Shown in pieces: positions 1 to 64,000 of a stretch of 64,000 nucleotides of DNA. Under the pieces are notes generated by a model, which ran no database searches, was not told the DNA's origin, and saw only the letters and a program-made list of their open reading frames with translations. The DNA is from Pseudomonadota bacterium (GTDB lineage Archaea; Thermoplasmatota; SW-10-69-26; JACQPN01; JAJPHT01): positions 124,001-188,000 of the forward strand of contig JAJPHT010000046.1 of assembly GCA_021325135.1 (NCBI GenBank), in the 5' to 3' direction. The position numbers and the translations under genes are program-made. How positions within the stretch are numbered: position 1 is the first letter of the stretch; each line of letters begins with the position of its first letter.

Positions 1-665
1 AGCGCGTCTACCGCGGCCTGGAGGCCAAGGCCGTGGAGACGATGCAGAAGGCGCAGAGCGACGTCGCCATCTTCGCCGCCATCCACTCCCTGCGCCACCA
101 CCTTGCCATGACGCGCGTCGCGGCCGTGAAGGAGCGCGTGCAGGAGCTTCTGGAGGCCGACGAGAGCGTCGTCGTCTACAGCCACTACCTCGACCCCCTG
201 CGCAAGCTCCAGGAGGCCTTTCCCCGGGTGGCCGCCACGCTGGACGGCTCCACGCCGCCCAAGCGCCGCCAGGAGCTGGCCAAGACGTTCGGCGCCGAAG
301 GCGGCCCGCGCGTGCTCCTCGCGCAGATGGAAGCGGGCGGCATCGGCCTCAACTTCACCGGGGGCCGCTTCGTGCTCTTCCTCCACCTGGGCTGGACGCC
401 CGCCGTCCACGCGCAGGCCATGGACCGCGTCCACCGCATCGGCCAGGACCGCCCCGTGCAAGTGGAGTTCTTCGTGACGCCCGACACCATCGACGAGCGC
501 ATGGTGAAGATCCTCCTGCGCAAGGAGGCTGACCAGAACCTGGTGCTGGCGGAGGAGAGCAACACCTTCAACCGCAGCGAGATCGCCAAGCTCCTCGCGG
601 AGGACGCGCGCGAGCGCGCCGAGCGCGAGAAGCTTGTCGCGTTCGGGGCGGAGCGCTCCTCTTAG
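1..665 (+). CDS. SNF2-family DNA helicase, C-terminal part (cut by window edge)
   Basis: The reading frame is open from base 3 and the gene starts before the window, so only the last ~220 residues are seen. They form the second RecA-like lobe of a superfamily 2 Swi2/Snf2 ATPase: the strand VVVYSHYLDPL (motif IV region), the loop MEAGGIGLNFTGG (motif V), and MDRVHRIGQDRPV (motif VI with the arginine finger), which is the classic SNF2 signature. Then comes a helical tail rich in Glu, Arg and Lys. Such enzymes translocate on double-stranded DNA and remodel protein-DNA complexes; in archaea and bacteria they occur in transcription recycling, repair and defence systems. The N-terminal lobe and any targeting domain are out of view, so the exact role cannot be given. 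Confidence 0.9.
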   Translation, partial: RVYRGLEAKAVETMQKAQSDVAIFAAIHSLRHHLAMTRVAAVKERVQELLEADESVVVYSHYLDPLRKLQEAFPRVAATLDGSTPPKRRQELAKTFGAEGGPRVLLAQMEAGGIGLNFTGGRFVLFLHLGWTPAVHAQAMDRVHRIGQDRPVQVEFFVTPDTIDERMVKILLRKEADQNLVLAEESNTFNRSEIAKLLAEDARERAEREKLVAFGAERSS

Positions 666-738
666 GGCAAGGGGGCGGGAACGAGGGGACGGCCCCCGAC
701 GAGGCACGTGCCGCCACATGGCGCCAGGTGTTGCCGGC

Positions 739-766
739 TGGCGCCAGGCGTGCACGCCTGGCGCCA
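739..766. repeat. 28-bp perfect palindrome with a further half copy upstream
   Basis: Bases 739-766 read the same on both strands: TGGCGCCAGGCGTG followed by its exact reverse complement. A related half (TGGCGCCAGGTG) sits at 719-730. The element lies between the helicase stop at 665 and the small gene at 900. It could fold as a long hairpin in RNA or bind a dimeric protein. There is no T-run, so a simple terminator is not indicated. Confidence 0.75.
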
Positions 767-899
767 CCCGGCCGTACCCGTTCCACACTTCTGTTCATCC
801 TCCCGCCCTCCACGAGGTCGTCCAACGCGCCCTCCGCGGCCCAGCGCGCCGGTCGGCAACGTCTTGCCCCCGAACGAGGGTGCCCTTCCCGGTGACCCC

Positions 900-1079
900 A
901 TGAAGATCGCCATCCTCGCCCTCGCCCTCTGCCTCGCCGCCGTCGTCGCCGCCCCCGCCGCCGTCGCGGAGGCGGGCGCCCAGGCCCCGGACTTCGTCTG
1001 CGCGGACAACCTCGCGGGCCACCTCGTCTGCTTCGTCGTCTCCGTGGCCTGCCCCGGCTGCTTCGACGTCGCGCTCTGA
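900..1079 (+). CDS. small secreted cysteine-containing protein (59 aa)
   Basis: A 59-residue ORF starting at ATG 900. Residues 1-25 form a signal peptide (MKI, then a run of Ala/Leu/Val, then AVAEAGA). The mature part is about 35 residues with four cysteines (FVCAD, LVCFV, VACPGC) and the ORF ends 3 bases before the convergent gene at 1083. No family was recognised. It fits the pattern of this genome, which encodes many short exported Cys-bearing proteins (see 59882-61397). An unrelated frame runs through the same bases, but only this one gives a convincing signal peptide. Moderate confidence because of its size. Confidence 0.5.
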   Translation: MKIAILALALCLAAVVAAPAAVAEAGAQAPDFVCADNLAGHLVCFVVSVACPGCFDVAL

Positions 1080-1082
1080 GGC

Positions 1083-2108
1083 TCAGCCCGGGAACTCCTG
1101 GCGCACCGCGGGCGCGACCTCGGTGCCCAGGATCTCCACGGCCCGCGCGACCTTGGCATAGGGCATGCCGCCCCAGTCCATCTGGAGCATGAGGCGGTCG
1201 ATGCCCAGCACCTCGCGCTCCCAGCGGATCTTCTCGATGGCCTCCTTGGCGTCGCCCGCGAACACGGCGCCGCGGGGGCCCATCTCGGCCTCGAACGCCT
1301 CGCGGGGCACGTCGCGCGGCGGGAAGCGGTTCTTCAGCCCCTTGCGCATGAGGTCCAGCCAGCGCGCGGCGTAGTCCTCCTTGGCCTGCCGCGCGTCGTC
1401 GGCCAGGAGGCCGTGGCTGGAGACGGCGAGCCGCGTCGTCCGGTGCCCCGCCTGCGCGGCGGCGCGGCGGTAGAGGCTGGCGAGGCCGGCGAAGCGCGCG
1501 GGCCCGCCCAGGATGGCGATGTTCATGGGAAGGCCCAGGCGGCCCGCCCGGATCGCGCTCTCGGGCGTGCCGCCCACGCCGATCCAGATGGGGAGCGGCC
1601 GCTCGGGGCGCGGCGAGACCTCCGCGTCGTGGAGCGCGGGCCGGTGGCGGCCCTCCCACGTGACGCGCTCGCTGCGGTTGATCTCCAGGAGGAGGTCCAA
1701 TTTCTCGGCGAAGAGGGAGTCGTAGTCGTGGAGGTCGTAGCCGAAGAGGGCGAAGCTCTCCACGAACGAGCCGCGGCCCACGAGCAGCTCCGCGCGGCCG
1801 TTTGATAGCAGGTCCAGCGTGGCGAAGTCCTCGAAGACGCGCACGGGGTCCAGCGTGTTGAGCAGGGTGGTGGCGGGAGAGAGCTTGATGCGGGTGGTGG
1901 CCTCGGCGCAGGCGGCCAGCACGACGGGGGGCGATGAGATGGCCATGTCAAGGCGGTGGTGCTCGCCCACGGCGAACACGTCGAGGCCCACCTCGTCGGC
2001 GAGCTTGGCGAAGCGCACGGTGTCGCGCAGCTTCTCCCGCGCGGTGGTGGTCTTCCCGGTGACGGGGTCGGGGAAGGTGTCGCCGAAGGTGTAGAGGCCG
2101 ATCTCCAT
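1083..2108 (-). CDS. LLM-class flavin-dependent oxidoreductase
   Basis: A 341-residue luciferase-like monooxygenase, a TIM barrel that uses reduced flavin (FMNH2 or F420H2). The start MEIGLYTFGDTFPDP, the segment VGEHHRLDMAISSPPVVLAA and the segment SNGRAELLVGRGSFVESFALFGYD are typical of this family, and the length is normal. The substrate cannot be deduced. The gene begins 4 bases after the LUD gene (2113-2706), so it is the last gene of a minus-strand series truA > phosphodiesterase > hotdog > LUD > LLM. Both neighbouring redox-type genes suggest a shared oxidative function, but this is inference. Confidence 0.88.
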   Translation of the reverse strand: MEIGLYTFGDTFPDPVTGKTTTAREKLRDTVRFAKLADEVGLDVFAVGEHHRLDMAISSPPVVLAACAEATTRIKLSPATTLLNTLDPVRVFEDFATLDLLSNGRAELLVGRGSFVESFALFGYDLHDYDSLFAEKLDLLLEINRSERVTWEGRHRPALHDAEVSPRPERPLPIWIGVGGTPESAIRAGRLGLPMNIAILGGPARFAGLASLYRRAAAQAGHRTTRLAVSSHGLLADDARQAKEDYAARWLDLMRKGLKNRFPPRDVPREAFEAEMGPRGAVFAGDAKEAIEKIRWEREVLGIDRLMLQMDWGGMPYAKVARAVEILGTEVAPAVRQEFPG

Positions 2109-2112
2109 GGGA

Positions 2113-2706
2113 TCAGAATCCCAGGGGCTCGCCCACGAGGATGACGTGCGTGCGGCCGGGGCGCGGCTCGCCTTCCAGGAGGACCCACTTGTTGGGGCGC
2201 GAGGCGTACTGCATGGGGCCGCGGTTGACGCGCTCCTGCTCCTGGGGCGCGGCCACGTCGCGGATGCGCCGCATGGCGTCGTGCAGGTCGGGGACCACCT
2301 TGTTCACGCTCGCGACGAGGATGACGCGCTCGGGGCCCGCGACGTAGCCGGCGACGCGGCTGCCGCCGAAGTCGGAGGCCACCAGCACGCCCTCCTCGGT
2401 GATGGCGCCCACGCTGCCCAGGAAGAAGGGGGCCAGCATGGCGCGCATGCGAAGCTCCTGGCGCTTCGCGGGGTCCTGCTCGGCCCACACCTTGGCGCGC
2501 AGGTAGTCCCACTCGCCGGATTTCAGCGCGTCGGTCACGCCGATCTGGTCCAGCGTGGTGCTGGAGCCCGCCATGACGGCGGCGCCGCGGGGGATGCGCT
2601 TCAGGACGGCCTCCTTGGCGGCGGCGCGGTCGGGGGCGTACTCGGCGCTGAAGTGGCGCGCTTCCAGCTGCGGGATGAGCTTCTCGGCGACCTGGGCGGG
2701 GTCCAT
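2113..2706 (-). CDS. LUD-domain protein (lactate-utilisation LutC/YkgG type)
   Basis: 197 residues starting MDPAQVAEKLIPQLEARHF. The pattern RIPRGAAVMAGSSTTLDQIGV, then FFLGSVGAITEEGVLVASDFGGSRVAGYVAGPERVILVASVNKVVPDL, is the LUD fold (DUF162) found in LutB/LutC and in stand-alone proteins. In bacteria the Lut complex oxidises lactate, but many single LUD proteins have no assigned reaction. No iron-sulfur partner (LutA/LutB) lies next to it. It is followed after 4 bases by the LLM oxidoreductase, so the two are almost certainly cotranscribed. A weak A/T-rich box at about 2731-2739 could give it a promoter of its own. Family is fairly certain, function open. Confidence 0.82.
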   Translation of the reverse strand: MDPAQVAEKLIPQLEARHFSAEYAPDRAAAKEAVLKRIPRGAAVMAGSSTTLDQIGVTDALKSGEWDYLRAKVWAEQDPAKRQELRMRAMLAPFFLGSVGAITEEGVLVASDFGGSRVAGYVAGPERVILVASVNKVVPDLHDAMRRIRDVAAPQEQERVNRGPMQYASRPNKWVLLEGEPRPGRTHVILVGEPLGF

Positions 2707-2765
2707 CGCGCGACGGTAGGGCCTGCGGCGGGAAAACGTTCCGCTTCCAAGGAGGGAAGCATCGG

Positions 2766-3242
2766 CTACGGGTCCATCTCGGCGAGGAGGTACTCCGGGA
2801 GCTTGATCCCGGCCTTCTCGGTGCGCGAGCGGCTCGCGGGGCGCCACGTGGTGCGCAGCGTGCCCTGGGGCTTGCCTTCGGGGCTCGCGGTGCGCGCTTC
2901 GATGGTGAACGGGTCGGTGGCGACGATGCGCGCGGTGGCGCGCGTCGCGTGGCCCACCCGGGGGAGGCGCTCCTGCTCGAACGCGACGGGCCCGTAGGAG
3001 GTCATGACCTTCCCGCCAAGCTCCAGCGCGGCCCAGTAGGACACCTCGTAGAGGAGCGTGAAGTGGAGGCCCGTGTGGAAGAGGCCCGGCCAGCCCACCT
3101 CGTCCTCGCGCGGCGCGTGCTCCGCCACGACGGAGTCGCCCTCGCGGGCGAAGCGCAGGCGCAGGCCGCGCGCGTGCTGCGGGCCGCAGCCGAAGCAGGG
3201 GTTCTCGCTGGGGTTCTCCAGGGGCGTCATCGGGCGGCGCAT
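2766..3242 (-). CDS. hotdog-fold thioesterase-like protein (PaaI type)
   Basis: 158 residues with the sequence NPCFGCGPQHARGLRLRF near the N-terminus, a signature of PaaI-like hotdog proteins, then GWPGLFHTGLHFTLLYEVSYWAA (the central helix in the hot dog) and strands VAFEQERLPRVG and ARIVATDPFTIEARTAS. Members hydrolyse acyl-CoA thioesters or carry out related acyl-CoA chemistry. It lies 12 bases after the phosphodiesterase gene in the truA-led operon. The catalytic residue is not clear from the sequence, so the substrate is unknown. Confidence 0.75.
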   Translation of the reverse strand: MRRPMTPLENPSENPCFGCGPQHARGLRLRFAREGDSVVAEHAPREDEVGWPGLFHTGLHFTLLYEVSYWAALELGGKVMTSYGPVAFEQERLPRVGHATRATARIVATDPFTIEARTASPEGKPQGTLRTTWRPASRSRTEKAGIKLPEYLLAEMDP

Positions 3243-3254
3243 CGCGTCGGGGGC

Positions 3255-3728
3255 CTAAGGGCTTGCCCCCATGGGTCGCGCGCCCGCCTCGTCCACGGCG
3301 AAGAAGTCGACGCGCCGCGCGGGAAGCTCCAGCAGGGCGACGCTCTTCACCTGCGCGCGGTGCAGCGCGCCGGGGTTCACCACGAGCGTCCCATCGATGG
3401 TCTCGCAGCGGCGCTTGTGCGTGTGCCCGTGGAGCGCCACGCCGACGCGGCCGATGGCGGCGCGCAGCGGGGCGGGGACGTGGCCGTGGGCGGCGAACAC
3501 CTCGACGCCCGCCAGCGTGGACTGCCACGAGTCGGGGAGCGCGTGCCCAAGGTCGTTGTTGCCGCGCACCGCCTGCACGGGGAGCCCTTCCAGGAGCGCC
3601 AGCGTCTCGGGCTCGCACACGTCGCCCAGGTGCAGCACGAGGTCCACCTGCCGCTCGCGGAAGAACGCGGCCGCGACGCGCACCAGGGGCTCGTTGTCGT
3701 GGGTGTCGCTCACGAGGCCGATCCTCAC
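3255..3728 (-). CDS. YfcE/MJ0936-type metallophosphoesterase
   Basis: 157 residues from a GTG start that overlaps the truA stop codon by four bases (GTGA at 3725-3728), a sign of translational coupling. All metal-binding motifs of small calcineurin-like phosphodiesterases are present in order: SDTHDN, LGDVCE, GNND, HGH and HGHTH. The compact length matches archaeal MJ0936-like enzymes, which hydrolyse phosphodiesters with two metal ions. Physiological substrate unknown. Confidence 0.9.
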   Translation of the reverse strand: MRIGLVSDTHDNEPLVRVAAAFFRERQVDLVLHLGDVCEPETLALLEGLPVQAVRGNNDLGHALPDSWQSTLAGVEVFAAHGHVPAPLRAAIGRVGVALHGHTHKRRCETIDGTLVVNPGALHRAQVKSVALLELPARRVDFFAVDEAGARPMGASP

Positions 3729-4504
3729 GCGTCGCCCTCCAGCATCGCGCGGGTGAGCGCAAGGGCCTGCTGCTGCGCCTCCACGCGGGCGCGCAGGCGC
3801 GAGAGGACGCGGAGGGGCGCGGGCGTCCACGAGAGGCCCTCGTATTCGACGTCCACCAGCAGGAGCCCCTCGGGGGGCGCGGTGCCCAGGTCGGCGGGCT
3901 TCGCGGCGCGCAGCGCGTCGGCGATGGCGCCGGCCTTGATCTCGCCCTCCGCCTCGCGGCGCGCGGCCTCCACCATGCGGCGCACCTGGTTCCAGAGGAA
4001 CGACTCGCCCACGACGTCCACCACCACGAGGCCCCCCTGCGCTCGGGCCGCGACGGAGAAGACGGTGCGCTCCGGGTTGACGCCGGGCTCCAGGCGGCAG
4101 AACGCGGTGAAGTCGTGCGTGCCCACGAAGGGCTGGAGCGCGGAGGCGACCGCGTCGGCGCCGGCCCGCGTGCGGAGGAAGTAGCGGTAGCGCCGGCGGC
4201 GCGCGTGACGCGGCTCGAAGGAGTCGTCCACCGGCGCGAGGGCCCACGCCCAGGCGTCCTCCATGGCGAAGGTGAGCGCGGGGAGAAGCGAGTCCTCCGG
4301 GTGCGACGTCTCCAGCGCGACGACGTTGCCCCGCGCCGAGACGCCCGCGTCGGTGCGCCCCGCCCACCGCATGGTGGCGGGCGCCGCCGGGTCCAGCGAG
4401 GCCAGGGCGCGCGCGACCTCGGAATGCACGGTGCGGACGCCGGGCTGCACCTGGCTCCCCGCGAAGCGCGCGCCGTCGTAGGCGACCTTCAGCGCGTAGC
4501 GCAC
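3725..4504 (-). CDS. truA: tRNA pseudouridine synthase A
   Basis: 259 residues. TruA converts uridines 38-40 in the tRNA anticodon arm into pseudouridine. The catalytic motif AGRTDAGVSA is present with the essential Asp at about residue 52, the N-terminus MRYALKVAYDGARFAGSQVQPGVRTV is typical, and RRRYRYFLRT and VVGESFLWNQVRRMV are conserved family segments. It is the first gene of a minus-strand operon that continues into the phosphodiesterase with a four-base overlap. A good TATA-like box lies 25 bases before the ATG, so the message is probably leaderless. Confidence 0.95.
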   Translation of the reverse strand: MRYALKVAYDGARFAGSQVQPGVRTVHSEVARALASLDPAAPATMRWAGRTDAGVSARGNVVALETSHPEDSLLPALTFAMEDAWAWALAPVDDSFEPRHARRRRYRYFLRTRAGADAVASALQPFVGTHDFTAFCRLEPGVNPERTVFSVAARAQGGLVVVDVVGESFLWNQVRRMVEAARREAEGEIKAGAIADALRAAKPADLGTAPPEGLLLVDVEYEGLSWTPAPLRVLSRLRARVEAQQQALALTRAMLEGDA

Positions 4505-4523
4505 ACGGCGCCCACGCCCTCCC

Positions 4524-4535
4524 GCAACAAATAGG
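4524..4535 (-). promoter_or_regulatory. TATA-like box for truA (possibly shared with 4560)
   Basis: The minus strand reads CTATTTGTTG here, the only AT-rich patch in the intergenic space, centred about 25 bases before the truA ATG. It also lies about 30 bases before the GTG at 4560 on the other strand, so one element may serve both directions. Confidence 0.55.
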
Positions 4536-4559
4536 AGCCTCCCCCGCCTTCCGCGCGCC

Positions 4560-5282
4560 GTGCCCCGGACCCGGACGCTGCCCCCCGTCGACGAGCTCCT
4601 CGCCGCGCTGCGCGAGGCCGGCGTGGAGGACGCTCCTCAGGACGCGCCCGACGAGGCGAGCCACCAGGGGCTCCTGGACCTGGCGCTCCACGTCGCGGAG
4701 CATCGCAAGCGCGTCTCGTTCCCCGGGTTCTCCTGGGACGACCCCGCCTTCGAGGCGGCCGACGCGAAGCTCGCCATGCGCGTCGCCTACGTGCGCCTGC
4801 CCGACGCGGCCGCCTTCGCGGACGCGCTGCGCGCGCACCTGCCCCGCGCCTCGCGCGGCCACTCGCTCCTCGCGGTGGACGCCCACGCGACGGCGCTGCG
4901 CGAGTTCGACGCCGTGCACGACCTCTACGGGCGCGTCACGCTCTTCGAGCACCGCACGCCGGTCCCCGAGCCCGCGGACCCCCGCGTGGACGCGGCGCGC
5001 GAGCGCGGCTGGGCCCGCGCCCTCAAGGAGCACAACCTCCTGCCGGGCCGCGGCCTCGTCGTCCTCGACGAGCACCAGGGGCTCTACCTGCGCGAGGAGG
5101 CCTTCCAGCGCCTCATGGGCATCCTGCTGCTCCTGCCCGACGGCCACACGACGCTCCTGTGGAACCCCTTCGTGGAGGCCGAGCGCAACGACAGCGAGAT
5201 CCAGTACTGGCTGGGCTGGGGCGAAGGGACCGGGCGCTCCTCCGAGTGGCGGGAGCTCGTGCGGTTCGAGGGCGAGGAGTAG
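4560..5282 (+). CDS. hypothetical protein (240 aa)
   Basis: A 240-residue soluble protein from a GTG start, divergent from truA. It is acidic, mainly helical at the N-terminus ([27 protein letters not shown]) and richer in strands at the C-terminus ([42 protein letters not shown]). There is no signal peptide or membrane segment. I do not recognise the family. The codon use matches the surrounding genes, so it is likely a genuine resident gene. Confidence 0.7.
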
Positions 5283-5285
5283 GCA

Positions 5286-5300
5286 CCCTTTTTTCAAGGG
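5286..5300 (+). promoter_or_regulatory. T-rich box before maeB
   Basis: A run of T flanked by CCC and AAGGG lies about 28 bases before the maeB ATG. It could be the TATA-like element of maeB, and the T-run directly after the stop at 5282 could also end the upstream transcript. Confidence 0.35.
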
Positions 5301-5323
5301 TCGCGCCTGCCGGACCCGTCCCC

Positions 5324-7590
<2,267 letters not shown>

Positions 7591-7591
<1 letters not shown>

Positions 7592-8451
7592 TGCACGTCG
7601 CCAATGGCGACGCCTTCGCCGCGCGCCTCCGCGAGGCCGGGATCGAGGGCGATGTCCTTTCCTGGGCGGACATGCTCAGCGAGGGCCCGCTGCCCCACGG
7701 CCTGCGCGGCGAGGAGGACTGGCGCCTGCGGGCCCGCCTTCTCGCCGAGGACTACCCGCTGGACGCGGACCGCTACGTGCGGGACGCCGCGGAGCGCCTG
7801 AAGCGGCTGGGCGAGGCGGCCCAGAGGGAGGAGATCGTCCTCTGGTTCGACGAGGAGCTGTTCTGCCAGGCGAACGCGTGCTATCTTCTGGACTGGCTCG
7901 CGCTGGAGGCGCCCGACGCCAAGGTGAGCCTCGTCGCGGAGCCCGGCGCCGCGCCCGTGGGCGGCCTCTCCGAGCTTCTCGCCGAGCGGGAGCTTCTCTC
8001 CCGCGAGCGCCGCACGCTGGCGCGCGCCTTCTGGAACGCCCTGGGCCACCCGGACCCCTCGGGCGTCCCGCGCCTCCTGCGCGCCGACCTCTCCGCGTGG
8101 CCGCGCCTCGCGCTGGGCCTGCGCGCGCACCTCGCCCGCTTCCCCGACGCGTCGGGCCTCGACGCCATCGAGGAGGAGCTTCTTCGCATCCTCGCCCGGG
8201 GGCCCGTGGAGCTCCCCGAGCTTTTCGCCACCTGGCAGGAGACGCCGCTGGGCCGCGCGTGCGGATTCGGCGACGCGCAGGTCGAGGTCGCGCTCCGGAG
8301 GATGGGGCCCCTGGTGGAGCGCGAGGGGAAGCGCCTCGTCGCGCGGCCCGACGCCGAGCGCCCTCCACGCGAGCGCTGGATCGGCGGGTGCCGCCTGGTG
8401 CCGGGTGCGCCCGGGTGGCGCCGGGCGGGCGACGCGCTGCGGCGCGCCTGA
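7591..8451 (+). CDS. DUF1835-domain protein
   Basis: 286 residues starting MHVANGDAFAARLREAGIEGDVLSWADMLSEGPLP, which is the typical opening of DUF1835 proteins (NGD..., then W.d.l.eGP). IVLWFDEELFCQANACYLLDWLA is a second conserved segment. The C-terminal part (ELLRILARGPVELPELFATWQETPLG) is typical of the associated winged-helix-like region. No enzymatic role is established. It starts inside the maeB stop codon (TGATG), so the two genes are translated together, and it ends directly against the convergent gene at 8452. Confidence 0.8.
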
Positions 8452-8682
8452 TCAGAGCCCCTTCGTCTCGTCCCCCAGCGCCGCGAAGAGCTGCCCCGGG
8501 TCGCGGAACTCCTTGTCGGGCAGGCGGCGGATCTCCTCCAGCGCGTCCTCGTCGGCGCCCTCCTGCCGGGCGAGGCGTTCCAGGTCCTCGCGGCGCGCCG
8601 GGAAGCGGGCCCCCTTGAGGAAGCGGGCGGCGTTCACGACGGCGGCCGCGGCGATGTCGTCCTCCAGCGTGTCGTCAGGCAT
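8452..8682 (-). CDS. DUF2795-domain protein
   Basis: 76 residues. AARFLKGARFPARREDLERLARQEGADEDALEEIRRLPDKEF is the DUF2795 pattern (a short helical domain with an FPA...R/KxxL core and an LPDxEF end). The function is not known; such proteins occur in actinobacteria and archaea and resemble DNA-associated small helical proteins. It is the last gene of the operon 10441 > 8452, 47 bases after the methyltransferase. Confidence 0.75.
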   Translation of the reverse strand: MPDDTLEDDIAAAAVVNAARFLKGARFPARREDLERLARQEGADEDALEEIRRLPDKEFRDPGQLFAALGDETKGL

Positions 8683-8729
8683 GCTGCGCGCGAGCCGCCC
8701 ACGCCGGGATGGCGCTTCTGGCCGCTTCG

Positions 8730-9710
8730 TCACGCCACCGCGGCGAGGAAGCGCTCCGCCGCCTCGTTGGGCCTCTCCACGGCGCCCCCGGTGCGCGCAT
8801 AGTGCGCCTCCAGGGCGGCGAGGACCTGCGCCGGGTCGGGCGCGTCGCGGGGCACGCGCTTCTCCAGCCCCAGGTCGGGGTTGATCTCGTAGCCCACGGC
8901 GCGGCGGCCCAGCGCGCGGGCCACCCAGAGCGTCGTGCCCGTGCCTGCGAAGGGGTCCAGCACGGTGTCGCCCAGACAGGAGAGCATGCGCACGAGCCGG
9001 TAGGGGATCTCCGGCGGGAAGGGCGCCGTGCGCGCGTCGTCCTGCGAGGCGCCGCGCACGTCCCACACCTGGGAGAACCACGCGTCGCGCTCCGCCTTGC
9101 TGAACTGGCTCGCGTAGCGCAAGGGGTCCTTGGGCGCGAAGGCGCGCGCGCCGCCCTTGCGGAAGAGGAGGATGAACTCGCAGTCCAGCGTGACGTAGGC
9201 GTTGGTGGGCAGGAAGCCGCTGCCCAGGAACGCGTTGGGCTTGTTGGTGGGCTTCTTCCACAGGATGGGCACGAGGCTCTGGAGGCCCAGCGCCTCGCAG
9301 TCGCGCGCCACCTGCGCGTGGTTCATCATGCAGCGGAAGTCGCCGCCCACCTTGCGCGTCGCGTCGCCCACGTTCACCGCGAGGATGCCGCCCGGGGCCA
9401 GCGCGCGGGCGCACTCGGCCCACACGCGGGAAAGAAGCGCGTGGCTCGCGGCGAAGCCCTCCTCGCTGGCGGTGGGGACGCCGGTCTGCTCGGCGAGCTG
9501 CGCGTCCCACATTTCGATGAGCGGATAGGGCGGCGACGTCACCACGAGGTGCACGCTCGCGTCCGGGACCTCCGCCATACGCTCGCTGGAGCGCAGCGCG
9601 ACGCGGGGGGCGAGGTCGCGCTCCTTCAGCGCGGCCAGCACGGCGTCGCGGCTCTCGCGGAGGGCATCCAGGGGGCCGTGCACGCGGGGGCGAAGCCGCG
9701 CGGGGCTCAT
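8730..9710 (-). CDS. DNA (cytosine-N4 or adenine-N6) methyltransferase, beta-type order
   Basis: 326 residues. The catalytic motif VVTSPPYPLIEMWD is at residues 56-69, and the SAM-binding motif DTVLDPFAGTGTTLWVARALGRRAVGYEIN is near residue 255, so the order catalytic then SAM marks a beta-class amino-methyltransferase. A TSPPY motif is commoner in N4-cytosine enzymes, DPPY in N6-adenine ones, so m4C is favoured but not proven. Between them, GILAVNVGDATRKVGGDFR and WKKPTNKPNAFLGSGFLPTNAYVTLDCEFILLFRK are typical of the family. No restriction endonuclease gene is next to it, so it looks like an orphan methylase. It sits in an operon after a VOC protein gene. Confidence 0.92.
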   Translation of the reverse strand: MSPARLRPRVHGPLDALRESRDAVLAALKERDLAPRVALRSSERMAEVPDASVHLVVTSPPYPLIEMWDAQLAEQTGVPTASEEGFAASHALLSRVWAECARALAPGGILAVNVGDATRKVGGDFRCMMNHAQVARDCEALGLQSLVPILWKKPTNKPNAFLGSGFLPTNAYVTLDCEFILLFRKGGARAFAPKDPLRYASQFSKAERDAWFSQVWDVRGASQDDARTAPFPPEIPYRLVRMLSCLGDTVLDPFAGTGTTLWVARALGRRAVGYEINPDLGLEKRVPRDAPDPAQVLAALEAHYARTGGAVERPNEAAERFLAAVA

Positions 9711-9751
9711 GGCCCTTTCCAGCGGGCGCGCCTGGAAATCCAGCGAGGGGA

Positions 9752-10141
9752 TCAGGAGCGGGCGCGCTCGATCAATTCCACCCAGTTGCCGTCCAGGTCG
9801 TGCACGAAGGCGATGGTGCTCCCGGAGCCCGAGAGGGAGTAGGGCTCCTTGGCGACGCGCACGCCTTCGGCCTTGAGGCGCGCGACGAGGCCGCGCACGT
9901 CCTCCACGATGAGCGCGATGTGGTCGAAGGTGGAGCCTTCGACGTAGTCCTCGGGCTTCCAGGCGCGCCAGTGGGTCAGCTCCAGCTTCATCTGGTCCTC
10001 GCCGTAGCCGACGAAGGCGATCTCGGCGTTGGTCTCCTTGATCTCGCGGCGCGAGAGGAGCTTCATGCCGAAGCTGCGCTCGTAGAAGCGGATGGCGGCG
10101 TCCATGTCGCGGACGTTGAGGCAGCAGTGGTCGAGGCGCAT
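9752..10141 (-). CDS. glyoxalase/VOC-family protein (lactoylglutathione-lyase-like)
   Basis: 129 residues: MRLDHCCLNVRDMDAAIRFYERSFGMKLLSRREI is the first beta-alpha-beta-beta-beta unit, and FDHIALIVEDVRGLVARLKAEGV...FVHDLDGNWVELIE the second. The metal-ligand positions His5, Glu (MKLELTH), His (FDHIA) and Glu (WVELIE) are all present, the glyoxalase I arrangement, so it could detoxify methylglyoxal. It is 18 bases after the membrane-protein gene at 10160 and precedes the methyltransferase gene on the same strand. Confidence 0.85.
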   Translation of the reverse strand: MRLDHCCLNVRDMDAAIRFYERSFGMKLLSRREIKETNAEIAFVGYGEDQMKLELTHWRAWKPEDYVEGSTFDHIALIVEDVRGLVARLKAEGVRVAKEPYSLSGSGSTIAFVHDLDGNWVELIERARS

Positions 10142-10159
10142 GCGCAGCCCGAGGCGGGG

Positions 10160-10441
10160 CTACTGCATGGGGGTTTCGGCCGCGCCGGCCTCTTGGGGCG
10201 CCTCGTGGTCGGCCTCGTGCTGGCGCGCGGCGGCGTCGGCCCGCGCGTGGAGCGCCTGCATGCGCTTGGTCTTCCACCAGAGCATCGTGAGGCCCGAGCC
10301 GGCCATGACGCCGCCCACGGCGAAGCCGCCCGTGACGGCGGTGCTGGCACCCACGGCGCCGGCGCCCAGCCAGGTCAGGGCCCACAGGCTGGTGAAGCCG
10401 CTGGCCGCGACGACGACGCGCTCGGAGCCGGATTCGCCCAC
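10160..10441 (-). CDS. small membrane protein
   Basis: 93 residues from a GTG start at 10441. Two hydrophobic stretches (VVVAASGFTSLWALTWLGAGAVG and AVTGGFAVGGVMAGSGLTMLWW) are followed by a charged tail rich in Ala, His and Glu. This start was preferred over an upstream in-frame one because a TATA-like box lies exactly 25 bases before it. It heads the operon that includes the glyoxalase, the methyltransferase and DUF2795 genes. No family recognised. Confidence 0.6.
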   Translation of the reverse strand: MGESGSERVVVAASGFTSLWALTWLGAGAVGASTAVTGGFAVGGVMAGSGLTMLWWKTKRMQALHARADAAARQHEADHEAPQEAGAAETPMQ

Positions 10442-10460
10442 GGGGAACCCTCTGCGGCGC

Positions 10461-10470
10461 CGGTTTAAGC
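10461..10470 (-). promoter_or_regulatory. TATA-like box of the 10441 > 8452 operon
   Basis: The minus strand reads GCTTAAACCG, centred 25 bases before the GTG at 10441. The same TTAAA core recurs before chrB and asnS. Confidence 0.6.
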
Positions 10471-10518
10471 ACGTTCCGGTCCGGCCGAAAGCCCTCGCGC
10501 CTCGGGGGCCGAGTCCCA

Positions 10519-10531
10519 ACCTATGTAAATG
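10519..10531 (+). promoter_or_regulatory. TATA-like box of the PAC2 gene
   Basis: CTATGTAAAT at 10521-10530, about 34 bases before the ATG at 10560, predicts a leader of fewer than ten bases. Confidence 0.55.
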
Positions 10532-10559
10532 GGAGGGGTCTTAGGCCCCCGCGACACCC

Positions 10560-11309
10560 ATGGCGGACGACTCCGAGCTTCAGGTGCACGAGTTCGAGAA
10601 CGTGGACCTCAAGGGCGCCACCATCATCGACGGCTTCCCCAGCGTCGGGCTCGTCTCCACCATCACGGCCAACTACCTCATCGACGTGCTGGAATTGCAG
10701 CAGGTCGGGATCATGGACTCCAAGTTCTTCCCGACGGTGAGCATCGTGCGCAACGGCGTGCCCCTCTACCCCGTGCGCATCTACGCGGGGAAGGGCGTCT
10801 GTGTCTTCATCAGCGAGTTCCAGCCCGCGCCCAAGCTCATCCGCCCCATCGCGGAGGCCATCCTCGCCTTCGCCAAGCGCAAGGGCGCCAAGACCATCAT
10901 CAGCCCCGAAGGCCTCGTGCTGGACCAGGAGGGCGAGGGCGAGCAGGAGGTCCAGGTCTACGCCCTGGGCTCCACCGCCGGCACGCGGGAGATGCTCACG
11001 CACCACAAGATCGAGCAGTTCGGCAACGGCATCATCACCGGCGTCTCGGGCGTCCTGCTGAACCTGGGCAAGAAGGAGAACCTCGACGCCATCAGCATCC
11101 TCGCCGAGGCCAACCCCAACTACCCCGACGCGCGCGCGGCGGCGAAGGTCATCGAGGCCATCGACAAGCTGCTTCCCCACCTCAAGATCGACGTGAAGCC
11201 GCTCTACACCGAGGCGGAGAACATCGAAAAGACCCTCCGCATGATGCAGAAGCAGGCCGCGCCCGCACAGGCCGCCCACGCGGACGAAGTCCCCAACATG
11301 TACGGCTAA
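10560..11309 (+). CDS. PAC2-family protein (proteasome assembly chaperone-like)
   Basis: 249 residues. The N-terminal half (KGATIIDGFPSVGLVSTITANYLIDVLELQQVGIMDSKFFPTVSIV) and IRPIAEAILAFAKRKGAKTIISPEGLVL, plus GSTAGTREMLTHHKIEQFGNGIITGVSGVLLNLGKKENLDAISILAEA, identify the PAC2 family (archaeal homologues of eukaryotic proteasome assembly chaperone 2). The archaeal role is presumed to be in proteasome assembly but is little tested. The C-terminal tail (QAAPAQAAHADEVPNMYG) is Ala-rich and may carry an unstructured motif. The DNA for this tail is repeated 150 bases downstream in the same frame (see repeat entry), so the 3' end of the gene has been duplicated. Confidence 0.9.
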   Translation: MADDSELQVHEFENVDLKGATIIDGFPSVGLVSTITANYLIDVLELQQVGIMDSKFFPTVSIVRNGVPLYPVRIYAGKGVCVFISEFQPAPKLIRPIAEAILAFAKRKGAKTIISPEGLVLDQEGEGEQEVQVYALGSTAGTREMLTHHKIEQFGNGIITGVSGVLLNLGKKENLDAISILAEANPNYPDARAAAKVIEAIDKLLPHLKIDVKPLYTEAENIEKTLRMMQKQAAPAQAAHADEVPNMYG

Positions 11310-11455
11310 CGCCGCAGGCTTGTCGCCCCCGGAGCCGCGCGAAGCGCGGCGGAGCGGGGCGCGCAGGGCGCATTGCCGGCTGGTGCGCCAGCCGATGCGG
11401 AGCAGGCCGCGCCCGCACAGGCCGCCCACGCGGACGAAGTCCCCAACATGTACGG
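11251..11455 (+). repeat. 55-bp exact direct repeat of the PAC2 3' end (11251-11305 and 11401-11455)
   Basis: Bases 11251-11305 and 11401-11455 are identical over 55 bp, with a period of exactly 150 bp. The two copies end TACGGCTAA and TACGGGTAG. The frame between the TAA at 11307 and the second stop is fully open, so read-through would add 49 codons ending in the same tail. The spacer holds two hairpins: GCCGCGC/GCGCGGC at 11334-11350 and CGGCTGG/CCAGCCG at 11377-11394. Confidence 0.9.
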
Positions 11456-11531
11456 GTAGGGAGACGGAGCCGGTCTCACCGAATCGGTTATCCACGGGCT
11501 CGGGCGTGCCCGCCGCGGGAGGCCCCCGTCC

Positions 11532-14500
11532 ATGGTCCACGTCCGCGCCTCGCTTGCTTCCGCGCTCCTCCTCGGCTCCATCGTCCTGGGCCCCGCGCTG
11601 CTGGCGCCGCCGGGCGCCGCCACGCCGGGCGACTACGTGGCGACGGCCACCGTGCCCGTCCCCGCCAGCATCGGCGTGGGCCTCACGTTCGACGGGCACA
11701 CGTTCTACTACACCAACTACCAGGACCCCACGCTCTACGGCTACACCGTCTCGTGCGCGGGCTCCTCGTGCTCCACGACGCTGACGCTCACGCAGGCCAT
11801 CCGCGACGCGACGACGCTCTCCCCCGTCTCCGTGGGCGCCATCGCCTACGACGCGACGCGCGGCGTCATCTGGGGCGGCGCGGACGGAAGCTCCGCCATC
11901 TACCGCATCGACCCCGCGACGGGCCTGGCCACCTTCGCGTTCACCGCCAGCGCGTGCGGCTCCTCCTACGGCCTCGTGGACGGCATCGCCTTCGACGCGC
12001 AGGCGGACACCATCTACTACAGCCCCGACGTGTCGTACTCCGCGTGCGCGTTCAGCCCCGCGGGCTCGCTGCTCGACCAGGTCCCCGTGGCCAGCGTCGC
12101 CGGCTTCCCCGCCTGCTACAACTCGGGCCTCGCCATCGGCGGCGACGTGCTCTACATGGGCTCCGACGGGTGCGGCCAGATCGTCGCCGTCGACAAGGCC
12201 TCGCACCAGGGCCTCGGCGTCTTCGCGTCGCCCGGCGGCCGCGACGAGGGGATGACGTGCGATCCCGTCACGTTCGCGCCGCAGTCGGTCATCTGGTCCA
12301 AGGACGCGTACAACAACCGGGCCACCGCGTTCGAGATCGCGCCTGGCACCTGCGGCGTGGGCGGCCTGCCGCCGTGCACGGCCGACGTCGCGGCGCAGAT
12401 CGACGACCCGCAGCCCGGCTTCGACTACTACGGCGGCGGCAAGCAGGCGCAGTCGCCCCAGGGCCCGCTCCCGCGCGTCGCGGGCGTCGTCACGCTGCGC
12501 GCCGAGGGCTCGCCCGCGGGCCGCGCGACGCGCGCGGACTTCCGCGTCGACGGCGCGCTCGTGGGAAGCTCGGACGTGGAGCCCTTCGCCGTCAGCTGGG
12601 ACGCGTCCAGCGTCTCCCCCGGCGCGCACTCCCTCACCGTCGCCCTTGAGGACGACGCGGGGTGCCCCACGCAGGCGTCGCAGGCGTTCCTCGTCACCTG
12701 CGGCGCGCCCATCGCCGTGGACGTCTCGCGCCCCGCCGCCGGCACGACCTACTTCCAGGACGCGGCGCACCCCGGCGCGCCCGGCCCCGCCGTCGTCCTG
12801 GGCGACCTCACGCTGGAGGCCGCCGCCTCCGACCCCTCGCGCATCGTCAGCGTGGACTGGAGCGTCGATGGAAATGATATCGCCACCGGTGTCGTGGGCG
12901 CGCCGTGGAGCGCGCCCTGGCAGGCCAGCGCGGCCTCGCCCGGCCTGCACACGATCCGCGCGCTGTTCCACGAGACGAACGGAGGCTGCACGGACCTCGC
13001 CGTCGCCACCGCCAAGGTGTCGCTCCTGCGCGACGAGTCCAGCGCGCAGGGCGTCTTCGCGACCGTCTCGCAGCCCGCCGAGCCCACCCTCGTCTCGCAC
13101 CCCGTCGAGGCCCCCGGCGAAAGCTGGGTCGTGGACCGCTCGTTCGACCCCCTGGGCCTCCGCGTCCAGGCCTCCCACGACGAGGCGGACGACGCGCCCG
13201 GCGCCGCGCACGCCGCGAGCGAGGTCGCCAACGTGAGCCTCCTGGGCGGCACGGTCACCGCCAAGCTCCTGCGCGGCGAGGTCGCGCTCTCCCTCGACGC
13301 CGCGGACCTGTCGCTCCCCTACGACGCCTCGGGCTCCCGCATCGTCGACCTCGCCGTCAACGGCCTCCCCGTCGCCGCGCAGCAGCCCAACACGCGCGTC
13401 GACCTCCCCGGCGTGGGCCACCTCGTCCTGAACGAGCAGATCGTCACCGACGCGCCGGGCCACCGCGAGGTGCAGGTCAACGCGTTGCATCTCTACGCGG
13501 ATGTCAACGGCCTGCGCGGCGAGGTCGTGCTGGGCTCCGCCCTCGTGGGCATCGACGACGCGCTGGGCTCCTTCGCGGGCCGCGCGCACGAGATCGACCC
13601 GCAGGATGACGCCGGCAGCGGCCACGACGCGGGCGACGCGCCGGCCTCCGGCCTCGTGCTCCCCGTGGGCCAGGGCGGCACCGACCTGGGCGCGACCCTC
13701 GTGGGCGGACGCCTGGGCCCCTACGACCCGGCGGACCACTACCTCGTCCGCGTCGCCGAAGGCGAGAAGCTCCTCGCCACGCTCAAGCCCGCCGAGGCCG
13801 CCACCGTGGGCCTCGCCACGCTGGGCACGCCCCCCGCGCCGCCGGGCGCCTCGGTGGACAGCCTCGCCATCCCGCAGCAGACGCTCCGCCTGCTGGAGCC
13901 CTCCGACCGCCGCGTGGCCACCGAGTCCGCGCTCCCCCTCTCGGCCCCGCAGCGCGTCGACCTCAACGTCAACGAGACGGGCCTCTGGGACCTCGTCGTC
14001 GCGGGCGACGTGGGCAACTACACGCTCCAGGTCAGCGTCGTGCCCGCGCCCCTGGCGCCCCCGGCCGCCGCGGGCGCCTCGTGCGGCGACGCCAGCGCGC
14101 CCTTCCTCGAGGCCAGCGGCGCCGCCAGCAGCTTCCACGCGCATGATATCAATCAGGTCTGGCGCCTCAACGCCAGCATCGGGGACGACGTGGGCGTCGA
14201 GCTTGTCATGCCGGACCCCGACGGGCAGGACTTCGACCTCACGCTCTACGACGACGCGTGCCACGTCCTCGCCCAGTCGCAGCTTGGGAAGCCCCTCTTC
14301 TGGCCCGGCGACGCGCCCAAGGGCATCAGCGACTTCGTGGCGCCCCCGCCCGCCCCCTACACGGGCGTCTACTGGGTGGAGGCCACGCGTGTCACGGGCG
14401 CGGGCAACTTCGCTCTCCTTCCCCAGGTGGCGAGCCCCATCCCGACGATCCCCGGCAACGACGCGCTCACCGGCCAGGACGCCAGCAACGACCCCTCCAG

Positions 14501-14807
14501 CCCCACGGCGCTGCCCCTCTCCGAAGGCGTCTTCGAAGGGCGCTTCGAGGACCACGACCCCGCCGACGTCTACAGCGTCCCGCTGAGCGCCGGCGAGCGG
14601 CTCCTCGTGACCTTCGTCCCCTCGCCCGCCAACACGGGCACCATGGAGATCACCGGCGCCGGGATCAGCATCGACCGGCAGGAGGACGTGGGCGGCCGCG
14701 TCGCGTTCCAGCTCACGGCGCCCGCGGGCCAGGACGGCAGCGCGGTCATCACGCTGAGGCCCACGCTGGGGGGCGGCAACTACGCCCTCGCGGTGATCCA
14801 CAAGTAG
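11532..14807 (+). CDS. large secreted multidomain protein (1,091 aa)
   Basis: A signal peptide (residues 1-30, ALLLGSIVLGPALLAPPGAA) is followed by a propeller-like region to about residue 300 with repeats such as GAIAYDATRGVIWGG and GIAFDAQADTIYYSPD. Two Ig-like segments follow (about 320-500: FRVDGALVGSSDVEPFAVSWDASSVSPGAHSLTVALEDDAGC and VDWSVDGNDIATGVVGAPW). Next, about 550-680 resembles the choice-of-anchor P family (LAVNGLPVAAQQPNTRVDLPGVGHLVLNEQIV). The C-terminus has three pre-peptidase-like modules (GPYDPADHYLVRVAEGEKLLATL, then EDHDPADVYSVPLSAGERLLVTF). Its scattered Cys suggest disulfides. No transmembrane anchor is visible at the end, so it is probably a cell-envelope or released protein. 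Enzymatic activity is not evident. Confidence 0.8.
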   Translation: MVHVRASLASALLLGSIVLGPALLAPPGAATPGDYVATATVPVPASIGVGLTFDGHTFYYTNYQDPTLYGYTVSCAGSSCSTTLTLTQAIRDATTLSPVSVGAIAYDATRGVIWGGADGSSAIYRIDPATGLATFAFTASACGSSYGLVDGIAFDAQADTIYYSPDVSYSACAFSPAGSLLDQVPVASVAGFPACYNSGLAIGGDVLYMGSDGCGQIVAVDKASHQGLGVFASPGGRDEGMTCDPVTFAPQSVIWSKDAYNNRATAFEIAPGTCGVGGLPPCTADVAAQIDDPQPGFDYYGGGKQAQSPQGPLPRVAGVVTLRAEGSPAGRATRADFRVDGALVGSSDVEPFAVSWDASSVSPGAHSLTVALEDDAGCPTQASQAFLVTCGAPIAVDVSRPAAGTTYFQDAAHPGAPGPAVVLGDLTLEAAASDPSRIVSVDWSVDGNDIATGVVGAPWSAPWQASAASPGLHTIRALFHETNGGCTDLAVATAKVSLLRDESSAQGVFATVSQPAEPTLVSHPVEAPGESWVVDRSFDPLGLRVQASHDEADDAPGAAHAASEVANVSLLGGTVTAKLLRGEVALSLDAADLSLPYDASGSRIVDLAVNGLPVAAQQPNTRVDLPGVGHLVLNEQIVTDAPGHREVQVNALHLYADVNGLRGEVVLGSALVGIDDALGSFAGRAHEIDPQDDAGSGHDAGDAPASGLVLPVGQGGTDLGATLVGGRLGPYDPADHYLVRVAEGEKLLATLKPAEAATVGLATLGTPPAPPGASVDSLAIPQQTLRLLEPSDRRVATESALPLSAPQRVDLNVNETGLWDLVVAGDVGNYTLQVSVVPAPLAPPAAAGASCGDASAPFLEASGAASSFHAHDINQVWRLNASIGDDVGVELVMPDPDGQDFDLTLYDDACHVLAQSQLGKPLFWPGDAPKGISDFVAPPPAPYTGVYWVEATRVTGAGNFALLPQVASPIPTIPGNDALTGQDASNDPSSPTALPLSEGVFEGRFEDHDPADVYSVPLSAGERLLVTFVPSPANTGTMEITGAGISIDRQEDVGGRVAFQLTAPAGQDGSAVITLRPTLGGGNYALAVIHK

Positions 14808-14810
14808 GGA

Positions 14811-15074
14811 TCAGCGCGCCTTCCGGCGGGGCTCCGCCTTGCGGATCGCCCCGCCCTGCTGAAGGACCGCCAGGAGCGCGTCGTGGGCGTCCCCCGTGTG
14901 GAAGTGGGTCATCTCGACCTCCCGCGCGGAGAGCCCCAGCGCGGCCCGGTCCTCGGTGGAGAGGCCCAGCGTGTCCCGGCTCGTGGGGACGTGCATCGGC
15001 TCGACGTCGTCCCAGGAGGGCGCTTCGGGCGCGGACGACTTGGCCAGCGGCGGCACGGAGGGCTTGGAGGGCAT
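14811..15074 (-). CDS. hypothetical protein (87 aa)
   Basis: The ATG at 15074 was chosen because GGAGTGA, a good Shine-Dalgarno, ends just before it; a GTG nine bases upstream would add three residues (MKR). The N-terminus is Pro/Ser-rich and probably disordered, then comes a helical segment LGLSTEDRAALGLSAREVEMTHFHTGDAHDALLAVLQQGGAIRK and a basic end (AEPRRKAR). No family recognised. It is convergent with the large secreted protein, 3 bases from its stop. Confidence 0.5.
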   Translation of the reverse strand: MPSKPSVPPLAKSSAPEAPSWDDVEPMHVPTSRDTLGLSTEDRAALGLSAREVEMTHFHTGDAHDALLAVLQQGGAIRKAEPRRKAR

Positions 15075-15201
15075 CCTTTTCACTCCAATTCACGAAAACA
15101 GGGGGTCCTGCATATGGCTGTCGGCAGCGCCAACGGCACCCGACGACACGGGGGTTGTTCGGCTGGTGGGGGAATGACGGGGAATGGGGCAAGCGGGGGC
15201 G

Positions 15202-15293
15202 CCACGGGTGTGGTCACACCCGGGGGCCCAGGCCGTCGCACCCGTGGTCACGCCCGTGGGGACCCGCGCCCCCGGGCGCGACCACACCCGTGG
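15202..15293. repeat. interrupted inverted repeat with ~26-bp arms
   Basis: The left arm at 15202-15227 (CCACGGGTGTGGTC, then CACCCGGGGG) matches the reverse complement of the right arm at 15268-15293 with two mismatches. The loop itself contains further copies of the CACCCGTGG/CCCGTGGGG theme. The repeat sits between the divergent genes 14811-15074 (minus) and mfnA (plus, 15356), in a 280-base gene-free stretch that shows nothing else except an AT-poor upstream region for mfnA. Confidence 0.7.
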
Positions 15294-15355
15294 CCGCCCC
15301 GGACCCCGCCCGCAGGCCCGAACCTTCAAGCGGCCCCCCCAGCGTTCCGTCGCCC

Positions 15356-16501
15356 ATGGACACCCGCGGCCGCCCCCTTGACGAGATCAGGGCCCGCCTG
15401 CGGGAGGCCCGCGCCCGGGACACGCCCTTCGCGTCGGGCCGCATCCTGGGCTCCATGTGCACGGCGCCCCACCCGGTGGCGCTGGAGGCGTGGCGCCTCT
15501 TCGAGGAGGCCAACCTGGGGGACCCCCACCTGGTGCCCGGGGCGCGGGCGCTGGAGGAGGCTGCTCTGGGGAGCCTGGGGGCCTTGCTAAGGGCGCCCCC
15601 CGGGGGCCGCGGCGTCTTCGTGACCGGCGGCAGCGAGGCGAATCTCACGGCGGTGCTGCTGGCGCTGCGCAAGCGCGGGGGGCGCGAGGTGGTGCTGCCG
15701 GAGAGCGCGCACTTCTCGTTCGACAAGGCGTGCTCCTGGCTGGGGCTGCGGCAGGTGACGGCGCGGGTGAAGGCCGACGGGACGGTGGACGTGGACGACG
15801 TGGCGGAGCGCCTCGGCCCGCAGACGGCGTGCGTCGTGGGCATCGCGGGGACCACCGAGCTTGGCGCCGTGGACGACGTGCCGGCCCTGGGCCGCGTCTG
15901 CGCGGAGGCGGGCGTGCCGCTGCACGTGGACGCGGCGTGGGGGGGCTTCGTGATCCCCTTCGCGCGGCGGCTGGGGCGGCGGCTTCCGGAGTTCGACCTC
16001 GCGGTGCCCGGCGTGACGACGCTGGGCGTGGACCCCCACAAGATGGGCCTGGCGCCGATCCCTTCGGGCGTGCTCTTCGCGCGGGATGCGCGGGACTTCG
16101 AGCCCCTGGCGGTGCCCAGCCCCTACGTGAGCGTGGAGCGCCAGCCGACGCTCCAGGGCACGCGCAACGGAGCGGCGCCCGCGGCGACGTGGGCCGTGAT
16201 GGAGCATCTCGGGATCGAAGGCTACACGCAGGTGGTCCGCCAGTGCCTCGCCGTGACCGACCGCCTGGCCAAGGGGCTGGAGGCCGCGGGCTTCCCCCCG
16301 GCGATCCCGCCCCCCCTGTCCATCGTGGTCTTCCGCGTGGCGGACCCGGCGCAGGCCCGCGCGCGGCTGCGCGAGAAGGGCTGGCTCCTGAGCCTCGCTC
16401 CCCTCACCGGGGGCCTCAAGGTCGTCGTGGGCCCCCACGTCACGGCCGAGGCCGTCGACGCCTTCCTCGAGGTCCTGCCCTCCTGCGCGGAGGCCGCCTG
16501 A
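15356..16501 (+). CDS. mfnA: MfnA-type tyrosine/aspartate decarboxylase (PLP)
   Basis: 381 residues of a group II PLP decarboxylase. SGRILGSMCTAPHPVA is the N-terminal signature, FVTGGSEANLTAVLLAL holds the phosphate-binding loop, PESAHFSFDKACSWLGL, HVDAAWGGFV (the Asp that pairs with the PLP nitrogen) and DPHKMGLAP (PLP Lys at about residue 229) follow. In methanogens MfnA makes tyramine for methanofuran; in other archaea the same family makes beta-alanine from aspartate for coenzyme A. No methanofuran genes are visible here, so the beta-alanine/CoA role is more likely. The stop overlaps the start of the phosphoribosyltransferase gene (TGATG). Confidence 0.9.
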   Translation: MDTRGRPLDEIRARLREARARDTPFASGRILGSMCTAPHPVALEAWRLFEEANLGDPHLVPGARALEEAALGSLGALLRAPPGGRGVFVTGGSEANLTAVLLALRKRGGREVVLPESAHFSFDKACSWLGLRQVTARVKADGTVDVDDVAERLGPQTACVVGIAGTTELGAVDDVPALGRVCAEAGVPLHVDAAWGGFVIPFARRLGRRLPEFDLAVPGVTTLGVDPHKMGLAPIPSGVLFARDARDFEPLAVPSPYVSVERQPTLQGTRNGAAPAATWAVMEHLGIEGYTQVVRQCLAVTDRLAKGLEAAGFPPAIPPPLSIVVFRVADPAQARARLREKGWLLSLAPLTGGLKVVVGPHVTAEAVDAFLEVLPSCAEAA

Positions 16502-17079
16502 TGGGCGAGCTTCTGCGGCGCAGCCTGCTGGAGGCGCCCATCGTGGACTTCGGGGGCTACTCCTACTTCGTGCATCCCCTCACCGACGGCATCCCGGCCA
16601 TCGAGCCCGCGCTCCTCCGGGAGATCGTGGCGGAGATCCGCGCCGCGGCGGACCTGCGCGGCGTCGACCGCATCGTGACCGTCGAGGCCATGGGCATCCC
16701 GCTCTCGACGGCCCTCTCGCTGGAGACGGGCATCCCGGTCACGGTGATCCGCAAGCGCCGCTACGGCCTGCCCGGCGAGCAGGAGGTCGGCCAGAGGACG
16801 GGCTACGCCAAGGGGTCGCTCTTCCTCAACGGCCTCCAAAAGGGGCAGCGCATCGTCTTCGTGGACGACGTGATCAGCACCGGCGGCACGCTGGCGCCGC
16901 TCCTTCTGGCCTTCCGCGAGGCGGGCCTCGTCGTCGCGGACATCGTGGTCGTCATCGAGAAGGGGGAGGGCCGGGCGCGCGTGGAGCGCGACCTGGGCGT
17001 CCGCGTCAAGACGCTCCAGAGGATGCAGGTCCTTCACGGTCGGGTCGTTCTGGACGATGTCGGAAAAGCGCCGGGTTGA
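16501..17079 (+). CDS. purine phosphoribosyltransferase (archaeal Hpt/apt type)
   Basis: 192 residues with the PRPP-binding motif RIVFVDDVISTGGTLAPLL and the flexible-loop region GLPGEQEVGQRTGYAKGS. The N-terminal FGGYSYFVHPLTDGIPAIEPALLREIVAEI and DRIVTVEAMGIPLSTALSLETGIPVTVIRKRRYGL match the archaeal hypoxanthine/adenine phosphoribosyltransferase family, which joins purine bases to PRPP for nucleotide salvage. Start codon overlaps the mfnA stop. Whether the base is hypoxanthine, adenine or both cannot be settled from sequence. Confidence 0.9.
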   Translation: MGELLRRSLLEAPIVDFGGYSYFVHPLTDGIPAIEPALLREIVAEIRAAADLRGVDRIVTVEAMGIPLSTALSLETGIPVTVIRKRRYGLPGEQEVGQRTGYAKGSLFLNGLQKGQRIVFVDDVISTGGTLAPLLLAFREAGLVVADIVVVIEKGEGRARVERDLGVRVKTLQRMQVLHGRVVLDDVGKAPG

Positions 17080-17115
17080 AAGCCACCAGACCGCGATGCT
17101 CCCGTTGAGCGCGCG

Positions 17116-17886
17116 ATGGTTTCCGAAGCCCAGGTCGCGGTCCAAGGCGGGCTGGCCCTCATGACGGGGGCCCTCTACGGCTACGTGGCGCGCAACATCC
17201 GCAACCGCCGCCTCTCCCCCGAGGCCCGCGCCGCGAACCTGACCTTCGCCGTCTGGTGGCTGGCCCTGGGCGCGGTCGACCTCGCGGCGGGCGCGCTCAA
17301 CCTCGCCACCGCCTTCGGCTTCCGCGACGTCGCGATCTTCGTCACCTACGTCAACGTCGTGCTCCTCCTCATCTGCCTCGCCTTCTGGGGCCTCACGTAC
17401 TACCTCACCTACCTCTACACCGGCAGCCGGCGCGCGCTCTGGGTCCTCGGCGCGTTCTACGGCGGCCTCGGGCTGGCGCTGCTCTACCTCATCGCGTGGC
17501 TCCAGCCCACCGGCTTCGACGAGACGCAGGCGACGCTCACGCTCACCTACACGCACCAGGCGCCCCCCTTCGTGGGCACGCTCATCGGCGCGGCCCTGGT
17601 CATCCCCGTCGTCCTGGCCGCGCTGGCGTACGGCTCGCTCTTCTTCCGCGTGCGGGACCGCGCGCACCGCTTCCGCATCGGCGTCGTCGCGGGCTCGTTC
17701 CTGGGCTGGTTCGGCTGGAGCCTCCTCTCGACGCTCCTGGGGCTCAGCACGCGCTACCCCGGCTCCACCGCGCTCCTCGTGGTGAACCAGCTCATCGGCC
17801 TGGGCGTCCCCGTGGCGGTCATCGTCGCCTATCGCCCTCCGCGCTGGATCCGGCGCCGCCTCGACTCGGCGACCTACGCCCTCTGA
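17116..17886 (+). CDS. seven-TM membrane protein of unknown function
   Basis: 256 residues with seven hydrophobic segments in order: about 11-27, 41-60, 72-101, 110-132, 151-178, 191-213 and 221-240. Positive charges (RNIRNRRLS, RVRDRAHRFR and the C-terminal RPPRWIRRRLD) lie on cytoplasmic-side loops by the positive-inside rule. It contains no recognisable transporter or enzyme motif. It follows the phosphoribosyltransferase gene by 36 bases on the same strand and precedes dph2, which has its own TATA box. Confidence 0.75.
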   Translation: MVSEAQVAVQGGLALMTGALYGYVARNIRNRRLSPEARAANLTFAVWWLALGAVDLAAGALNLATAFGFRDVAIFVTYVNVVLLLICLAFWGLTYYLTYLYTGSRRALWVLGAFYGGLGLALLYLIAWLQPTGFDETQATLTLTYTHQAPPFVGTLIGAALVIPVVLAALAYGSLFFRVRDRAHRFRIGVVAGSFLGWFGWSLLSTLLGLSTRYPGSTALLVVNQLIGLGVPVAVIVAYRPPRWIRRRLDSATYAL

Positions 17887-17888
17887 AG

Positions 17889-17898
17889 GCTTTTATCC
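17889..17898 (+). promoter_or_regulatory. TATA box of dph2
   Basis: GCTTTTATCC centred about 26 bases before the dph2 ATG. It starts right after the TGA at 17886, and predicts a leaderless message. Confidence 0.7.
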
Positions 17899-17919
17899 CA
17901 GGGGAGCCTCGGCCCAACC

Positions 17920-19029
17920 ATGCCCTACGAGGGCGAGCACCAGCGGCGCGCCACGGGCCCCCTGTTCGAGTCCTACGACATGGACCTGGACGCCGTGGTC
18001 GCCCGCATCCGCGGCCGCGCCGGGACCAAGAGCGTGGGCCTCCAGTTCCCCGACGGGCTGCGCGACTACGCCACCGAGATCGAGCGCATCCTCGCCGCGC
18101 AGACGCCGGGCGTCGAGTACGTCATCAGCGCCGACCCCAGCTACGGCGCGTGCGACCTGGCGCTCAACCTCCAGCGCCTGGGCGTCGACCTGCTCATCCA
18201 CTTCGGGCACACCGAGATGCCCAGCATCAACCACCTCTTCGACTGGGACGTCATGTACGTCAGCGCGCGCCACAAGCTGGACGTGGGCCCCGTGAGCGCC
18301 GCGGGCGCCAGGAAGCTGTCCGAGCGGACGAACGGCGGCAAGCGCGTGGGCATCGTCACCACTGCGCAGCACCAGCACAAGCTCCACCAGATGGCGGACG
18401 CCATGAAGCGGGAGGGCTTCGAGGTCTTCGTGGGCGCGGGCGACAACCGCCTCGCCGGGCTGGGCCAGCTGCTGGGCTGCAACTACACCGCGGGCACCAG
18501 CATCGAGGAGGACGTGGACGGCTTCGTCTACGTGGGCAGCGGCGACTTCCACCCCATCGCCATCGCGTGGGGCACCGACAAGCCCGTCGTCCTGGCGGAC
18601 CCCTACAGCGGCGAGGTGCGCACGCTCGACGAGGTCATGGACCGCCTCATGCGCCAGCGCTTCGCCGCCATCCAGCGCGCCAAGGACGCCAAGGCGTTCG
18701 GCGTCCTCGTGGGCACGCGCGTCGGCCAGGAGCGCATGCGCCTCGCCCGCGGCATCAAGAAGATGCTGGAGCAGAAGGGGCACGAGGCGCACCTCATCGC
18801 GCTGGACTTCTTCTCGTGGGACAACCTGCAGTACTTCCGCCACCTGGACGCGCTGGTCAACACGTCGTGCCCGCGCATCACCACCGACGACTACGCGCGT
18901 TACCCCATGCCCATGCTGACGCCTCCGGAGCTGGAGATCGTCCTGGGCAAGCGCACGTGGGAGGAGTACGCCTTCGACGAGTTCAAGGGGACGAAGCCGC
19001 GGCCCGAGGAGCGGGTCGTGCGGCTCTGA
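17920..19029 (+). CDS. dph2: Dph2, 2-(3-amino-3-carboxypropyl)histidine synthase
   Basis: 369 residues. It carries out the first step of diphthamide synthesis on translation elongation factor aEF2, cleaving S-adenosylmethionine to a 3-amino-3-carboxypropyl radical with a [4Fe-4S] cluster. The three cluster cysteines are present in their usual places: SYGACD (Cys78), GQLLGCNYTAG (Cys187) and NTSCPRI (Cys317). VGLQFPDGLRDYA and IHFGHTEMP are also typical. Diphthamide is limited to archaea and eukaryotes, so this is one of the best signs of the domain of the host. Dph5 and Dph6 are not nearby. Confidence 0.96.
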   Translation: MPYEGEHQRRATGPLFESYDMDLDAVVARIRGRAGTKSVGLQFPDGLRDYATEIERILAAQTPGVEYVISADPSYGACDLALNLQRLGVDLLIHFGHTEMPSINHLFDWDVMYVSARHKLDVGPVSAAGARKLSERTNGGKRVGIVTTAQHQHKLHQMADAMKREGFEVFVGAGDNRLAGLGQLLGCNYTAGTSIEEDVDGFVYVGSGDFHPIAIAWGTDKPVVLADPYSGEVRTLDEVMDRLMRQRFAAIQRAKDAKAFGVLVGTRVGQERMRLARGIKKMLEQKGHEAHLIALDFFSWDNLQYFRHLDALVNTSCPRITTDDYARYPMPMLTPPELEIVLGKRTWEEYAFDEFKGTKPRPEERVVRL

Positions 19030-19033
19030 CCGC

Positions 19034-19633
19034 CTACGCCTTCAGCGCCAGGGTCGCCAGCCGCGCGTCGATGAGGTCGAGCAGTTCGGGGAGGAGCGCG
19101 TCGGCCTGCTCCTGCGTCCAGCGGTGCTCGTCGATCTCCTCCGAGGCGGGGTTGATCAGGTCCGAGACCTCGTCGGTGTCCTGCTCCTCGAAGAAGGTGA
19201 GCGTCAGCGCGGTGGGCTTGATCCAGTGGGGCACCTTGGCCGGAAGCTCGTAGACCGTGCCGGCCGGGTGCTGGTGCGTGTGCTTCGTCAGGCGGTAGGC
19301 CTGCCCGTGGAGGAAGCGGTCGCCCGCCGGGTCCGGGTCCGCGCGGTAGGTGTAGTGCTCCAGGTGCCCGAGGAGGACCGTCCCGCGGATCCAGCCCGCG
19401 TGGTAGTGGATCGTGCCCCAGAAGCGGTCGTCGAAGGAGCACCAGTCGGGGTGGAAGACGTGCATCTTCCGCCAGACGCCGTCCTCCCGCGACAGGCCCC
19501 ACTGCAGCATGTCGCCATACTGGTCCATGGACGCCATGCCCCGCTTCCGCAGCACCGCCTGGGCCTCCTGCAGGAGGCCCGCGAGCCGCGCGGGGGGCGC
19601 CTGGGCTTGCTTGACGGGGTGGAACTCGAGCAT
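19034..19633 (-). CDS. cupin-like protein
   Basis: 199 residues. After a helical N-terminus, the middle part reads WGTIHYHAGWIRGTVLLGHLEHYTYRADPD and HTHQHPAGTVYELPAKVPHWIKP, with the spaced histidines and glycines of a double-stranded beta-helix (cupin) and a C-terminal region of acidic helices (EEIDEHRWTQEQADALLPELLDLID). Metal binding by the His residues is likely. I cannot name a substrate; a cysteine-dioxygenase-like or sugar-epimerase-like reaction cannot be excluded. Convergent with dph2, 4 bases apart. Confidence 0.6.
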   Translation of the reverse strand: MLEFHPVKQAQAPPARLAGLLQEAQAVLRKRGMASMDQYGDMLQWGLSREDGVWRKMHVFHPDWCSFDDRFWGTIHYHAGWIRGTVLLGHLEHYTYRADPDPAGDRFLHGQAYRLTKHTHQHPAGTVYELPAKVPHWIKPTALTLTFFEEQDTDEVSDLINPASEEIDEHRWTQEQADALLPELLDLIDARLATLALKA

Positions 19634-19761
19634 GGGCCCTCGACGGGCCTCAGAAAGGGCGCCCGATCATAGCTTTGCCTGTCACGGGCGGGTCCAAAAG
19701 TCCTTCCTCCAGGGGGCCGCTCGCGCGCCATGCCTGTCAGGTTCCCGGGGGCGGCGTAGCC

Positions 19762-20127
19762 GTGGGCGCGCTCCAGGTCGGAGCCCTGGTGGCCATCGGC
19801 CTCGTCGCCGCGCTGGGCGCCGCCTAGGTCGTCACGGGCGGCCACCTCTTCGACGGGTGCCGCATCCACGTGGAGAGCGAGGCGAGCCGCCCCCTGGCCT
19901 ACGCGGTCGATTACAAGGGGAAGGTGGACGCGGCGCGCGGGACGCTCATGCCGGGCACCACGGCGGACGTGAGGCTCTGCACGCTCTCCCCCCGCGGAGG
20001 GCCCGAGGGCACCCTGCGCGTGGCGGGCCTGGGCAACGCGACGTTCCGCCTCGACCCCACCTGCGACGACTGGCGCTTCCTGGCCAACGACACGGCCCTC
20101 GTGGCCGGGTCCCGGGCGTGCGCGTGA
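19762..20127 (+). pseudogene. membrane-anchored secreted protein gene with an in-frame TAG (19825)
   Basis: From a GTG at 19762 the frame encodes a hydrophobic stretch (VGALQVGALVAIGLVAALGAA), meets TAG at 19825-19827, then continues without another stop to 20127: VVTGGHLFDGCRIHVESEASR and on, with four Cys. The two halves fit together as one N-terminal anchor plus extracellular domain. Without read-through only the part from GTG 19870 (85 residues, MESEASRPLAYAVDYKGK) could be made, and that has no signal. Explanations are a decayed gene, a sequencing error, or TAG decoded as an amino acid. No RBS is clear at either start. Confidence 0.5.
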
Positions 20128-20150
20128 GCTTGTCACCCCCAGGTACAGGT

Positions 20151-20160
20151 CAGTTATTAA
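20151..20160 (+). promoter_or_regulatory. TATA-like box of the 1,100-aa secreted protein
   Basis: CAGTTATTAA at 20151-20160 is a clear AT-rich box in GC-rich surroundings, about 42 bases before the TTG start at 20198, so the leader would be about 15 bases. Confidence 0.6.
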
Positions 20161-20197
20161 TGGGCCCCTGGCCTTCGCGCGCCTGGAGGCTTCCCCG

Positions 20198-23100
20198 TTG
20201 TCCACCTTGCGAGTGGCCACGCTCACGTGCGCGCTTCTCCTCATCCTGCCCCTCGCGGCCCCCTTCGCGGGCGCTGACGCCGTCGCCGACGACTCCACGA
20301 GCGGCGCCCGCAACGTGAAGGACCCCTCGACCGTCCTCAGCGTGGGCAACCCCATCCGCGTCGTCCACTTCCGCGACGTCCTCTCGGTCTCGCCCGTCGT
20401 CTACCCGGAGAACGGGACCATCGACTACGGCCAGACCTACGACCTCACCCTCACGGCCCTGGACAGCGCGACGGTCGACCCCTCGGCCGGCACGCAGTAC
20501 CAGCTCGTCGCCCCCTCGGGCACGCTGGTGGGCCCCACCCGCAGCGCGTATGCCGACAATGAGCACTGCGGCCAGGGCGCCGGCGCGCCCCTCACCTACC
20601 AGAGGCCCTGCGGCGCGCCCTACTCCTTCGCGAACCTCAGCTTCCCCAACGTGCGGTTCAACGAGGGCGGCGTGTGGCTCGTGACGAGCGAGACCAGCGG
20701 GGCCACGGTGGCCCGGTTCGTCGTCTCGCCCCACACGGAGATCGCGGTCTCCCTGAGCAGGACGAGCGCCGCCTACAACCCCGAGGGCTCCTTCAGCTAC
20801 ATCCTCACCGCGATCTACGCGGCGAACGGCACGCCCGTCTCCGGCGCGACCATCGACGTCTTCCCCGCCGGCTCGGGGCTGGCCAACGGAGTCACCACCG
20901 ACGCCTCGGGCAGCGCCACGGTCCTCCAGACGGGAACGCCTCGCGCCAACACGTACCATTACTTCGTGAACGCCTCCGTCGCCGACGCCGTCGCGGGCTC
21001 GTGCGCCCCGGGCGATCCCGTGAGCGCGTGCAGCGATATCATGGGCGAGGCAAACCTGACCGTCGTCCCGGCGACGCTCTCCTTCGGAGCCTCCCCCTCC
21101 CCTGACGTTGGCACGCAGGACCCCGTGGCGCTCACGCCCGCGTTCCCTGACGCCAACGGCACCCTGGTCTGGACCGGCGTGCAGGACACGCCCGGCGTCT
21201 CGCTGGGCTCGGGGTACTTCCCCAACGCGTCGACGTTCAACGTCTCGGTGACCTTCCCCAACGGGACGGTCCTCTACGAGACGGGCGTGACGCGCGGCTC
21301 GCTGAGCTACCCCGTCGCGGACTTCCTCGCGTCGGACCACCTCCGGTGCTTCGATCCCAACGACGGCTCGTGGCTCTCCGGACCGGGCTCGCCCTGCTCC
21401 GCCACGGCGGCGCTGGCCTCCGCGTTCGGCGTCGACCAGGACACCGGCCAGGTCTTCTTCCAGCCCGGCTCCCTGGCGTGGCAGCCCGGCGCGTACACGG
21501 TCGCGATGCGCGTCAACAACGACGCGGCGGGCGGCTCGGAGTACGCCGGCGCGGCGACGCTGGGCTCCCCGACGCCCCCGCCCGAACTCCACCTCGCGCT
21601 CATGGACGAGGCGGGCAACCCCCTCTCGTCCCTCCCCGTGCTCCCCGCCTCGCAAGGCGCGCTCCAGCCGCAGACGGTGAAGCTGCTCCTCACGGGCGCC
21701 ACGGAGGACCAGCACCCCGCCGGCGGCACGGTGGTCGTGCTCGTCGAAGGCGCCCTCCTCACGGGCCCCGGCTACGGCGTCGTCTCCTACGACGAGGCCA
21801 CCGGCGTCGCGACCATCGCGGGCCTCGTGCCCACCGGCGCGGGGGACGTCACGTTCTTCGCGTTCTCGCAGGACGCGGCGGCCACGCTGAGCGTGCCCAC
21901 GACCGGCGGCGCGCTCCTCTCCCCCTCCGTGGGCGCCATCACGGCGGGCCCGCCCGCGGGCTTCTCCGTCTTCGTGCGCGACGCCAACGGCAACCTCGTC
22001 CCCACCGCGCAGGTGGACGCCCTCTTCGAGGACGGGACGCCCGTCTCGCCGGACCTCATGCCCGCGGACCCCTTCCCCCTCCAGGGCAACGGCGCCCCCG
22101 GGGCGGGCCGGGGCGGCGTCTACGACGTGAACCTCACCGTGGCGAGCCCCCGGAGCCTCATCCTCCAGGCCACCCTCCAGCCCCCGGGCGGCGAGGCGAG
22201 CTACGCGCTGGCGCGCGTCGACGTCCTGCCCGACCAGGCGCCCAGCGTGGCCATCGGCTCGCCCGCCTCGGGCGCCACCGTGGGCGGCCTCCTGGAGGTC
22301 CGCGGCACGGCAAGCGACCCCGACGGCAACCCCGTCTCCGTGCAGGTGCGCGTCGACGATGGCGCGTGGGTCCCCGCCAGCGGAGGCGAGTCGTGGACGA
22401 GCCTCCTCGACGCGCGCTCGCTTTCCGACGGGCCGCACGACGTGCAGGCCCAGGCCAGCGACGGATTCCTCTCCTCCCCCATCGCGACGACGCAGGTGGT
22501 CGTGCAGAACCGCGTCGCGCCCAACGTCTCCATCGTCTCGCCCTCGACGCTGGGCCCCTGGAGCGGCGACCTCCTGGTCCAGGGCCGCGCGGGGGACCTC
22601 GACGGGGGCGCTCTCACCGTGCAGGTGCGCGTCGACCAGGGCGCGTGGATGCCCGCCCGGGGCGGCGCCTCGTGGAGCCGCGTCGTCGACACGCGGGTCC
22701 TCTCCGACGGCCTCCACGACGTGGAGGCGCAGGCCCTCGACGGGGACCTCGCGTCGCCCATCGCCGAAGCGCAGTTCCGCGTGCAGAACGGAGCCGCGCC
22801 CGCCCTCGCCGTCGACTCGCCCGCCAACAGCAGCGTCGTGAGCGGCACGGTCGTGGTGACCGGCCGCGCGTACTCGCCCACGAGCGAGATCGTCAGCGTC
22901 CAGTGGAGCCTCCCCAACGGCTCGCTCCAGACGGCGTTCGGCAAGGAGAGCTGGAGCTTCTCCTTCGACTCCGTGCCGCTGACGACCGCGGGCACGCTCG
23001 AGGCGCTCGTCGTCGCGACGGACGCGCGCGGCGTCTCCACGGGCGCGATCGTGGCCCTCCACGTCGACAACCGCCCCGACCCCGCCATCGCGGCCCGTGA

Positions 23101-23500
23101 TATCACCGTGGAGCGCGCCCCCATCGTGACCGACGCGGGCAGCGTCCCCAACGTCGCGACCGAGCACCGCATCGTCCACGTCCGCGTGAGGAACCTGGGC
23201 ACCGTGGCCTCCGAAGCCTCGACGCTCGACCTCACCGCCCGCTCGCGCGACCCCACCGGGCTCAACGGAGGCGCGTGGAGCGTGGACCGCGTCCACGTCC
23301 CCGCCATCCCCGCAGGCAGCTCCGTCATCGTGGACGCCACCTGGGACACCACCGGCACCGTGGGCGACCTGGACCTCTGCGCCGCGATCGACTACGCCAA
23401 CGCCGAACGAGACACAGGCAACGACGCCGCCTGCACGCCGCAGCACGTCCTCCTGGGCGGCCTCGGCTACGGCTTCCGGCTGCCCTTGCTGGGACTCTAG
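20198..23500 (+). CDS. large secreted Ig-like/CARDB repeat protein (1,100 aa)
   Basis: TTG start, signal peptide residues 1-27 (LTCALLLILPLAAPFAGA). The body consists of repeating beta-sandwich modules: a carboxypeptidase-regulatory-like segment (SYILTAIYAANGTPVSGATIDVFPAG, about 190-270), later Ig-like repeats that open with APSVAIGSPASGATVGG, APNVSIVSPSTLGPWSG and APALAVDSPANSSVVSG at about 690-920, and a C-terminal CARDB-like domain (RIVHVRVRNLGTVASEASTLDL, about 985-1080). There is no catalytic motif. Many NxS/T sequons suggest glycosylation at the surface. The end GLGYGFRLPLLGL is hydrophobic but short, so anchoring is uncertain. Likely an adhesin or S-layer-associated protein. Confidence 0.8.
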   Translation: MSTLRVATLTCALLLILPLAAPFAGADAVADDSTSGARNVKDPSTVLSVGNPIRVVHFRDVLSVSPVVYPENGTIDYGQTYDLTLTALDSATVDPSAGTQYQLVAPSGTLVGPTRSAYADNEHCGQGAGAPLTYQRPCGAPYSFANLSFPNVRFNEGGVWLVTSETSGATVARFVVSPHTEIAVSLSRTSAAYNPEGSFSYILTAIYAANGTPVSGATIDVFPAGSGLANGVTTDASGSATVLQTGTPRANTYHYFVNASVADAVAGSCAPGDPVSACSDIMGEANLTVVPATLSFGASPSPDVGTQDPVALTPAFPDANGTLVWTGVQDTPGVSLGSGYFPNASTFNVSVTFPNGTVLYETGVTRGSLSYPVADFLASDHLRCFDPNDGSWLSGPGSPCSATAALASAFGVDQDTGQVFFQPGSLAWQPGAYTVAMRVNNDAAGGSEYAGAATLGSPTPPPELHLALMDEAGNPLSSLPVLPASQGALQPQTVKLLLTGATEDQHPAGGTVVVLVEGALLTGPGYGVVSYDEATGVATIAGLVPTGAGDVTFFAFSQDAAATLSVPTTGGALLSPSVGAITAGPPAGFSVFVRDANGNLVPTAQVDALFEDGTPVSPDLMPADPFPLQGNGAPGAGRGGVYDVNLTVASPRSLILQATLQPPGGEASYALARVDVLPDQAPSVAIGSPASGATVGGLLEVRGTASDPDGNPVSVQVRVDDGAWVPASGGESWTSLLDARSLSDGPHDVQAQASDGFLSSPIATTQVVVQNRVAPNVSIVSPSTLGPWSGDLLVQGRAGDLDGGALTVQVRVDQGAWMPARGGASWSRVVDTRVLSDGLHDVEAQALDGDLASPIAEAQFRVQNGAAPALAVDSPANSSVVSGTVVVTGRAYSPTSEIVSVQWSLPNGSLQTAFGKESWSFSFDSVPLTTAGTLEALVVATDARGVSTGAIVALHVDNRPDPAIAARDITVERAPIVTDAGSVPNVATEHRIVHVRVRNLGTVASEASTLDLTARSRDPTGLNGGAWSVDRVHVPAIPAGSSVIVDATWDTTGTVGDLDLCAAIDYANAERDTGNDAACTPQHVLLGGLGYGFRLPLLGL

Positions 23501-23535
23501 TCCTCGTTCTCTGATCCCCACGACCTGAACGTCAG

Positions 23536-23582
23536 GGGGGCGAGCCCCCCTGAAACCCCCCATTTTGCGCGCGCTGCGGCGC
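23536..23582 (+). repeat. two consecutive hairpins after the secreted-protein gene
   Basis: AGGGGGGCGAGCCCCCCT (hairpin) is followed by CCCCCCATTTT and then a second perfect stem GCGCGCGC/GCGCGCGC around CTGCG. Placed 36 bases after the stop at 23500 and followed by a short T-run (ATTTTG), the first hairpin may end transcription; the remainder of the 209-base gap holds only the Shine-Dalgarno of the next gene. Confidence 0.5.
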
Positions 23583-23709
23583 GCGCGAACTGGCAAGAAA
23601 CCCAGATGCCTGGACGCGGGGGAAAACGCTCCTGGCGCCGGCGCCGGAAAGCGGACTTGCGGCAAGGAGAAGCCCTCCACGCCCTTCCCGGGCGGGAGGT
23701 GAGGAACCC

Positions 23710-24060
23710 ATGCAGTTCCTTGTCGTCGAGAAGGTATCCACGGAAACCGCCATCACGCCGGAATTGTACGCGCAGGTCCCCGAGATCGTCCAGGCCATCG
23801 GCGACTACAACGCCGCCCTCACCAAGCAGGGCAAGGTCAAGGCATCGTGGAACCTCGCCGACGGGCCCGGCGGCGCCTTCGTCCTCGACGTCGAGTCGGG
23901 CGAAGAGCTGGAGCGCATCCTCCTGGGCTCGCCCTCCAACGCCTTCCCGATCACGCGCGAGGTCCACCCCGTGACGGGCGTGGCCTCGGGCGTGAGCGCC
24001 ATCGCCTCCACCGTCCGCGAAGCCATCGCGCACCAGAAGGCGATGCAGGCGCACCGCTAG
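23710..24060 (+). CDS. small dimeric alpha-beta barrel-like protein (muconolactone isomerase-type)
   Basis: 116 residues. MQFLVVEKVSTETAITPELYAQVPEIVQAIGDYNAALTKQGKVKASWNLADGPGGAFVLDVESGEELERILLGSPSNAFPITREVHPV has the beta-alpha-beta plan of ferredoxin-like dimeric barrel proteins such as muconolactone delta-isomerases and YciI-like proteins. GGGAGGTGAGGAACCCATG at 23694-23712 contains an excellent Shine-Dalgarno (GGAGGTGA, 7-base spacing), unlike most genes here, which are leaderless. It overlaps the stop of chrB-N by four bases at the 3' ends. The function is unknown. Confidence 0.65.
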   Translation: MQFLVVEKVSTETAITPELYAQVPEIVQAIGDYNAALTKQGKVKASWNLADGPGGAFVLDVESGEELERILLGSPSNAFPITREVHPVTGVASGVSAIASTVREAIAHQKAMQAHR

Positions 24061-24332
24061 GCCTTCGCCTCCATGGCCGCCTTCACGCGCGCCGCCAGGT
24101 GCCGCTCGTCGTCGGCCCGGGCCACGTCCAGGAGCGACGCCTCGCCGCCCCAGTTGCGGATGTCGTGCGCGAGCGACTCCAGCGCCTGGCGGTTGGCCTC
24201 GGTGGGCTTCGCCACGTAGGCGCCGTCCTGGAGGTACGCGCCGTCCATGCGCTTCAGCGCGCGCCACGCCGCGACGCGGGGCGCGCTGGGCTCGCTGGGG
24301 ATTCGGTAGAGGAGAAGCAGCCACTTCGCCAT
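24057..24332 (-). CDS. ChrB N-terminal-domain protein
   Basis: 91 residues: MAKWLLLLYRIPSEPSAPRVAAWRALKRMDGAYLQDGAYVAKPTEANRQALESLAHDIRNWGGEASLL. This corresponds to the N-terminal domain of ChrB chromate-resistance proteins (WLLLLY.lP.epSa.Rv..WR.LKr.Ga..Lqd...vlp). In most bacteria this domain is fused to the C-terminal part; here the gene for it lies directly downstream of the C-terminal part and separated by one base. In bacteria ChrB is a chromate-sensing regulator or accessory protein. No ChrA transporter is in this window. Confidence 0.8.
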   Translation of the reverse strand: MAKWLLLLYRIPSEPSAPRVAAWRALKRMDGAYLQDGAYVAKPTEANRQALESLAHDIRNWGGEASLLDVARADDERHLAARVKAAMEAKA

Positions 24333-24333
24333 G

Positions 24334-24750
24334 CTATCGTTCCGCCTGCGCCCTGGCGCGCGCGTAGAGGGCGTCGAAGACGGCGGACGCGCGCTCCAGG
24401 ACCTTGTGGTCGTCGGGCTCCGCGAGGGTGAGGCCGCGCAGCACTGCGTCGACGCCCGGGCTCTCGGGAAGCTCCAGCAGGTGGAGGTCGATGTCGTGGA
24501 CGATCCGCGCCACGGCGACGAGGCCCGCGTCGCCCGCGAGCTTGTGGTCCTCCACGAGCGCCTCGAAGGTGCACGCCTCGCCGCGGTGGCCCGCCCTGGC
24601 GCCGGGCACGTCGAAGGGCGTGGCGCCCGCGGGGAAGTCCGCGCCGGGGGGCACGAAGGCGAAGCTCGCCCGGGGGTCGATGAACCGCTTGATGAGCCAC
24701 GCGCTGCCGCACCGGTCCACGTGCGGCCGCGCCCGGGTCGCCCACTGCAT
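24334..24750 (-). CDS. ChrB C-terminal-domain protein
   Basis: 138 residues. MQWATRARPHVDRCGSAWLIKRFIDPRASFAFVPPGADFPAGATPFDVPGA matches the ChrB C-terminal domain (WvTR..PkvDRiacpWLI.RFiDp.AeflfVp). EACTFEALVEDHKLAGDAGLVAVARIVHDIDL is also typical. It is the first gene of a two-gene operon with chrB-N; the order is reversed relative to the fused protein. A TATA-like box about 26 bases upstream and three 16-bp palindromes control it. With no chrA here, the pair may act in metal or redox stress by a route other than chromate export. Confidence 0.82.
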   Translation of the reverse strand: MQWATRARPHVDRCGSAWLIKRFIDPRASFAFVPPGADFPAGATPFDVPGARAGHRGEACTFEALVEDHKLAGDAGLVAVARIVHDIDLHLLELPESPGVDAVLRGLTLAEPDDHKVLERASAVFDALYARARAQAER

Positions 24751-24771
24751 GGAGCGGAGTGGAGCGCCCGG

Positions 24772-24781
24772 AAGCTTAAAC
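24772..24781 (-). promoter_or_regulatory. TATA-like box of the chrB operon
   Basis: Minus strand GTTTAAGCTT, centred about 26 bases before the ATG at 24750. The first palindromic operator begins at the upstream edge of this box, where TFB would bind. Confidence 0.65.
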
Positions 24782-24847
24782 GTAACGATCGTTACGTGTC
24801 GTAACGACCGTTACGTTCATGCTCCTGGTCGCGTAACCATCGTTACA
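24781..24847. promoter_or_regulatory. three 16-bp palindromic operators upstream of chrB
   Basis: Copies at 24781-24796 (CGTAACGATCGTTACG, a perfect palindrome), 24800-24815 (CGTAACGACCGTTACG) and 24832-24847 (CGTAACCATCGTTACA). The consensus is CGTAACgAtCGTTACG, with centres 19 and 32 bases apart. A dimeric helix-turn-helix regulator is the obvious ligand. No regulator gene is in view. Confidence 0.75.
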
Positions 24848-24961
24848 TGACGCTGGGCCCCGGCGACGCGGCAGCGCTGCGGGCGGAGCGCGTCGCGCTC
24901 CCGCGCCCGCCCGCGCGGCGCCCCCTCGCGTGGGGCGGCCTCGCGGCGGCGCTGCGCCGGC

Positions 24962-25342
24962 TCACCGCGGCTGCACGACGCAGAACTCGTGCCCGTCGGG
25001 GTCGCGCATGACGATCCAGTTGAGCCCCTCCTCGTCGGGGTAGGGCCAGCCCTCGGCGCGCGTCGCGCCCAGCTTCTCCAGGCGCTTCGCCTCGCGCTCC
25101 ATGTCGTCGGTGAACACCTCCAGGTGCACGGCGTTCACCGCGTCCGCCGGCTTGCGCTCGTCCGTGGGCTGGAGGCCGATGCGCGCCGCGCGCGTGTCCG
25201 TGGGGTGGCGCAGCGACCAGAACTCCTCGCTCTTGTGGGCGACCTTGTAGCCCAGCGCGCGGGACCAGAAGCGCGCCGCGCGCTCCACGTCCGTCGTGTC
25301 CAGGACGATGCGGGCGAGCTTGAGGCCGGGGCGGTCGGGCAT
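24962..25342 (-). CDS. VOC-family protein (glyoxalase superfamily)
   Basis: 126 residues. LKLARIVLDTTDVERAARFWSRALGYKVAHKSEEFWSL opens the first module and VNAVHLEVFTDDMEREAKRLEKLGATRAEGWP...NWIVMRDPDGHEFCVVQP closes the second, the glyoxalase-6-like arrangement. The usual first-module metal His is replaced by Arg (LARIVL), while His (VHLEVF) and Glu (HEFCVV) remain, so metal binding may be incomplete. Upstream 24848-24961 contains no convincing gene. Minus-strand neighbour of chrB, but the transcription unit is separate. Confidence 0.75.
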   Translation of the reverse strand: MPDRPGLKLARIVLDTTDVERAARFWSRALGYKVAHKSEEFWSLRHPTDTRAARIGLQPTDERKPADAVNAVHLEVFTDDMEREAKRLEKLGATRAEGWPYPDEEGLNWIVMRDPDGHEFCVVQPR

Positions 25343-25401
25343 GCGTGGCGCAGCGCGCCCGCCCGGGATGAGCCTGCTGCCGGCGCTGGCCGGGGCGCGC
25401 C

Positions 25402-26064
25402 CTACGGGGCGGCGGCCCGCGCGACGAGGCCCGCGTCCCGCAGGCGCGCCTCGAAGGCCGAGGCGAACGCGCGCACGCACGCGTCGCGGTTGGCCTCGGT
25501 CACCTGCATGGAGTGGACGTCCAGGTGCAGCACGAGGTCGATCCCGCCGCCTGCGGGCCGCGCCTCGCCGTGGACCTTGACGCCGCCGCGGCGCTCCAGG
25601 GCCCGCCGGGCCGCGGCGCACGCCTTGGCCGCGGCCTTGCGCAGCACGCGGTCGGAGGGCGCTCCGTCCACGCGCCAGCGCAGGGTCCGGCGCGAATGGC
25701 TCTCCCAGTCCCACGACGCGGGGTTGCGGAAGCGGTTCCAGGCCGCCGAGCCGCCCAGCGGGTTGTCCGGGGTCCAGTTCCAGCCCGGGTAGACGAGCCC
25801 GACGTGGATGACGGGGGGCTCGCCAGGCTTGGGCTCGCGCAGGGGCGGCGTCACGTAGGGCGGGGGCGGAGCCGGGCTGCCGGAGGGAGCGGTCGCGCCG
25901 CCACGCAGGCCGGCGAGGCCCGCGGCCGCCAGGGCGGCGCCGAAGACGAGCGGCGAGACGACGAAGGTGGGGCGCCCTCCCGCCCCGCCCAGGGCGGCGA
26001 CGATCCCCAGGAGCATGACCAGCGCGCCCGCCGTGGCGAGCGCGATCGAGAAGCCTCTTCGCAT
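25402..26064 (-). CDS. membrane-anchored hypothetical protein
   Basis: 220 residues. Two N-terminal transmembrane segments (IALATAGALVMLLGIVAALGG and FVVSPLVFGAALAAAGLAGLRGG) precede a proline-rich linker (PSGSPAPPPPYVTPPLREPKPGEPP) and a soluble C-terminal domain with alternating strands and helices (GIDLVLHLDVHSMQVTEANRDACVRAFASAFEARLRDAGL). The family is not recognised. ATG at 26064 was taken because the hydrophobic helix starts within six residues. Confidence 0.6.
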   Translation of the reverse strand: MRRGFSIALATAGALVMLLGIVAALGGAGGRPTFVVSPLVFGAALAAAGLAGLRGGATAPSGSPAPPPPYVTPPLREPKPGEPPVIHVGLVYPGWNWTPDNPLGGSAAWNRFRNPASWDWESHSRRTLRWRVDGAPSDRVLRKAAAKACAAARRALERRGGVKVHGEARPAGGGIDLVLHLDVHSMQVTEANRDACVRAFASAFEARLRDAGLVARAAAP

Positions 26065-26129
26065 GGGGCTTCGAGCCGATGGCCAGGTCTTGAGGGCTTC
26101 GTGCTTACTCCAGGGGGGTTCCGAGATCG

Positions 26130-27668
26130 TTACTCGACCTCGAACTTCACGCCCTGCGCCAGGGGCAGCTTCGTCGTGTAGTTCACGGTGTTGGTGCTGC
26201 GGCGCATGTACTGCTTCCAGGAGTCCGAGCCGCTCTCGCGCCCGCCGCCCGTCTCCTTCTCGCCGCCGAAGGCGCCGCCGATCTCGGCGCCCGAGGTGCC
26301 CAGGTTGACGTTGGCGATGCCGCAGTCCGAGCCCGCAGGGCCCAGGAACTCCTCGGCCTCCAGGAGGTTCGTGGTGAAGATGGCGCTGCTGAGGCCCTGC
26401 GGCACGCCGTTGTGGATGGCGATGGCGTTGGCCAGCGGGCCGTGATATCGCATGACGTACAGGATGGGCGCGAAGGTCTCCTGCTTCACGATGTCGGTCT
26501 GCGCGGGCATGGCGACGATGGCCGGCTCCACGTAGCGCGAGCCGAGGTCGTCGCGCCTCCTCCCGCCCACGAGCACCTGGCCGCCCTGCTTCTTCGCGGC
26601 CTCCAGCGCCTCCATCATCTCGGTGACGGCGCGCTCGTTGACCAGGGGGCCCACGAGCGTCTTCTCGTCCAGCGGGTGCCCGATGGGGAGCGTCTTGTAC
26701 GCGGCCACGAGCTTCCGGGTGAGCTTGTCCGCCACGTCCTCGTGGACGATGATGCGGCGCGTGGAGGTGCAGCGCTGCCCCGCCGTGCCCGCGGCGCCGA
26801 AGACGATGGCGCGCGTGGCCATGTCGAGGTCCGCGCTGGGCGTGACGACGATGCCGTTGTTGCCGCCAAGCTCCAGGATCGCGCGGCCGTAGCGCTGCGC
26901 GACGGTCTGCGCGAGGCGCTGGCCGATGCTGCACGAGCCGGTGAACGAGACGAGGGGGATGCGGGCGTCCTTGGCGATGCGGTCGCCCACGGTGCGGCCG
27001 GGCCCGACGGCCAGCGTGCAGACGCCCTCGAAGCCGTGCCGCGCGAGGACGCGGTTGGCGATCTTCGAGACCGCGATGGCGGTGAGGGGCGTCTCGCTGC
27101 TGGGCTTCCAGACCATGGTGTCGCCGCAGACCGCCGCGAGGAAGGCGTTCCACGACCAGACCGCGACGGGGAAGTTGAACGCGGTGACGATGCCCACGAC
27201 GCCCAGGGGGTGCCACTGCTCCATCATGCGGTGGCCGGGGCGCTCGCTCTGCATGGTGTTGCCGTAGAGCTGGCGCGAGAGGCCGACGGCGAAGTCGGCC
27301 ACGTCGATCATCTCCTGCACCTCGCCCTTGCCCTCGGTGAGGATCTTGCCCATCTCCAGGGAGACCAGGGCGCCCAGGTCGTCCTTGTGCCGGCGGAGCT
27401 CCTCGCCCATCTCGCGCACGATGAGGCCGCGCAGGGGCGCGGGCGTCACGCGCCAGCGCAGGAACGCCTCGTGGGCGCCCTTCATCACGCGCTCGTAGTC
27501 CGCCTCGCCGGCCTGCTGGACCTTCGCCAGGAGCCTGCCGTCGGCGGGGCTGAGGACGTCAAGAAGGTCGCCGGAGCCGAACCACGCCTTGCCGTCGGTG
27601 GCTCCGGGGTTCACGTCCGCGATCTCGAGGCGCCGCAGGAGCGCGGGCACGTCGTGGTGGCTCTGCAT
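26130..27668 (-). CDS. aldehyde dehydrogenase, ALDH7 family (alpha-aminoadipic semialdehyde-type)
   Basis: 512 residues. The catalytic cysteine is in GTAGQRCTSTRR and the general base Glu in ILELGGNNG; VVGIVTAFNFPVAVWSWN and SFTGSCSIGQ are the NAD-binding signatures. GGGRESGSDSWKQYMRRSTNTVNYT at the C-terminus is diagnostic for the ALDH7/AmaB group, which oxidises L-piperidine-6-carboxylate/2-aminoadipate-6-semialdehyde in lysine breakdown. An aldehyde-detoxifying role is possible. The start MQSHHDVPALL fits the family length. The gene is alone; no other lysine-catabolic gene is here. Confidence 0.92.
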   Translation of the reverse strand: MQSHHDVPALLRRLEIADVNPGATDGKAWFGSGDLLDVLSPADGRLLAKVQQAGEADYERVMKGAHEAFLRWRVTPAPLRGLIVREMGEELRRHKDDLGALVSLEMGKILTEGKGEVQEMIDVADFAVGLSRQLYGNTMQSERPGHRMMEQWHPLGVVGIVTAFNFPVAVWSWNAFLAAVCGDTMVWKPSSETPLTAIAVSKIANRVLARHGFEGVCTLAVGPGRTVGDRIAKDARIPLVSFTGSCSIGQRLAQTVAQRYGRAILELGGNNGIVVTPSADLDMATRAIVFGAAGTAGQRCTSTRRIIVHEDVADKLTRKLVAAYKTLPIGHPLDEKTLVGPLVNERAVTEMMEALEAAKKQGGQVLVGGRRRDDLGSRYVEPAIVAMPAQTDIVKQETFAPILYVMRYHGPLANAIAIHNGVPQGLSSAIFTTNLLEAEEFLGPAGSDCGIANVNLGTSGAEIGGAFGGEKETGGGRESGSDSWKQYMRRSTNTVNYTTKLPLAQGVKFEVE

Positions 27669-27724
27669 GGGTGGCCCATGCCGGGTCCGCTCCTTCAAGG
27701 TAGCGGGGAGCCGCCCCGCGGGGC

Positions 27725-28258
27725 CTAGAGCCGGCCGACGAGCTGGAGGAAGCGGGGGTGGTCGCGCAGGTGGCCGAAGGCGGGGTCGTCCGCAGCCTCC
27801 TCCACCAGCGTCTTGTCCAGGGAGAACGCCTCGCCCAAGAGATCCATGGCCTCGCGGTGCGCGCCCTCCCGCGCGACGATGCGCGCGAGGTGCAGCGTCA
27901 CGTCGCCGCCCGCGTCGGGAAGCTGGAGCGCGTCCAGGAGCGACTCCGCCGCCTCGGCCTCGTCCCCAAGCTGGGCCAGGCACATGGCGCGCCCCAGGTG
28001 CGCGACGGGCAGGTCGGGCCGCAGGTGGAGCGCCTCGTCGAAGCACGCCAGCGCGAGGCGCACGTTCCCCGCGCGCAGCGCCTCGCGGGCGTGGGCGAGG
28101 CGCACGTGCGCGGCGTCCGCGGGCTCGCCCGGCTGCCGGGTCGCGGAGGGGGGCGGCGCAAGGGCCAAGGCAGCGGCGGGTCCGGCGCACCAGGAGGATG
28201 CGGTCAGTCGCATGCGCCCGCCGTTGGCCTCCCGCCCGTAGAATGCAGGGGAGGGCAC
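27725..28258 (-). CDS. TPR-containing protein
   Basis: About 177 residues from GTG 28258; an internal ATG at 28213 would give 162. ADAAHVRLAHAREALRAGNVRLALACFDEALHLRPDLPVAHLGRAMCLAQLGDEAEAAESLLDALQLPD contains two tetratricopeptide repeats; DVTLHLARIVAREGAHREAMDLLGEAFSLDKTL is a third. The ending DDPAFGHLRDHPRFLQLVGRL is the common TPR end-of-group motif. It is likely a protein-protein interaction scaffold. A TTGAA-type box (minus strand GCTTGAACCC, about 28276-28284) favours the longer start. Confidence 0.7.
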   Translation of the reverse strand: MPSPAFYGREANGGRMRLTASSWCAGPAAALALAPPPSATRQPGEPADAAHVRLAHAREALRAGNVRLALACFDEALHLRPDLPVAHLGRAMCLAQLGDEAEAAESLLDALQLPDAGGDVTLHLARIVAREGAHREAMDLLGEAFSLDKTLVEEAADDPAFGHLRDHPRFLQLVGRL

Positions 28259-28329
28259 GAAGCGGACGTGGCGGAGGGTTCAAGCCCTCCATCGAAAGGC
28301 CCAAGAGCGGGGCCCCCCTCAGCCCGCCC

Positions 28330-29205
28330 GTGAGCCCGAAGCCCCGCGTGGTGCGCGCCGCCGCGATCCAGATGCGGATGCACGAGGACGTCGGCACGAA
28401 CGTGAAGCGCTGCGTCGAGATGGTCCACAAGGCCGCCGACCAGGGCGCGACGCTGGTCGTCACGCCGGAGCTCTTCGGGAGCCTCTACTTCTGCCAGCGC
28501 GAGGACGCCGCGTTCTTCGACCTCGCGGAGCCCATCCCGGGCCCCACGACGCGGACGCTCGCCGCGGCGGCCAAGGAGCGGGGAATCGCGCTCGTGGGCT
28601 CCCTCTTCGAGCGCCGCGCGCCGGGCCTCTTCCACAACACCAGCGTCGTCTTCGACAAGACGGGCGAGATGGTGGGCAAGTACCGCAAGATGCACATCCC
28701 GGACGACCCCAACTACTACGAGAAGTTCTACTTCACGCCCGGCGACCTGGGCTTCCAGGCCTTCGCCACCAGCGCCGCCAAGGTGGGCACGCTGGTCTGC
28801 TGGGACCAGTGGTACCCCGAGGGCGCGCGCCTCACCGCCATGAAGGGCGCCGAGGTGCTCACCTACCCCACGGCCATCGGCGCGCACGCCCGGGAGCCCG
28901 CCGGCATCCCCGAGCGGCAGCGCGACGCGTGGATGACCATCCAGCGCGCGCACGCCATCGCCAACGGCGTCTTCGTCGTCGTCGCCAACCGCGTGGGCCA
29001 GGAGGAGGAGATGCGCTTCTGGGGCAGCAGCTTCATCGCCGGCCCCCTGGGCGAGATCCTCGCGCAGGGCTCGCAGGACAAGGAGGAGGTCGTCGTCGCG
29101 GACCTGCCCATGGACGACGTCGACGTCGTGCGCGAGGGGTGGCCCTTCTTCCGCGACCGGCGCATCGACGCCTACGGGGAGATCACGCGGCGCTGGGGCG
29201 AGTGA
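28330..29205 (+). CDS. aguB: N-carbamoylputrescine amidase
   Basis: 291 residues from GTG. This nitrilase-superfamily enzyme hydrolyses N-carbamoylputrescine to putrescine, CO2 and ammonia. The Glu-Lys-Cys triad is present: TPELFGSLYF (Glu47), KYRKMHIPDDPNYYEKFYF (Lys120) and TLVCWDQWYPEGAR (Cys157). MHIPDDPNYYEKFYFTPGD is specific for the AguB group. The agmatine deiminase gene lies 660 bases downstream, so both steps from agmatine to putrescine are encoded here. The stop abuts the stop of the convergent methyltransferase-like gene. Confidence 0.94.
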   Translation: MSPKPRVVRAAAIQMRMHEDVGTNVKRCVEMVHKAADQGATLVVTPELFGSLYFCQREDAAFFDLAEPIPGPTTRTLAAAAKERGIALVGSLFERRAPGLFHNTSVVFDKTGEMVGKYRKMHIPDDPNYYEKFYFTPGDLGFQAFATSAAKVGTLVCWDQWYPEGARLTAMKGAEVLTYPTAIGAHAREPAGIPERQRDAWMTIQRAHAIANGVFVVVANRVGQEEEMRFWGSSFIAGPLGEILAQGSQDKEEVVVADLPMDDVDVVREGWPFFRDRRIDAYGEITRRWGE

Positions 29206-29829
29206 TCACCACACGCCCGGCACCAGGCGCTTGACCTCGCGCTTGTAGGACTCGAACTCGGCCCCGAACTGTTCCGAGAGAAGCTTCTCCTCGGCGCGGA
29301 TCTTCAGGACGAACGTGACGAGGAGGACGCCGACGGCCAGGAAGAGCGCCGCGTTCCCCTCGGCGAGCGCGCTGCCCAGCGCCATGGCCAGGATGCCCGC
29401 GTAGATGGGGTTCCTGACGATGGCGTAGGGGCCGGAGCGGATCAGCTGGTGCCCCTCCTTCAGGGTGACGCGCCCCGACCAGAAGCGCCCCAGGTGCACG
29501 CGCGCCCACACCGCCAGCGCGACCCCGCCGTAGAGGATCGCGAGGCCCAGCACGACGAGGGGCAGCGGCTCGGGGAACGCGGCGCTGCGCAGGGAGGGCC
29601 CCGCAAGCCCGCTGCGCCAGGCGAGGAGCCCCGCGGCGAGGGCGAGCGCGATGAGGACGCGGTCCCAGCCGGGCGCGCTCTTCACGGTCCGCGCGTTGCC
29701 GAAGGCGCCGGCCAGCCAGACGACCCAGAACGTGAGCCACGCGAGAAGGACGAGGATCTCGGGGATCGGCACGCCGCGTCCAGGCGGCCCCAGCGCATCA
29801 ACGTTGGCGGGCCGCCGCGGCGCGGGCAT
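29206..29829 (-). CDS. isoprenylcysteine methyltransferase-like membrane protein
   Basis: 207 residues. Several transmembrane segments (ILVLLAWLTFWVVWLAGAF, VLIALALAAGLLAW, LPLVVLGLAILYGGVALAVWARV) precede the ICMT-family core RVHLGRFWSGRVTLKEGHQLIRSGPYAIVRNPIYAGILAMALGSALAEGN, with the SAM-binding SGPYxxxRNPxY motif, then LKIRAEEKLLSEQFGAEFESYKREV. Members methylate phospholipids or prenylcysteine carboxylates. The substrate is unknown. The start could also be GTG 29772 (VPIPEILVLL). It separates aguB from aguA on the opposite strand. Confidence 0.82.
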   Translation of the reverse strand: MPAPRRPANVDALGPPGRGVPIPEILVLLAWLTFWVVWLAGAFGNARTVKSAPGWDRVLIALALAAGLLAWRSGLAGPSLRSAAFPEPLPLVVLGLAILYGGVALAVWARVHLGRFWSGRVTLKEGHQLIRSGPYAIVRNPIYAGILAMALGSALAEGNAALFLAVGVLLVTFVLKIRAEEKLLSEQFGAEFESYKREVKRLVPGVW

Positions 29830-29831
29830 AC

Positions 29832-29841
29832 TGCTTTATGC
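29832..29841 (+). promoter_or_regulatory. TATA-like box of aguA
   Basis: TGCTTTATGC, centred about 30 bases before the TTG start at 29866; implies a nearly leaderless aguA message. Confidence 0.6.
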
Positions 29842-29865
29842 CGCCAGCCCCAGTCCGCGCCCGCC

Positions 29866-30921
29866 TTGACCACCCCCGCGTCCCTGGGCTACCGCATGCC
29901 CGCCGAATGGGAGCCCCACGCCGCCACCTGGCTCTCCTGGCCCCACGACCCCGTCACGTTCCCCGGCCGCGTCGAGGCCGCCGAGGATTGCTATCGCCAG
30001 ATGATCCGCGCCCTGGCGCCCCACGAGCGGGTGAACCTCCTGGTCAAGGACGACGACGCCCACGAGCGCGTCGCGCGCTGGCTCGTCGCCGAGGGGATCA
30101 AGAACGTCGTCCTGTGGGACGTCCCGCCCGCGGACGTGTGGTTCCGCGACTACGGCCCCATCTTCGTGAAGCGCGAGACGGGCGGGGGCCGCGCGGAGGT
30201 GGCCATGACCAAGTGGCGCTTCAACGCGTGGGGCGACAAGTACGAGACGCTCCTCCCCGACAACGAGATCCCCCACCGCCTTCAGCCGCACCTGGGCCTC
30301 CCCATGTTCGAGGCGGGCATCGTCATGGAGGGCGGCTCGCTGGAGGTCAACGGCGCGGGCACGCTCCTCACCACCGAGCAGTGCCTTCTCAACCGCAACC
30401 GCAACCCCTCGCTCTCGAAGGCGCAGATCGAGCAGAAGCTCAAGGACTTCCTGGGCGTCACGAACGTCCTCTGGCTCAAGGAGGGCATCGAAGGGGACGA
30501 CACCGACGGGCACATCGACGACATCGCCCGCTTCGTTAACCCCACCACCGTCGTCATCGCGCAGGAGGAGGACGAGGACGACGAGAACTTCCGCCCCCTG
30601 CGGGAGAACCTGAAGCTCCTGCGCGCCATGAAGGACCAGGCGGGCCGTCCGCTGGACGTGGTGGAGCTTCCCATGCCCGGGTTCGTCGGCGACGAGGAGG
30701 GGCGCCTCCCCGCGAGCTACGCCAACTTCTACGTGGGCAACCGCGTCGTGCTGCTGCCCGTCTTCGGCGCGGTCCACGACGCGCGGGCGACCGCCGTGCT
30801 CCAGAAGCTCTTCCCCTCCCGCGCCGTCGTGCCCATCGACGCCAGCGACCTCGTCTTCGGCATGGGCACGTTCCACTGCGTGACGCAGCAGCAGCCCCTG
30901 GCGGTGGCCAGCGCGCCGTAG
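29866..30921 (+). CDS. aguA: agmatine deiminase
   Basis: 351 residues, TTG start (chosen for the TATA box spacing; the next Met is ten codons downstream). Converts agmatine to N-carbamoylputrescine and ammonia. Family motifs: MPAEWEPHAATWLSWPHD, DVWFRDYGPIFV, VMEGGSLEVNGAGTLLTTEQCLLNRNRNP, EGDDTDGHIDDIARF and GMGTFHCVTQQQP with the catalytic Cys at about residue 338. With aguB it forms a putrescine-synthesis route from arginine via agmatine. A dedicated arginine decarboxylase is not seen in this window. Confidence 0.95.
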   Translation: MTTPASLGYRMPAEWEPHAATWLSWPHDPVTFPGRVEAAEDCYRQMIRALAPHERVNLLVKDDDAHERVARWLVAEGIKNVVLWDVPPADVWFRDYGPIFVKRETGGGRAEVAMTKWRFNAWGDKYETLLPDNEIPHRLQPHLGLPMFEAGIVMEGGSLEVNGAGTLLTTEQCLLNRNRNPSLSKAQIEQKLKDFLGVTNVLWLKEGIEGDDTDGHIDDIARFVNPTTVVIAQEEDEDDENFRPLRENLKLLRAMKDQAGRPLDVVELPMPGFVGDEEGRLPASYANFYVGNRVVLLPVFGAVHDARATAVLQKLFPSRAVVPIDASDLVFGMGTFHCVTQQQPLAVASAP

Positions 30922-30984
30922 CCCACGGAACGATCGTGGCCTTCACACACGAGCGATGCCTCAGCGAGGGCCATGGAAGGCGAT

Positions 30985-31145
30985 CGAGCACCATTCTTAT
31001 TTCTGCGACGACAAAATTACCGAAGATTTGATTTCTTCCTTCACACCAAGAAGCGGTTTCTTGAAAACGACGAAAGCAATTGTAAACCATCCAATATTTT
31101 TCACTCAAATTCTCTAGCACATTCATGCATCACATGCGAGTGTAA
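30985..31145. other. AT-rich gene-free island (part of the 30922-31195 gap)
   Basis: In strong contrast to the surroundings, bases 30985-31145 are A/T-rich, with runs such as ACAAAATTACC, AATATTTTTCACTCAAATTCTC and GAAAACGACGAAAGCAATTG. No convincing gene lies here (a 65-codon frame at 30973-31170 has no sign of selection). It may be the promoter region of the secreted-protein gene at 31196, or the remnant of an acquired segment. Confidence 0.6.
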
Positions 31146-31195
31146 CAGCCACGCCGGAGGGGCGGAATGACGCCCCCCTGCTAGAGCTGATATCG

Positions 31196-32068
31196 ATGAG
31201 AACATTCAGGATTGCCACGTTGATTGCTGGACTTGCGACGTTGAGCGCCTTTGCAGGCGCGGGGATCATCCCGGAGGCGTCGGCCACCTGCGGCGTGAAC
31301 AGCGCCTCGGGCGACTGCTCGAGCCTCTACGGCGTCTGCGTGATCAACTCGGGGACGTGCGGGCCTGGCTGCGTCAGCGTCTCGAACTCCGGACACTGCA
31401 ACCACATCTGCGTGGTGAACTCGGGCAAGTGCGCGAATCTCCGGTCGTCCTCGTGTTGGATCAGCCAGCCGGTGCACACCTATGGCTCGTCCATGGCTCT
31501 GGGCACGAACTCGAACACGCTCTCTGAGCAGACCTCGGGCGCCCCCACGGGCTCTGTCGAAGGTGGCGGAGCCGGATTCGTGACCGTCCAGGACAGCAAC
31601 GTCGCGGACTGCAACGGCGATGGGATCCCCGGCGACTATGACGGCGACTATGACATCGGCACGGGGGGCGGCTTCTTCGGCTCCTCCAGCGAGTGGGATA
31701 CGGCCGACAACTGCGGCTACGACCTCAGCGTCCACGCGTCCACTGGCACGGCGACCGACATCAGCAGCCTGCCCGTGGGCGGCGTCTTCGGCGTCGACGA
31801 TGTCGCGGGCCCCGTCGTCGTGACGGACCCCAACAGCGGCGCCACCGTCTCGTGCCAGGTCGACGGCTCGATCACCCCCGGCACGGACGCGAACGACTGC
31901 CTCAACGTCTGGGTCAACACCTGGAGCCCCGGCTCGGACCCCGTCTGCGCCATCGGCCACGGCGGCGATGACGGCTACTGGCTCATTCTCCAGAGCGGCG
32001 TCTCCGAGAACGGCGGCAGCGTCACCGCGGCCACGGCCACGACCGGCACCCTCGCGGCGGACTCCTAA
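31196..32068 (+). CDS. secreted Cys-rich protein (290 aa)
   Basis: Signal peptide 1-31 (RIATLIAGLATLSAFAGAGIIPEASA). Residues 32-100 hold many Cys in a repeated pattern (TCGVNSASGDCSSLYGVCVINSGTCGPGCVSVSNSGHCNHICVVNSGKCANL), likely disulfide-rich. The remainder is Gly/Ser/Asp-rich with a possible calcium-type acid loop (DCNGDGIPGDYDGDYD) and a C-terminal domain ending GSVTAATATTGTLAADS. Family not recognised. ATG without clear RBS; upstream AT-rich island may hold its promoter. The 218-base gap after it holds only a T/A-rich patch at 32201-32230. Confidence 0.7.
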   Translation: MRTFRIATLIAGLATLSAFAGAGIIPEASATCGVNSASGDCSSLYGVCVINSGTCGPGCVSVSNSGHCNHICVVNSGKCANLRSSSCWISQPVHTYGSSMALGTNSNTLSEQTSGAPTGSVEGGGAGFVTVQDSNVADCNGDGIPGDYDGDYDIGTGGGFFGSSSEWDTADNCGYDLSVHASTGTATDISSLPVGGVFGVDDVAGPVVVTDPNSGATVSCQVDGSITPGTDANDCLNVWVNTWSPGSDPVCAIGHGGDDGYWLILQSGVSENGGSVTAATATTGTLAADS

Positions 32069-32286
32069 GCCTGCAAGTCGCCCATGACCCTGCTCCGCAG
32101 GCGAGGCCAAGTTCTTCTTTTGGACCGTTGGACCGACGCGCAAGGGCGTCATCGCCACGCGCGCCCTGAACCTCTCCATGCTGAGGCCCTAGTCGAATTC
32201 TTTTCTACCAAAAAGGACTTGTCTACTGTGGAGACTGCCGGCCGGGAGGCTTCCACAGAGGAGGCCCCATTCGGAGGTTTCGAGAC

Positions 32287-32739
32287 ATGAAGCAGTTCTT
32301 CGCGATCGCCCTCGTCGCCGCGTCGCTCTTCGCCGCGACCGGCCACGCCGACACGACCCAGCAGCAGTCCTACCTGGCGCCCGGCGGCGTCAACGGCTCC
32401 GGCCTCACGGCGACCATCGCGGGCAACGCCATCGGCGGCGTCGCCTTCGCGGCCAACGGCGAGGTCCCCACCCACGTCACCGTGAACGACGACTCCGGCG
32501 CCGCGGTCTGGATCAACGTCTGCCAGGACATCGACGGCTCCGCGACGTGCGACGCCGGCGAGCCCACCGCGACCGGCTGCGGCAGCGTCGACCTCGTCGG
32601 CTTCGTCTCCGACGTCGACGTCACCGTCTTCGTCTCCGCGACCAGCTCGTCCGCCCTCAACCTCGTCCTCGAGGGCGGCAACTGCGCGGGCCCCGCCACC
32701 AGCGGCGTCGTCGAGCTGACGACCGCCACCGCCGCGTAA
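32287..32739 (+). CDS. small secreted protein (150 aa)
   Basis: Signal peptide MKQFFAIALVAASLFAATGHA, cleavage before DTTQQQ. The mature protein is beta-rich (GLTATIAGNAIGGVAFAANGEVPTHVTVNDDSGAAVWINVCQDIDGSATCDAGEPTATGCGSVDLVGFVSDVDVTVFVSATSSSALNLVLEGGNCAG) with four Cys. A Shine-Dalgarno GGAGG lies at 32273-32277, nine bases before the ATG. A textbook terminator follows the stop. Family not recognised; resembles a small extracellular Ig-like or pre-peptidase-type domain. Confidence 0.75.
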   Translation: MKQFFAIALVAASLFAATGHADTTQQQSYLAPGGVNGSGLTATIAGNAIGGVAFAANGEVPTHVTVNDDSGAAVWINVCQDIDGSATCDAGEPTATGCGSVDLVGFVSDVDVTVFVSATSSSALNLVLEGGNCAGPATSGVVELTTATAA

Positions 32740-32752
32740 GCCGCGGAAGACC

Positions 32753-32786
32753 GGGCCCGCGCGGAGGCGGGCCCCCATCTTTTTTC
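32753..32786 (+). terminator. hairpin plus T-run after the secreted-protein gene
   Basis: GGGCCCGC (32753-32760) pairs with GCGGGCCC (32767-32774) around a short loop and is followed by TTTTTT at 32780-32785. It separates the gene from the convergent toxin gene. Confidence 0.75.
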
Positions 32787-33191
32787 TCAGTACGTCCGGA
32801 GCCTCAGCCCGGGCACCCGGCCGAACTCGCGCGCCTTGCGCGTGACCAGCTCCTCGTCCCGCGCGAGCGCGACGCCGGCGATCATGGCGTCCTCGGGGTC
32901 CAGCGGCTCGCCGGCCGCCCACAGGCGCGCGTCGAGCCCCCCGGCCCGCGCGGCGGCCGCCGCATCCAGGGCCTGCACGACGCGCCCCTCCACGGCCTCC
33001 GCGACGCGCCGCTTCTCGGCCGCGGGGAGGTCCACGGTCTCCAGGCCGCGGTGGAACTCGAAGAGCGTGACGCTCGCGACGCGGACGGGCTCCCCCGCGG
33101 CCTCGAGCCGCTCCAGCATCTCGATGGCGCGCTCGCGGCCGCGCATGAGGTCCAGGAGGAACAGCGTGTCGGCGAGGACCACGGCGCTCAC
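32787..33191 (-). CDS. VapC-type PIN-domain toxin
   Basis: 134 residues from GTG 33191. The PIN domain acidic residues are present: VVLADTLFLLDLMRG (first Asp), TLFEFHRGLE (Glu), EPLDPEDAMIAGVALARDEELVTRKAREF (two more acidic positions, the PEDAMIAG motif). PIN proteins of this type are RNases of toxin-antitoxin modules. The GTG overlaps the antitoxin stop by four bases (GTGA), the classic coupling of VapBC pairs. Confidence 0.88.
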   Translation of the reverse strand: MSAVVLADTLFLLDLMRGRERAIEMLERLEAAGEPVRVASVTLFEFHRGLETVDLPAAEKRRVAEAVEGRVVQALDAAAAARAGGLDARLWAAGEPLDPEDAMIAGVALARDEELVTRKAREFGRVPGLRLRTY

Positions 33192-33415
33192 ACCCTCAGC
33201 TGCTTCGTGCGGCGCTTGCGGCTGCGCTCGCGGCCGGCCTCGATGCGGGCGGCCAATCGTTCGGCCTGCGCCTCGTCGAGCACGCCGACGATATCGTAGA
33301 GCGACCGCTCCCCGGCGAGGCGCCTGATCACGTCCGTGAAGCTCTCGCCTTCTCCCTTGAGGCTCGCCAGGAGGTGGTACGCCTCGTCGGTGACGTTCAG
33401 CGTGCGGCTTGGCAC
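33188..33415 (-). CDS. VapB-type antitoxin
   Basis: 75 residues from GTG 33415: VPSRTLNVTDEAYHLLASLKGEGESFTDVIRRLAGERSLYDIVGVL. The short beta-strand then two helices and the SFTDVIRRL segment are typical of the archaeal VapB (UPF0330-like) antitoxins, followed by a charged toxin-binding tail. An upstream ATG at 33472 would add a hydrophobic stretch read from the inverted repeat; it was rejected because the family motif starts at the GTG. The long hairpin upstream may regulate the operon. Confidence 0.8.
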   Translation of the reverse strand: MPSRTLNVTDEAYHLLASLKGEGESFTDVIRRLAGERSLYDIVGVLDEAQAERLAARIEAGRERSRKRRTKQLRV

Positions 33416-33432
33416 TTCGTTTTCCCCTTTGG

Positions 33433-33547
33433 TCAAGGGTCCAAAGAACGCGATGAGCGCGAAGAGCGCCAAGGTCGCAAAGTTTCCTTTCTCGTCGTCG
33501 CGTCCTTTGCGCTCTTCGCGCTCGTCGCGTTCTTTGGACCCTTGACG
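33433..33547. repeat. long inverted repeat (~45-bp arms) upstream of vapB
   Basis: Bases from 33433 (GTCAAGGGTCCAAAGAACGC) rightwards match the reverse complement of the stretch ending at 33547 (GACCCTTGAC) over about 45 bp with only a few mismatches, leaving a short central loop. It lies between the divergent vapB and boxB-like genes, and would form a strong cruciform or RNA hairpin. The GCGAAGAGCGC core resembles a dispersed genomic repeat type. Confidence 0.8.
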
Positions 33548-33659
33548 AGAGGCAAATACACCTCTTCACACTATCAATGTGTTGCCACCAACACAGATGA
33601 GCCCCGGCGGCCGCAAGGCTCATCCCCCCGGCCGCAGCATGCCGCCGCAGGCGCTCCCC

Positions 33660-34772
33660 ATGACGAAGTCCGTCTCCAATTTCGAGGACTGGGTCGACCT
33701 CTTCCACCAGTGGCAGAAGGACATCGGCTACGACACGACGCTCCTGGGCGACTTCCAATTCGAATCGAAGTTCGCCGACGAGGACTCCCCCGTCATCGAG
33801 TTCGGCGACTACAAGGGCCGCCCCAAGTGGCAGACCTTCAACCAGATCCCCAACCAGCAGGTGAAGGACGCCCTCCTCTCCCTCATCGTCTACCAGGGCG
33901 ACACCGAGTTCGCCAGCGTCGAGCAGCAGCGCCACCTCGTCAGCACCGCGCCCAGCGACTACGACCTCAAGAGCCTCGTGCGCATCAACTCCGAGGAGAT
34001 GCGCCACGGCTGGCAGATGGCCACGCTCCTCGTCAACCACTTTGGCGAGACCGGCAAGGTCGAGGCCGCCAAGCTCCTGGAGCGCCGCAGCTGGGACAAC
34101 CAGCGCCTCCTGGGCAGCTTCAACGAGCCCGTGCGCCACTGGCTCGACTTCTTCGTCTTCACCGAGTTCGTCGACCGCGACGGCAAGTACCAGCTGAAGA
34201 TGCTCTCGCGCAGCGCCTTCTCGCCCCTCGCGCGCAGCATGGGCCCCATGCTCAAGGAGGAGGCCTTCCACCTGGGCACGGGCCACACGGGCCTGCGCCG
34301 CGTCGTGCAGGCCGGCAAGATCCCGACGCCGCTCCTCCAGAAGTACGTCAACCACTGGGTCCCCACCGCCTACGACCTCTTCGGCAAGGACGCCAGCAGC
34401 ACCGCGCACTGGGCCTACGTCTGGGGCATCAAGTGCCGCTTCAACGAGCTGGAGACCGAGGACGCGGTGGACAAGAAGACGCTCAACGACTACAACCGCA
34501 CGCTCTACTACAACGAGTGCGTCGAGCTCATGGACCAGCTCAACACCATCGTCCCCGCGAGCCAGCCCAAGCTCGTCGCGCCCTCGCTGAAGTTCAACCG
34601 CAAGATCGGCCAGTGGGAGGGGCAGAAGTTCACCGTCGAGGGCGAGGCCTTCCACGGCAGCGACGCCGCCTACGCGGACTACCTCAAGAGCGTGCTGCCC
34701 AGCGCCGAGGACGAGGCGCGCCTCGCGGAGATCTTCAAGACCCACGACTGGATCGCGCCCAAGGGGAAGTGA
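33660..34772 (+). CDS. boxB: BoxB-like benzoyl-CoA 2,3-epoxidase, diiron subunit
   Basis: 370 residues. The protein matches the BoxB oxygenase: YQGDTEFASVEQQRHLVSTAPSDYDLKSLVRINSEEMRHGWQMATLLVNHFGETGKVEAAKLLERRSWDNQRLLGSFNEPVRHWLDFFVFTEFVDRDGKYQLKML. The diiron ligands EEMRH and EEAFH and two further Glu are present. BoxB epoxidises the ring of benzoyl-CoA for aerobic aromatic degradation; BoxA (reductase) and BoxC (ring opening) are not adjacent. At 370 residues it is shorter than bacterial BoxB (about 470), lacking part of the C-terminus. An upstream ATG at 33597 would add 21 disordered residues. Function on another acyl-CoA is possible. Confidence 0.85.
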   Translation: MTKSVSNFEDWVDLFHQWQKDIGYDTTLLGDFQFESKFADEDSPVIEFGDYKGRPKWQTFNQIPNQQVKDALLSLIVYQGDTEFASVEQQRHLVSTAPSDYDLKSLVRINSEEMRHGWQMATLLVNHFGETGKVEAAKLLERRSWDNQRLLGSFNEPVRHWLDFFVFTEFVDRDGKYQLKMLSRSAFSPLARSMGPMLKEEAFHLGTGHTGLRRVVQAGKIPTPLLQKYVNHWVPTAYDLFGKDASSTAHWAYVWGIKCRFNELETEDAVDKKTLNDYNRTLYYNECVELMDQLNTIVPASQPKLVAPSLKFNRKIGQWEGQKFTVEGEAFHGSDAAYADYLKSVLPSAEDEARLAEIFKTHDWIAPKGK

Positions 34773-34776
34773 GCGC

Positions 34777-35397
34777 GTGACGATCGCCCACGTCACGGGC
34801 GGCGTCAGAGGCCTCGCTCCGAAACGCTATCTCGCGGAGCCCGCGTTCCTCGCGAACCTCAAGCCCCTCTTCTGGGCCAACCAGGCCCACGAGGCGGACG
34901 CCTACGAGGCGCTCATCTACGCGCTCCACCCCCCCGCGCACGCGGACTTCGCCAACCGCCTCCTCTCCTTCCGCCAGCAGGGCAACGTCGCCGCGCTGGG
35001 CAAGAAGGAGACCGAGGACCGGCTCGCGCGCGTCATGCGCACCATCCGTTACCCCGGGGTGGAGCCGCTGCTGGACCTCGCGGGCACGGAGGGGCTCACG
35101 CTCCCGCGCTTGACGACGATCCTGCACTTCCACCACCCCGCGTACCCCATCTACTCGCAGGACCTCGTGGACGGCCTCAACATGCTGGGCATCCCCTGCG
35201 TCTACCGCGAGGAGCTGACGGAGGAGTCGGTGGCGGACTACGCGGGCGTCATGGCCGCGCTGGACCGCCTGAAGACGGGCGTCACCTTCGAGAACGTGCC
35301 CGAGAGCAACTGCTATCTCACGCGCGTTGTCGAGGGCGCCCTCGTGCAGTACGCGCGCGAGTCCCGCGAGAGGCCGCAGGCGAACCTCGGGTTCTGA
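34777..35397 (+). CDS. hypothetical protein next to boxB
   Basis: 206 residues, GTG start four bases after the boxB stop, so certainly cotranscribed. Mostly helical, no signal or membrane segment. LPRLTTILHFHHPAYPIYSQDLVDGLNMLGIPCVYREELTEESVADYAGVMAALDRLK is reminiscent of the helix-hairpin-helix-containing parts of some DNA-repair or restriction-type proteins, but the resemblance is weak. Family not recognised; its position suggests a link to BoxB. Confidence 0.55.
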   Translation: MTIAHVTGGVRGLAPKRYLAEPAFLANLKPLFWANQAHEADAYEALIYALHPPAHADFANRLLSFRQQGNVAALGKKETEDRLARVMRTIRYPGVEPLLDLAGTEGLTLPRLTTILHFHHPAYPIYSQDLVDGLNMLGIPCVYREELTEESVADYAGVMAALDRLKTGVTFENVPESNCYLTRVVEGALVQYARESRERPQANLGF

Positions 35398-35400
35398 GGC

Positions 35401-35949
35401 TCACGGCAGCGTGCTCTGCACGTCGCCCGACGTGCAGGCGACCTGGGGCAGGGCCGTGCCGGAGCCCCACGACGCGCCGCCCTGGTTCGCGTCGCCCACC
35501 GCGAGGAGGTAGAGGGCGCCGTAGGAGCTGACGCCCTCGGCGCAGAGGCCGTTGTAGGAGGCCTGGCCCTCCCACACGGACTCGCCCACGGAGGGGTGCG
35601 GCTGCGAGTAGTCCGTGCTGCCGACGTAGGCGAAGTAGCCGTGGCTGCCGTAGGCGTAGTCGTAGCCATACGAGGGGTTGTCGTAGCTCTGGTACGCGCT
35701 CTGCGCGCCGGCCTGCGCGACGTAGCCCGCGGGGAGGCCGCTCACCGTGACGGCCGTGGAGTTGGACTGCGCGTAGCCCGTGCCGCCGTAGAAGTCGGTG
35801 TACGAGTCGCGGCACGAGGAGGTGCTGGCGTCGACGAGGACGCCGCCGGCGCCCGCCTGGCGGTCCAGGGCCTGGCACTGGGGCGTGGCGAGGGCGGAGG
35901 AGGCGGAGAGCGCGAGCAGGCCGAGGATGATGGCAAAAGACCGGATCAT
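35401..35949 (-). CDS. secreted Tyr/Ser-rich protein (182 aa)
   Basis: Signal peptide MIRSFAIILGLLALSASSALA. The mature part is very rich in Tyr, Gly and Ser (YVAQAGAQSAYQSYDNPSYGYDYAYGSHGYFAYVGSTDYSQPHPSVGESVWEGQASYNGLCAEGVSSYGALYLLAVGDANQGG), with four Cys in the mature part. The composition suggests an extracellular beta-rich or fibrous domain. Family not recognised. Converges with the gene at 34777, 3 bases apart. Confidence 0.65.
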   Translation of the reverse strand: MIRSFAIILGLLALSASSALATPQCQALDRQAGAGGVLVDASTSSCRDSYTDFYGGTGYAQSNSTAVTVSGLPAGYVAQAGAQSAYQSYDNPSYGYDYAYGSHGYFAYVGSTDYSQPHPSVGESVWEGQASYNGLCAEGVSSYGALYLLAVGDANQGGASWGSGTALPQVACTSGDVQSTLP

Positions 35950-36017
35950 GGGACGATTCCCGGAGCCGCACGCTGCCGCCGGCCGTTTGAGCGTGTCGTC
36001 CGCGCAGCCGGGGCGCG

Positions 36018-36611
36018 TCAAGCGGCGCGCAGCACGCGGAGGATGTCCTCGCCGTAGCGCTCCACCCGCGCCTCGCCCATGCCGGGCACGCCGCGAAGCG
36101 CCTCCGGCGTGCCGGGCTTGCGGCGCGCGATCTCGCGAAGCGAGCGGTCCGGCGCGACGATGAAGGCGGAGATCGCCCGCTCGCGCGCAACGCCCAGGCG
36201 CCACTCGCGCAGCGCGCGGAAGCGCGCCTCTTCCTCCTCCGAGAGCGGCGCCTCGGAGGGCGCCTTCTCCTCGCTCCACGCGATCTCGCTCCCCGCCTCC
36301 GGCGGCGCCTCGCTCTCCGCGGCCTCGAAGGGCGCGTCGTCGACGCGGTGCGTCCACGCCGGAGTGCCCTCCAGGCGCAGGCATTGTCCCCCGGGACGGC
36401 CCACCTCCAGGAGGAGCCGGCCCTCGACGGTCCACACCTTGGGCTTGGGGCCGCTCATCCAGAAGTCGGGGGACGTCCCCTTGCGCAGGCCGTGGACCAC
36501 GACGCTGCCGTCGTCCTTGACCACGAGGAGGAGCGCGCCCTGGGCCTCGCGTTTCACGCCCTTCCCGACGTAGGTCAGGGTGGCGTCGTGGAGCAGCGCC
36601 GCCAATGCCAC
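36018..36611 (-). CDS. NucS-like N-terminal plus HRDC domain protein
   Basis: About 197 residues from GTG 36611. Residues 1-70 (LLHDATLTYVGKGVKREAQGALLLVVKDDGSVVVHGLRKGTSPDFWMSGPK) resemble the N-terminal beta-domain of NucS/EndoMS mismatch nucleases (Y.G......LlLvK.DGSv.vH......P..WM). The C-terminal 75 residues are a clear HRDC domain: RFRALREWRLGVARERAISAFIVAPDRSLREIARRKPGTPEALRGVPGMGEARVERYGEDILRVL. The NucS catalytic PD-(D/E)xK domain is absent. HRDC domains bind nucleic acids in RecQ and RNase D. Possibly a DNA- or RNA-binding adaptor. Confidence 0.65.
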   Translation of the reverse strand: MALAALLHDATLTYVGKGVKREAQGALLLVVKDDGSVVVHGLRKGTSPDFWMSGPKPKVWTVEGRLLLEVGRPGGQCLRLEGTPAWTHRVDDAPFEAAESEAPPEAGSEIAWSEEKAPSEAPLSEEEEARFRALREWRLGVARERAISAFIVAPDRSLREIARRKPGTPEALRGVPGMGEARVERYGEDILRVLRAA

Positions 36612-36771
36612 GCAGCCGGCGGGCGGCAGCGGCCCCGTCAACCTTTGGGGGAGCGGGCCGGAAGTGGTCGGCGAGGGTCCAGAAAGCAGTGGCAAGTGAA
36701 CCGTTCTCCGCGCCGCGCCGGGGCGGGGCTCGCCTTCTTCACCCCCGCGCGCCCTCCCGCCTCCGGTTCTC

Positions 36772-37611
36772 ATGACCCTTCGACGGATGGCTCCCCTCTT
36801 CGCTCTGCTCCTTGTCGCCTCGGCCTTCGCGTGGTTGGCACCCCCCGCCGCCGCCGAGGATTGCATGGACACCAGCATCTGCAACAGCGTGCTCCAGTGC
36901 GTGGCCGGCCTTGAGCAGCACCCCGCGGTCATCTGCGCCATCGTCGACGTCCAGTGCGTCGACCTCATCGGCTGCTGCCAGTCCGGGCCTGCGGTCTCGT
37001 GCTACGTGGATGCGGGCAACTGCGGCGCCACGGGCGCGTTCGTGACGCTCTTCACGCAAGGGACGGCCCGCACCTCCGCCTGCGTCGACGCGTGCGGCGT
37101 CGGCGCCGGCTACAGCCTGGGCGTGGGCTCGGTGACGAGCGCGGGGTGCGTCACCGCGTGCGCGCTGCCCAGCGTGGGCGTCGTCGTCTTGGGCAAGCCC
37201 TTCTGCGTCACCGGCGTGCCCAGCGGCCCGCCCGGCGCCACCCGCTGCACGCTCTACGGCGGCTATCCGGGCCAGGACGGCGTCGTGATCGACTTCCCGC
37301 CCACGGGCCCCGGCGGGGGCGACGTGCCCCTCTGCGCGGGCCTGGGCTGCCCCGCCGCCACGCCGGTGGGCCTCGTCGTGAACAACGCGCCGGAGTGCGC
37401 CGGCGCCCCCACCCTGTGCAGCCTTCCCGGTCCTGGCTGGACCGTGGGTGTTGGCACCACCTGCGTGGGCGCCCCGTGGATCGGCACCACCCCCGCCCTC
37501 CCCGGCAACCCGCCCTCCTCGTGCCCCGGCGGCACGACCATCGGCATCACCGTCATCTGGGGCACGACGCCCGTCCTGGGAGGCCCGAACTACAACGCGT
37601 TCTGCTTCTGA
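36772..37611 (+). CDS. secreted Cys-rich protein (279 aa)
   Basis: Signal peptide MTLRRMAPLFALLLVASAFAWLAPPAAA followed by EDCMDTSICNSVLQCVAGLEQHPAVICAIVDVQCVDLIGCCQSGPAVSCYVDAGNCG, a helical Cys-rich stretch, then Gly/Pro-rich repeats also spaced with Cys. It has about twenty Cys in the mature part, so it is very likely a disulfide-bonded surface protein. No family recognised. It is divergent from the HRDC gene and convergent with gltX. Confidence 0.7.
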   Translation: MTLRRMAPLFALLLVASAFAWLAPPAAAEDCMDTSICNSVLQCVAGLEQHPAVICAIVDVQCVDLIGCCQSGPAVSCYVDAGNCGATGAFVTLFTQGTARTSACVDACGVGAGYSLGVGSVTSAGCVTACALPSVGVVVLGKPFCVTGVPSGPPGATRCTLYGGYPGQDGVVIDFPPTGPGGGDVPLCAGLGCPAATPVGLVVNNAPECAGAPTLCSLPGPGWTVGVGTTCVGAPWIGTTPALPGNPPSSCPGGTTIGITVIWGTTPVLGGPNYNAFCF

Positions 37612-37639
37612 GCGCGCTGGCGGGCCCCCCGGTGTGGCC

Positions 37640-39337
37640 TCACCTGTGGGCGAAGTAGAGCGTCAGCTCCGGCTCGTGCGCGTCGACCCGCGCGAACCCC
37701 ACGCGCTCCAGCTGCACGATGGTGCCCACGGGCTCGCGGGCCAGCGCCGGCTCCGCGAGGCCCGCCTGCACGGTGGCGTCGGGCATGACGAGGCGCGCGG
37801 GGACGGCGTCGGGGCCGACCCACTGCACGATGGGCGCGCGGTGCTGCTTCGCCCACGCCAGGTCGTTGTTGGCGTAGCGCGCCGCGCCCGCGGCGACCTC
37901 CACGTTGGCGAGATCCTTGAGGCGCAGTGGACCGTCGCGCAGGTCCTCCGCGGGCACGCGCACGTGGATGGGGCTCGCGAGGCGGACGTGCCGCGCGCCG
38001 CGCTCGGGGTGATCCGGGTGGAACGGCGCGCGGGCCTCCAGCTCGTGCGCGCCCGCGACGCTGAGGCTGCGCGGCTCGGGCACGAAGAAGTAGCGGTTGA
38101 CCCGGGGCTCCAGCACCTTCTTGTTCTCGGCCTCCAGCGTGACCTGGCTGGCGGCGACGTCCTTCTCGCTGATGCCGAAGGAGAGCCAGAAGTTGCGGAT
38201 CCCTTCGGGGGTGAAGCCGCGGCGGCGCAGCGCGGGGAACGTGGGCAGGCGCGGGTCGTCCCACCCGGTGTACTCGCCCGCCTCGATGGCCTTGTTGAGG
38301 AGGCTCTTGCTGAACTTGCCGAACTCGTGCACGCTGACGCGGCCCCAGTAGGTGGTCTCGGGGTACGTCCAGCCCAGGTGCTCGTAGAGGAACTCCTGCT
38401 TGGCCGTGCTATCACGAAGGTCCTTGCCACGGATGATGTGCGTGACGCCCTCGTCGTGGTCGTCCACCGCGCTCTGGAAGTCCAGGAGCGGCCAGACCTT
38501 GTAGCGGTCGCCCACGCGGGGGTGCGGCTCCTCCGCGATGCGGAAGGCGACCCAGTCGCGCAGCGCCGGGTCCTTGTCCTGCATGCTGGTCTTCACGCGC
38601 ACGGCCACGGTGCCGCGCCGGTACTTGCCCGCCAGCATGTCGCCCCACTTGGCGAGGTTCTCCTCCGCGCTCTGCCCGCGGTGGGGGCAGTCCTCGGCGC
38701 GCTCCTTGTGCGCGCGGAACGCGTCCCCCTCGCACTCGCAGACGTAGAGCGCGCCCATCTCCAGCGCCTGCCGCGCGACCTCGTAGTGCCGCTCGATGCG
38801 GTCGCTGGCGTAGATCACTCGGTCGGGCCTGCGCCCCGTAAGCCACTCGACGGTCTCCTGGAACATCTCGTAGGCGGGGGGCCAGGGCGGCTTCACCGTG
38901 GTGTCCGTGTCGTCGAAGCGCAGGATGAACGTCCCGTCGTACATGCGCTTGTACTCGTCCGTGATGACCATGCCGCGGCCGTGCCCGAAGTGCGGCGGCC
39001 CCGAGGGGTTGGGCGCGAGGCGCAGCACGACCTTGCCCTTCGTGGCGTTGGCCAGCGGCTTCAGCGGCCCTTCGCGCTCGGCGCGCTCGCGCTTCACCAG
39101 CGTCGACTCGACCTCGGCGAAGGCGGCCTTCTGCGCGTCGGGCGCCATGGCGTTGACCTCCGCCACGACGGCCGCGATGAGGGGCTGCATCTCCTTGGCG
39201 CGCGCCCGCAGGTCGCCGGCCTCGCCCATGACCTTGCCCACGACGGCGCCCGGCGTCGCCTGGCCGCCGAACTTCACCGCGTTCTCCAGCGCGTACTTCC
39301 GCGCCAGGGCCCGCACCGTCGACTCGAAGTCGCTCAC
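37640..39337 (-). CDS. gltX: glutamyl-tRNA synthetase (archaeal type)
   Basis: 565 residues from GTG 39337. Class I motifs: APNPSGPPHFGHGRG (HIGH) and FGKFSKSLLN (KMSKS). ILRFDDTDTTVKPPWPPAYEMFQETVEWLTG and CECEGDAFRAHKERAEDCPHRG are typical of the archaeal/eukaryotic GlxRS group with a beta-barrel anticodon domain (C-terminal GPLRLKDLANVEV...GTIVQLERVGFARVD). An N-terminal helical extension (residues 1-90) is normal for archaeal enzymes. It charges tRNA(Glu), and usually tRNA(Gln) for the amidotransferase route. Confidence 0.97.
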   Translation of the reverse strand: MSDFESTVRALARKYALENAVKFGGQATPGAVVGKVMGEAGDLRARAKEMQPLIAAVVAEVNAMAPDAQKAAFAEVESTLVKRERAEREGPLKPLANATKGKVVLRLAPNPSGPPHFGHGRGMVITDEYKRMYDGTFILRFDDTDTTVKPPWPPAYEMFQETVEWLTGRRPDRVIYASDRIERHYEVARQALEMGALYVCECEGDAFRAHKERAEDCPHRGQSAEENLAKWGDMLAGKYRRGTVAVRVKTSMQDKDPALRDWVAFRIAEEPHPRVGDRYKVWPLLDFQSAVDDHDEGVTHIIRGKDLRDSTAKQEFLYEHLGWTYPETTYWGRVSVHEFGKFSKSLLNKAIEAGEYTGWDDPRLPTFPALRRRGFTPEGIRNFWLSFGISEKDVAASQVTLEAENKKVLEPRVNRYFFVPEPRSLSVAGAHELEARAPFHPDHPERGARHVRLASPIHVRVPAEDLRDGPLRLKDLANVEVAAGAARYANNDLAWAKQHRAPIVQWVGPDAVPARLVMPDATVQAGLAEPALAREPVGTIVQLERVGFARVDAHEPELTLYFAHR

Positions 39338-39480
39338 AGGCGCGCGATGGGGGGCCTCGTCTTTAGAGCTTCGGCGCGGGTCGCTGGCTGCCCACCGAAA
39401 ATCCTTCAAGCCCCAGGGCGATGGGGCCAGGCTCGCCCCTGCCCCCACGACGCGCAGGGCCAGCTTGGGGAACGTGAACC

Positions 39481-40683
39481 ATGGCCAAGGTCCTCTGCGT
39501 GCTCTACGACGATCCCACCACCGGCTACCCTCCGAAGTACGCGCGCGATCGCATTCCCGAGATCACGCGATACCCGGGCGGCGCCTCGACGCCCACGCCC
39601 AAGGGGCGCGACTTCGTGCCCGGCGAGCTGCTGGGCTGCGTCTCGGGCGCCCTGGGGCTGCGCGGCTTCCTGGAGAGGGGCGGGCACGAGCTCGTCGTGA
39701 CCTCCGACAAGGACGGGCCCGGCTCGGTCTTCGAGCGCGAGCTTCCCGACGCGGACGTCGTCATCTCGCAGCCCTTCTGGCCCGCGTACCTCACCGCCGA
39801 GCGCATCGCCAAGGCGAAGAGCCTCAAGCTCGCCATCACCGCGGGCATCGGCTCCGACCACGTCGACCTGCAGGCGGCCTCCGAGCGCGGCGTCACCGTC
39901 GCCGAGGTGACCTACTCCAACAGCATCAGCGTCGCCGAGCACGTCGTCATGATGATCCTCGGCCTCGTGCGCAACTACATCCCCTCCCACCAGGTGGTCG
40001 TCGAGGGCGGCTGGAACATCGCGGACTGCGCGTCGCGCTCCTACGACCTGGAAGGCATGCAGGTGGGCTCCGTGGGCGCGGGGCGCATCGGCTCCGCGGT
40101 GCTGCGGAGGCTGAAGCCCTTCGACGTGGGCCTGCACTACACCGAGCGCCACCGCCTCCCCGCGCAGGTGGAGAAGGAGCTGGGCCTCACGTACCACGCC
40201 TCGGTCGCGGAGATGGTCGCCGCGTGCGACGTCGTCACCATCAACACGCCCCTCTACCCCGAGACGGAGAACCTCTTCGACGCCGCGATGATCTCCAGGA
40301 TGCGGCGTGGCGCCTACCTCATCAACACCGCGCGGGGCAAGATCTGCAACCGCGACGCGGTGGCCAAGGCGCTGGAGTCGGGCCACCTCGCGGGCTACGC
40401 GGGCGACGTGTGGTTCCCGCAGCCCGCGCCGCAGGACCACCCGTGGAGGACGATGCCCCACCACGGCATGACGCCCCACGTCTCGGGGACGAGCCTCTCG
40501 GCGCAGGCGCGCTACGCGGCCGGCACGCGGGAGATCCTGGAATGCTGGCTGGAGAAGCGGCCCATCCGCGAGGAGTACCTCATCGTGGCGGGCGGCAGGC
40601 TCGCCGGGACCGGCGCCGTCTCCTACGGCGCGGGCAACGCGACGCGCGGCTCCGAGGAGGCCGCCCGCTTCAAGAAGGCGTGA
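39481..40683 (+). CDS. fdh: NAD-dependent formate dehydrogenase (D-2-hydroxyacid dehydrogenase fold)
   Basis: 400 residues, exactly the length of bacterial Fdh. It oxidises formate to CO2 with NAD. Diagnostic motifs: FWPAYLTAERIAKAKSLKLAITAGIGSDHVDL, VTYSNSISVAEHVVMMILGLVRNY, VGAGRIGSAVLRRLKPF (nucleotide loop), INTARGKICNRDAVAKALESGHLAGYAGDVWFPQPAPQDHPW and TPHVSGTSLSAQARYAAGTREIL with the catalytic His. Unlike the molybdenum enzymes it needs no cofactor other than NAD. In aerobic organisms it supplies NADH from C1 breakdown. It stands alone between gltX and the helicase gene. Confidence 0.93.
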   Translation: MAKVLCVLYDDPTTGYPPKYARDRIPEITRYPGGASTPTPKGRDFVPGELLGCVSGALGLRGFLERGGHELVVTSDKDGPGSVFERELPDADVVISQPFWPAYLTAERIAKAKSLKLAITAGIGSDHVDLQAASERGVTVAEVTYSNSISVAEHVVMMILGLVRNYIPSHQVVVEGGWNIADCASRSYDLEGMQVGSVGAGRIGSAVLRRLKPFDVGLHYTERHRLPAQVEKELGLTYHASVAEMVAACDVVTINTPLYPETENLFDAAMISRMRRGAYLINTARGKICNRDAVAKALESGHLAGYAGDVWFPQPAPQDHPWRTMPHHGMTPHVSGTSLSAQARYAAGTREILECWLEKRPIREEYLIVAGGRLAGTGAVSYGAGNATRGSEEAARFKKA

Positions 40684-40725
40684 TCGCCGGTCCACGTGCG
40701 TTTCTCGCTGCGGGGGCGGGACGGC

Positions 40726-42033
<1,308 letters not shown>

Positions 42034-42360
42034 GATGGCTTGTCTCGTGGGCGGGACGTCCTCAGCGCGAAGCGCGCAGGGGTTCCGTATCGCCTGCAAC
42101 CGCGACGACCCTTCGCGCCGCAGCGCGTGGGGGCCTCGCGGACGGGGGCAGACCGACCTTGAAAAGGGGCGATCGCGGGCTGCCTTGCCGGAATGTACCG
42201 ATTCCAGGCCTACCGAGACGGGCATCCCATATGAACCCTCGTCTTTCCGGCCGGTGGGTTCCGGGCCGGCCTCCCTTCTCAGGGCCCCGGCGGAAGTTAG
42301 GATTTCCACCCCGGTTTCCGCGGTTTTATATCGCGGCCGACCCCCTCGCCGGGGCTGGCG
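42034..42360. other. 327-base gene-free region between divergent helicase and STAND genes
   Basis: Contains a strong TATA box for the STAND gene (42322-42332), an AT-rich patch CATATG near 42230 that could be the helicase promoter, and a small stem AGCGCGAAGCGCGC at about 42063. No ORF with convincing codon use was seen. Confidence 0.6.
42322..42333 (+). promoter_or_regulatory. strong TATA box of the STAND gene
   Basis: GGTTTTATATCG, the best match to the archaeal TATA box (TTTATATA) in the window, centred 33 bases before the ATG at 42361. Confidence 0.75.
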
Positions 42361-45300
42361 ATGCCTTCCGCCGAGCCTTCCCGGGTCAAGGGCCTCCTCG
42401 ACCGCTACGCGCGCCAGCAGCCGCGCCGCGCGCAAGGGGGCCTCGCCAACCTCGCGGGCCTCGACTTCCAGCTTCGCTGCTATCTCGCCGCGTTCGTGGA
42501 GGAGATGGCCTCCTCGTCGGCCGTGGCGCCCGCGGGTGCGCGCTTCCTGGAGGCGCTCTCGGACCTCAGCCTCGTCTCGGACGACGCCGTCGCGTGCGTG
42601 CAGGTGAAGCGCACCCTCACCCGCGCGAGCCTGGCCAAGGCCGCGGAGGAGGCGGTGGCGCTCGACGAGTTCCTGGAGCGCGAGGCGCCCGACCTCCACG
42701 CCGCGTTCCGCTTCGAGGTCGTGGGGCTCCTGGGCCGCGCCGACGGCTTCGCGCCGGGCTGGGAGGGCGTGCAGCTTCCCCACGACGCCGAGGGGCGGGA
42801 GGCAAGGCAGGCCCGCTTCGAGCGCATGCTCGCGCAGGGGAAGCTCGCGCCCCCGCGCCTGGAGCCCGACCCGTGGTGGCGCGTCATCGCCGCCGCATGG
42901 CCCGTGCTGGACGAGCCGTTCGCCTTCGCCCGCGAGGCGCTGGACATCTGCCTGCGCCGCGGCCTCGACCCCTCGGGCGCGGAGCGCACGCGCGACGAGG
43001 TCGCCGAGGCGTTCGCGCGGCGCCGCCGGGACGCGGGGCTCATGGGCATGTGCCTGAGGCCCGAGGACGTGGCGGCGGACGCCCACCAGTCGCGCGAGAC
43101 CGTGCTGGGGCAGCGGCCCACCCTGGCTCACCTGCGCGACGGACGCTTCATGGAGCGTCCCGAGCGCGTGGACGCCGCGCTGGCGGAGTTGGACAGGCAC
43201 GTGGCGGAGCGCGACCTGCGCCAGGAGCCCTACATCCACGCCCTCTGGATCGAAGGCCGCTCGGGCAACGGGAAGAGCGTGCTCCTCCTGAAAGCCATGC
43301 GCCGCCTCGTCGAGGAGCGCGCGGCGCCCGTGATCTGGCTCGACGACGCCAGCGAGCAGCTTCTGCCCCTCCTCCAGACGTGGGCCCGCCTGCCGGAGGG
43401 CTCCATGGGGCTCTGCTACGTCTTCGTCGACGACTTCTACTCGCCCAACAAGCGCGCCGACATCGGCTTGCCCGAGATCGCGCGCCTGCTGCGGCGCAAG
43501 GACCGCTCCGACTGGCCGGTGCTGGTCACGTGCGGGCCCCCCGAGCAGCGCCTGGAGTGGGCCGCCAGCGGGCAGGACGAGGTCTTCCGCGTCGCCCACT
43601 GGCTCCTGCCCCCCGCCGAGGCCGACGAGCGCGAGGGGCTGCGCGGCTGGTTCCGCGAGCGCACGGGCGTCGAGAGGCGCGCGGGCGCCGCCTTCGGGGA
43701 GAACGACGGCCTCATGATCTCCATGATGTTCGAGATGCGCGAAGGGGACATGGTGGAGTTCGGCCGCCGCTTCCACCAGCGCCTCAGCGACCTCAACCTC
43801 GTGGACTCCATCATCCAGCCCCTGGCCCTCAACCGCCTCTACATCTGGGCGCCGGGCCGCTGGCTGGACGAGTCGCAGAGCGACGCGCTGCGCCGCCTCA
43901 ACCAGGACCGCGACTTCTCCTTCCTCTCCTTCCGCGGCCGCCCCGACACCTACATCCGCATCACGCACCCGCACCTGAGCGACGGCATCTACAACGCGGT
44001 GCGGAGCCGCGCGGACGGCATCGTGCGGGCGCGCGACCTGCACCGCGCCTTCGAGCGCAGCCTGGACACGGACCCCACCGTCGCGCACCTCGTCCTCGAA
44101 CGGGTCGCGCGGCAGCACGAGCGCCTCGCCTCGCTGGACGAGGGCGAATTGGCGCGCGGCATGGCCGCCGCGTGGCGCGCGTGGCTGGCCCGCGGCGGCG
44201 CCGCCGGCTTCCACGCCGCGCCCATGTGGACGAACTGGGCCGTCTGGAGCGCGCGCCAGCCCGAGGTCGCCGCCCTCCTGGGCGAGGCCCCCTCCGAGCA
44301 TGCGGCGCGGGCGCTCCACGAGGGGCACCCCTACTGGTCCACCCTTTGGGAGCGGCTCGCGACGCTGCCCCCGGAGGCGATGGGCCCCGCGACGCGCGCC
44401 CGCCTCCTGGAGCGGGGCCACCGTTGGCTGCGCGGCAACGAGGCGCGCCCGGAATGGACGTTCGTGTGGCGCCTCCTGGTGGACTCGCCCCCGGAGAGCC
44501 TCCCTGCGGGCATCGGACGAAGCGACCTCCTGCTCCAGGGGCTCGGCTGGCTCGCGGGGCGCGAGGACCGCCCCGAGTTCCCCTACGTCTGGCGCCGGCT
44601 CGTGGAGTTGCGCGACGCGCTGCCGGACGCGGCCGCCCTCGACGGCGTCCTGCGCCGGGGAGAAGGATGGCTCGCGGGCCACGAGGATCGGTTCGCCTGG
44701 TCGCGCATCTGGGAGGCGCTGCTGGACCTGCGCGCCCAGGCCGCGCCCGAGCGCGCCCGCCTGCTGCGGCAAGGACGGGAATGGCTTGCCGGCCGCGAGG
44801 AGCGCCCCGAGTGGAATTTCGTCTGGAAGCGCCTCCTGGACCTGCGCGCCGAGCTTCCTCCCGGCGAGGGGGACGATCTGGCCCGCGAAGGGCGTCTCTG
44901 GCTGGTGGGGCGCGAAGAGAGCGCCCAGTGGCCCCACGTCTGGCAGAAGCTCCTGGAGACGGACCTCCCCGCGGACGTGCCGCGGAGGGACCTGCTCCTG
45001 CTGGGCCTGGGGTGGCTGCAGGGGCGCGCCGACCGCCCCGAGTGGAGCTTCGTGTGGCGCCGGCTGGTGGAAGCGCGCCGGGAGCTCTCCGGTGGGGACG
45101 CGCTGTTGATCGAGGGGCAGGCCTGGCTCTCGGGCCGCGAGGGGAACCCCGCGTGGAGCTTCGTGTGGCAAGCCCTCGCGCAGGAGCGCCAAGGGCTCCC
45201 CGCGACGGGCTCCACGGCGCTCCTGGAGGAGGGGTTCCGCTGGCTCCAGGGGCGCGAGGAGCGCCCCGAGTGGGCGTACGTGTTGCAAGCCCTCGTGGAC

Positions 45301-46695
45301 CTCGGGCCCGACCTGCCCCCCGGCATCCCTCTCTCGCATCTCGTCGAGGCGGCTCTGGGGTGGGCGGCGAAGCGGCGCGCCAGGCCCGACTGGTGGCCGC
45401 TCTGGCGGAAGGTCGCCGACGGCTGCGCCCTGCTCCCGCCGGGGCCCCTGCGGGACGCGGTCCTCGCCGAAGGGAGCCAGTGGCTCGCGGAGCACCAGGA
45501 TCGCCCGGAGTGGTGCTTCGTCTGGCAACGGCTCGTGGACCTCCAGGCGAAGATCGCGCCGGAGGCCGACCTCGGCCCGATCCTGCGCCAGGGGCTCGCG
45601 CGGCTCCGGGGCGGCGAGGACCGCCCCGAATGGACGCACGTGTGGAGGACGCTCGTGGACCTGCGCGCGCACATGCCGGACCAGGCGCAGGTCGCGCCGC
45701 TCCTGGAGTCCGGCCACCGCTGGCTCGCAGGCCGCGAGGAGCGCCCTGGGTGGGGCTTCGTGTGGCAGCGGCTGGTCTGGCTGCGCGACGAGCTTCCCCC
45801 TTCGATCCCCTTGGATGACCTGCTCCTGAAGGGCCGCGAGTGGCTTTCGGGCCGCGAGGGGGACCGGTCGTGGTCGTACGTGTGGGAGAGCCTGGCGGAC
45901 GTCGGGAGGGAGCGCCACGGCGAGGCGGAGTTCAGCCGTCTGCTGGTCTTGGGGCATGGATGGCTCCCGGGGAACGAGGACCGCCCGGATTGGAGCTACA
46001 TCTGGCGCAAGCTGCGCCGGGGGAGCGCGGACCTTCCGGGCACCCTCGACCACGACGCGCTGCTCGCCACCGGGCGCCGTTGGCTCTGCGACGGGCCGCC
46101 CCGCGGGGAGTGGCCCCTCGTCTGGCTTTCCCACCACAAGGACAAGGCGACAGGCCCCGAGGACCGGGCCTTCCTGGGCGACCTGGCGTGGGCCTGGCTC
46201 CAGCGGCCGGAGAGCCGCGCGCGCCCCGAGTGGACCCAGGTGTGGAGGACCTGCTGCAGGGCGGGCCGCCGGGACCCGGCGTTCATGGAGGCGGGCTGGG
46301 CGCGCCTCCTCGCGCATCCTGACGCCGTGGAGGCCCCGATGCTTGCGGGCGAGCTCGTGTCGGCCTCCAGGAAACCGGGCGCCTGGGCTCCGCCCGCGGA
46401 CCTCAGGGCGTGGACGCACGCGTGGCTCCGGGCGAACCCCGACAACCCCAGCTGGGCGCCCCTCTGGCGCGCCCTTTGGGGCGCGGAGAGGTCCGAGGCG
46501 AGCGCGCGGCTCGCCCTCGAATGGCTCGCCGGAGGCGCCGCCCCGGGGCGGACGGGCTCCGTCGTGAAGCGTCTCTGCCGCGAGCCGCCGCCCGACGTGC
46601 GCGCCATGCTGGAGGCGTGGCTTGCGCTCCACCCCGAGTCCCCCTTCGCCGCGCCCCTGCGCGAGGCGCTGGAGCAGCCGGCCCCGCAGGCGTGA
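42361..46695 (+). CDS. Nuclease-STAND ATPase with ~20 tandem sensor-like repeats (antiviral-type)
   Basis: 1,444 residues in one frame. Residues 1-120 look like a PD-(D/E)xK nuclease of the DUF4297 sort: NLAGLDFQLRCYLAAFVEE, then FLEALSDLSLVSDDAVACVQVKRT with Glu64, Asp75 and the QVK motif at 81-83. A P-loop ATPase follows: IEGRSGNGKSVLLLKAM (Walker A, Lys305) and LCYVFVDDFYSP (Walker B, Asp357-Asp358). From about residue 680 to the end there are about 20 repeats of 38-40 residues, consensus LLxxGxxWLxGREDRPEWxFVWxRLVDLRxELP, a helical solenoid. This order (nuclease, STAND, repeat sensor) matches the Avs class of antiviral NTPases, in which the repeats bind a phage protein and the nuclease is then activated. 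No partner gene is adjacent. DNA codon use equals its neighbours. Confidence 0.85.
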   Translation: MPSAEPSRVKGLLDRYARQQPRRAQGGLANLAGLDFQLRCYLAAFVEEMASSSAVAPAGARFLEALSDLSLVSDDAVACVQVKRTLTRASLAKAAEEAVALDEFLEREAPDLHAAFRFEVVGLLGRADGFAPGWEGVQLPHDAEGREARQARFERMLAQGKLAPPRLEPDPWWRVIAAAWPVLDEPFAFAREALDICLRRGLDPSGAERTRDEVAEAFARRRRDAGLMGMCLRPEDVAADAHQSRETVLGQRPTLAHLRDGRFMERPERVDAALAELDRHVAERDLRQEPYIHALWIEGRSGNGKSVLLLKAMRRLVEERAAPVIWLDDASEQLLPLLQTWARLPEGSMGLCYVFVDDFYSPNKRADIGLPEIARLLRRKDRSDWPVLVTCGPPEQRLEWAASGQDEVFRVAHWLLPPAEADEREGLRGWFRERTGVERRAGAAFGENDGLMISMMFEMREGDMVEFGRRFHQRLSDLNLVDSIIQPLALNRLYIWAPGRWLDESQSDALRRLNQDRDFSFLSFRGRPDTYIRITHPHLSDGIYNAVRSRADGIVRARDLHRAFERSLDTDPTVAHLVLERVARQHERLASLDEGELARGMAAAWRAWLARGGAAGFHAAPMWTNWAVWSARQPEVAALLGEAPSEHAARALHEGHPYWSTLWERLATLPPEAMGPATRARLLERGHRWLRGNEARPEWTFVWRLLVDSPPESLPAGIGRSDLLLQGLGWLAGREDRPEFPYVWRRLVELRDALPDAAALDGVLRRGEGWLAGHEDRFAWSRIWEALLDLRAQAAPERARLLRQGREWLAGREERPEWNFVWKRLLDLRAELPPGEGDDLAREGRLWLVGREESAQWPHVWQKLLETDLPADVPRRDLLLLGLGWLQGRADRPEWSFVWRRLVEARRELSGGDALLIEGQAWLSGREGNPAWSFVWQALAQERQGLPATGSTALLEEGFRWLQGREERPEWAYVLQALVDLGPDLPPGIPLSHLVEAALGWAAKRRARPDWWPLWRKVADGCALLPPGPLRDAVLAEGSQWLAEHQDRPEWCFVWQRLVDLQAKIAPEADLGPILRQGLARLRGGEDRPEWTHVWRTLVDLRAHMPDQAQVAPLLESGHRWLAGREERPGWGFVWQRLVWLRDELPPSIPLDDLLLKGREWLSGREGDRSWSYVWESLADVGRERHGEAEFSRLLVLGHGWLPGNEDRPDWSYIWRKLRRGSADLPGTLDHDALLATGRRWLCDGPPRGEWPLVWLSHHKDKATGPEDRAFLGDLAWAWLQRPESRARPEWTQVWRTCCRAGRRDPAFMEAGWARLLAHPDAVEAPMLAGELVSASRKPGAWAPPADLRAWTHAWLRANPDNPSWAPLWRALWGAERSEASARLALEWLAGGAAPGRTGSVVKRLCREPPPDVRAMLEAWLALHPESPFAAPLREALEQPAPQA

Positions 46696-46698
46696 TCG

Positions 46699-48528
46699 TC
46701 AGCTTTCCTCGGCGCTCTCGACGCGCTTGTGCCCCTGCTGCTTGAACATGGAGATGATCTCGTCCAGCGTGGTCGCCTCCTCGGGCTTCTTGTCGTCGCG
46801 CACCTTCCCGGTGAAGCGCGGGAAGCGCACGGAGAGCCCGGCCTCCTCCTTGAGGACGCCCCAGCCGGCGGTGTGCAGGGGCGAGAGCGTCAGCTCGGCG
46901 CCCACGACCTCCAGCACCTTCACGGGGGCGAACCACGCGTCGGCGGCGATCCTCGCGCGCACGCGGGGGTGGGGCCCCCCCTCGTGCTGATAGCTTTTCA
47001 GCTCCTCGGTCATGGCCTGGAGCGTGGCGTCGTCGAAGCCGGTGCCCAGCTTGCAGATGGTCTCGAAGACGTCCTCCTCGGGGTTGTACGAGGCCATGAT
47101 GAGGGCGCCGTACCAGCCCGCGCGCCGGCCGCGCCCCGCGATGGCGCCCACCACCACGAGGTCCAGCGAGTCCTGGAGCTCGCTGCTGTACTCGCGCTTG
47201 TACTTGATCCATTGATAGCCCCGCGAGCCGGCCTTGTAGAAGCTGTCAGGGCCGACGCTCTTGACCATGATGCCCTCGGCGCCTTCGGCGACGCTCTGCT
47301 CGAAGAAGGCGACGACCTCCTCGGGGGTCGTGACGCGCTTCGCGCGGGAAAGCTGGATGCGCTCGAGCCCCTCCTCGTCGGCGCCGCGCGCGAGGTCGAA
47401 GCTGCGCGTCAGCGCCTCGCGGCGCTCGGGGAGCGGCTTCTCCGTGAGGTCCTCGCCGTCCAGGAGGAGGCAGTCGAAGAGGAAGAGCGTCACGGGCACC
47501 TCCGCGATGACCTCCTCCACGTTCTTCCTGCCGCGGCGCTTCGCCACCTCCTGGAAGGGCTTCATGTCGCCCGTCTGCGGGTCCACCGCGACGACCTCGC
47601 CCTCCACGATGGCCTCGCGGCCGCGGAACGACTCGCGCAGATAGCCCGCGACGTCGGGGAACTGCCGCGTGAGGTCCTCCAGCCGCCGGCTGTAGAAATG
47701 GATGGCGCCCTGCGCCGGGATGTGCGCCTGGAGGCGCAGCCCGTCGTACTTCAGCTCGCAGAGCCCCTCGCCGCCCATCTTGGCGAGGATCTCCTCGGGC
47801 GTGGGCAGGCGCTCCGCGAGCATGGCGCGCATGGGCACGCCCACCTGCGCGCGCATCTCCTCCACCGCCGCGAGGCCGCCCTTGAGCAGCGTCTCGCCCA
47901 CGAGGCCCAGGTCGCTGCACACGTTGTACGCGCGCTCCAGGTCGGGGCGGTACTCCTTGGTGGCGAAGGCCGCCGCCATGGCGTCGAGGATCGTCATGTC
48001 CGCGATTCCCAGGCGCAGCTTCCCCGTGACGGTGCGCACGAGGTAGCGCGCCTCGCGGGGGCTCGCGCGGGCGAGGAGCTTCTGGAGGAGCGAGAGCTTG
48101 CCCGACTGCGAGCCGGCGCCCGCGGAGCGCGCGATCTCGTGGAAGCGCTCGAACACCTCGGTGACGGGCATGGAGGCCTGCGGCTGGTTCTCCTCGGCGA
48201 AGAGGCTCGCCTGGCGCCGGCGCGCCTTGCGCTGCGAGAGCACCTCGAAGGCCGCGTCGCCCAGGTCGCCCGCCTTGTGGTACGCCTTGGTGAGGTCCTC
48301 CTCGGAGACGCCGGTGGACTCGTGGAGCGCGCGCATGACGAGCTTCTCCGCGACGCCAAGCTCGATGCCCTCGAAGTCGGCCGCCAGCTGCCCGCGGGTG
48401 AGGTACACGACCGCGCGCAGGTCGCCGTCCGCCTCGCGCAGCAGCTCCACGAGGATGTCCGTCATCTCCAGGCGCTTGGTCGTCTCCTCCAGCCGCTCGT
48501 AGAACTGGCAGAGGCGCTCGTAGTCCAC
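46699..48528 (-). CDS. lig: ATP-dependent DNA ligase
   Basis: 609 residues from GTG 48528 (MDYERLCQFYERLEETTKRLEMTDILVELL, the normal archaeal ligase N-terminus; a GTG nine bases earlier is possible but lies too near the TATA-like box). The DNA-binding domain is followed by the adenylation domain with the nucleotide-accepting lysine in CELKYDGLRLQAH (about Lys259), then VEGEVVAVD, LFLFDCLLLDGED, GIMVKS and YQWIKYK (motifs III-V), and an OB-fold domain (LDLVVVGAIAGRGRRAGWYGALIMA). It seals nicks in replication and repair. The gene converges with the STAND gene, 3 bases apart. Confidence 0.97.
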   Translation of the reverse strand: MDYERLCQFYERLEETTKRLEMTDILVELLREADGDLRAVVYLTRGQLAADFEGIELGVAEKLVMRALHESTGVSEEDLTKAYHKAGDLGDAAFEVLSQRKARRRQASLFAEENQPQASMPVTEVFERFHEIARSAGAGSQSGKLSLLQKLLARASPREARYLVRTVTGKLRLGIADMTILDAMAAAFATKEYRPDLERAYNVCSDLGLVGETLLKGGLAAVEEMRAQVGVPMRAMLAERLPTPEEILAKMGGEGLCELKYDGLRLQAHIPAQGAIHFYSRRLEDLTRQFPDVAGYLRESFRGREAIVEGEVVAVDPQTGDMKPFQEVAKRRGRKNVEEVIAEVPVTLFLFDCLLLDGEDLTEKPLPERREALTRSFDLARGADEEGLERIQLSRAKRVTTPEEVVAFFEQSVAEGAEGIMVKSVGPDSFYKAGSRGYQWIKYKREYSSELQDSLDLVVVGAIAGRGRRAGWYGALIMASYNPEEDVFETICKLGTGFDDATLQAMTEELKSYQHEGGPHPRVRARIAADAWFAPVKVLEVVGAELTLSPLHTAGWGVLKEEAGLSVRFPRFTGKVRDDKKPEEATTLDEIISMFKQQGHKRVESAEES

Positions 48529-48550
48529 GCTGGGCACTTGGCCTCCGCCC

Positions 48551-48558
48551 GGATATGC
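48551..48558 (-). promoter_or_regulatory. TATA-like box of the ligase gene
   Basis: GCATATCC on the minus strand, 25 bases before GTG 48528, which supports that start codon over GTG 48537. Confidence 0.45.
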
Positions 48559-48578
48559 CCTTGCCCGGGCGCGGGTCC

Positions 48579-48812
48579 CTACTCGTGGGAGCGCAGCGCG
48601 CGGTGGTGCAGCTCCACGACGCGCTCGAAGCCCCACGCGACGATGACGAGGCCCACCAGCGCGACCGCGCGCCCCGCCACGTCCAGCGCGGGCGTCGCGT
48701 AGCGGAGCCCCACGTTCACGAGCGCGGCCAGCTGGGAGAGGCCCATGAGCGTCCAGCCGAGCAGGCGCAGGCGCACGAGGCGGTGCTCCGCCCGGATCAC
48801 GCTGGCCGCCAT
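48579..48812 (-). CDS. small membrane protein (77 aa)
   Basis: Two transmembrane helices: LVRLRLLGWTLMGLSQLAALVNVGLRYA and AGRAVALVGLVIVAWGFERVVELHH, with a basic N-terminus. It starts MAASVIRAEHRL. No family recognised. It lies 50 bases before the ligase start on the same strand, so both could be from one promoter. Confidence 0.6.
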   Translation of the reverse strand: MAASVIRAEHRLVRLRLLGWTLMGLSQLAALVNVGLRYATPALDVAGRAVALVGLVIVAWGFERVVELHHRALRSHE

Positions 48813-48858
48813 CGCTCCCCCTGGGCCGCGGGGGGCGTTTCTTCTCTGCGGCCGAAGC

Positions 48859-49224
48859 ATGGGCGAGAAAGGCCAAGGGCGCGGCGCGCGAGGTCCCCGC
48901 ATGGACGACAAGGCGTCGACGCGCCCCCGGGGCCGCGCGCGGCCGGACCCCGGGAGGCCCGATCACCAGCCCGGCCTCGATGACGCGCCCGGCGCGCCCG
49001 CGGCGAGCCCGCTGGGCCGCGGCGCGAACCCGGGCACGGTCCCCGACACGTACCCCCTCGCCGATCCGCGCGGCAGCATCGCGGGCCTGCGCGGCATGGA
49101 CGTGCCTGGCGCGCGGGGCGGGCCCTCGGGCTTCGAGGACCGCGAGAACGAGGACGTGACGCCCCGCGCGCGGCGAGGCGCGACCGAGGGCATCCAGTCC
49201 GAGGACAACGAGGCGGAGCGCTGA
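48859..49224 (+). CDS. hydrophilic, disordered hypothetical protein
   Basis: 121 residues (or 107 from the ATG at 48901), very rich in Gly, Arg, Asp and Pro: TYPLADPRGSIAGLRGMDVPGARGGPSGFEDRENEDVTPRARRGATEGIQSEDNEAER. No signal, no hydrophobic core. It looks like an intrinsically disordered stress-type protein. No family recognised, and selection on the frame cannot be tested here. Confidence 0.4.
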   Translation: MGEKGQGRGARGPRMDDKASTRPRGRARPDPGRPDHQPGLDDAPGAPAASPLGRGANPGTVPDTYPLADPRGSIAGLRGMDVPGARGGPSGFEDRENEDVTPRARRGATEGIQSEDNEAER

Positions 49225-49974
<750 letters not shown>

Positions 49975-50012
49975 GCAGCGCGCAGCCGTGCGGCCTCGGA
50001 TGAGGGTTTGCG

Positions 50013-50040
50013 GAAAAAAGGGGCGGTCCCGAGCGGGACC
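50013..50040 (-). terminator. hairpin and U-run ending a minus-strand transcript
   Basis: GGTCCCGAGCGGGACC (50025-50040) is a 6-bp stem on the minus strand followed by a run of six U (AAAAAA at 50014-50019 on plus). It lies 4 bases after the small ORF stop at 50045, and so ends the transcript of the hydroxyacyl-CoA dehydrogenase/VOC operon. Confidence 0.6.
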
Positions 50041-50044
50041 CGGG

Positions 50045-50176
50045 CTACTTCTTGGCGTTGGCCTTGGTCATGTGAAGGATGAGCATGGCCTCGCCACTCG
50101 TATCATCAATCACGCCCGGAACGTCGTCCGCGCAGGTATTGAGAGTTGCGGTTCGACCCCCGACGCGACCCGTCAC
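50045..50176 (-). CDS. possible small ORF (43 aa) before the terminator
   Basis: GTG 50176 gives MTGRVGGRTATLNTCADDVP and ends GEAMLILHMTKANAKK. It fits because the stop is followed immediately by a terminator, as at 32739, but it has no clear RBS, and the segment may be only a leader or the remains of a longer gene. No family recognised. This is the only content in the 234-base gap 49975-50208. Confidence 0.3.
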   Translation of the reverse strand: MTGRVGGRTATLNTCADDVPGVIDDTSGEAMLILHMTKANAKK

Positions 50177-50208
50177 TTTGACGGCGGCTGGCGGCCTGTG
50201 CGCTCCCG

Positions 50209-50583
50209 CTAACGCTGGATGAGCAGGAACTCGTTGCCGTCCGGATCGGCGATGGTCGCGTAGGTGGGGCCCCAGGGCGCCTTCCAGGCCTCGTCCACGA
50301 TGTGGCCGCCGCGCTTGCGGATCTCCTCCGCGCTGGCCTTGGCGTCGCGGGCGGTGAACATGACGCCCGTGATGGTGCCCGGCGGCCTGCCCGGCTCGTT
50401 GGGGCGCATGACGTGGGCGACGAGGGTCGCGCCGCCGGGGATCTGCCAGACGCCGCGCCCGTCGCCCTCCTCCCAGGAGAGCTCCTTGAGCCCCAGCACG
50501 CGGGAGTAGAACTCGCGGGCCTTGCCCTTGTTCGGCTCGGTGAGGTGGACCGTGATCGCGTCGAGCCCCTGGATGACGTCCAT
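50209..50583 (-). CDS. VOC-family protein (glyoxalase superfamily)
   Basis: 124 residues. LDAITVHLTEPNKGKAREFYSRVLGLKELSWEEGDG and TITGVMFTARDAKASAEEIRKRGGHIVDEAWKAPWGPTYATIADPDGNEFLLIQR are the two modules. ADPDGNEFLLIQR is typical of the bleomycin-resistance/dihydroxybiphenyl dioxygenase superfamily. A possible role is as an epimerase for methylmalonyl-CoA, since acyl-CoA genes surround it, but the key active-site pattern was not checked. It follows the dehydrogenase gene by 28 bases. Confidence 0.8.
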   Translation of the reverse strand: MDVIQGLDAITVHLTEPNKGKAREFYSRVLGLKELSWEEGDGRGVWQIPGGATLVAHVMRPNEPGRPPGTITGVMFTARDAKASAEEIRKRGGHIVDEAWKAPWGPTYATIADPDGNEFLLIQR

Positions 50584-50611
50584 GCGTCCCCGGCACGCGC
50601 GGGGGACCGCT

Positions 50612-51466
50612 TCAAGGCCACCGGTAGAAGCCCTGCCCCGACTTCTGGCCCAGCCTCCCCTCGGCCACCATGCGGCGCAGCAGCGCGGGCGGCTCGAAGC
50701 GCCGGCCCAGCGTCTTCGAGAGGCCCTCGGCGATGTGCAGGCGCACGTCGAGGCCCACCAGGTCCGTGAGCCGCAGCGGCCCCATGGGGTGGTTGTAGCC
50801 CAGCGTCATCGCCTTGTCGATGTCCTCGGGGCTCGCCACGTCCTCCTCCACCATGCGGATGGCCTCCAGGCCCAGCGTGACGCCCAGGCGCGAGGTGGCG
50901 AAGCCGGGCGAGTCGCGCACGACGATGGGCTCCTTGCCCATGCGGCGCGCGAGGTCCACCACGGCGGCGGCCGCGGCGTCCGACGTCGCGGGCGCGCGCA
51001 CGACCTCGACCAGCTTCATCACGGGGACCGGGTTGAAGAAGTGCATGCCCACGACGCGGCCGCGCTCCGCCTCGGGCAGGCCCGCCGCGATCTCCGCGAT
51101 GGGCAGGCTCGACGTGTTGCTGGCCAGCACCGCGTGGCGCGGCGCGAGGCGCAGCGCGTCGGCGAGCACGCCGCGCTTGAGGTCCATCCGCTCGGGCACG
51201 GCCTCCACCACGAGGTCCGCCTGCTGGAGCGCGGCGGGGAGGTCCGTGGTGGGCCGCACGCGGGCGAGCGCGGCGTCGGCCTCCTCGCGCGTGGCCTTCC
51301 CCTTCTCCACGGCCTTCTCCAGGCTCTTCCGGATGCCCGCGAGGCCCTTCTCCACGGCGGCGTCGTTCACGTCGCGCAGCGCCACCTCCGCGCCCGCGAG
51401 CGCGGCGACCTGCGCGATGCCGTGGCCCATGGTGCCCGCGCCCAGGACGGTGACGTGGCGGATCAT
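50612..51466 (-). CDS. 3-hydroxyacyl-CoA (3-hydroxybutyryl-CoA) dehydrogenase
   Basis: 284 residues, the size of monofunctional HBD enzymes. HVTVLGAGTMGHGIAQVAALAG is the NAD loop, SNTSSLPIAEIAAGL and VVGMHFFNPVPVMKLVEVV hold the catalytic His-Glu pair, and DSPGFATSRLGVTLGLEAIRMVEEDVASPEDIDKAMTLGYNHPMGPLRLTDLVGLD is the C-terminal dimer domain. It oxidises 3-hydroxyacyl-CoA with NAD in beta-oxidation or works in reverse in butyryl-CoA or PHA pathways. Operon with the VOC gene. Confidence 0.94.
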   Translation of the reverse strand: MIRHVTVLGAGTMGHGIAQVAALAGAEVALRDVNDAAVEKGLAGIRKSLEKAVEKGKATREEADAALARVRPTTDLPAALQQADLVVEAVPERMDLKRGVLADALRLAPRHAVLASNTSSLPIAEIAAGLPEAERGRVVGMHFFNPVPVMKLVEVVRAPATSDAAAAAVVDLARRMGKEPIVVRDSPGFATSRLGVTLGLEAIRMVEEDVASPEDIDKAMTLGYNHPMGPLRLTDLVGLDVRLHIAEGLSKTLGRRFEPPALLRRMVAEGRLGQKSGQGFYRWP

Positions 51467-51576
51467 CGGCCGGCGCACGCGGAAGCGCGCGAAAAGGCTT
51501 TCGCGGGGCGAAAGGCCAACCCCCTTGCGCCGCCCGCGACAACTCTCCTCCACAATCCCCTTCCCCTGGTCGCGGC

Positions 51577-51948
51577 ATGGCGGGGCGGAGACCTGAGACC
51601 GTGCGGCTCGAGCCCTTCGTCCTGGCCGGCGTCGCCCTCGTGGCGCTGGCGCCCTTTGCTTCTGCGATCCCCCTCGGTCCCGTCCCGCCGCCTCCCGTCT
51701 GCGTGGCGGGCGTCTGCGTGACCCTGCCTCCGGTGGACCTGCCAGGGCCCGTCTGCGTCACCCTCCCTGCCCAGAGCCTCCAGGTCCCCGGCCTCCTGCT
51801 GTGGGTCCCCGCCACCAGCCTTCCCATCACGCTCAACGGACAGGAGATCGCGCGGGTCGATCTCCCGGGCGCCTCCGTGGCCGTCGATCCGTGGGGCGCG
51901 AGCGTGGGCGGCTCCGTCGTCTGCGTGGGCCTTCCGCCGACGGGCTAG
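51577..51948 (+). CDS. small secreted Cys/Pro-rich protein
   Basis: 123 residues (or 115 from GTG 51601). Signal segment VLAGVALVALAPFASA, then IPLGPVPPPPVCVAGVCVTLPPVDLPGPVCVTLPAQSLQVPGLLLWVPATSLPITLNGQEIARVDLPGASVAVDPWGASVGGSVVCVGLPPTG. The mature protein has four Cys, three of them in two similar CVTLP units. No family recognised; its 3' end overlaps the convergent hydratase gene by four bases. Confidence 0.6.
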   Translation: MAGRRPETVRLEPFVLAGVALVALAPFASAIPLGPVPPPPVCVAGVCVTLPPVDLPGPVCVTLPAQSLQVPGLLLWVPATSLPITLNGQEIARVDLPGASVAVDPWGASVGGSVVCVGLPPTG

Positions 51949-52721
51949 CGCCCCTCGTAGCGCGCCGCGCGCTTCTCCTTGAGCGCGTCGACGCCCTCGC
52001 CGTGGTCGCGCGTGGCGTAGGCAAGCCCTTGGAGCGCGGCCTCGCGGGCGAGCGCGCCTTCGAGGTTGTCCGCCGTCCCCAGGACGATGGCCTTCTTCGC
52101 GAGCCCCAGGGCGACGGTGGGCCCCTCCGCCCAGCGCCTCGCGACCTCCTGCGCCTTCGCGCCCGCGTCCTCGGCGACGAGGTTCACGAGGCCAAGCTGC
52201 TCCGCGCGCTTCGCGTCCATCGCGTCGGGCAGGAGCGCCAGCTCGCGGGCGGCGCGCAGGCCCAGCGTCTTGGGCAGGAGCCACGAGCCCGCGGTGTCGG
52301 GGACGAGGCCGATGCGCGTGAACGACGCGGCGAACCTGGCCGCGGGCGCCGCGACGGCGTAGTCGCACGCCAGCGCCAGCATGAGGCCCGCGCCGTGCGC
52401 GTCGCCGTTGACGTGCGCCACCACAGGCTTCTCCAGGACGAGGATGTCCTTCGCCAGCGCGCCGAAGAGCGTCTCCTGCGCGTGCTGCGCGGCGAAGGCG
52501 TTGCCTCGGCGCGAGACCATGGCGTCCAGGTCGCCGCCCGCGCAGAAGGCCGGCCCCGCGCCGGTGAGGAGAAGCGCGCGCACGCCGGGGTCCTTCGCGG
52601 CGTCCGCCACCGCGGCGCGCAGGGCGAGGAGAAGCTCGGGGTTGAGGGCGTTGCGCTTCTCGGGGCGGTTCAGCGTGAGGCGCAGGACGCCGCCGTCGCG
52701 CTCCTGGAGGAGGACGCTCAT
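51945..52721 (-). CDS. enoyl-CoA hydratase/isomerase family protein
   Basis: 258 residues. GAGPAFCAGGDLDAMVSRRG and HVNGDAHGAGLMLALACDYAVAA form the oxyanion hole. In the second catalytic region (FAASFTRIGLVPDTAGSWLLPKTLG) the Glu is replaced, so the protein belongs to the PaaG/isomerase-type group rather than classical hydratases. Start ATG is 23 bases after the DUF1684 gene, on the same strand, so the genes are probably cotranscribed. Confidence 0.9.
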   Translation of the reverse strand: MSVLLQERDGGVLRLTLNRPEKRNALNPELLLALRAAVADAAKDPGVRALLLTGAGPAFCAGGDLDAMVSRRGNAFAAQHAQETLFGALAKDILVLEKPVVAHVNGDAHGAGLMLALACDYAVAAPAARFAASFTRIGLVPDTAGSWLLPKTLGLRAARELALLPDAMDAKRAEQLGLVNLVAEDAGAKAQEVARRWAEGPTVALGLAKKAIVLGTADNLEGALAREAALQGLAYATRDHGEGVDALKEKRAARYEGR

Positions 52722-52744
52722 GCGTCGCGCATCCGCGCCTCGCG

Positions 52745-53275
52745 CTAAAGCCTCTCGCCGGCCTCGACCTTCATCGGCAGCCGGTTCTCCGGCGGCGGCA
52801 GCGTGCAGCTCCACGCGTCGTCGTGCGCGCAGTACGGGTGGTACGCGCGGTTGAAGTCCAGCACGTAGCGGTCCCCCGCGTGCGGCTCCAGGTCCAGGTA
52901 GCGCCCCGCGCCGTAGGTCTCCTTGCCGGAGGTCGCGTCGCGGAATGGGACGAGGAGGTACGCCTCGTCGGCCTCGCCCGGCGCGGGCTCGAAGGCCAGG
53001 AGCTGGACGCGCTGCCCCAGGAGGTCGAGCTCGAAGGCGCCCACCTCCAGCATGGCGATGGCGTCGTCGCCCGTGGACGCGAGGCGACCGGGCCTGGGCG
53101 CGGCGTGGCGCCGCAGCGTCGCCTCCACGCGATAGCGCGCGTCCAGGGGCCACCAGCGCAGCCCGCGGAACGCCTTGCGGCTCTCCGGCGAGAGCGGCGT
53201 GTCGGGGCCCTTGTAGTGCGCGTCGCGGGCCTCGCGCTCGGACTCCACGTCAGCGCGCCACTCCGCCTCGTCCAC
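52745..53275 (-). CDS. DUF1684-family protein
   Basis: 176 residues from GTG 53275 (a TATA-like GTTGAATCC lies 25 bases before it; an ATG at 53344 is also possible). YLDLEPHAGDRYVLDFNRAYHPYCAHDDAWSCTLPPPENRLPMKVEAGERL is the DUF1684 signature (DFN.AYNP.CAY...C.LPP.EN.L...i.AGE). These proteins may bind metal through His/Cys in the last motif; no reaction is known. The N-terminal WPLDARYRVEATLRRHAAPRP is typical too. Confidence 0.85.
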   Translation of the reverse strand: MDEAEWRADVESEREARDAHYKGPDTPLSPESRKAFRGLRWWPLDARYRVEATLRRHAAPRPGRLASTGDDAIAMLEVGAFELDLLGQRVQLLAFEPAPGEADEAYLLVPFRDATSGKETYGAGRYLDLEPHAGDRYVLDFNRAYHPYCAHDDAWSCTLPPPENRLPMKVEAGERL

Positions 53276-53369
53276 GAGGCTTCCAACCGGGCCCGCGGAT
53301 TCAACCTTGCGGGGCCGCGAAGCCCGACGACCCGGAAGCCTCATCTTGGGGGCCCCGGCTCGTCCCGCG

Positions 53370-55376
53370 ATGACGGACGCGGGCGCCCGCCTCGACGCGA
53401 TCCTCGCTCGCCACAAGCTCCCGCTGCGCGACGCCGCCGCGCAGGACGCGCTCTGGCGCGAGCTTGCGGAGGGCCCCTTTGCGGAGCCCGGCGCGGTGCC
53501 CTTCGAGCGGCAGTGGGACGCGTGGCGGCGCGTCTTCGCGGAGCGCCCCGCGCACGCGCCGCCGCCCCCCGCGTACCAGCCTGACGCGGCGCGCGTAGAA
53601 CGGGCGAACGTGACCGCCCTCGCGCGCGAGGTGGGCGTCGCCAGCTACGCGGACCTTCAGCGCTGGAGCGCGGCGGACCGCGACGGCTTCTGGGCGCGCG
53701 CGATCCAGGCCCTGGACGTGCCGTTCCGCGACCCGCCCCGCGCCATCCGCGAAGGCGGCGCCGAGGACCCCGCGTGGCTCCCCGGCGCGACGCTCAACGC
53801 GGTGGACCTCTGCTTCCGGGCTCCACCCGAGCGCGTCGCCATCGTGCTGGGCCGCGAGGGCGAGGAGCGCCTCCGCCACGTCACCTACGGCGAGTTGGAG
53901 CGCATGACGAACCGCGTCGCGCACGGCTTCCGCGCGCTGGGCCTCGCGGCAGGCGACGCGGTCGCGCTCTACCTGCCCATGACCGTGGAGTGCGTCGCGG
54001 CGTACCTGGGCGTCATCCGCGCGGGCGGCGTCGTGGTGAGCATCGCGGACAGCTTCGCGCCTCCCGAGGTCGCGACGCGCCTGCGGCTGGCCGACGCCAA
54101 GGCGATCCTCACCACCGCCGCGTTCTCGCGGGGCGGGAAGACCTTCGACCTCTACGCCAAGGCGCGGGAGGCCGCCGCGCCGCGCGCCATCGTCGTGGGC
54201 GGCAAGCCCGAGCGCGAGGGCGACCTCGCGTGGGAGACGTTCCTGGGGCCCGCGCAGCCCTTCGAGAGCCTCGCCCTGGAGCCCACGGCGCCGACCAACG
54301 TCCTCTTCAGCAGCGGCACGACGGGCGACCCCAAGGCGATCCCGTGGACGCACCTGACGCCGCTGAAGGCCGCCATGGACGCGCGATATCACCAGGACGT
54401 CCACGAGGATGATATCATCGCCTGGCCCACCAGCATCGGCTGGATGATGGGCCCGTGGCTCGTGTACGCCTCGCTGGCCAACCGCGCGACCATGGCCCTC
54501 TTCGAGGGCGCGCCGCAGTCGCCCGAGTTCCCGCGCTTCGTGGAGCGCGCGGGCGTCACCGTGCTGGGCGTCGTGCCGGCCCTCGTGCGCGCGTGGCGCG
54601 CCTCCGGCGCGGTGCAGCGCGAGCTCGCGAAGATCCGCGTCTTCAGCAGCACGGGCGAGGCCTCCAACGTCGAGGACTACCTCTGGCTCTCCAGCGCGGC
54701 GGGCCACCGCGCGCCCATCGTGGAGTACTGCGGCGGCACGGAGATCGGCGGCGGCCACCTCACGGGCACCGTCGTCCAGCCGCAGAGCCCCGCCACCTTC
54801 AGCACGCCCGCGCTGGGGCTCGACTTCGTCGTCCTCGACCACGAGGGCAAGCGCGAGGTCGCCGAGAACGAGATGGGCGAGATCTGGCTCATCCCCCCCA
54901 GCATCGGCCTCTCGCAGCGCCTCCTCCACCGCGACCACCACAAGGAATACTACGCGGACGCGCCGCGCGGCCCCCGGGGCGAGCTCCTGCGCCGGCACGG
55001 CGACGAGGTGGAGCGCCTCCCCGGCGGCCACTGGCGCGCCCACGGCCGCGCGGACGACACCATGAACCTGGGCGGCATCAAGGTGAGCAGCCTGGAGCTG
55101 GAGCGCGTCGTGGACCGCCACCCCCAGGTCTACCAGAGCGCGGCCGTCGCGGTGATCCCGCCCGAAGGGGGCGCGGACCAGCTGGTGGTCTTCGTCGTGC
55201 CCCGCGAAGGCGCGCGCCCCGAGCCCAAGGCGCTCCAGAACGAGCTTCAGGACTTGGTGAAGAGGGACCTCAACCCACTCTACCGCATCCACGACGTGGT
55301 GCTGGTGGACGCGCTGCCGCGCACGGCGAGCAACAAGATCGTGCGGCGGGAGCTGAGGAAGCGTTACCGGAAGTAG
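53370..55376 (+). CDS. acyl-CoA synthetase of the AMP-binding superfamily (ACS-like)
   Basis: 668 residues. FSSGTTGDPKAIPWTHLTPL is the ATP/AMP phosphate loop, then AWPTSIGWMMGPWLVYASLANRATMALFEG, EYCGGTEIGGGHLTGTVVQPQ, and the C-terminal catalytic lysine region RTASNKIVRRELR. The N-terminal region with RANVTALAREVGVASYADLQRWSAADRDGFWARAIQALDVPF resembles acetyl-/acetoacetyl-CoA synthetases. It activates a carboxylate with ATP to the adenylate, then the CoA ester. The acid is unknown; clustering with beta-oxidation genes suggests a fatty or hydroxy acid. It is divergent from the DUF1684/hydratase operon. Confidence 0.9.
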   Translation: MTDAGARLDAILARHKLPLRDAAAQDALWRELAEGPFAEPGAVPFERQWDAWRRVFAERPAHAPPPPAYQPDAARVERANVTALAREVGVASYADLQRWSAADRDGFWARAIQALDVPFRDPPRAIREGGAEDPAWLPGATLNAVDLCFRAPPERVAIVLGREGEERLRHVTYGELERMTNRVAHGFRALGLAAGDAVALYLPMTVECVAAYLGVIRAGGVVVSIADSFAPPEVATRLRLADAKAILTTAAFSRGGKTFDLYAKAREAAAPRAIVVGGKPEREGDLAWETFLGPAQPFESLALEPTAPTNVLFSSGTTGDPKAIPWTHLTPLKAAMDARYHQDVHEDDIIAWPTSIGWMMGPWLVYASLANRATMALFEGAPQSPEFPRFVERAGVTVLGVVPALVRAWRASGAVQRELAKIRVFSSTGEASNVEDYLWLSSAAGHRAPIVEYCGGTEIGGGHLTGTVVQPQSPATFSTPALGLDFVVLDHEGKREVAENEMGEIWLIPPSIGLSQRLLHRDHHKEYYADAPRGPRGELLRRHGDEVERLPGGHWRAHGRADDTMNLGGIKVSSLELERVVDRHPQVYQSAAVAVIPPEGGADQLVVFVVPREGARPEPKALQNELQDLVKRDLNPLYRIHDVVLVDALPRTASNKIVRRELRKRYRK

Positions 55377-55522
55377 ACCCGCCACCCTCCGAACCCGGGC
55401 CATGGCCGTTACATTCTTGCATGGGGAGCGCATCCGTCGGCATCTTGGCCAAGCGGGGAGGGTTAGTCGTGCCGCCGGTCACGTTCGGATCGTAGGATGC
55501 CTTCTCTGCCTGGGGAGCCCGC

Positions 55523-57475
55523 ATGCCCAACCGCCAGGCCACGCACGATCCCGAGATCGCCCTTCGATGGCTTCTGGCCATCCAGCGTGCTCCCGGTTTG
55601 ACCTTCAGCGCGCTGCATCGCAAGGTCGGAGGAAAGGCGCTCCTGGCCCGGGAGCTTCTCGACGACCTGGAAGCCCGTCAGCTTGTCCGCACCGGTGAAG
55701 AGGAGAAGGATCGCCCCGGGCCCAGCGCCGACGGCCACTGGCTCACGTCGGATGGAGCGGTCTTCCTGGAAGACCTGCAGCGCATCCTGCAGGAGTTCCC
55801 CAACCTCATGTTCGCGCACCGGCTCCTCCGGATCATCGGGGAGCAGCCGGACATCGCGTGGGCGCAGCTGCGCGACGAGGCGAGCACGAACAGCCAGAGC
55901 ATGGCCGTCCACCGGGACCACCTGATCCACGAGGGATACGTGGAGCTTTTCGAGCGGGACCGGAAAGGGCACCGCCACCGCCGGACCGCGAAAGGGGACG
56001 AGACCTTCAGGCGCATTGAGCAGGCCATGGGCAAGCTGGTGAAGCTCGACCAGCCCGAGGTGGGAGCCAAGCCTCCGGTGCGCGCCCCTCTCCCCCGGGC
56101 GATGGAGTCGTGGAGCAAGCTCACCTCGGTGCTCAAGCCCGCGCTCCGGATGGGGAAGGACGGCGTCACGGTCCACGACCCGGAGGCCCTCCGGGGAGAG
56201 CCCATCGACGCTCTCGCCCAGACGGCGGTCTTCGCCGTGGGGCCTACGCGCGACAGGGCGCGGGAGATCGTCCGGGCCCTGGCGCATCAGCAAGGCCTCG
56301 TTCCGGCAAGCCTCCAGCGGTTCTATCTGGCCCGCGCGCGAGGGCACATCGGGTCCTCCTTCACGGTCCCGGCATTCAACATCCGCGGCGCCACCTACGA
56401 GGTCGCGCGGGCCGCGTTCCGCGCCGCCAAGCGCCGCCACGTGGGCGCCATGATCTTCGAGATCGCCCGCAGCGAGACCGGCTACACCGAGCAACGCCCC
56501 GCGGAATACGCCGTGGCGATCCTGGCTGCGGGCGTCAAGGAGGGGTTTCGCGGGCCCCTCTTCCTCCAGGGGGACCACTACCAGTTCACCCGACCCATCG
56601 AGTCCGCGCACCTCCAGGCGACTCAGTTCCAGCTGGAGAACCTCGTCCTGGAGAGCCTCGATGCCGGCTTCCGCCAGATCGACGTCGACGCCTCGCCCCT
56701 TGTCAACCCCGCCCTTCCGACCATCCCGGACCAGCAGGCCCTCAACGCGGTCCGCTCCGCCCGCCTGACGTCCTTCGTCCGCGACCAGGAGGACGTTGGC
56801 CCTGGCGTCTGCGTCGGGGCCGAGGTGTCCGAGATCGGGGGGCCTCCGACAAGCCTGGCGGACGTCCACGCCTTCATGGATCGCTACACCCACGAGCTGC
56901 GCCGCCTGGGCCAGGGTCCGGGGCCGGCCAAGCTCAGCGTCAACACGCTCACGGGGACCGGAGGCTCCGGAGGCGCCCAGGTTTCCTTTGATCTTCTCTC
57001 TTCCATCTCGGAGGTCTGCCGCGAGACCTACGGCATGGCAGGAGTCGCGCAGCACGGGACGGCGGAGCTTCCCGACGCCGAGCTTCATCGCTTCGTGAAG
57101 GCGGGCGCTTGCGAGCTCCACGTGGCGACGGGGCTGCAGAACGCGCTCCTCGACCACCCCGAGTTCCCCCACGCGCTGCGCGCGAGGATGGACGCGTGGG
57201 TCAAGGCTCAGCAGGTGGCGAGCCCGGGGCAGACGCTCCAGAAGCTCCGGAAGCGAGCGTTCGGCCCTTTCAAGCGCGACCTGTGGGCCATCGAGCCGCA
57301 CGTCATGGAGGCCATCGGGAAGGACCTGGAGGCCAAGTTCGACGTGATGTTCCAGGAGCTCGGGGTCGTGGACACCATGCCGCTCGTCGATCGCCTTGCG
57401 CGGAAGGATCCGCCCGGGTGGGGCGCAGGGACTTCCGGGTCACGGACGGCGCGTTCGACGACGCCGAGTTCCTGA
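55523..57475 (+). CDS. winged-helix DNA-binding domain fused to class II aldolase
   Basis: 650 residues. Residues 1-185 contain two winged-helix units: ALRWLLAIQRAPGLTFSALHRKVGGKALLARELLDDLEARQLVRTGEEE and LLRIIGEQPDIAWAQLRDEASTNSQSMAVHRDHLIHEGYVELFERDRKGHRHRRTAKG. From about residue 195 comes a class II ketose-bisphosphate aldolase: GSSFTVPAFNIRGATYEVARAAFRAAKRRHVGAMIFEIARSETGYTEQRPAEY, FLQGDHYQF (zinc His/Asp), and GTGGSGGAQVSFDLLSSISE. Aldolases of this type stand alone at about 420-450 residues, so residues 1-190 are an addition. The last ~20 residues look non-homologous. GGGGAG before the ATG is a Shine-Dalgarno. It could be an aldolase that binds DNA, or a sugar-phosphate-sensing regulator. 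Confidence 0.8.
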   Translation: MPNRQATHDPEIALRWLLAIQRAPGLTFSALHRKVGGKALLARELLDDLEARQLVRTGEEEKDRPGPSADGHWLTSDGAVFLEDLQRILQEFPNLMFAHRLLRIIGEQPDIAWAQLRDEASTNSQSMAVHRDHLIHEGYVELFERDRKGHRHRRTAKGDETFRRIEQAMGKLVKLDQPEVGAKPPVRAPLPRAMESWSKLTSVLKPALRMGKDGVTVHDPEALRGEPIDALAQTAVFAVGPTRDRAREIVRALAHQQGLVPASLQRFYLARARGHIGSSFTVPAFNIRGATYEVARAAFRAAKRRHVGAMIFEIARSETGYTEQRPAEYAVAILAAGVKEGFRGPLFLQGDHYQFTRPIESAHLQATQFQLENLVLESLDAGFRQIDVDASPLVNPALPTIPDQQALNAVRSARLTSFVRDQEDVGPGVCVGAEVSEIGGPPTSLADVHAFMDRYTHELRRLGQGPGPAKLSVNTLTGTGGSGGAQVSFDLLSSISEVCRETYGMAGVAQHGTAELPDAELHRFVKAGACELHVATGLQNALLDHPEFPHALRARMDAWVKAQQVASPGQTLQKLRKRAFGPFKRDLWAIEPHVMEAIGKDLEAKFDVMFQELGVVDTMPLVDRLARKDPPGWGAGTSGSRTARSTTPSS

Positions 57476-57608
57476 CCGTTCCTCCAGGGACGGCGGCTCC
57501 GCAGCACCGCACGAGACGCGAGGAACCCGCGGCATCTGAAGGATTAACTTGTCCAACGGAACTGCGCGCGCGGCGTCGCCTGGGAGGCGTCGCCTTGGAG
57601 GACCCGTC

Positions 57609-59126
57609 TTGACCACTGCCCCCGCCAGCCCCACCACGCCCCGCCTCGACGAGCTCACGTCGAACCCGCGCCGCCTCGACGCGCAGCGGGTCGACAAGCT
57701 CCGCCGCCTCGACGCGATGGGCTACGCGCCGCCCTACCGCTTCGTCCCGACCCACGACATCGCCCAGTTCCACGCGACGTTCGGACGCCTCGGCGTGGGC
57801 GAGGAGGCCCCCGACGAGGTCGCCGTGCACGGCCGCGTCGACGCGATCCGCCGGATGGCGAAGGCCATCTTCGTCGACCTGCGCGACCCCGAGGGCGCGC
57901 GGCTCCAGATGTGCGTCCAGCGCCCCGCCGCAGGCCCCCTCTTCGACGGAGCGGCGCTCCTCGACACCGGGGACCGGATCGCCGTCCACGGTCGCCCCCT
58001 GCGCACCCAGAAGGGCGAGCTCTCGGTCCGCGCCGAGAAGCTCGTGCTGCTCTCGAAGTGCCTCCAGGCCGCGCCCAACGCCGGCCTCGACGCGGAGAAC
58101 CGCCTGCGCGAGCCGTGGCTGGACCGCCTCTTCGATGACGCCGCCCGCCAGCGCCTCCTCGCGCGCGCCCGCGTCAAGCGCGCGCTCCACGACGTCATGG
58201 CCGTGGAGGGCTACGTCGAGATCGACCCGCCGCTCCTGAGCCGCAGCTACGGCGGCGCGGCCGCGCGCCCCTTCGTGACCGAGAGCAACGGCCTGGGGGG
58301 CGAGCAGCTCTTCCTCCAGATCTCCCCCGAGATCGCGCTCAAGAAGTGCGTCGTCGGGGGCCTCGACGCGGTGTACGCCGTCACGCGAAACTTCCGCAAC
58401 GAGGGCATCGATCCCAGCCACACGCCCGAGTTCGACGCCTTCGAGTGCTACCGCGTGGGCGCCGACTACGTCGACATGATGGACCTGACGGAGCGCATCT
58501 TCCGCGCGTGCGCGCAGGCGGCCAACGGCACGACGCGCGTGACCTGCCGCGGCGCTGAGATCGACTTCGCGGCGCCCTGGCGCCGCGTCCGCATGCGCGA
58601 CGCGGTCTGCGAGGCGCTCAAGCTGGGCGATCCGGACCTCGACGCGCTGCGCGACGCGCTTCAGGAGCACTCGCTCGACGCGAGCCGCGCGTCGAGCGAG
58701 GCCATGGCGATCAACCTCCTCTTCGAAGCGCGCGTGCAGGAGACGCTCGTCCAGCCGACCATCGTCCTCGACTACCCCGAGGAGATCTCGCCCCTCACGC
58801 GCGCCCACCGCGCGGCGCCGGGGCTCGTCGAGCGCTTCGAGGCGTTCATCGGCGGGACCGAGTTCGCCAACGCCTACACCGAGCTCAACGACCCCTTCGA
58901 GCAGGAGCGCCGCCTGCGGCTCCAGGAGGAGGAGCGCCGCCGCGGCAACGACGAGGCCCACCCCCTGGATTGGAGCTTCGTGGACGCGATGCGGTGCGGC
59001 TTCCCGCCCACGGGCGGCCTCGGGATCGGGCTCGACCGCATGGTCATGCTCCTGACGAGCTCGCCCACCATCCGCGCCATCCAGACCGAGCCGCTGGTCC
59101 GCTCCCTGCCCGAGGAGGCCGGGTGA
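57609..59126 (+). CDS. lysS: lysyl-tRNA synthetase, class II
   Basis: 505 residues. TTG 57609 was chosen since GGAGG precedes it by eight bases and an AT box lies 65 bases upstream; a TTG at 57549 would add 20 residues. Class II motifs: motif 2 AVTRNFRNEGIDPSHTPEFDAFECY, GGTEFANAYTELNDPFEQERRLR and motif 3 GLGIGLDRMVMLLTSSPTIR. The N-terminal OB-fold (EVAVHGRVDAIRRMAKAIFVDLRDPEGARLQMCVQ) binds the anticodon. Archaea often use class I LysRS instead, so the class II type is worth noting. The stop overlaps the GTG of the next gene by four bases. Confidence 0.95.
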   Translation: MTTAPASPTTPRLDELTSNPRRLDAQRVDKLRRLDAMGYAPPYRFVPTHDIAQFHATFGRLGVGEEAPDEVAVHGRVDAIRRMAKAIFVDLRDPEGARLQMCVQRPAAGPLFDGAALLDTGDRIAVHGRPLRTQKGELSVRAEKLVLLSKCLQAAPNAGLDAENRLREPWLDRLFDDAARQRLLARARVKRALHDVMAVEGYVEIDPPLLSRSYGGAAARPFVTESNGLGGEQLFLQISPEIALKKCVVGGLDAVYAVTRNFRNEGIDPSHTPEFDAFECYRVGADYVDMMDLTERIFRACAQAANGTTRVTCRGAEIDFAAPWRRVRMRDAVCEALKLGDPDLDALRDALQEHSLDASRASSEAMAINLLFEARVQETLVQPTIVLDYPEEISPLTRAHRAAPGLVERFEAFIGGTEFANAYTELNDPFEQERRLRLQEEERRRGNDEAHPLDWSFVDAMRCGFPPTGGLGIGLDRMVMLLTSSPTIRAIQTEPLVRSLPEEAG

Positions 59127-59815
59127 TCCCGATGCTTGGCTCGCCCCGCCGCGAGGTCGACAAACGCGCGTTCGACGCGGTCCGCCGCGAGCTGGGGTTC
59201 TCCCTCGTGCGCTGCGCGGGCCACTCGCCGGAGGGCTGGGAGATCGAGTACCAGTCGCCCGAGGGCACGCTCAAGATGGCCACGCTCGCCGGCCGCATCG
59301 AGCTGCGCCAGGGCGCGCTCATCGCCGCCCTCACCCGCCTGGACAACGACGCCCTGGGGCGCGTGCAGGAGCGGTGGGAAGTCCGCGCCGGCGAGGTCGT
59401 GGAGGCCACGGAAGAGCCCGCCACCGACCTTCACCTCCTCAAGGCCGTCGTCCGGACGCACCCGCACGTGCGCCAGCTGCTGGCCACGGGCTTCTGTGGA
59501 CGCCCGGGCTATCCCGAGGAGCCCCAGGATCTCGTGGGCGCGCACTTCGCGATCCTGGCCAACGCGCGCCCCAAGGCCTTCCCCTCTGTCGGCATCCAGA
59601 GCGAAGGCATGTTCCTGGGCTGCGAGAGCGACGACCACGTCGGGCTGCTGCGCTTCCGGCTTCCGCCGGCCGTGCGCCATCTGGAGCGCAACCTCGTGGA
59701 CTGGCGGCTCTCGACCGACGGGCGCATCGCCGTTCCGGGCTGCTGGTTCGTTCGGAGGTTCTTCCCCGCCGAGCTCGCCTTCGGCGATTTCCCCACGGGA
59801 TGGCCGGTCCAGTAG
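59123..59815 (+). CDS. hypothetical protein cotranslated with lysS
   Basis: 230 residues, GTG start inside the lysS stop (GTGA), with GAGGAGG shortly before it; ATG 59132 would be an alternative. MLGSPRREVDKRAFDAVRRELGFSLVRCAGHSPEGWEIEYQSPEGTLKMATLAGRIELRQGALIAAL looks like an alpha-beta domain. FPSVGIQSEGMFLGCESDDHVGLLRFRLPPAVRHLERNLVDWRLSTDGRIAVPGCWFVRRF is strand-rich. No family recognised; tight coupling suggests a link to translation. Confidence 0.65.
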   Translation: MIPMLGSPRREVDKRAFDAVRRELGFSLVRCAGHSPEGWEIEYQSPEGTLKMATLAGRIELRQGALIAALTRLDNDALGRVQERWEVRAGEVVEATEEPATDLHLLKAVVRTHPHVRQLLATGFCGRPGYPEEPQDLVGAHFAILANARPKAFPSVGIQSEGMFLGCESDDHVGLLRFRLPPAVRHLERNLVDWRLSTDGRIAVPGCWFVRRFFPAELAFGDFPTGWPVQ

Positions 59816-59881
59816 CCACACGCCCATGCGACGCCAGGAAGCGTGGTCGGGCCAACCGCAGATGCAGGTGCGGCGAGGCGC

Positions 59882-60154
59882 TCACTCCGTCGGCGGCAGC
59901 GTGCAGTCGAAGACCTCGCGGCCCAGGACGAAGTAGCCGCACTCCTGGTGGCCGGCCGCGCTGCCCTGGTGGGCGTAGACGACCGTCTGGCCGTCCTCGA
60001 CGCAGGTGAGGCGGTACGAGTCGCCCACGTCGTACTGGCTGGTCCACAGGTCGCAGGGGCCGACGCGGTGGTCGCCGAAGGGGTTGGGGACGGGAGTGGC
60101 CAGCGCGAGGGGCGTGGCGGCGAGCAGGATCGTAAGAAGCAGAAGAGTGCGCAT
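59882..60154 (-). CDS. VGPC-family secreted mini-protein A (90 aa)
   Basis: Signal peptide MRTLLLLTILLAATPLALA, mature ~71 residues: VGPCDLWTSQYDVGDSYRLTC, then ECGYFVLGREVFDC. Four Cys (VGPC, RLTC, ECG, FDC). Shares the VGPC motif and Cys pattern with four following genes. About 50 bases separate it from paralogue B. No known family. Confidence 0.75.
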   Translation of the reverse strand: MRTLLLLTILLAATPLALATPVPNPFGDHRVGPCDLWTSQYDVGDSYRLTCVEDGQTVVYAHQGSAAGHQECGYFVLGREVFDCTLPPTE

Positions 60155-60205
60155 GGTGGTGCCTCCACAGGCGCACCACCAGGCGGGAAGATGACGTTTG
60201 CGGGC

Positions 60206-60499
60206 TCAGTTCACGAGGGGGCCGCAGCTGTAGAGGTCGTGGCCGTCGACCCAGTAGCCGCACTCCCACACGAGGCCGGCCTGGCCCTGGTGGAAGTAGA
60301 TGCTGTGGCCCTCGACGTCGCACGTCAGGCGCGACGAGTCGCCCACGTCGAACTGGTTCGTCCAGTAGTCGCAGGGGCCGACGTAGTGGTCGCCGTAGGG
60401 GCTGGGGTGCGGGATCGCGATGGGGCCGGGGAGCGGGCCTGCAAGCGCGAGGGGGGTCGCCAGGAGCGCGAGCGCAGCAAGGACAAGGGGGGTTCGCAT
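60206..60499 (-). CDS. VGPC-family secreted mini-protein B (97 aa)
   Basis: Signal peptide MRTPLVLAALALLATPLALAG. The mature part has PYGDHYVGPCDYWTNQFDVGDSSRLTCDVEG, then WECGYWVDGHDLYSC. Close paralogue of A: the segments VGPCD.WT.Q.DVGDS.RLTC and ECGY.V.G...  are shared. Four Cys at equal spacing. Confidence 0.75.
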   Translation of the reverse strand: MRTPLVLAALALLATPLALAGPLPGPIAIPHPSPYGDHYVGPCDYWTNQFDVGDSSRLTCDVEGHSIYFHQGQAGLVWECGYWVDGHDLYSCGPLVN

Positions 60500-60565
60500 G
60501 GGTGTGCCTCCGCCGCGTGACGGTGGCGGGGAGGCATCACCCTTGCGGCGGAGCAGCGTCGCGGG

Positions 60566-60838
60566 TCAAGCCGGCACGCCGCAGGGGACGAAGACCGTGG
60601 CGCCGTCCACGTTGGCGTACGCGTAGTCGCCCAGCGCGCACGTGCCGTAGCTGGCGCGGGCGGACTGGCCGGCTGCGGCGCAGCCGACGCCCAGCGCCTC
60701 GCCGGGCCAGAGGAGCGACCACGAGACGACGCAGGGGCCCACCGTGACGGGGGGCTGCGGGAGCGAGGGGCGCGCGGCGGCGAGGGGCGCCAGCAAGGCG
60801 AGCGCCACGAGAAGAAGGGCGACACGCACGGCGCTCAC
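60566..60838 (-). CDS. VGPC-family secreted mini-protein C (90 aa)
   Basis: GTG 60838 overlaps the stop of paralogue D (GTGA). Signal peptide VRVALLLVALALLAPLAAA, then RPSLPQPPVTVGPCVVSWSLLWPGEALGVGCAAAGQ and a later GTC and VPC. Four Cys; sequence is more diverged but keeps VGPC and the order of Cys. Confidence 0.7.
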   Translation of the reverse strand: MSAVRVALLLVALALLAPLAAARPSLPQPPVTVGPCVVSWSLLWPGEALGVGCAAAGQSARASYGTCALGDYAYANVDGATVFVPCGVPA

Positions 60839-61116
60839 TCCGTCCCGGGGGAGCACTGCTCCAGGGTCTGGCCGAGGACGCGCAGGTGGCACGAGTGGCC
60901 CAGGAGCGTCATGCTGTCGGCGTAGTCGAAGACCTCGATGCCTTCGGCGGAGCACCCGGCGGCGCGCGACTCGGCGTCCACATTGAAGCCCCACGACGCG
61001 TGGCACGGGCCCACGACGTAGCTGCCGTGGTCGAGGGGGGGCAGGGGCGAGGCCTGCGCGAGGGGCGCCAGCGCAAGGAGGGCCAGGAGGCCGGCCAGGA
61101 CGGGGGCGCGCATCAT
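60835..61116 (-). CDS. VGPC-family secreted mini-protein D (93 aa)
   Basis: ATG 61116 overlaps the stop of paralogue E. Signal peptide MMRAPVLAGLLALLALAPLAQA, then SYVVGPCHASWGFNVDAESRAAGCSAEG, HSCHLRVLGQTLEQC. Its end (SCxLRVxGQTLEQC) is nearly identical with that of E. Confidence 0.75.
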   Translation of the reverse strand: MMRAPVLAGLLALLALAPLAQASPLPPLDHGSYVVGPCHASWGFNVDAESRAAGCSAEGIEVFDYADSMTLLGHSCHLRVLGQTLEQCSPGTE

Positions 61117-61397
61117 TCCCCCTCCGGGGGCGGGCACTGCTCGAGGGTCTGGCCCGCGACGCGCAGGCCGCAGGAGTGGCCCCCGATGGTGGTGCCGTCC
61201 CAGTACGAGAGGACCTCCTGGCCCGCGACCCCGCACGAGACGGAGGTGACGCTGCCTTCGAACCACGTGACCTTCTCCACGTGGCAGGGGCCGACGGTCT
61301 CGTCGACGTTGCCGTTGGGCAGCGGGGGCGCGGCGGACGCGGCCGGGAGCAGGAGAAGCAGGATGAGCAGCGCGGGGAGCGCAAGCAGGGTTCGCAT
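61113..61397 (-). CDS. VGPC-family secreted mini-protein E (94 aa)
   Basis: ATG 61397. Signal peptide MRTLLALPALLILLLLLPAASA. Mature: VGPCHVEKVTWFEGSVTSVSCGVAGQ, then HSCGLRVAGQTLEQCPPPEGE. First gene of the coupled three-gene series E > D > C, since each stop overlaps the next start by four bases. Confidence 0.75.
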   Translation of the reverse strand: MRTLLALPALLILLLLLPAASAAPPLPNGNVDETVGPCHVEKVTWFEGSVTSVSCGVAGQEVLSYWDGTTIGGHSCGLRVAGQTLEQCPPPEGE

Positions 61398-61459
61398 GGG
61401 GGTTTGTGCCTCCGGAAGCGGAGAGCGCCGCTGCACGTTTGGGGATTGCGGGCCCGCAG

Positions 61460-61469
61460 ACCCTTAAAT
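61460..61469 (+). promoter_or_regulatory. TATA-like box of asnS
   Basis: CCCTTAAATG, 26 bases before the GTG at 61493, indicates leaderless asnS mRNA. The opposite side lies 63 bases before the E gene ATG, so E may have its promoter in the same region. Confidence 0.65.
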
Positions 61470-61492
61470 GCCAGGCGTTCCCTGCGGAGGCC

Positions 61493-62854
61493 GTGAGCCC
61501 GCCCCTCGTCTCCATCCGCAGCGTCCTCTCGGGCCAGCACACCGGCCAGAAGGTCCACCTGCGCGGCTGGATCCACCGCTACCGCACCAGCGGCAAGATC
61601 GTCTTCGCCACGCTGCGCGACGCGACGGGCACCCTCCAGACGACGACGAAGAAGGGCGTCGCCGACGACGCGTCGTTCGAGGAGGCCCTCAAGGGGAGCA
61701 TCGAGGCCTCGGTGGAGCTGACCGGCACGGTCAAGGCGGACGAGCGCGCGCCGGGCGGCTTCGAGGTGGGCGTCGAGCAGTTCCACCTCGTGGGAAGCTC
61801 CCACGACTTCCCCATCTACGAGAGCACCGTGGACGCCGACGCGCAGGAGACGCTCCTGGACAAGCGCCACCTCTTCCTGCGCAGCCGCCACCTGGCCAAC
61901 GCCATGATCCTGCGCGCGAAGACGCTCAAGGCCTTCCGCGAGTGGTTCGACGAGCACGGCTTCTTCGAGACGACGCCCAGCGTCATCACCACCAACAACT
62001 GCGAAGGCGGCAGCGAGGTCTTCGAGTTCGACTACTTCGGCCAGAAGGCCTTCCTCAGCCAGAGCAGCCAGCTCTACCTCGAAGCGCTGGTGTTCGGCCT
62101 GGAGCGCGTCTACTGCCTGCTGCCCAGCTTCCGCGCCGAGAAGAGCCGCACCCGCAAGCACCTCACCGAGTTCCAGCACCTGGAGGCCGAGGAGGCCTGG
62201 GTGGACAACAAGGGCAACATGGAGATCCAGGAGCAGCTCGTCTCCTACGTCGCGCGTCGCGTCGCCGACACCGCAGAGGAGCAGCTCGTCGCCCTGGGCC
62301 GCGAGCCGGCGGACCTGCGCAAGGTCACGACGCCGTTCAAGCGCCACACCTACGACGAGGCCATCTCGCTGCTGCGCAAGAAGGACTACGACCGCGGCCG
62401 CGACGCCAAGGGGCGCAGGCGCGGCGCCATCGAGTGGGGCGAGGACCTGGGCGCGCCCGACGAGGCCGCGCTGGTGGAGGGCGAGGAGAAGCCCGTCTTC
62501 GTCATGAACTGGCCCGCCGACATGAAGGCCTTCTACATGCACAGCAACGGCGACGGCACCGTGGCCAACGCCGACATGATCGCGCCCTTCGGCTTCGGCG
62601 AGATCATCGGCGGCAGCCAGCGCAGCACCGACGTCGAGTGGATGAAGGGGCGCCTCGTGGAGCAGGCCAAGCGCGACGGCACCGCGCTGGACCTCAACGC
62701 CTACGAGTGGTACTTCGACCTGCGCCGCTACGGCAGCGTGCCCCACGCCGGCTTCGGCCTGGGCACCGAGCGCGTCGTCCGGTGGCTGGGCAACCTGGAC
62801 CACATCCGCGACGCGACCCCCTTCCCCCGGACGCCGAGCCGCGCGTACCCGTAG
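61493..62854 (+). CDS. asnS: asparaginyl-tRNA synthetase
   Basis: 453 residues from GTG 61493. OB-fold anticodon domain VHLRGWIHRYRTSGKIVFATLRDATGTLQTT, then class II core: ITTNNCEGGSEVFEFDYFGQKAFLSQSSQLYLEALVFGLERVYCLLPSFRAEKSRTRKHLTEFQHLEAE (motif 2), and GSVPHAGFGLGTERVVRWLGNLDHIRDATPFPRTPSR (motif 3). It aminoacylates tRNA(Asn) directly. The REE-like insertion KKDYDRGRDAKGRRRGAIEWGEDLG distinguishes it from AspRS in archaea. Confidence 0.95.
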   Translation: MSPPLVSIRSVLSGQHTGQKVHLRGWIHRYRTSGKIVFATLRDATGTLQTTTKKGVADDASFEEALKGSIEASVELTGTVKADERAPGGFEVGVEQFHLVGSSHDFPIYESTVDADAQETLLDKRHLFLRSRHLANAMILRAKTLKAFREWFDEHGFFETTPSVITTNNCEGGSEVFEFDYFGQKAFLSQSSQLYLEALVFGLERVYCLLPSFRAEKSRTRKHLTEFQHLEAEEAWVDNKGNMEIQEQLVSYVARRVADTAEEQLVALGREPADLRKVTTPFKRHTYDEAISLLRKKDYDRGRDAKGRRRGAIEWGEDLGAPDEAALVEGEEKPVFVMNWPADMKAFYMHSNGDGTVANADMIAPFGFGEIIGGSQRSTDVEWMKGRLVEQAKRDGTALDLNAYEWYFDLRRYGSVPHAGFGLGTERVVRWLGNLDHIRDATPFPRTPSRAYP

Positions 62855-62881
62855 GCGAGGACGCCGACGGACGTGGCAGGG

Positions 62882-62935
62882 TCACGTGACCGGTCACGTG
62901 ACGCGGTCGGCTGCATCACGTGACCGGTCACGTGA
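62882..62935. repeat. 20-bp perfect palindrome in two copies
   Basis: TCACGTGACCGGTCACGTGA occurs at 62882-62901 and again at 62916-62935, 34 bp apart. Each copy is itself made of two CACGTG half units around ACCGGT. It lies between the convergent ends of asnS (62854) and the lipoprotein gene (63021), where a promoter operator is not expected. The rest of the 166-base gap shows no gene. Confidence 0.9.
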
Positions 62936-63020
62936 ACCACGGACCCCCCTTTGGCGCCCGTGGCGCGTCGGCGTTTGCCGCAGGGCCGCGAAGCGCGGGA
63001 CCGCCCAACCCAGCCCCCGC

Positions 63021-63689
63021 TCAGCACGCCACGTTGTAGGCGAGCCCGTCGGAGCCCACGACGCCCCCGATGGAGCCCGCGGGGTCGGCGACGATGTCGT
63101 TCCATGTGGTGGGGTCGGAGTCCGAGGGGAGGGGCACGCCGCCCACGCTGCGGACGTTGGTGACCTGCGCGAGGCCGATGGTGGCGACGACGGTCTTCGC
63201 GCTGGGGCACTGGAAGACCTCGCCGAAGATCTTGACCTCCGCGTTGGTGCTGAAGAAGCCGCTGCTGGCGGACGCGCTGCCGTCGTAGGCGAACCAGTAC
63301 GCCTGCGCGCGGTTCGCCAGCGTGCGCGTGCCCTGCGCCGGCGAGCCGGAGAGCGAGATGCCCTGCGCGGTGGCGGAGTCGCGGATGCGCTGCGAGAGGT
63401 CCTTCCGCACGGTGTCCTCGTTGGGCCGCAGCAGCTCGCGCAGCGTCCGCACGGCGAGCTGCCCCTGATAGCCCGACCCCGAGCCTGCGGGGTGGTCGTA
63501 CACGAGGACCTGGCTCTTGGAGAACGCGCTCCCCGAGGGCGCCCCCTGGGAGGCGGTGGCGTTCTTCTGCCAGCCGTTCCCGCCTGCGCCCTCCAGCAGG
63601 CGGTCGGGCACGCGCGCGGGCCGCAGGTCGAGGCAGCCCGGGAGCGCCAGGGCCGCGGCCAGGAGGAGGGCGAGGAGCCGGAGGCGCAC
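63021..63689 (-). CDS. putative lipoprotein (222 aa)
   Basis: GTG 63689 begins VRLRLLALLLAAALALPGCLDL, a lipoprotein signal peptide with lipobox LPGC. The mature part includes SQVLVYDHPAGSGSGYQGQLAVRTLRELLRPNEDTVRKDLSQRIRDSATAQGISLSGSPAQGTRTLANRAQAYWFAYDGSASASSGFFSTNAEVKIFGEVFQCPSAKTVVATIGLAQVTNV; the family is not recognised. A longer frame reaching to 63860 exists but the signal peptide start is preferred. It is divergent from the CYTH gene; a shared AT-rich patch (63712-63725) lies between them. Confidence 0.7.
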   Translation of the reverse strand: MRLRLLALLLAAALALPGCLDLRPARVPDRLLEGAGGNGWQKNATASQGAPSGSAFSKSQVLVYDHPAGSGSGYQGQLAVRTLRELLRPNEDTVRKDLSQRIRDSATAQGISLSGSPAQGTRTLANRAQAYWFAYDGSASASSGFFSTNAEVKIFGEVFQCPSAKTVVATIGLAQVTNVRSVGGVPLPSDSDPTTWNDIVADPAGSIGGVVGSDGLAYNVAC

Positions 63690-63746
63690 GCGTCGCCACC
63701 GCAGGGCCGGGAAAAGAACCTTTTCGGAGGCCGCCCGTGCCGCCGC

Positions 63747-64000
63747 GTGATCGAGTTCGAGGTGAAGGCCCCCGTCCCCCCGGAGCGGGTCGACGCCCTG
63801 CGCGCCATGCTCGGACCCCCGCGGAGGGTCGAGGAGCACGAGGACGCGTACTACGCGCACCCGTGCCGCGACTTCGCCGCCACCGACGAGGCGCTGCGCC
63901 TCTCGCGCCGCGGCGGGCGCGCCGACCTCACCTACAAGGGGCCCCGGCTCGACGCCCGCACCAAGGCGCGCCGCGAGATCGTGCTGCCCGTGGCGGACGA
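63747..64000 (+). CDS. CYTH-domain protein (class IV adenylate cyclase-like), cut by window end
   Basis: GTG 63747 (a T-rich box CCTTTTCGG lies about 25 bases before). It reads MIEFEVKAPVPPERVDALRAML, with the CYTH signature ExExK, then DEALRLSRRGGRADLTYKGPRLDARTKARREI, the RxR and YKGP...R.E segments of the triphosphate tunnel. Archaeal CyaB/ThTPase-like enzymes act on nucleoside or inorganic triphosphate. Only the first 84 codons are in the window. Confidence 0.88.
   Translation, partial: MIEFEVKAPVPPERVDALRAMLGPPRRVEEHEDAYYAHPCRDFAATDEALRLSRRGGRADLTYKGPRLDARTKARREIVLPVAD

Follow-up and report, generated by a model that had tools for sequence, protein, structure and literature searches.

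A likely single-gene, Avs-like antiviral STAND protein with a tryptophan-rich repeat region in an archaeon and its bacterial relatives

A 64,000-nucleotide stretch of archaeal DNA, here called the window, carries a single gene that likely encodes an Avs-like antiviral STAND protein, which would act by abortive infection, travel as cargo of mobile elements and have been acquired horizontally by the archaeon. The computed elements behind this reading are an open reading frame, an nSTAND5 match, conserved nuclease-like residues, predicted solenoid repeats, a rare and patchy occurrence, mobile settings of relatives, and a pairing with an acidobacterial gene. The Avs domain order of the original prediction was recovered as an effector–STAND–helical-repeat layout, with the solenoid coming from structure prediction, and Avs logic is most likely here because the parts stand in the same order. 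Their positions are given in Table 1.

Table 1. Features of the window gene and its upstream region (positions in the window; residue numbers in the encoded protein).
Feature	Position	Strand	Basis or remark
TATA-like box TTTTATAT	42324..42331	+	about 30 nt before start codon; promoter role inferred
Single gene, 1,444 aa: nuclease-like domain, nSTAND5 NTPase, winged-helix-like region, about 16 repeats	42361..46695	+	
Cap4/DUF4297-like PD-(D/E)xK nuclease domain (putative), residues 1-135	42361..42765	+	invariant E64, D68, Q81, K83
nSTAND_NTPase5 match, residues 250-359	43108..43437	+	Pfam PF25199, 34.9 bits
Walker A GRSGNGKS, residues 299-306	43255..43278	+	sequence; G299, G302, G304, K305, S306 invariant
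Walker B FVDD, residues 355-358	43423..43434	+	sequence; D357, D358 invariant over family alignments
Winged-helix-like region, residues 485-550, with LALNRLY and THPHLxDxxY	43813..44010	+	kept across family
Sixteen tandem units of about 40 aa (14 strong), residues 675-1296	44383..46248	+	repeat HMM, AlphaFold2, Foldseek
C-terminal tail, residues 1297-1444	46249..46692	+	resembles Acidobacteria homologue; no S1 domain

Re-deriving the gene from the sequence gave the same uninterrupted frame of 1,444 codons that had been predicted, and a whole-genome search found it in one copy. The host genome is confirmed as archaeal, since it contains RPB10 (PF01194), a family that among 14 control genomes was present only in the four archaea; a search of the host assembly for archaeal 16S rRNA found none. 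The gene lies between genes for a DEAD-box helicase and an ATP-dependent DNA ligase, both of which were most similar, among the relatives searched, to genes of G001 (61-62% identity), the nearest relative of the archaeon in the comparison set, and the contig thus belongs with the archaeal lineage. Codon GC of the window gene resembles that of its neighbours, with a GC3 of 0.95. Because the helicase and ligase genes are on separate contigs in G001, no clean empty site could be demonstrated, and a search for shared direct repeats of at least 10 nt flanking the gene found none. The AT-rich TTTTATAT occurs nowhere else in the 64 kb with both strands counted, and its place 5′ of the ATG would suit an archaeal TATA box and leaderless transcription. 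Both the gene's own TATA-like box and its lack of partner genes, as originally described, are retained. Neighbouring helicase and HRDC proteins were considered as defence genes and rejected, their PADLOC matches being of generic helicase type. Elsewhere in the window (36772-37611), a predicted Cys-rich protein that begins like a signal peptide and matches nothing in Pfam is possibly an archaeal cell-surface protein.

The NTPase part of the window protein exceeds the curated Pfam cut-off for nSTAND_NTPase5, which is 34 bits, and homologues score higher, at 45.1 and 47.7 bits. The P-loop with Lys305 and the double-acid Walker B had both been pointed out in the original prediction, and both are present with their key residues invariant. 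The LALNRLY and THPHLxDxxY motifs mark what we take, from general knowledge of such motifs, to be the winged-helix part of the STAND module. Profile searches of solved structures with the NTPase part returned generic kinases only, and the window protein as a whole had no match among solved structures. A phylum-wide search for the PF25199 family was set aside as unspecific: generic AAA+ domains produced matches in 289 of 293 genomes and in every one of the 14 controls, with only 7 passing the cut-off.

The N-terminal domain is supported as nuclease-like through its relatives. E64, S67, D68, Q81, V82 and K83 are invariant in an alignment of eight proteins, and the LEALSD-like and QVKRTLT blocks recur in the protein of genome G560, which was identified afterwards; judged from sequence, the window protein appears to hold the active-site residues of a PD-(D/E)xK nuclease (E64, D68, Q81 and K83). 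Glu64 and the QVK at 81-83, proposed originally as active-site residues, are borne out by this invariance, but Asp75, proposed alongside them, varies across the eight proteins and is discarded, and D68 is a better candidate for the acidic residue. As for the DUF4297-like assignment, the window protein alone matched none of the nuclease models (Pfam, Cap4 PF14130), and the claim therefore rests on relatives: the Cap4 model matches the N-termini of three of eight members (best 3.9e-6), and LmuA models of Lamassu match five of the eight rows of the family alignment (best 1.6e-5). A full-length Agrobacterium relative fell short of the Cap4 cut-off (25.4 bits vs 26.2). Alignment of profiles (hhalign) with two true Cap4 proteins was weak (probability 6.5%), with the GG...GfeyQ...LE..(S/E)D...QxK blocks in register, and a profile search of solved structures with the nuclease part found no relative.

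An AlphaFold2 model of the N-terminal part, built on an alignment of six sequences, was poor, with a mean pLDDT of 56.5 and values below 50 over much of the nuclease region. In a Foldseek comparison Avs4-portal took ranks 2-3 and the AVAST5 filament rank 32, but these matches had low TM-scores, came from the poor model and lay amid many generic AAA+ proteins. The ranks are consistent with the Avs-like reading and are not proof of it.

C-terminal to these domains, the Trp-rich repeat has the core LLxxGxxWLxGREDRPEWxYVWxxLL, and the repeat HMM counts fewer units (Table 1) than the 20 or so first estimated. An HMM trained on bacterial units alone recovered the identical 16 archaeal units, and 100 shuffled copies of the window protein yielded stray weak matches only, so the repeats are not a product of chance. 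By sequence, the window protein matched none of the Pfam repeat families (TPR/Sel1/PPR-type), and the unit stays, as had been suspected, unlike those of characterised Avs proteins. AlphaFold2 predicted an alpha-solenoid with two helices per unit (mean pLDDT 81), and Foldseek matched this model best to TPR/HAT-type solenoids with low TM-scores, as is common when solenoids are long and flexible.

Where no contig end cuts into the repeat region, relatives have 7 to 13 units, weak ones counted. Units within the G560 and Formivibrio genes reach 97% amino acid and 98-99% nucleotide identity to one another and were thus duplicated recently, which indicates that the sensor has expanded recently in members carrying such nearly identical repeats. 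Units of the archaeal gene share at most 72% amino acid identity, and TRF detected no near-identical tandem array in it. Recent duplication in two homologues together with divergence in the archaeal copy would be as expected of an evolving sensor.

Beyond the repeats, the full-length proteobacterial members that were scanned have C-terminal S1 RNA-binding domains, four of them in the Enterobacter protein (L032:13500-14692). A DUF6035 protein of Prevotella contains a comparable S1 stretch. We know of no described Avs system in which S1 domains are joined to a nuclease–STAND protein. These domains, together with the missing Cap4 match of the window protein, would suit a reading in which the nuclease-like domain has degenerated or has RNA as its substrate, and in which the bacterial members with S1 serve to sense or cut RNA. 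We regard this as very unlikely, since E64, D68, Q81 and K83 do not vary across eight proteins and the window and acidobacterial proteins are entirely devoid of S1.

Seven homologues have the nuclease–STAND–repeats order and the same 40-residue repeat: one on an Enterobacter plasmid, one in an IMG/VR prophage, four on proteobacterial chromosomes (a contig end truncates one of these) and one in an Acidobacteria metagenome-assembled genome (MAG). The Enterobacter hormaechei plasmid protein, found by plasmid protein search, is 31% identical to the window protein over 92% (E = 2e-130), and its identical layout argues that the domain arrangement is not due to chance; an Agrobacterium plasmid protein is a distant relative that has no repeat. 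A single-protein search of a collection of 84,980 species found nothing, and the alignment-based search of the same collection found four relatives (the Acidobacteria MAG, Uliginosibacterium, Rheinheimera and Formivibrio). The G560 homologue came from an order-level search. Full-length alignment searching also returned ribosomal S1 proteins, which were rejected as caught through the S1 domains, and for that reason only Formivibrio (G296) and G560 are taken as real matches of that search. Phage records gave no match, E. coli genomes gave none to the Enterobacter gene at the DNA level, and further viral scans gave the same prophage contig or nothing.

Two of these genes have incomplete frames. 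The acidobacterial homologue, which reaches 61% identity to the window protein in its best segment, has a broken frame near position 3999 of L035; a sequencing error may explain this, or the gene may be dead. The Uliginosibacterium gene (G294, contig C8, L036) ends at the contig end, and its missing part matches contig C2 (L046) at 904500-905732; this is probably one gene split by assembly within the repeats.

Relatives occur within a prophage, on plasmids and next to integrases, settings that are expected of a defence gene. On the IMG/VR contig, a full-length copy lies between a replication-type HTH gene and genes for antitermination, a methylase, a holin and a lysozyme. The same kind of short integrase adjoins the STAND gene in Formivibrio and G560, and the Formivibrio locus has YqaJ and recombination-directionality genes as well. 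These short tyrosine integrase-like genes (about 205 aa; L038:14556-15170 and L092:15924-16547) could be the mobility genes of small defence islands. The Enterobacter copy adjoins genes for an integrase, an AbiE-type toxin and colicin V. Directly upstream of it, L032:1563-9105 holds colicin V-type bacteriocin genes, an exporter and an AbiEii-like toxin gene, and by its predicted gene content is a plasmid conflict-gene cluster.

With two members on plasmids, three adjoining integrases and the Enterobacter copy next to toxin and colicin V genes, the protein might instead be a STAND nuclease triggered by plasmid or foreign DNA, or an addiction or conflict protein of mobile elements, and not primarily a sensor of viral proteins. 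We consider this unlikely, because the architecture is that of Avs and because a full-length copy resides within a prophage, and prophages, as a general observation, commonly carry anti-phage cargo (PMC12724215).

The prediction of a defence protein would have been weakened by homologues consistently in housekeeping surroundings, and the outcome was divided: the archaeal gene and two bacterial ones, those of Acidobacteria and Rheinheimera, lie amid housekeeping genes (purF-like and acetolactate-synthase-like in the two bacterial contigs, as read from their sequences), but others lie by integrases, on plasmids or in a prophage. Since the archaeal neighbours, the helicase and ligase genes, are housekeeping genes, the argument from defence context rests on the bacterial members. 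A housekeeping regulator, that is, a STAND transcription or signalling factor with no role in defence, would be compatible with the three housekeeping surroundings; against it stand the rare and patchy distribution, the prophage, plasmid and integrase settings, the nuclease-like domain and the recently duplicated repeats, and we hold it to be very improbable.

Returning to the preferred Avs-like reading, the family occurred in 2 of 300, 1 of 296 and 1 of 297 genomes in three samples with the centre genome included, and the window gene was found in none of 59 relatives of the archaeon. The tree joined the archaeal and acidobacterial proteins with support of 98/99, with the remaining branches unresolved and the Agrobacterium branch very long. 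Because it pairs with an acidobacterial gene and was not found in the 59 archaeal relatives, the window gene appears to be a single gene that moved horizontally, and transfer between bacteria and archaea is probable. A previously undescribed archaeal branch, as first proposed, is not supported, most known members being bacterial; the grouping of the window gene with the acidobacterial one supports instead a gene that crossed domains.

From the order of the parts, we infer the following mechanism. The Trp-rich alpha-solenoid would bind a viral component, and this binding would free the nSTAND5 switch, allowing ATP binding and oligomerisation. Oligomerisation would gather the N-terminal Cap4/DUF4297-like nuclease domains, which would then cut DNA in the infected cell and so bring about abortive infection. 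The gene would spread as self-contained cargo of mobile elements, and would have reached the archaeon by horizontal transfer.

A more far-reaching suggestion, which we put forward tentatively, is that these proteins form a class that has no name so far, composed of a Cap4-like nuclease, nSTAND5 and a Trp-rich 40-aa solenoid, which crosses between bacteria and archaea and respecifies itself by expanding or swapping near-identical units, and whose proteobacterial S1 domains could sense RNA. The open-licence literature that was searched yielded no description of this nSTAND5 family. Antiviral STAND proteins have an architecture common to the immune receptors of animals and plants, and this family would bring to them a receptor whose repeat sensor is unusual. 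It places the same immune-type gene, with up to 61% identity, in an archaeon and an acidobacterium, and its natural series, which runs from 7 to 16 repeat units with near-identity among some of them, could show how a repeat sensor gains a new target.

Among known systems, Avs1-Avs4 (AVAST) are alike in having an N-terminal effector, a STAND NTPase, a C-terminal helical-repeat sensor and mobile-element settings. Their nuclease effectors cut phage and host DNA upon recognising terminase or portal, and their C-terminal repeats bind conserved phage proteins (PMC12931631); SeAvs3 has a Cap4-like PD-(D/E)xK domain as effector, which is activated by tetramerisation (PMC11291478). Avs4 is also the Avs protein ranked highest with the window N-terminal model. 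Unlike them, the window protein has an NTPase that fits nSTAND5 and a sensor of 40-aa Trp-rich units with no Pfam match. PADLOC families, Avs included, did not match the window protein, NCBIfam gave nothing above threshold and no Avs model among the matches listed, and PADLOC Avs2 matched two homologues weakly (best 0.046). The family would act like Avs but fits no Avs model, with another STAND clade and another repeat. Avs5 (Sir2–nSTAND3–repeats) is likewise built of three parts and senses with helical repeats (PMC12931631), two homologues give weak nSTAND3 scores, and the AVAST5 filament is among the Foldseek matches; the family differs in its nuclease-like domain in place of Sir2 and nSTAND5 in place of nSTAND3.

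Cap4/DUF4297 (PF14130) proteins resemble the family in the N-termini of the relatives and in the conserved E, D and QxK, but the window protein is unmatched, and its nuclease is fused to STAND instead of having CBASS or HerA partners. Likeness to Lamassu LmuA is confined to weak matches in the N-terminal part, and an SMC-type (LmuB) partner was found neither among the neighbours of the archaeal gene nor among those of the Enterobacter gene. Fungal NLRs with internal repeats and bacterial STAND sensors diversified by DGRs are likewise reported as rapidly diversifying STAND sensors (PMC10907252; PMC4986451); in contrast, the diversity of the present family is seen as repeat copy number and near-identical units.

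Follow-up and report, generated by a model that had tools for sequence, protein, structure and literature searches.

A tandem cluster of five small secreted-type VGPC proteins with four cysteines in a high-GC archaeal genome

Five consecutive genes of an archaeal genome encode small secreted-type proteins which share a VGPC motif and exactly four cysteines. They form a real orphan family that is restricted to one lineage and belongs, broadly, to a familiar kind. We tentatively favor the reading that the VGPC proteins are exported, disulfide-stapled extracellular binding modules which were diversified by tandem duplication. Each protein would be exported by a Sec-type signal peptide and would then form a small, mostly acidic six-strand antiparallel beta-meander of ~60–70 residues. 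The first two cysteines (C1-C2) would staple hairpin 2 and, in proteins A, B, D, and E, the last two (C3-C4) would staple hairpin 5. The mature proteins would bind an extracellular target, such as a surface polymer, a glycan, a peptide, or a partner protein, and tandem duplication would provide variants of differing specificity.

Gene organization

All five open reading frames (ORFs) have been found where the preliminary description had placed them, as minus-strand genes of 90–97 residues at positions 59882–61397 of the window, which is the whole 64,000-nucleotide stretch of DNA analyzed (Table 1). The stop of E and the start of D share a real ATGA overlap, and D has two adjacent ATG codons. 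The D/C overlap, GTGA, exists only with the first of the two GTG starts of C, and the second is a better fit to the M-R start seen in the other members. As the start of C is uncertain, so is the D/C overlap. Therefore, of the coupling of E, D, and C by four-base overlaps that had been proposed, the E/D part stands while the part concerning C was slightly overstated. The gaps from C to B and from B to A are 66 and 51 bases, respectively. We infer that the genes are co-transcribed in the order E-D-C-B-A. In A, B, D, and E (four of the five genes), GGAGG precedes the start codon by 12–16 nt, against a background of 7% per 25 nt. The TATA-like element upstream of E could be a candidate promoter element for E, asnS, or both.

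Table 1. Features of the VGPC cluster and other loci mentioned in the text. Positions are those of the window unless a genome and contig are given (G000, this genome; G001, sister genus; G004, a genome of the same order).
Feature	Position	Strand	Description
Gene A	59882-60154	-	90 aa secreted-type protein; Cys spacing 16/20/11
Gene B	60206-60499	-	97 aa; Cys spacing 16/19/11; most similar to A, with a longer linker rich in Pro
Gene C	60566-60838	-	90 aa; most divergent member; Cys spacing 16/13/18; alternative GTG start at 60829
Gene D	60835-61116	-	93 aa (92 with the second ATG as start); start overlaps stop of E; Cys spacing 16/20/11
Gene E	61113-61397	-	94 aa; Cys spacing 16/20/11; leads the cluster, in divergent orientation to asnS
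Intergenic region 5' of E	61398-61500	-	TATA-like CATTTAAGG ~70 nt before start of E, as read from the sequence
8-Cys family member	G000:C33:34087	+
8-Cys family member	G000:C33:137154	-
8-Cys family member	G000:C40:53960	+
8-Cys family member	G000:C24:22496	-
8-Cys family member	G000:C19:27534	+
8-Cys family member	G001:C102:33215	+
Cys-dense secreted-type protein	G000:C15:35243	-	16 Cys in 164 residues; repeats around C.VN
Cys-dense secreted-type protein	G000:C33:124841	+	18 Cys in 121 residues
Small secreted-type protein	900	+	59 aa, 5 Cys
Small secreted-type protein	51601	+	115 aa, 4 Cys
Small secreted-type protein	G000:C40:66952	-	GP.C.V.L.VY.C......V...C
Small secreted-type protein	G000:C40:121249	-	GP.C.V.L.VY.C......V...C
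Rejected candidate	G000:C40:17387	-	12 bits with one profile
Secreted-type ORF	L078:3379-3540 (G004:C322:5642-5803)	+	Starts MTMRTGILVLSLLLLAPTALA

Shared features of the proteins

The signal-like N-terminus and the VGPC motif, both ascribed earlier to every member, are present in all five sequences. Near its start the hydrophobic N-terminus carries a basic residue, and it is followed by a small-residue (A-x-A-like) cleavage site and a Pro-containing linker, and export by a signal peptide is predicted for the whole family. The mature part consists of ~60–75 residues, with 1–2 basic and 3–9 acidic residues from VGPC onward. The four-cysteine pattern described for the family holds in part. While each protein has four cysteines, the spacing C-x16-C-x19/20-C-x11-C is found in A, B, D, and E and not in C, where the third cysteine is located seven residues earlier and the span from the second to the fourth is unchanged. 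Because the spacing in C is 16/13/18, the full pattern is common to four members and is only partial in C.

Paralogy and selection

The homology of the five proteins has been evaluated with leave-one-out (A, C, and E) and leave-pair-out (A+B and D+E) HMMs against 1000 shuffles of each sequence. The leave-one-out scores are 69 bits for A, 61 for E, and 28.3 for C. A and B score 26 and 21 bits against the profile of C, D, and E, and D and E score 28 and 34 bits against that of A, B, and C. Every member scores higher than the best of its 1000 shuffles, which reach 10–14 bits. This includes the weakest member, B (21 bits with the C, D, E profile, where the best shuffle reaches 12), and the protein C (28.3 bits with the A, B, D, E profile against 10.3). 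The five genes are true paralogues with homology in the mature domain. A/B (58%) and D/E (43%) are the closer pairs, which, with the profile scores, supports the earlier proposal that the cluster grew by duplication.

At the residues conserved between members, the number of identical codons is close to the expectation from codon usage (in A/B, 35 observed and 32.4 ± 2.9 expected). Since these counts match codon usage alone, the synonymous sites are saturated. On the other hand, the protein identity of A/B, D/E, and A/E exceeds that of all 1000 neutral simulations at equal DNA identity, and stop codons arise in most of the simulations. The neutral model is a simple one with independent sites and 72% GC, and the observed gap is clear nonetheless. 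We read these results as purifying selection on the five genes. Nei-Gojobori dN/dS values (0.7–1.7) have been discarded because a GC3 of 95% saturates the synonymous sites, and the codon-usage test has been used instead.

These observations bear on the possibility that the five genes are recently born or spurious ORFs of a GC-rich genome, without a stable function. At 72% GC, long ORFs often arise by chance, and no homologue has been found in any other genome searched. However, the protein is conserved while the synonymous sites are saturated, SD motifs precede four of the five genes, the homology is above that of shuffles, and the fold models of A and E are consistent. This explanation is already disfavored and we consider it highly improbable. 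Furthermore, GC3 (0.94–0.97) and GC2 (0.48–0.60) of the five ORFs are those of coding frames in this genome.

Distribution and host lineage

The presence of RNA polymerase subunit N identifies the host as an archaeon. The asnS gene on the same contig is closest to that of the genome from the same family (68%) and its similarity to other genomes drops with kinship, so the contig belongs to the archaeal lineage.

Searches of Pfam, NCBIfam, and PHROGs have given no match near any cut-off and PDB sequences have given no match, in agreement with the initial impression that no family of this kind is known, and full-text term searches of the literature have found no description of such proteins among the listed titles. 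Within their own genome, the five copies are the only convincing matches. The profile search of archaeal genomes that had been proposed has found no homologue: the profile of the mature domain finds nothing in the six other genomes of the class (seven in total) and nothing above chance among 389 genomes of the phylum. The five-row alignment is too diverse for scans of large collections, and single proteins and pairs have been used as queries. With these queries, pattern-based scans of GTDB contigs, viral contigs, plasmids, and phages have returned no match; such scans are sensitive to close relatives only, cover about half of all species genomes, and possibly exclude records of the same genome. 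The preliminary description had held that a lack of homologues in relatives together with neutral evolution would argue against functional proteins. No homologue has been found in any relative searched, but neutrality has not been borne out by the codon test. Therefore, the proteins are real but lineage-restricted.

Several candidate relatives have been rejected. The full-length profile matches in relatives (best E 2.8e-4, in the relative G005) lie mostly within the signal peptide, and the best of them is an unrelated secreted-type protein in a 217-residue frame with a DHDVGPC start. The matches of the mature profile in the phylum (E 0.004–0.1) are mostly partial and at chance level for 389 genomes. 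A candidate on the same contig as the cluster (G000:C40:17387) scores no better than shuffles.

In four relatives, the region upstream of asnS contains other genes and no VGPC cluster; in one of them (G004) the contig ends ~2.1–2.3 kb from asnS. A small secreted-type ORF runs off the contig end at this place, with no VGPC in its visible part.

Predicted fold and disulfides

The fold prediction by AlphaFold, suggested at the outset, has given one common fold. The models with mature A (pLDDT 86.0) and mature E (pLDDT 82.5) as lead agree on a six-strand antiparallel beta-meander with tight turns. Both models have been built on the same five-row alignment and as a result are not independent. In both, C1 and C2 face each other exactly across hairpin 2 (their sum equals the turn sum), and C3 and C4 nearly do so across hairpin 5, with the sum off by one. 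Based on this fit of the cysteine positions to the hairpin registers, a C1-C2 disulfide is predicted to staple hairpin 2 and, in A, B, D, and E, hairpin 5 is probably stapled by a C3-C4 disulfide. The displaced third cysteine leaves protein C unable to form the second staple at the same place. What the models depict are probably flat beta-sheets, each held by a pair of disulfides. The genome encodes a DsbA-like thioredoxin-fold protein; VKOR and DsbB have been looked for in it and neither has been found.

Comparison of the models with the PDB (Foldseek and VIA-align) and with viral models (Foldseek) returns background-level matches only, and a new fold is not claimed. For OspA-like or lipocalin/FABP-like folds, the best Foldseek E in the PDB is 0.13 and the VIA Z is at most 7.5, within the background of the tool. 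The single-layer beta-sheet of Borrelia OspA is likewise an antiparallel meander and aligns over 65–70 residues (Z 5.5–6.8, rmsd ~4), but with Z at background level and 8–12% identity the likeness is not evidence of kinship.

A sheet of this type could also serve in cell-surface structural or adhesive components, in which sheets joined edge to edge would build a matrix or coat. Open meander sheets could stack, and several similar subunits are encoded in one gene row. The weak likeness to the single-layer sheet of OspA mutants (Z ≤6.8) also points this way, but it is at background level and maybe reflects only a common arrangement. As the proteins have neither an anchor nor a recognized cell-surface domain, we consider a structural role unlikely.

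Proposed function

The neighbors of the cluster are lysS, asnS, a gene for a tRNA_bind-domain protein, and one for an unmatched secreted-type protein. No immunity, exporter, or maturation gene is recognizable among the immediate neighbors, and one that is distant or of an unrecognized type is possible. Because the proteins have no membrane anchor and no recognized catalytic domain, and no recognizable immunity or modification gene is adjacent, binding is their most likely job, a role that we infer mostly from this absence of other signs.

The proteins could instead be secreted antagonists that an arms race and gene duplication would have diversified, acting as archaeocin-like toxins or by inhibiting the enzymes of competitors. 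The proteins are small and highly divergent, carry a predicted export signal and pairs of cysteines, and occur as tandem paralogues in a restricted lineage, all of which fits molecules of conflict. However, no recognizable immunity-like or exporter gene lies beside the cluster, whose neighbors include lysS, asnS, and the tRNA_bind-domain gene. The acidic VGPC proteins also differ from cationic membrane-active peptides, and there is no match among Pfam or phage families. We regard this explanation as possible but doubtful.

In favor of stapled binding modules we have counted the coding composition, the SD sequences, the homology above shuffles, the purifying selection, the A and E models, the cysteine registers, the few basic residues, the DsbA-like protein, and the many other small secreted-type Cys proteins of the genome. 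The broken Cys pattern of C, the failure to find VKOR or DsbB, and the single alignment shared by the models count against them. By comparison with small secreted disulfide-stabilized proteins in general, the VGPC family is alike in its signal-like N-terminus, mature size, even number of cysteines, and tandem paralogues, but it matches no described family by sequence and none significantly by fold.

Small secreted-type cysteine proteins of the genome

A crude scan of 620 kb of the 3.77 Mb genome (contigs C40, C33, and C15) has found 26 small secreted-type proteins with at least four cysteines, including the five VGPC members. The 21 proteins without a lipobox correspond to 34 per Mb. In the sister genus, four such proteins have been found in 463 kb, three of them without a lipobox (6.5 per Mb). 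A genome of the same order, which has a lower GC and is penalized by the filter, has none in 240 kb. In none of the three genomes were the stretches chosen at random. Compared with the sister genus, this archaeon seems enriched in small secreted-type Cys proteins, and the VGPC cluster is apparently one component of this broader set.

As a more speculative and rather doubtful extension, the cluster may sample a large set of secreted mini-proteins, stapled by disulfides and rapidly renewed within one high-GC archaeal lineage. This repertoire would serve for interaction with other cells, would include folds not yet seen experimentally, and would be comparable in style to those of fungal small secreted proteins. 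The extracellular small proteins of archaea are little explored. The VGPC family offers a concrete, expressible target: it is lineage-restricted and subject to purifying selection, its compact fold is modeled with fair confidence, and it belongs to an apparently expanded Cys-protein secretome. It allows one to ask what such archaea export, and how disulfides form when neither VKOR nor DsbB is detected.

Additional secreted-type proteins have been observed in this genome. A dispersed 8-Cys family with the motif SSC..GTCTFTC is represented by five copies in this genome and a single copy in the sister genus, and is confined to these two among 21 genomes searched. Like the VGPC family, its members are small, export-type, Cys-rich, and paralogous, but they have eight cysteines and scattered copies, and there is no detectable homology between the two families (hhalign probability 0.5%). 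Two small secreted-type proteins on contig C40 are alike by eye, with no link by BLAST at E 0.05. Two Cys-dense secreted-type proteins are encoded on contigs C15 and C33, and the window contains two further small secreted-type proteins with five and four cysteines.
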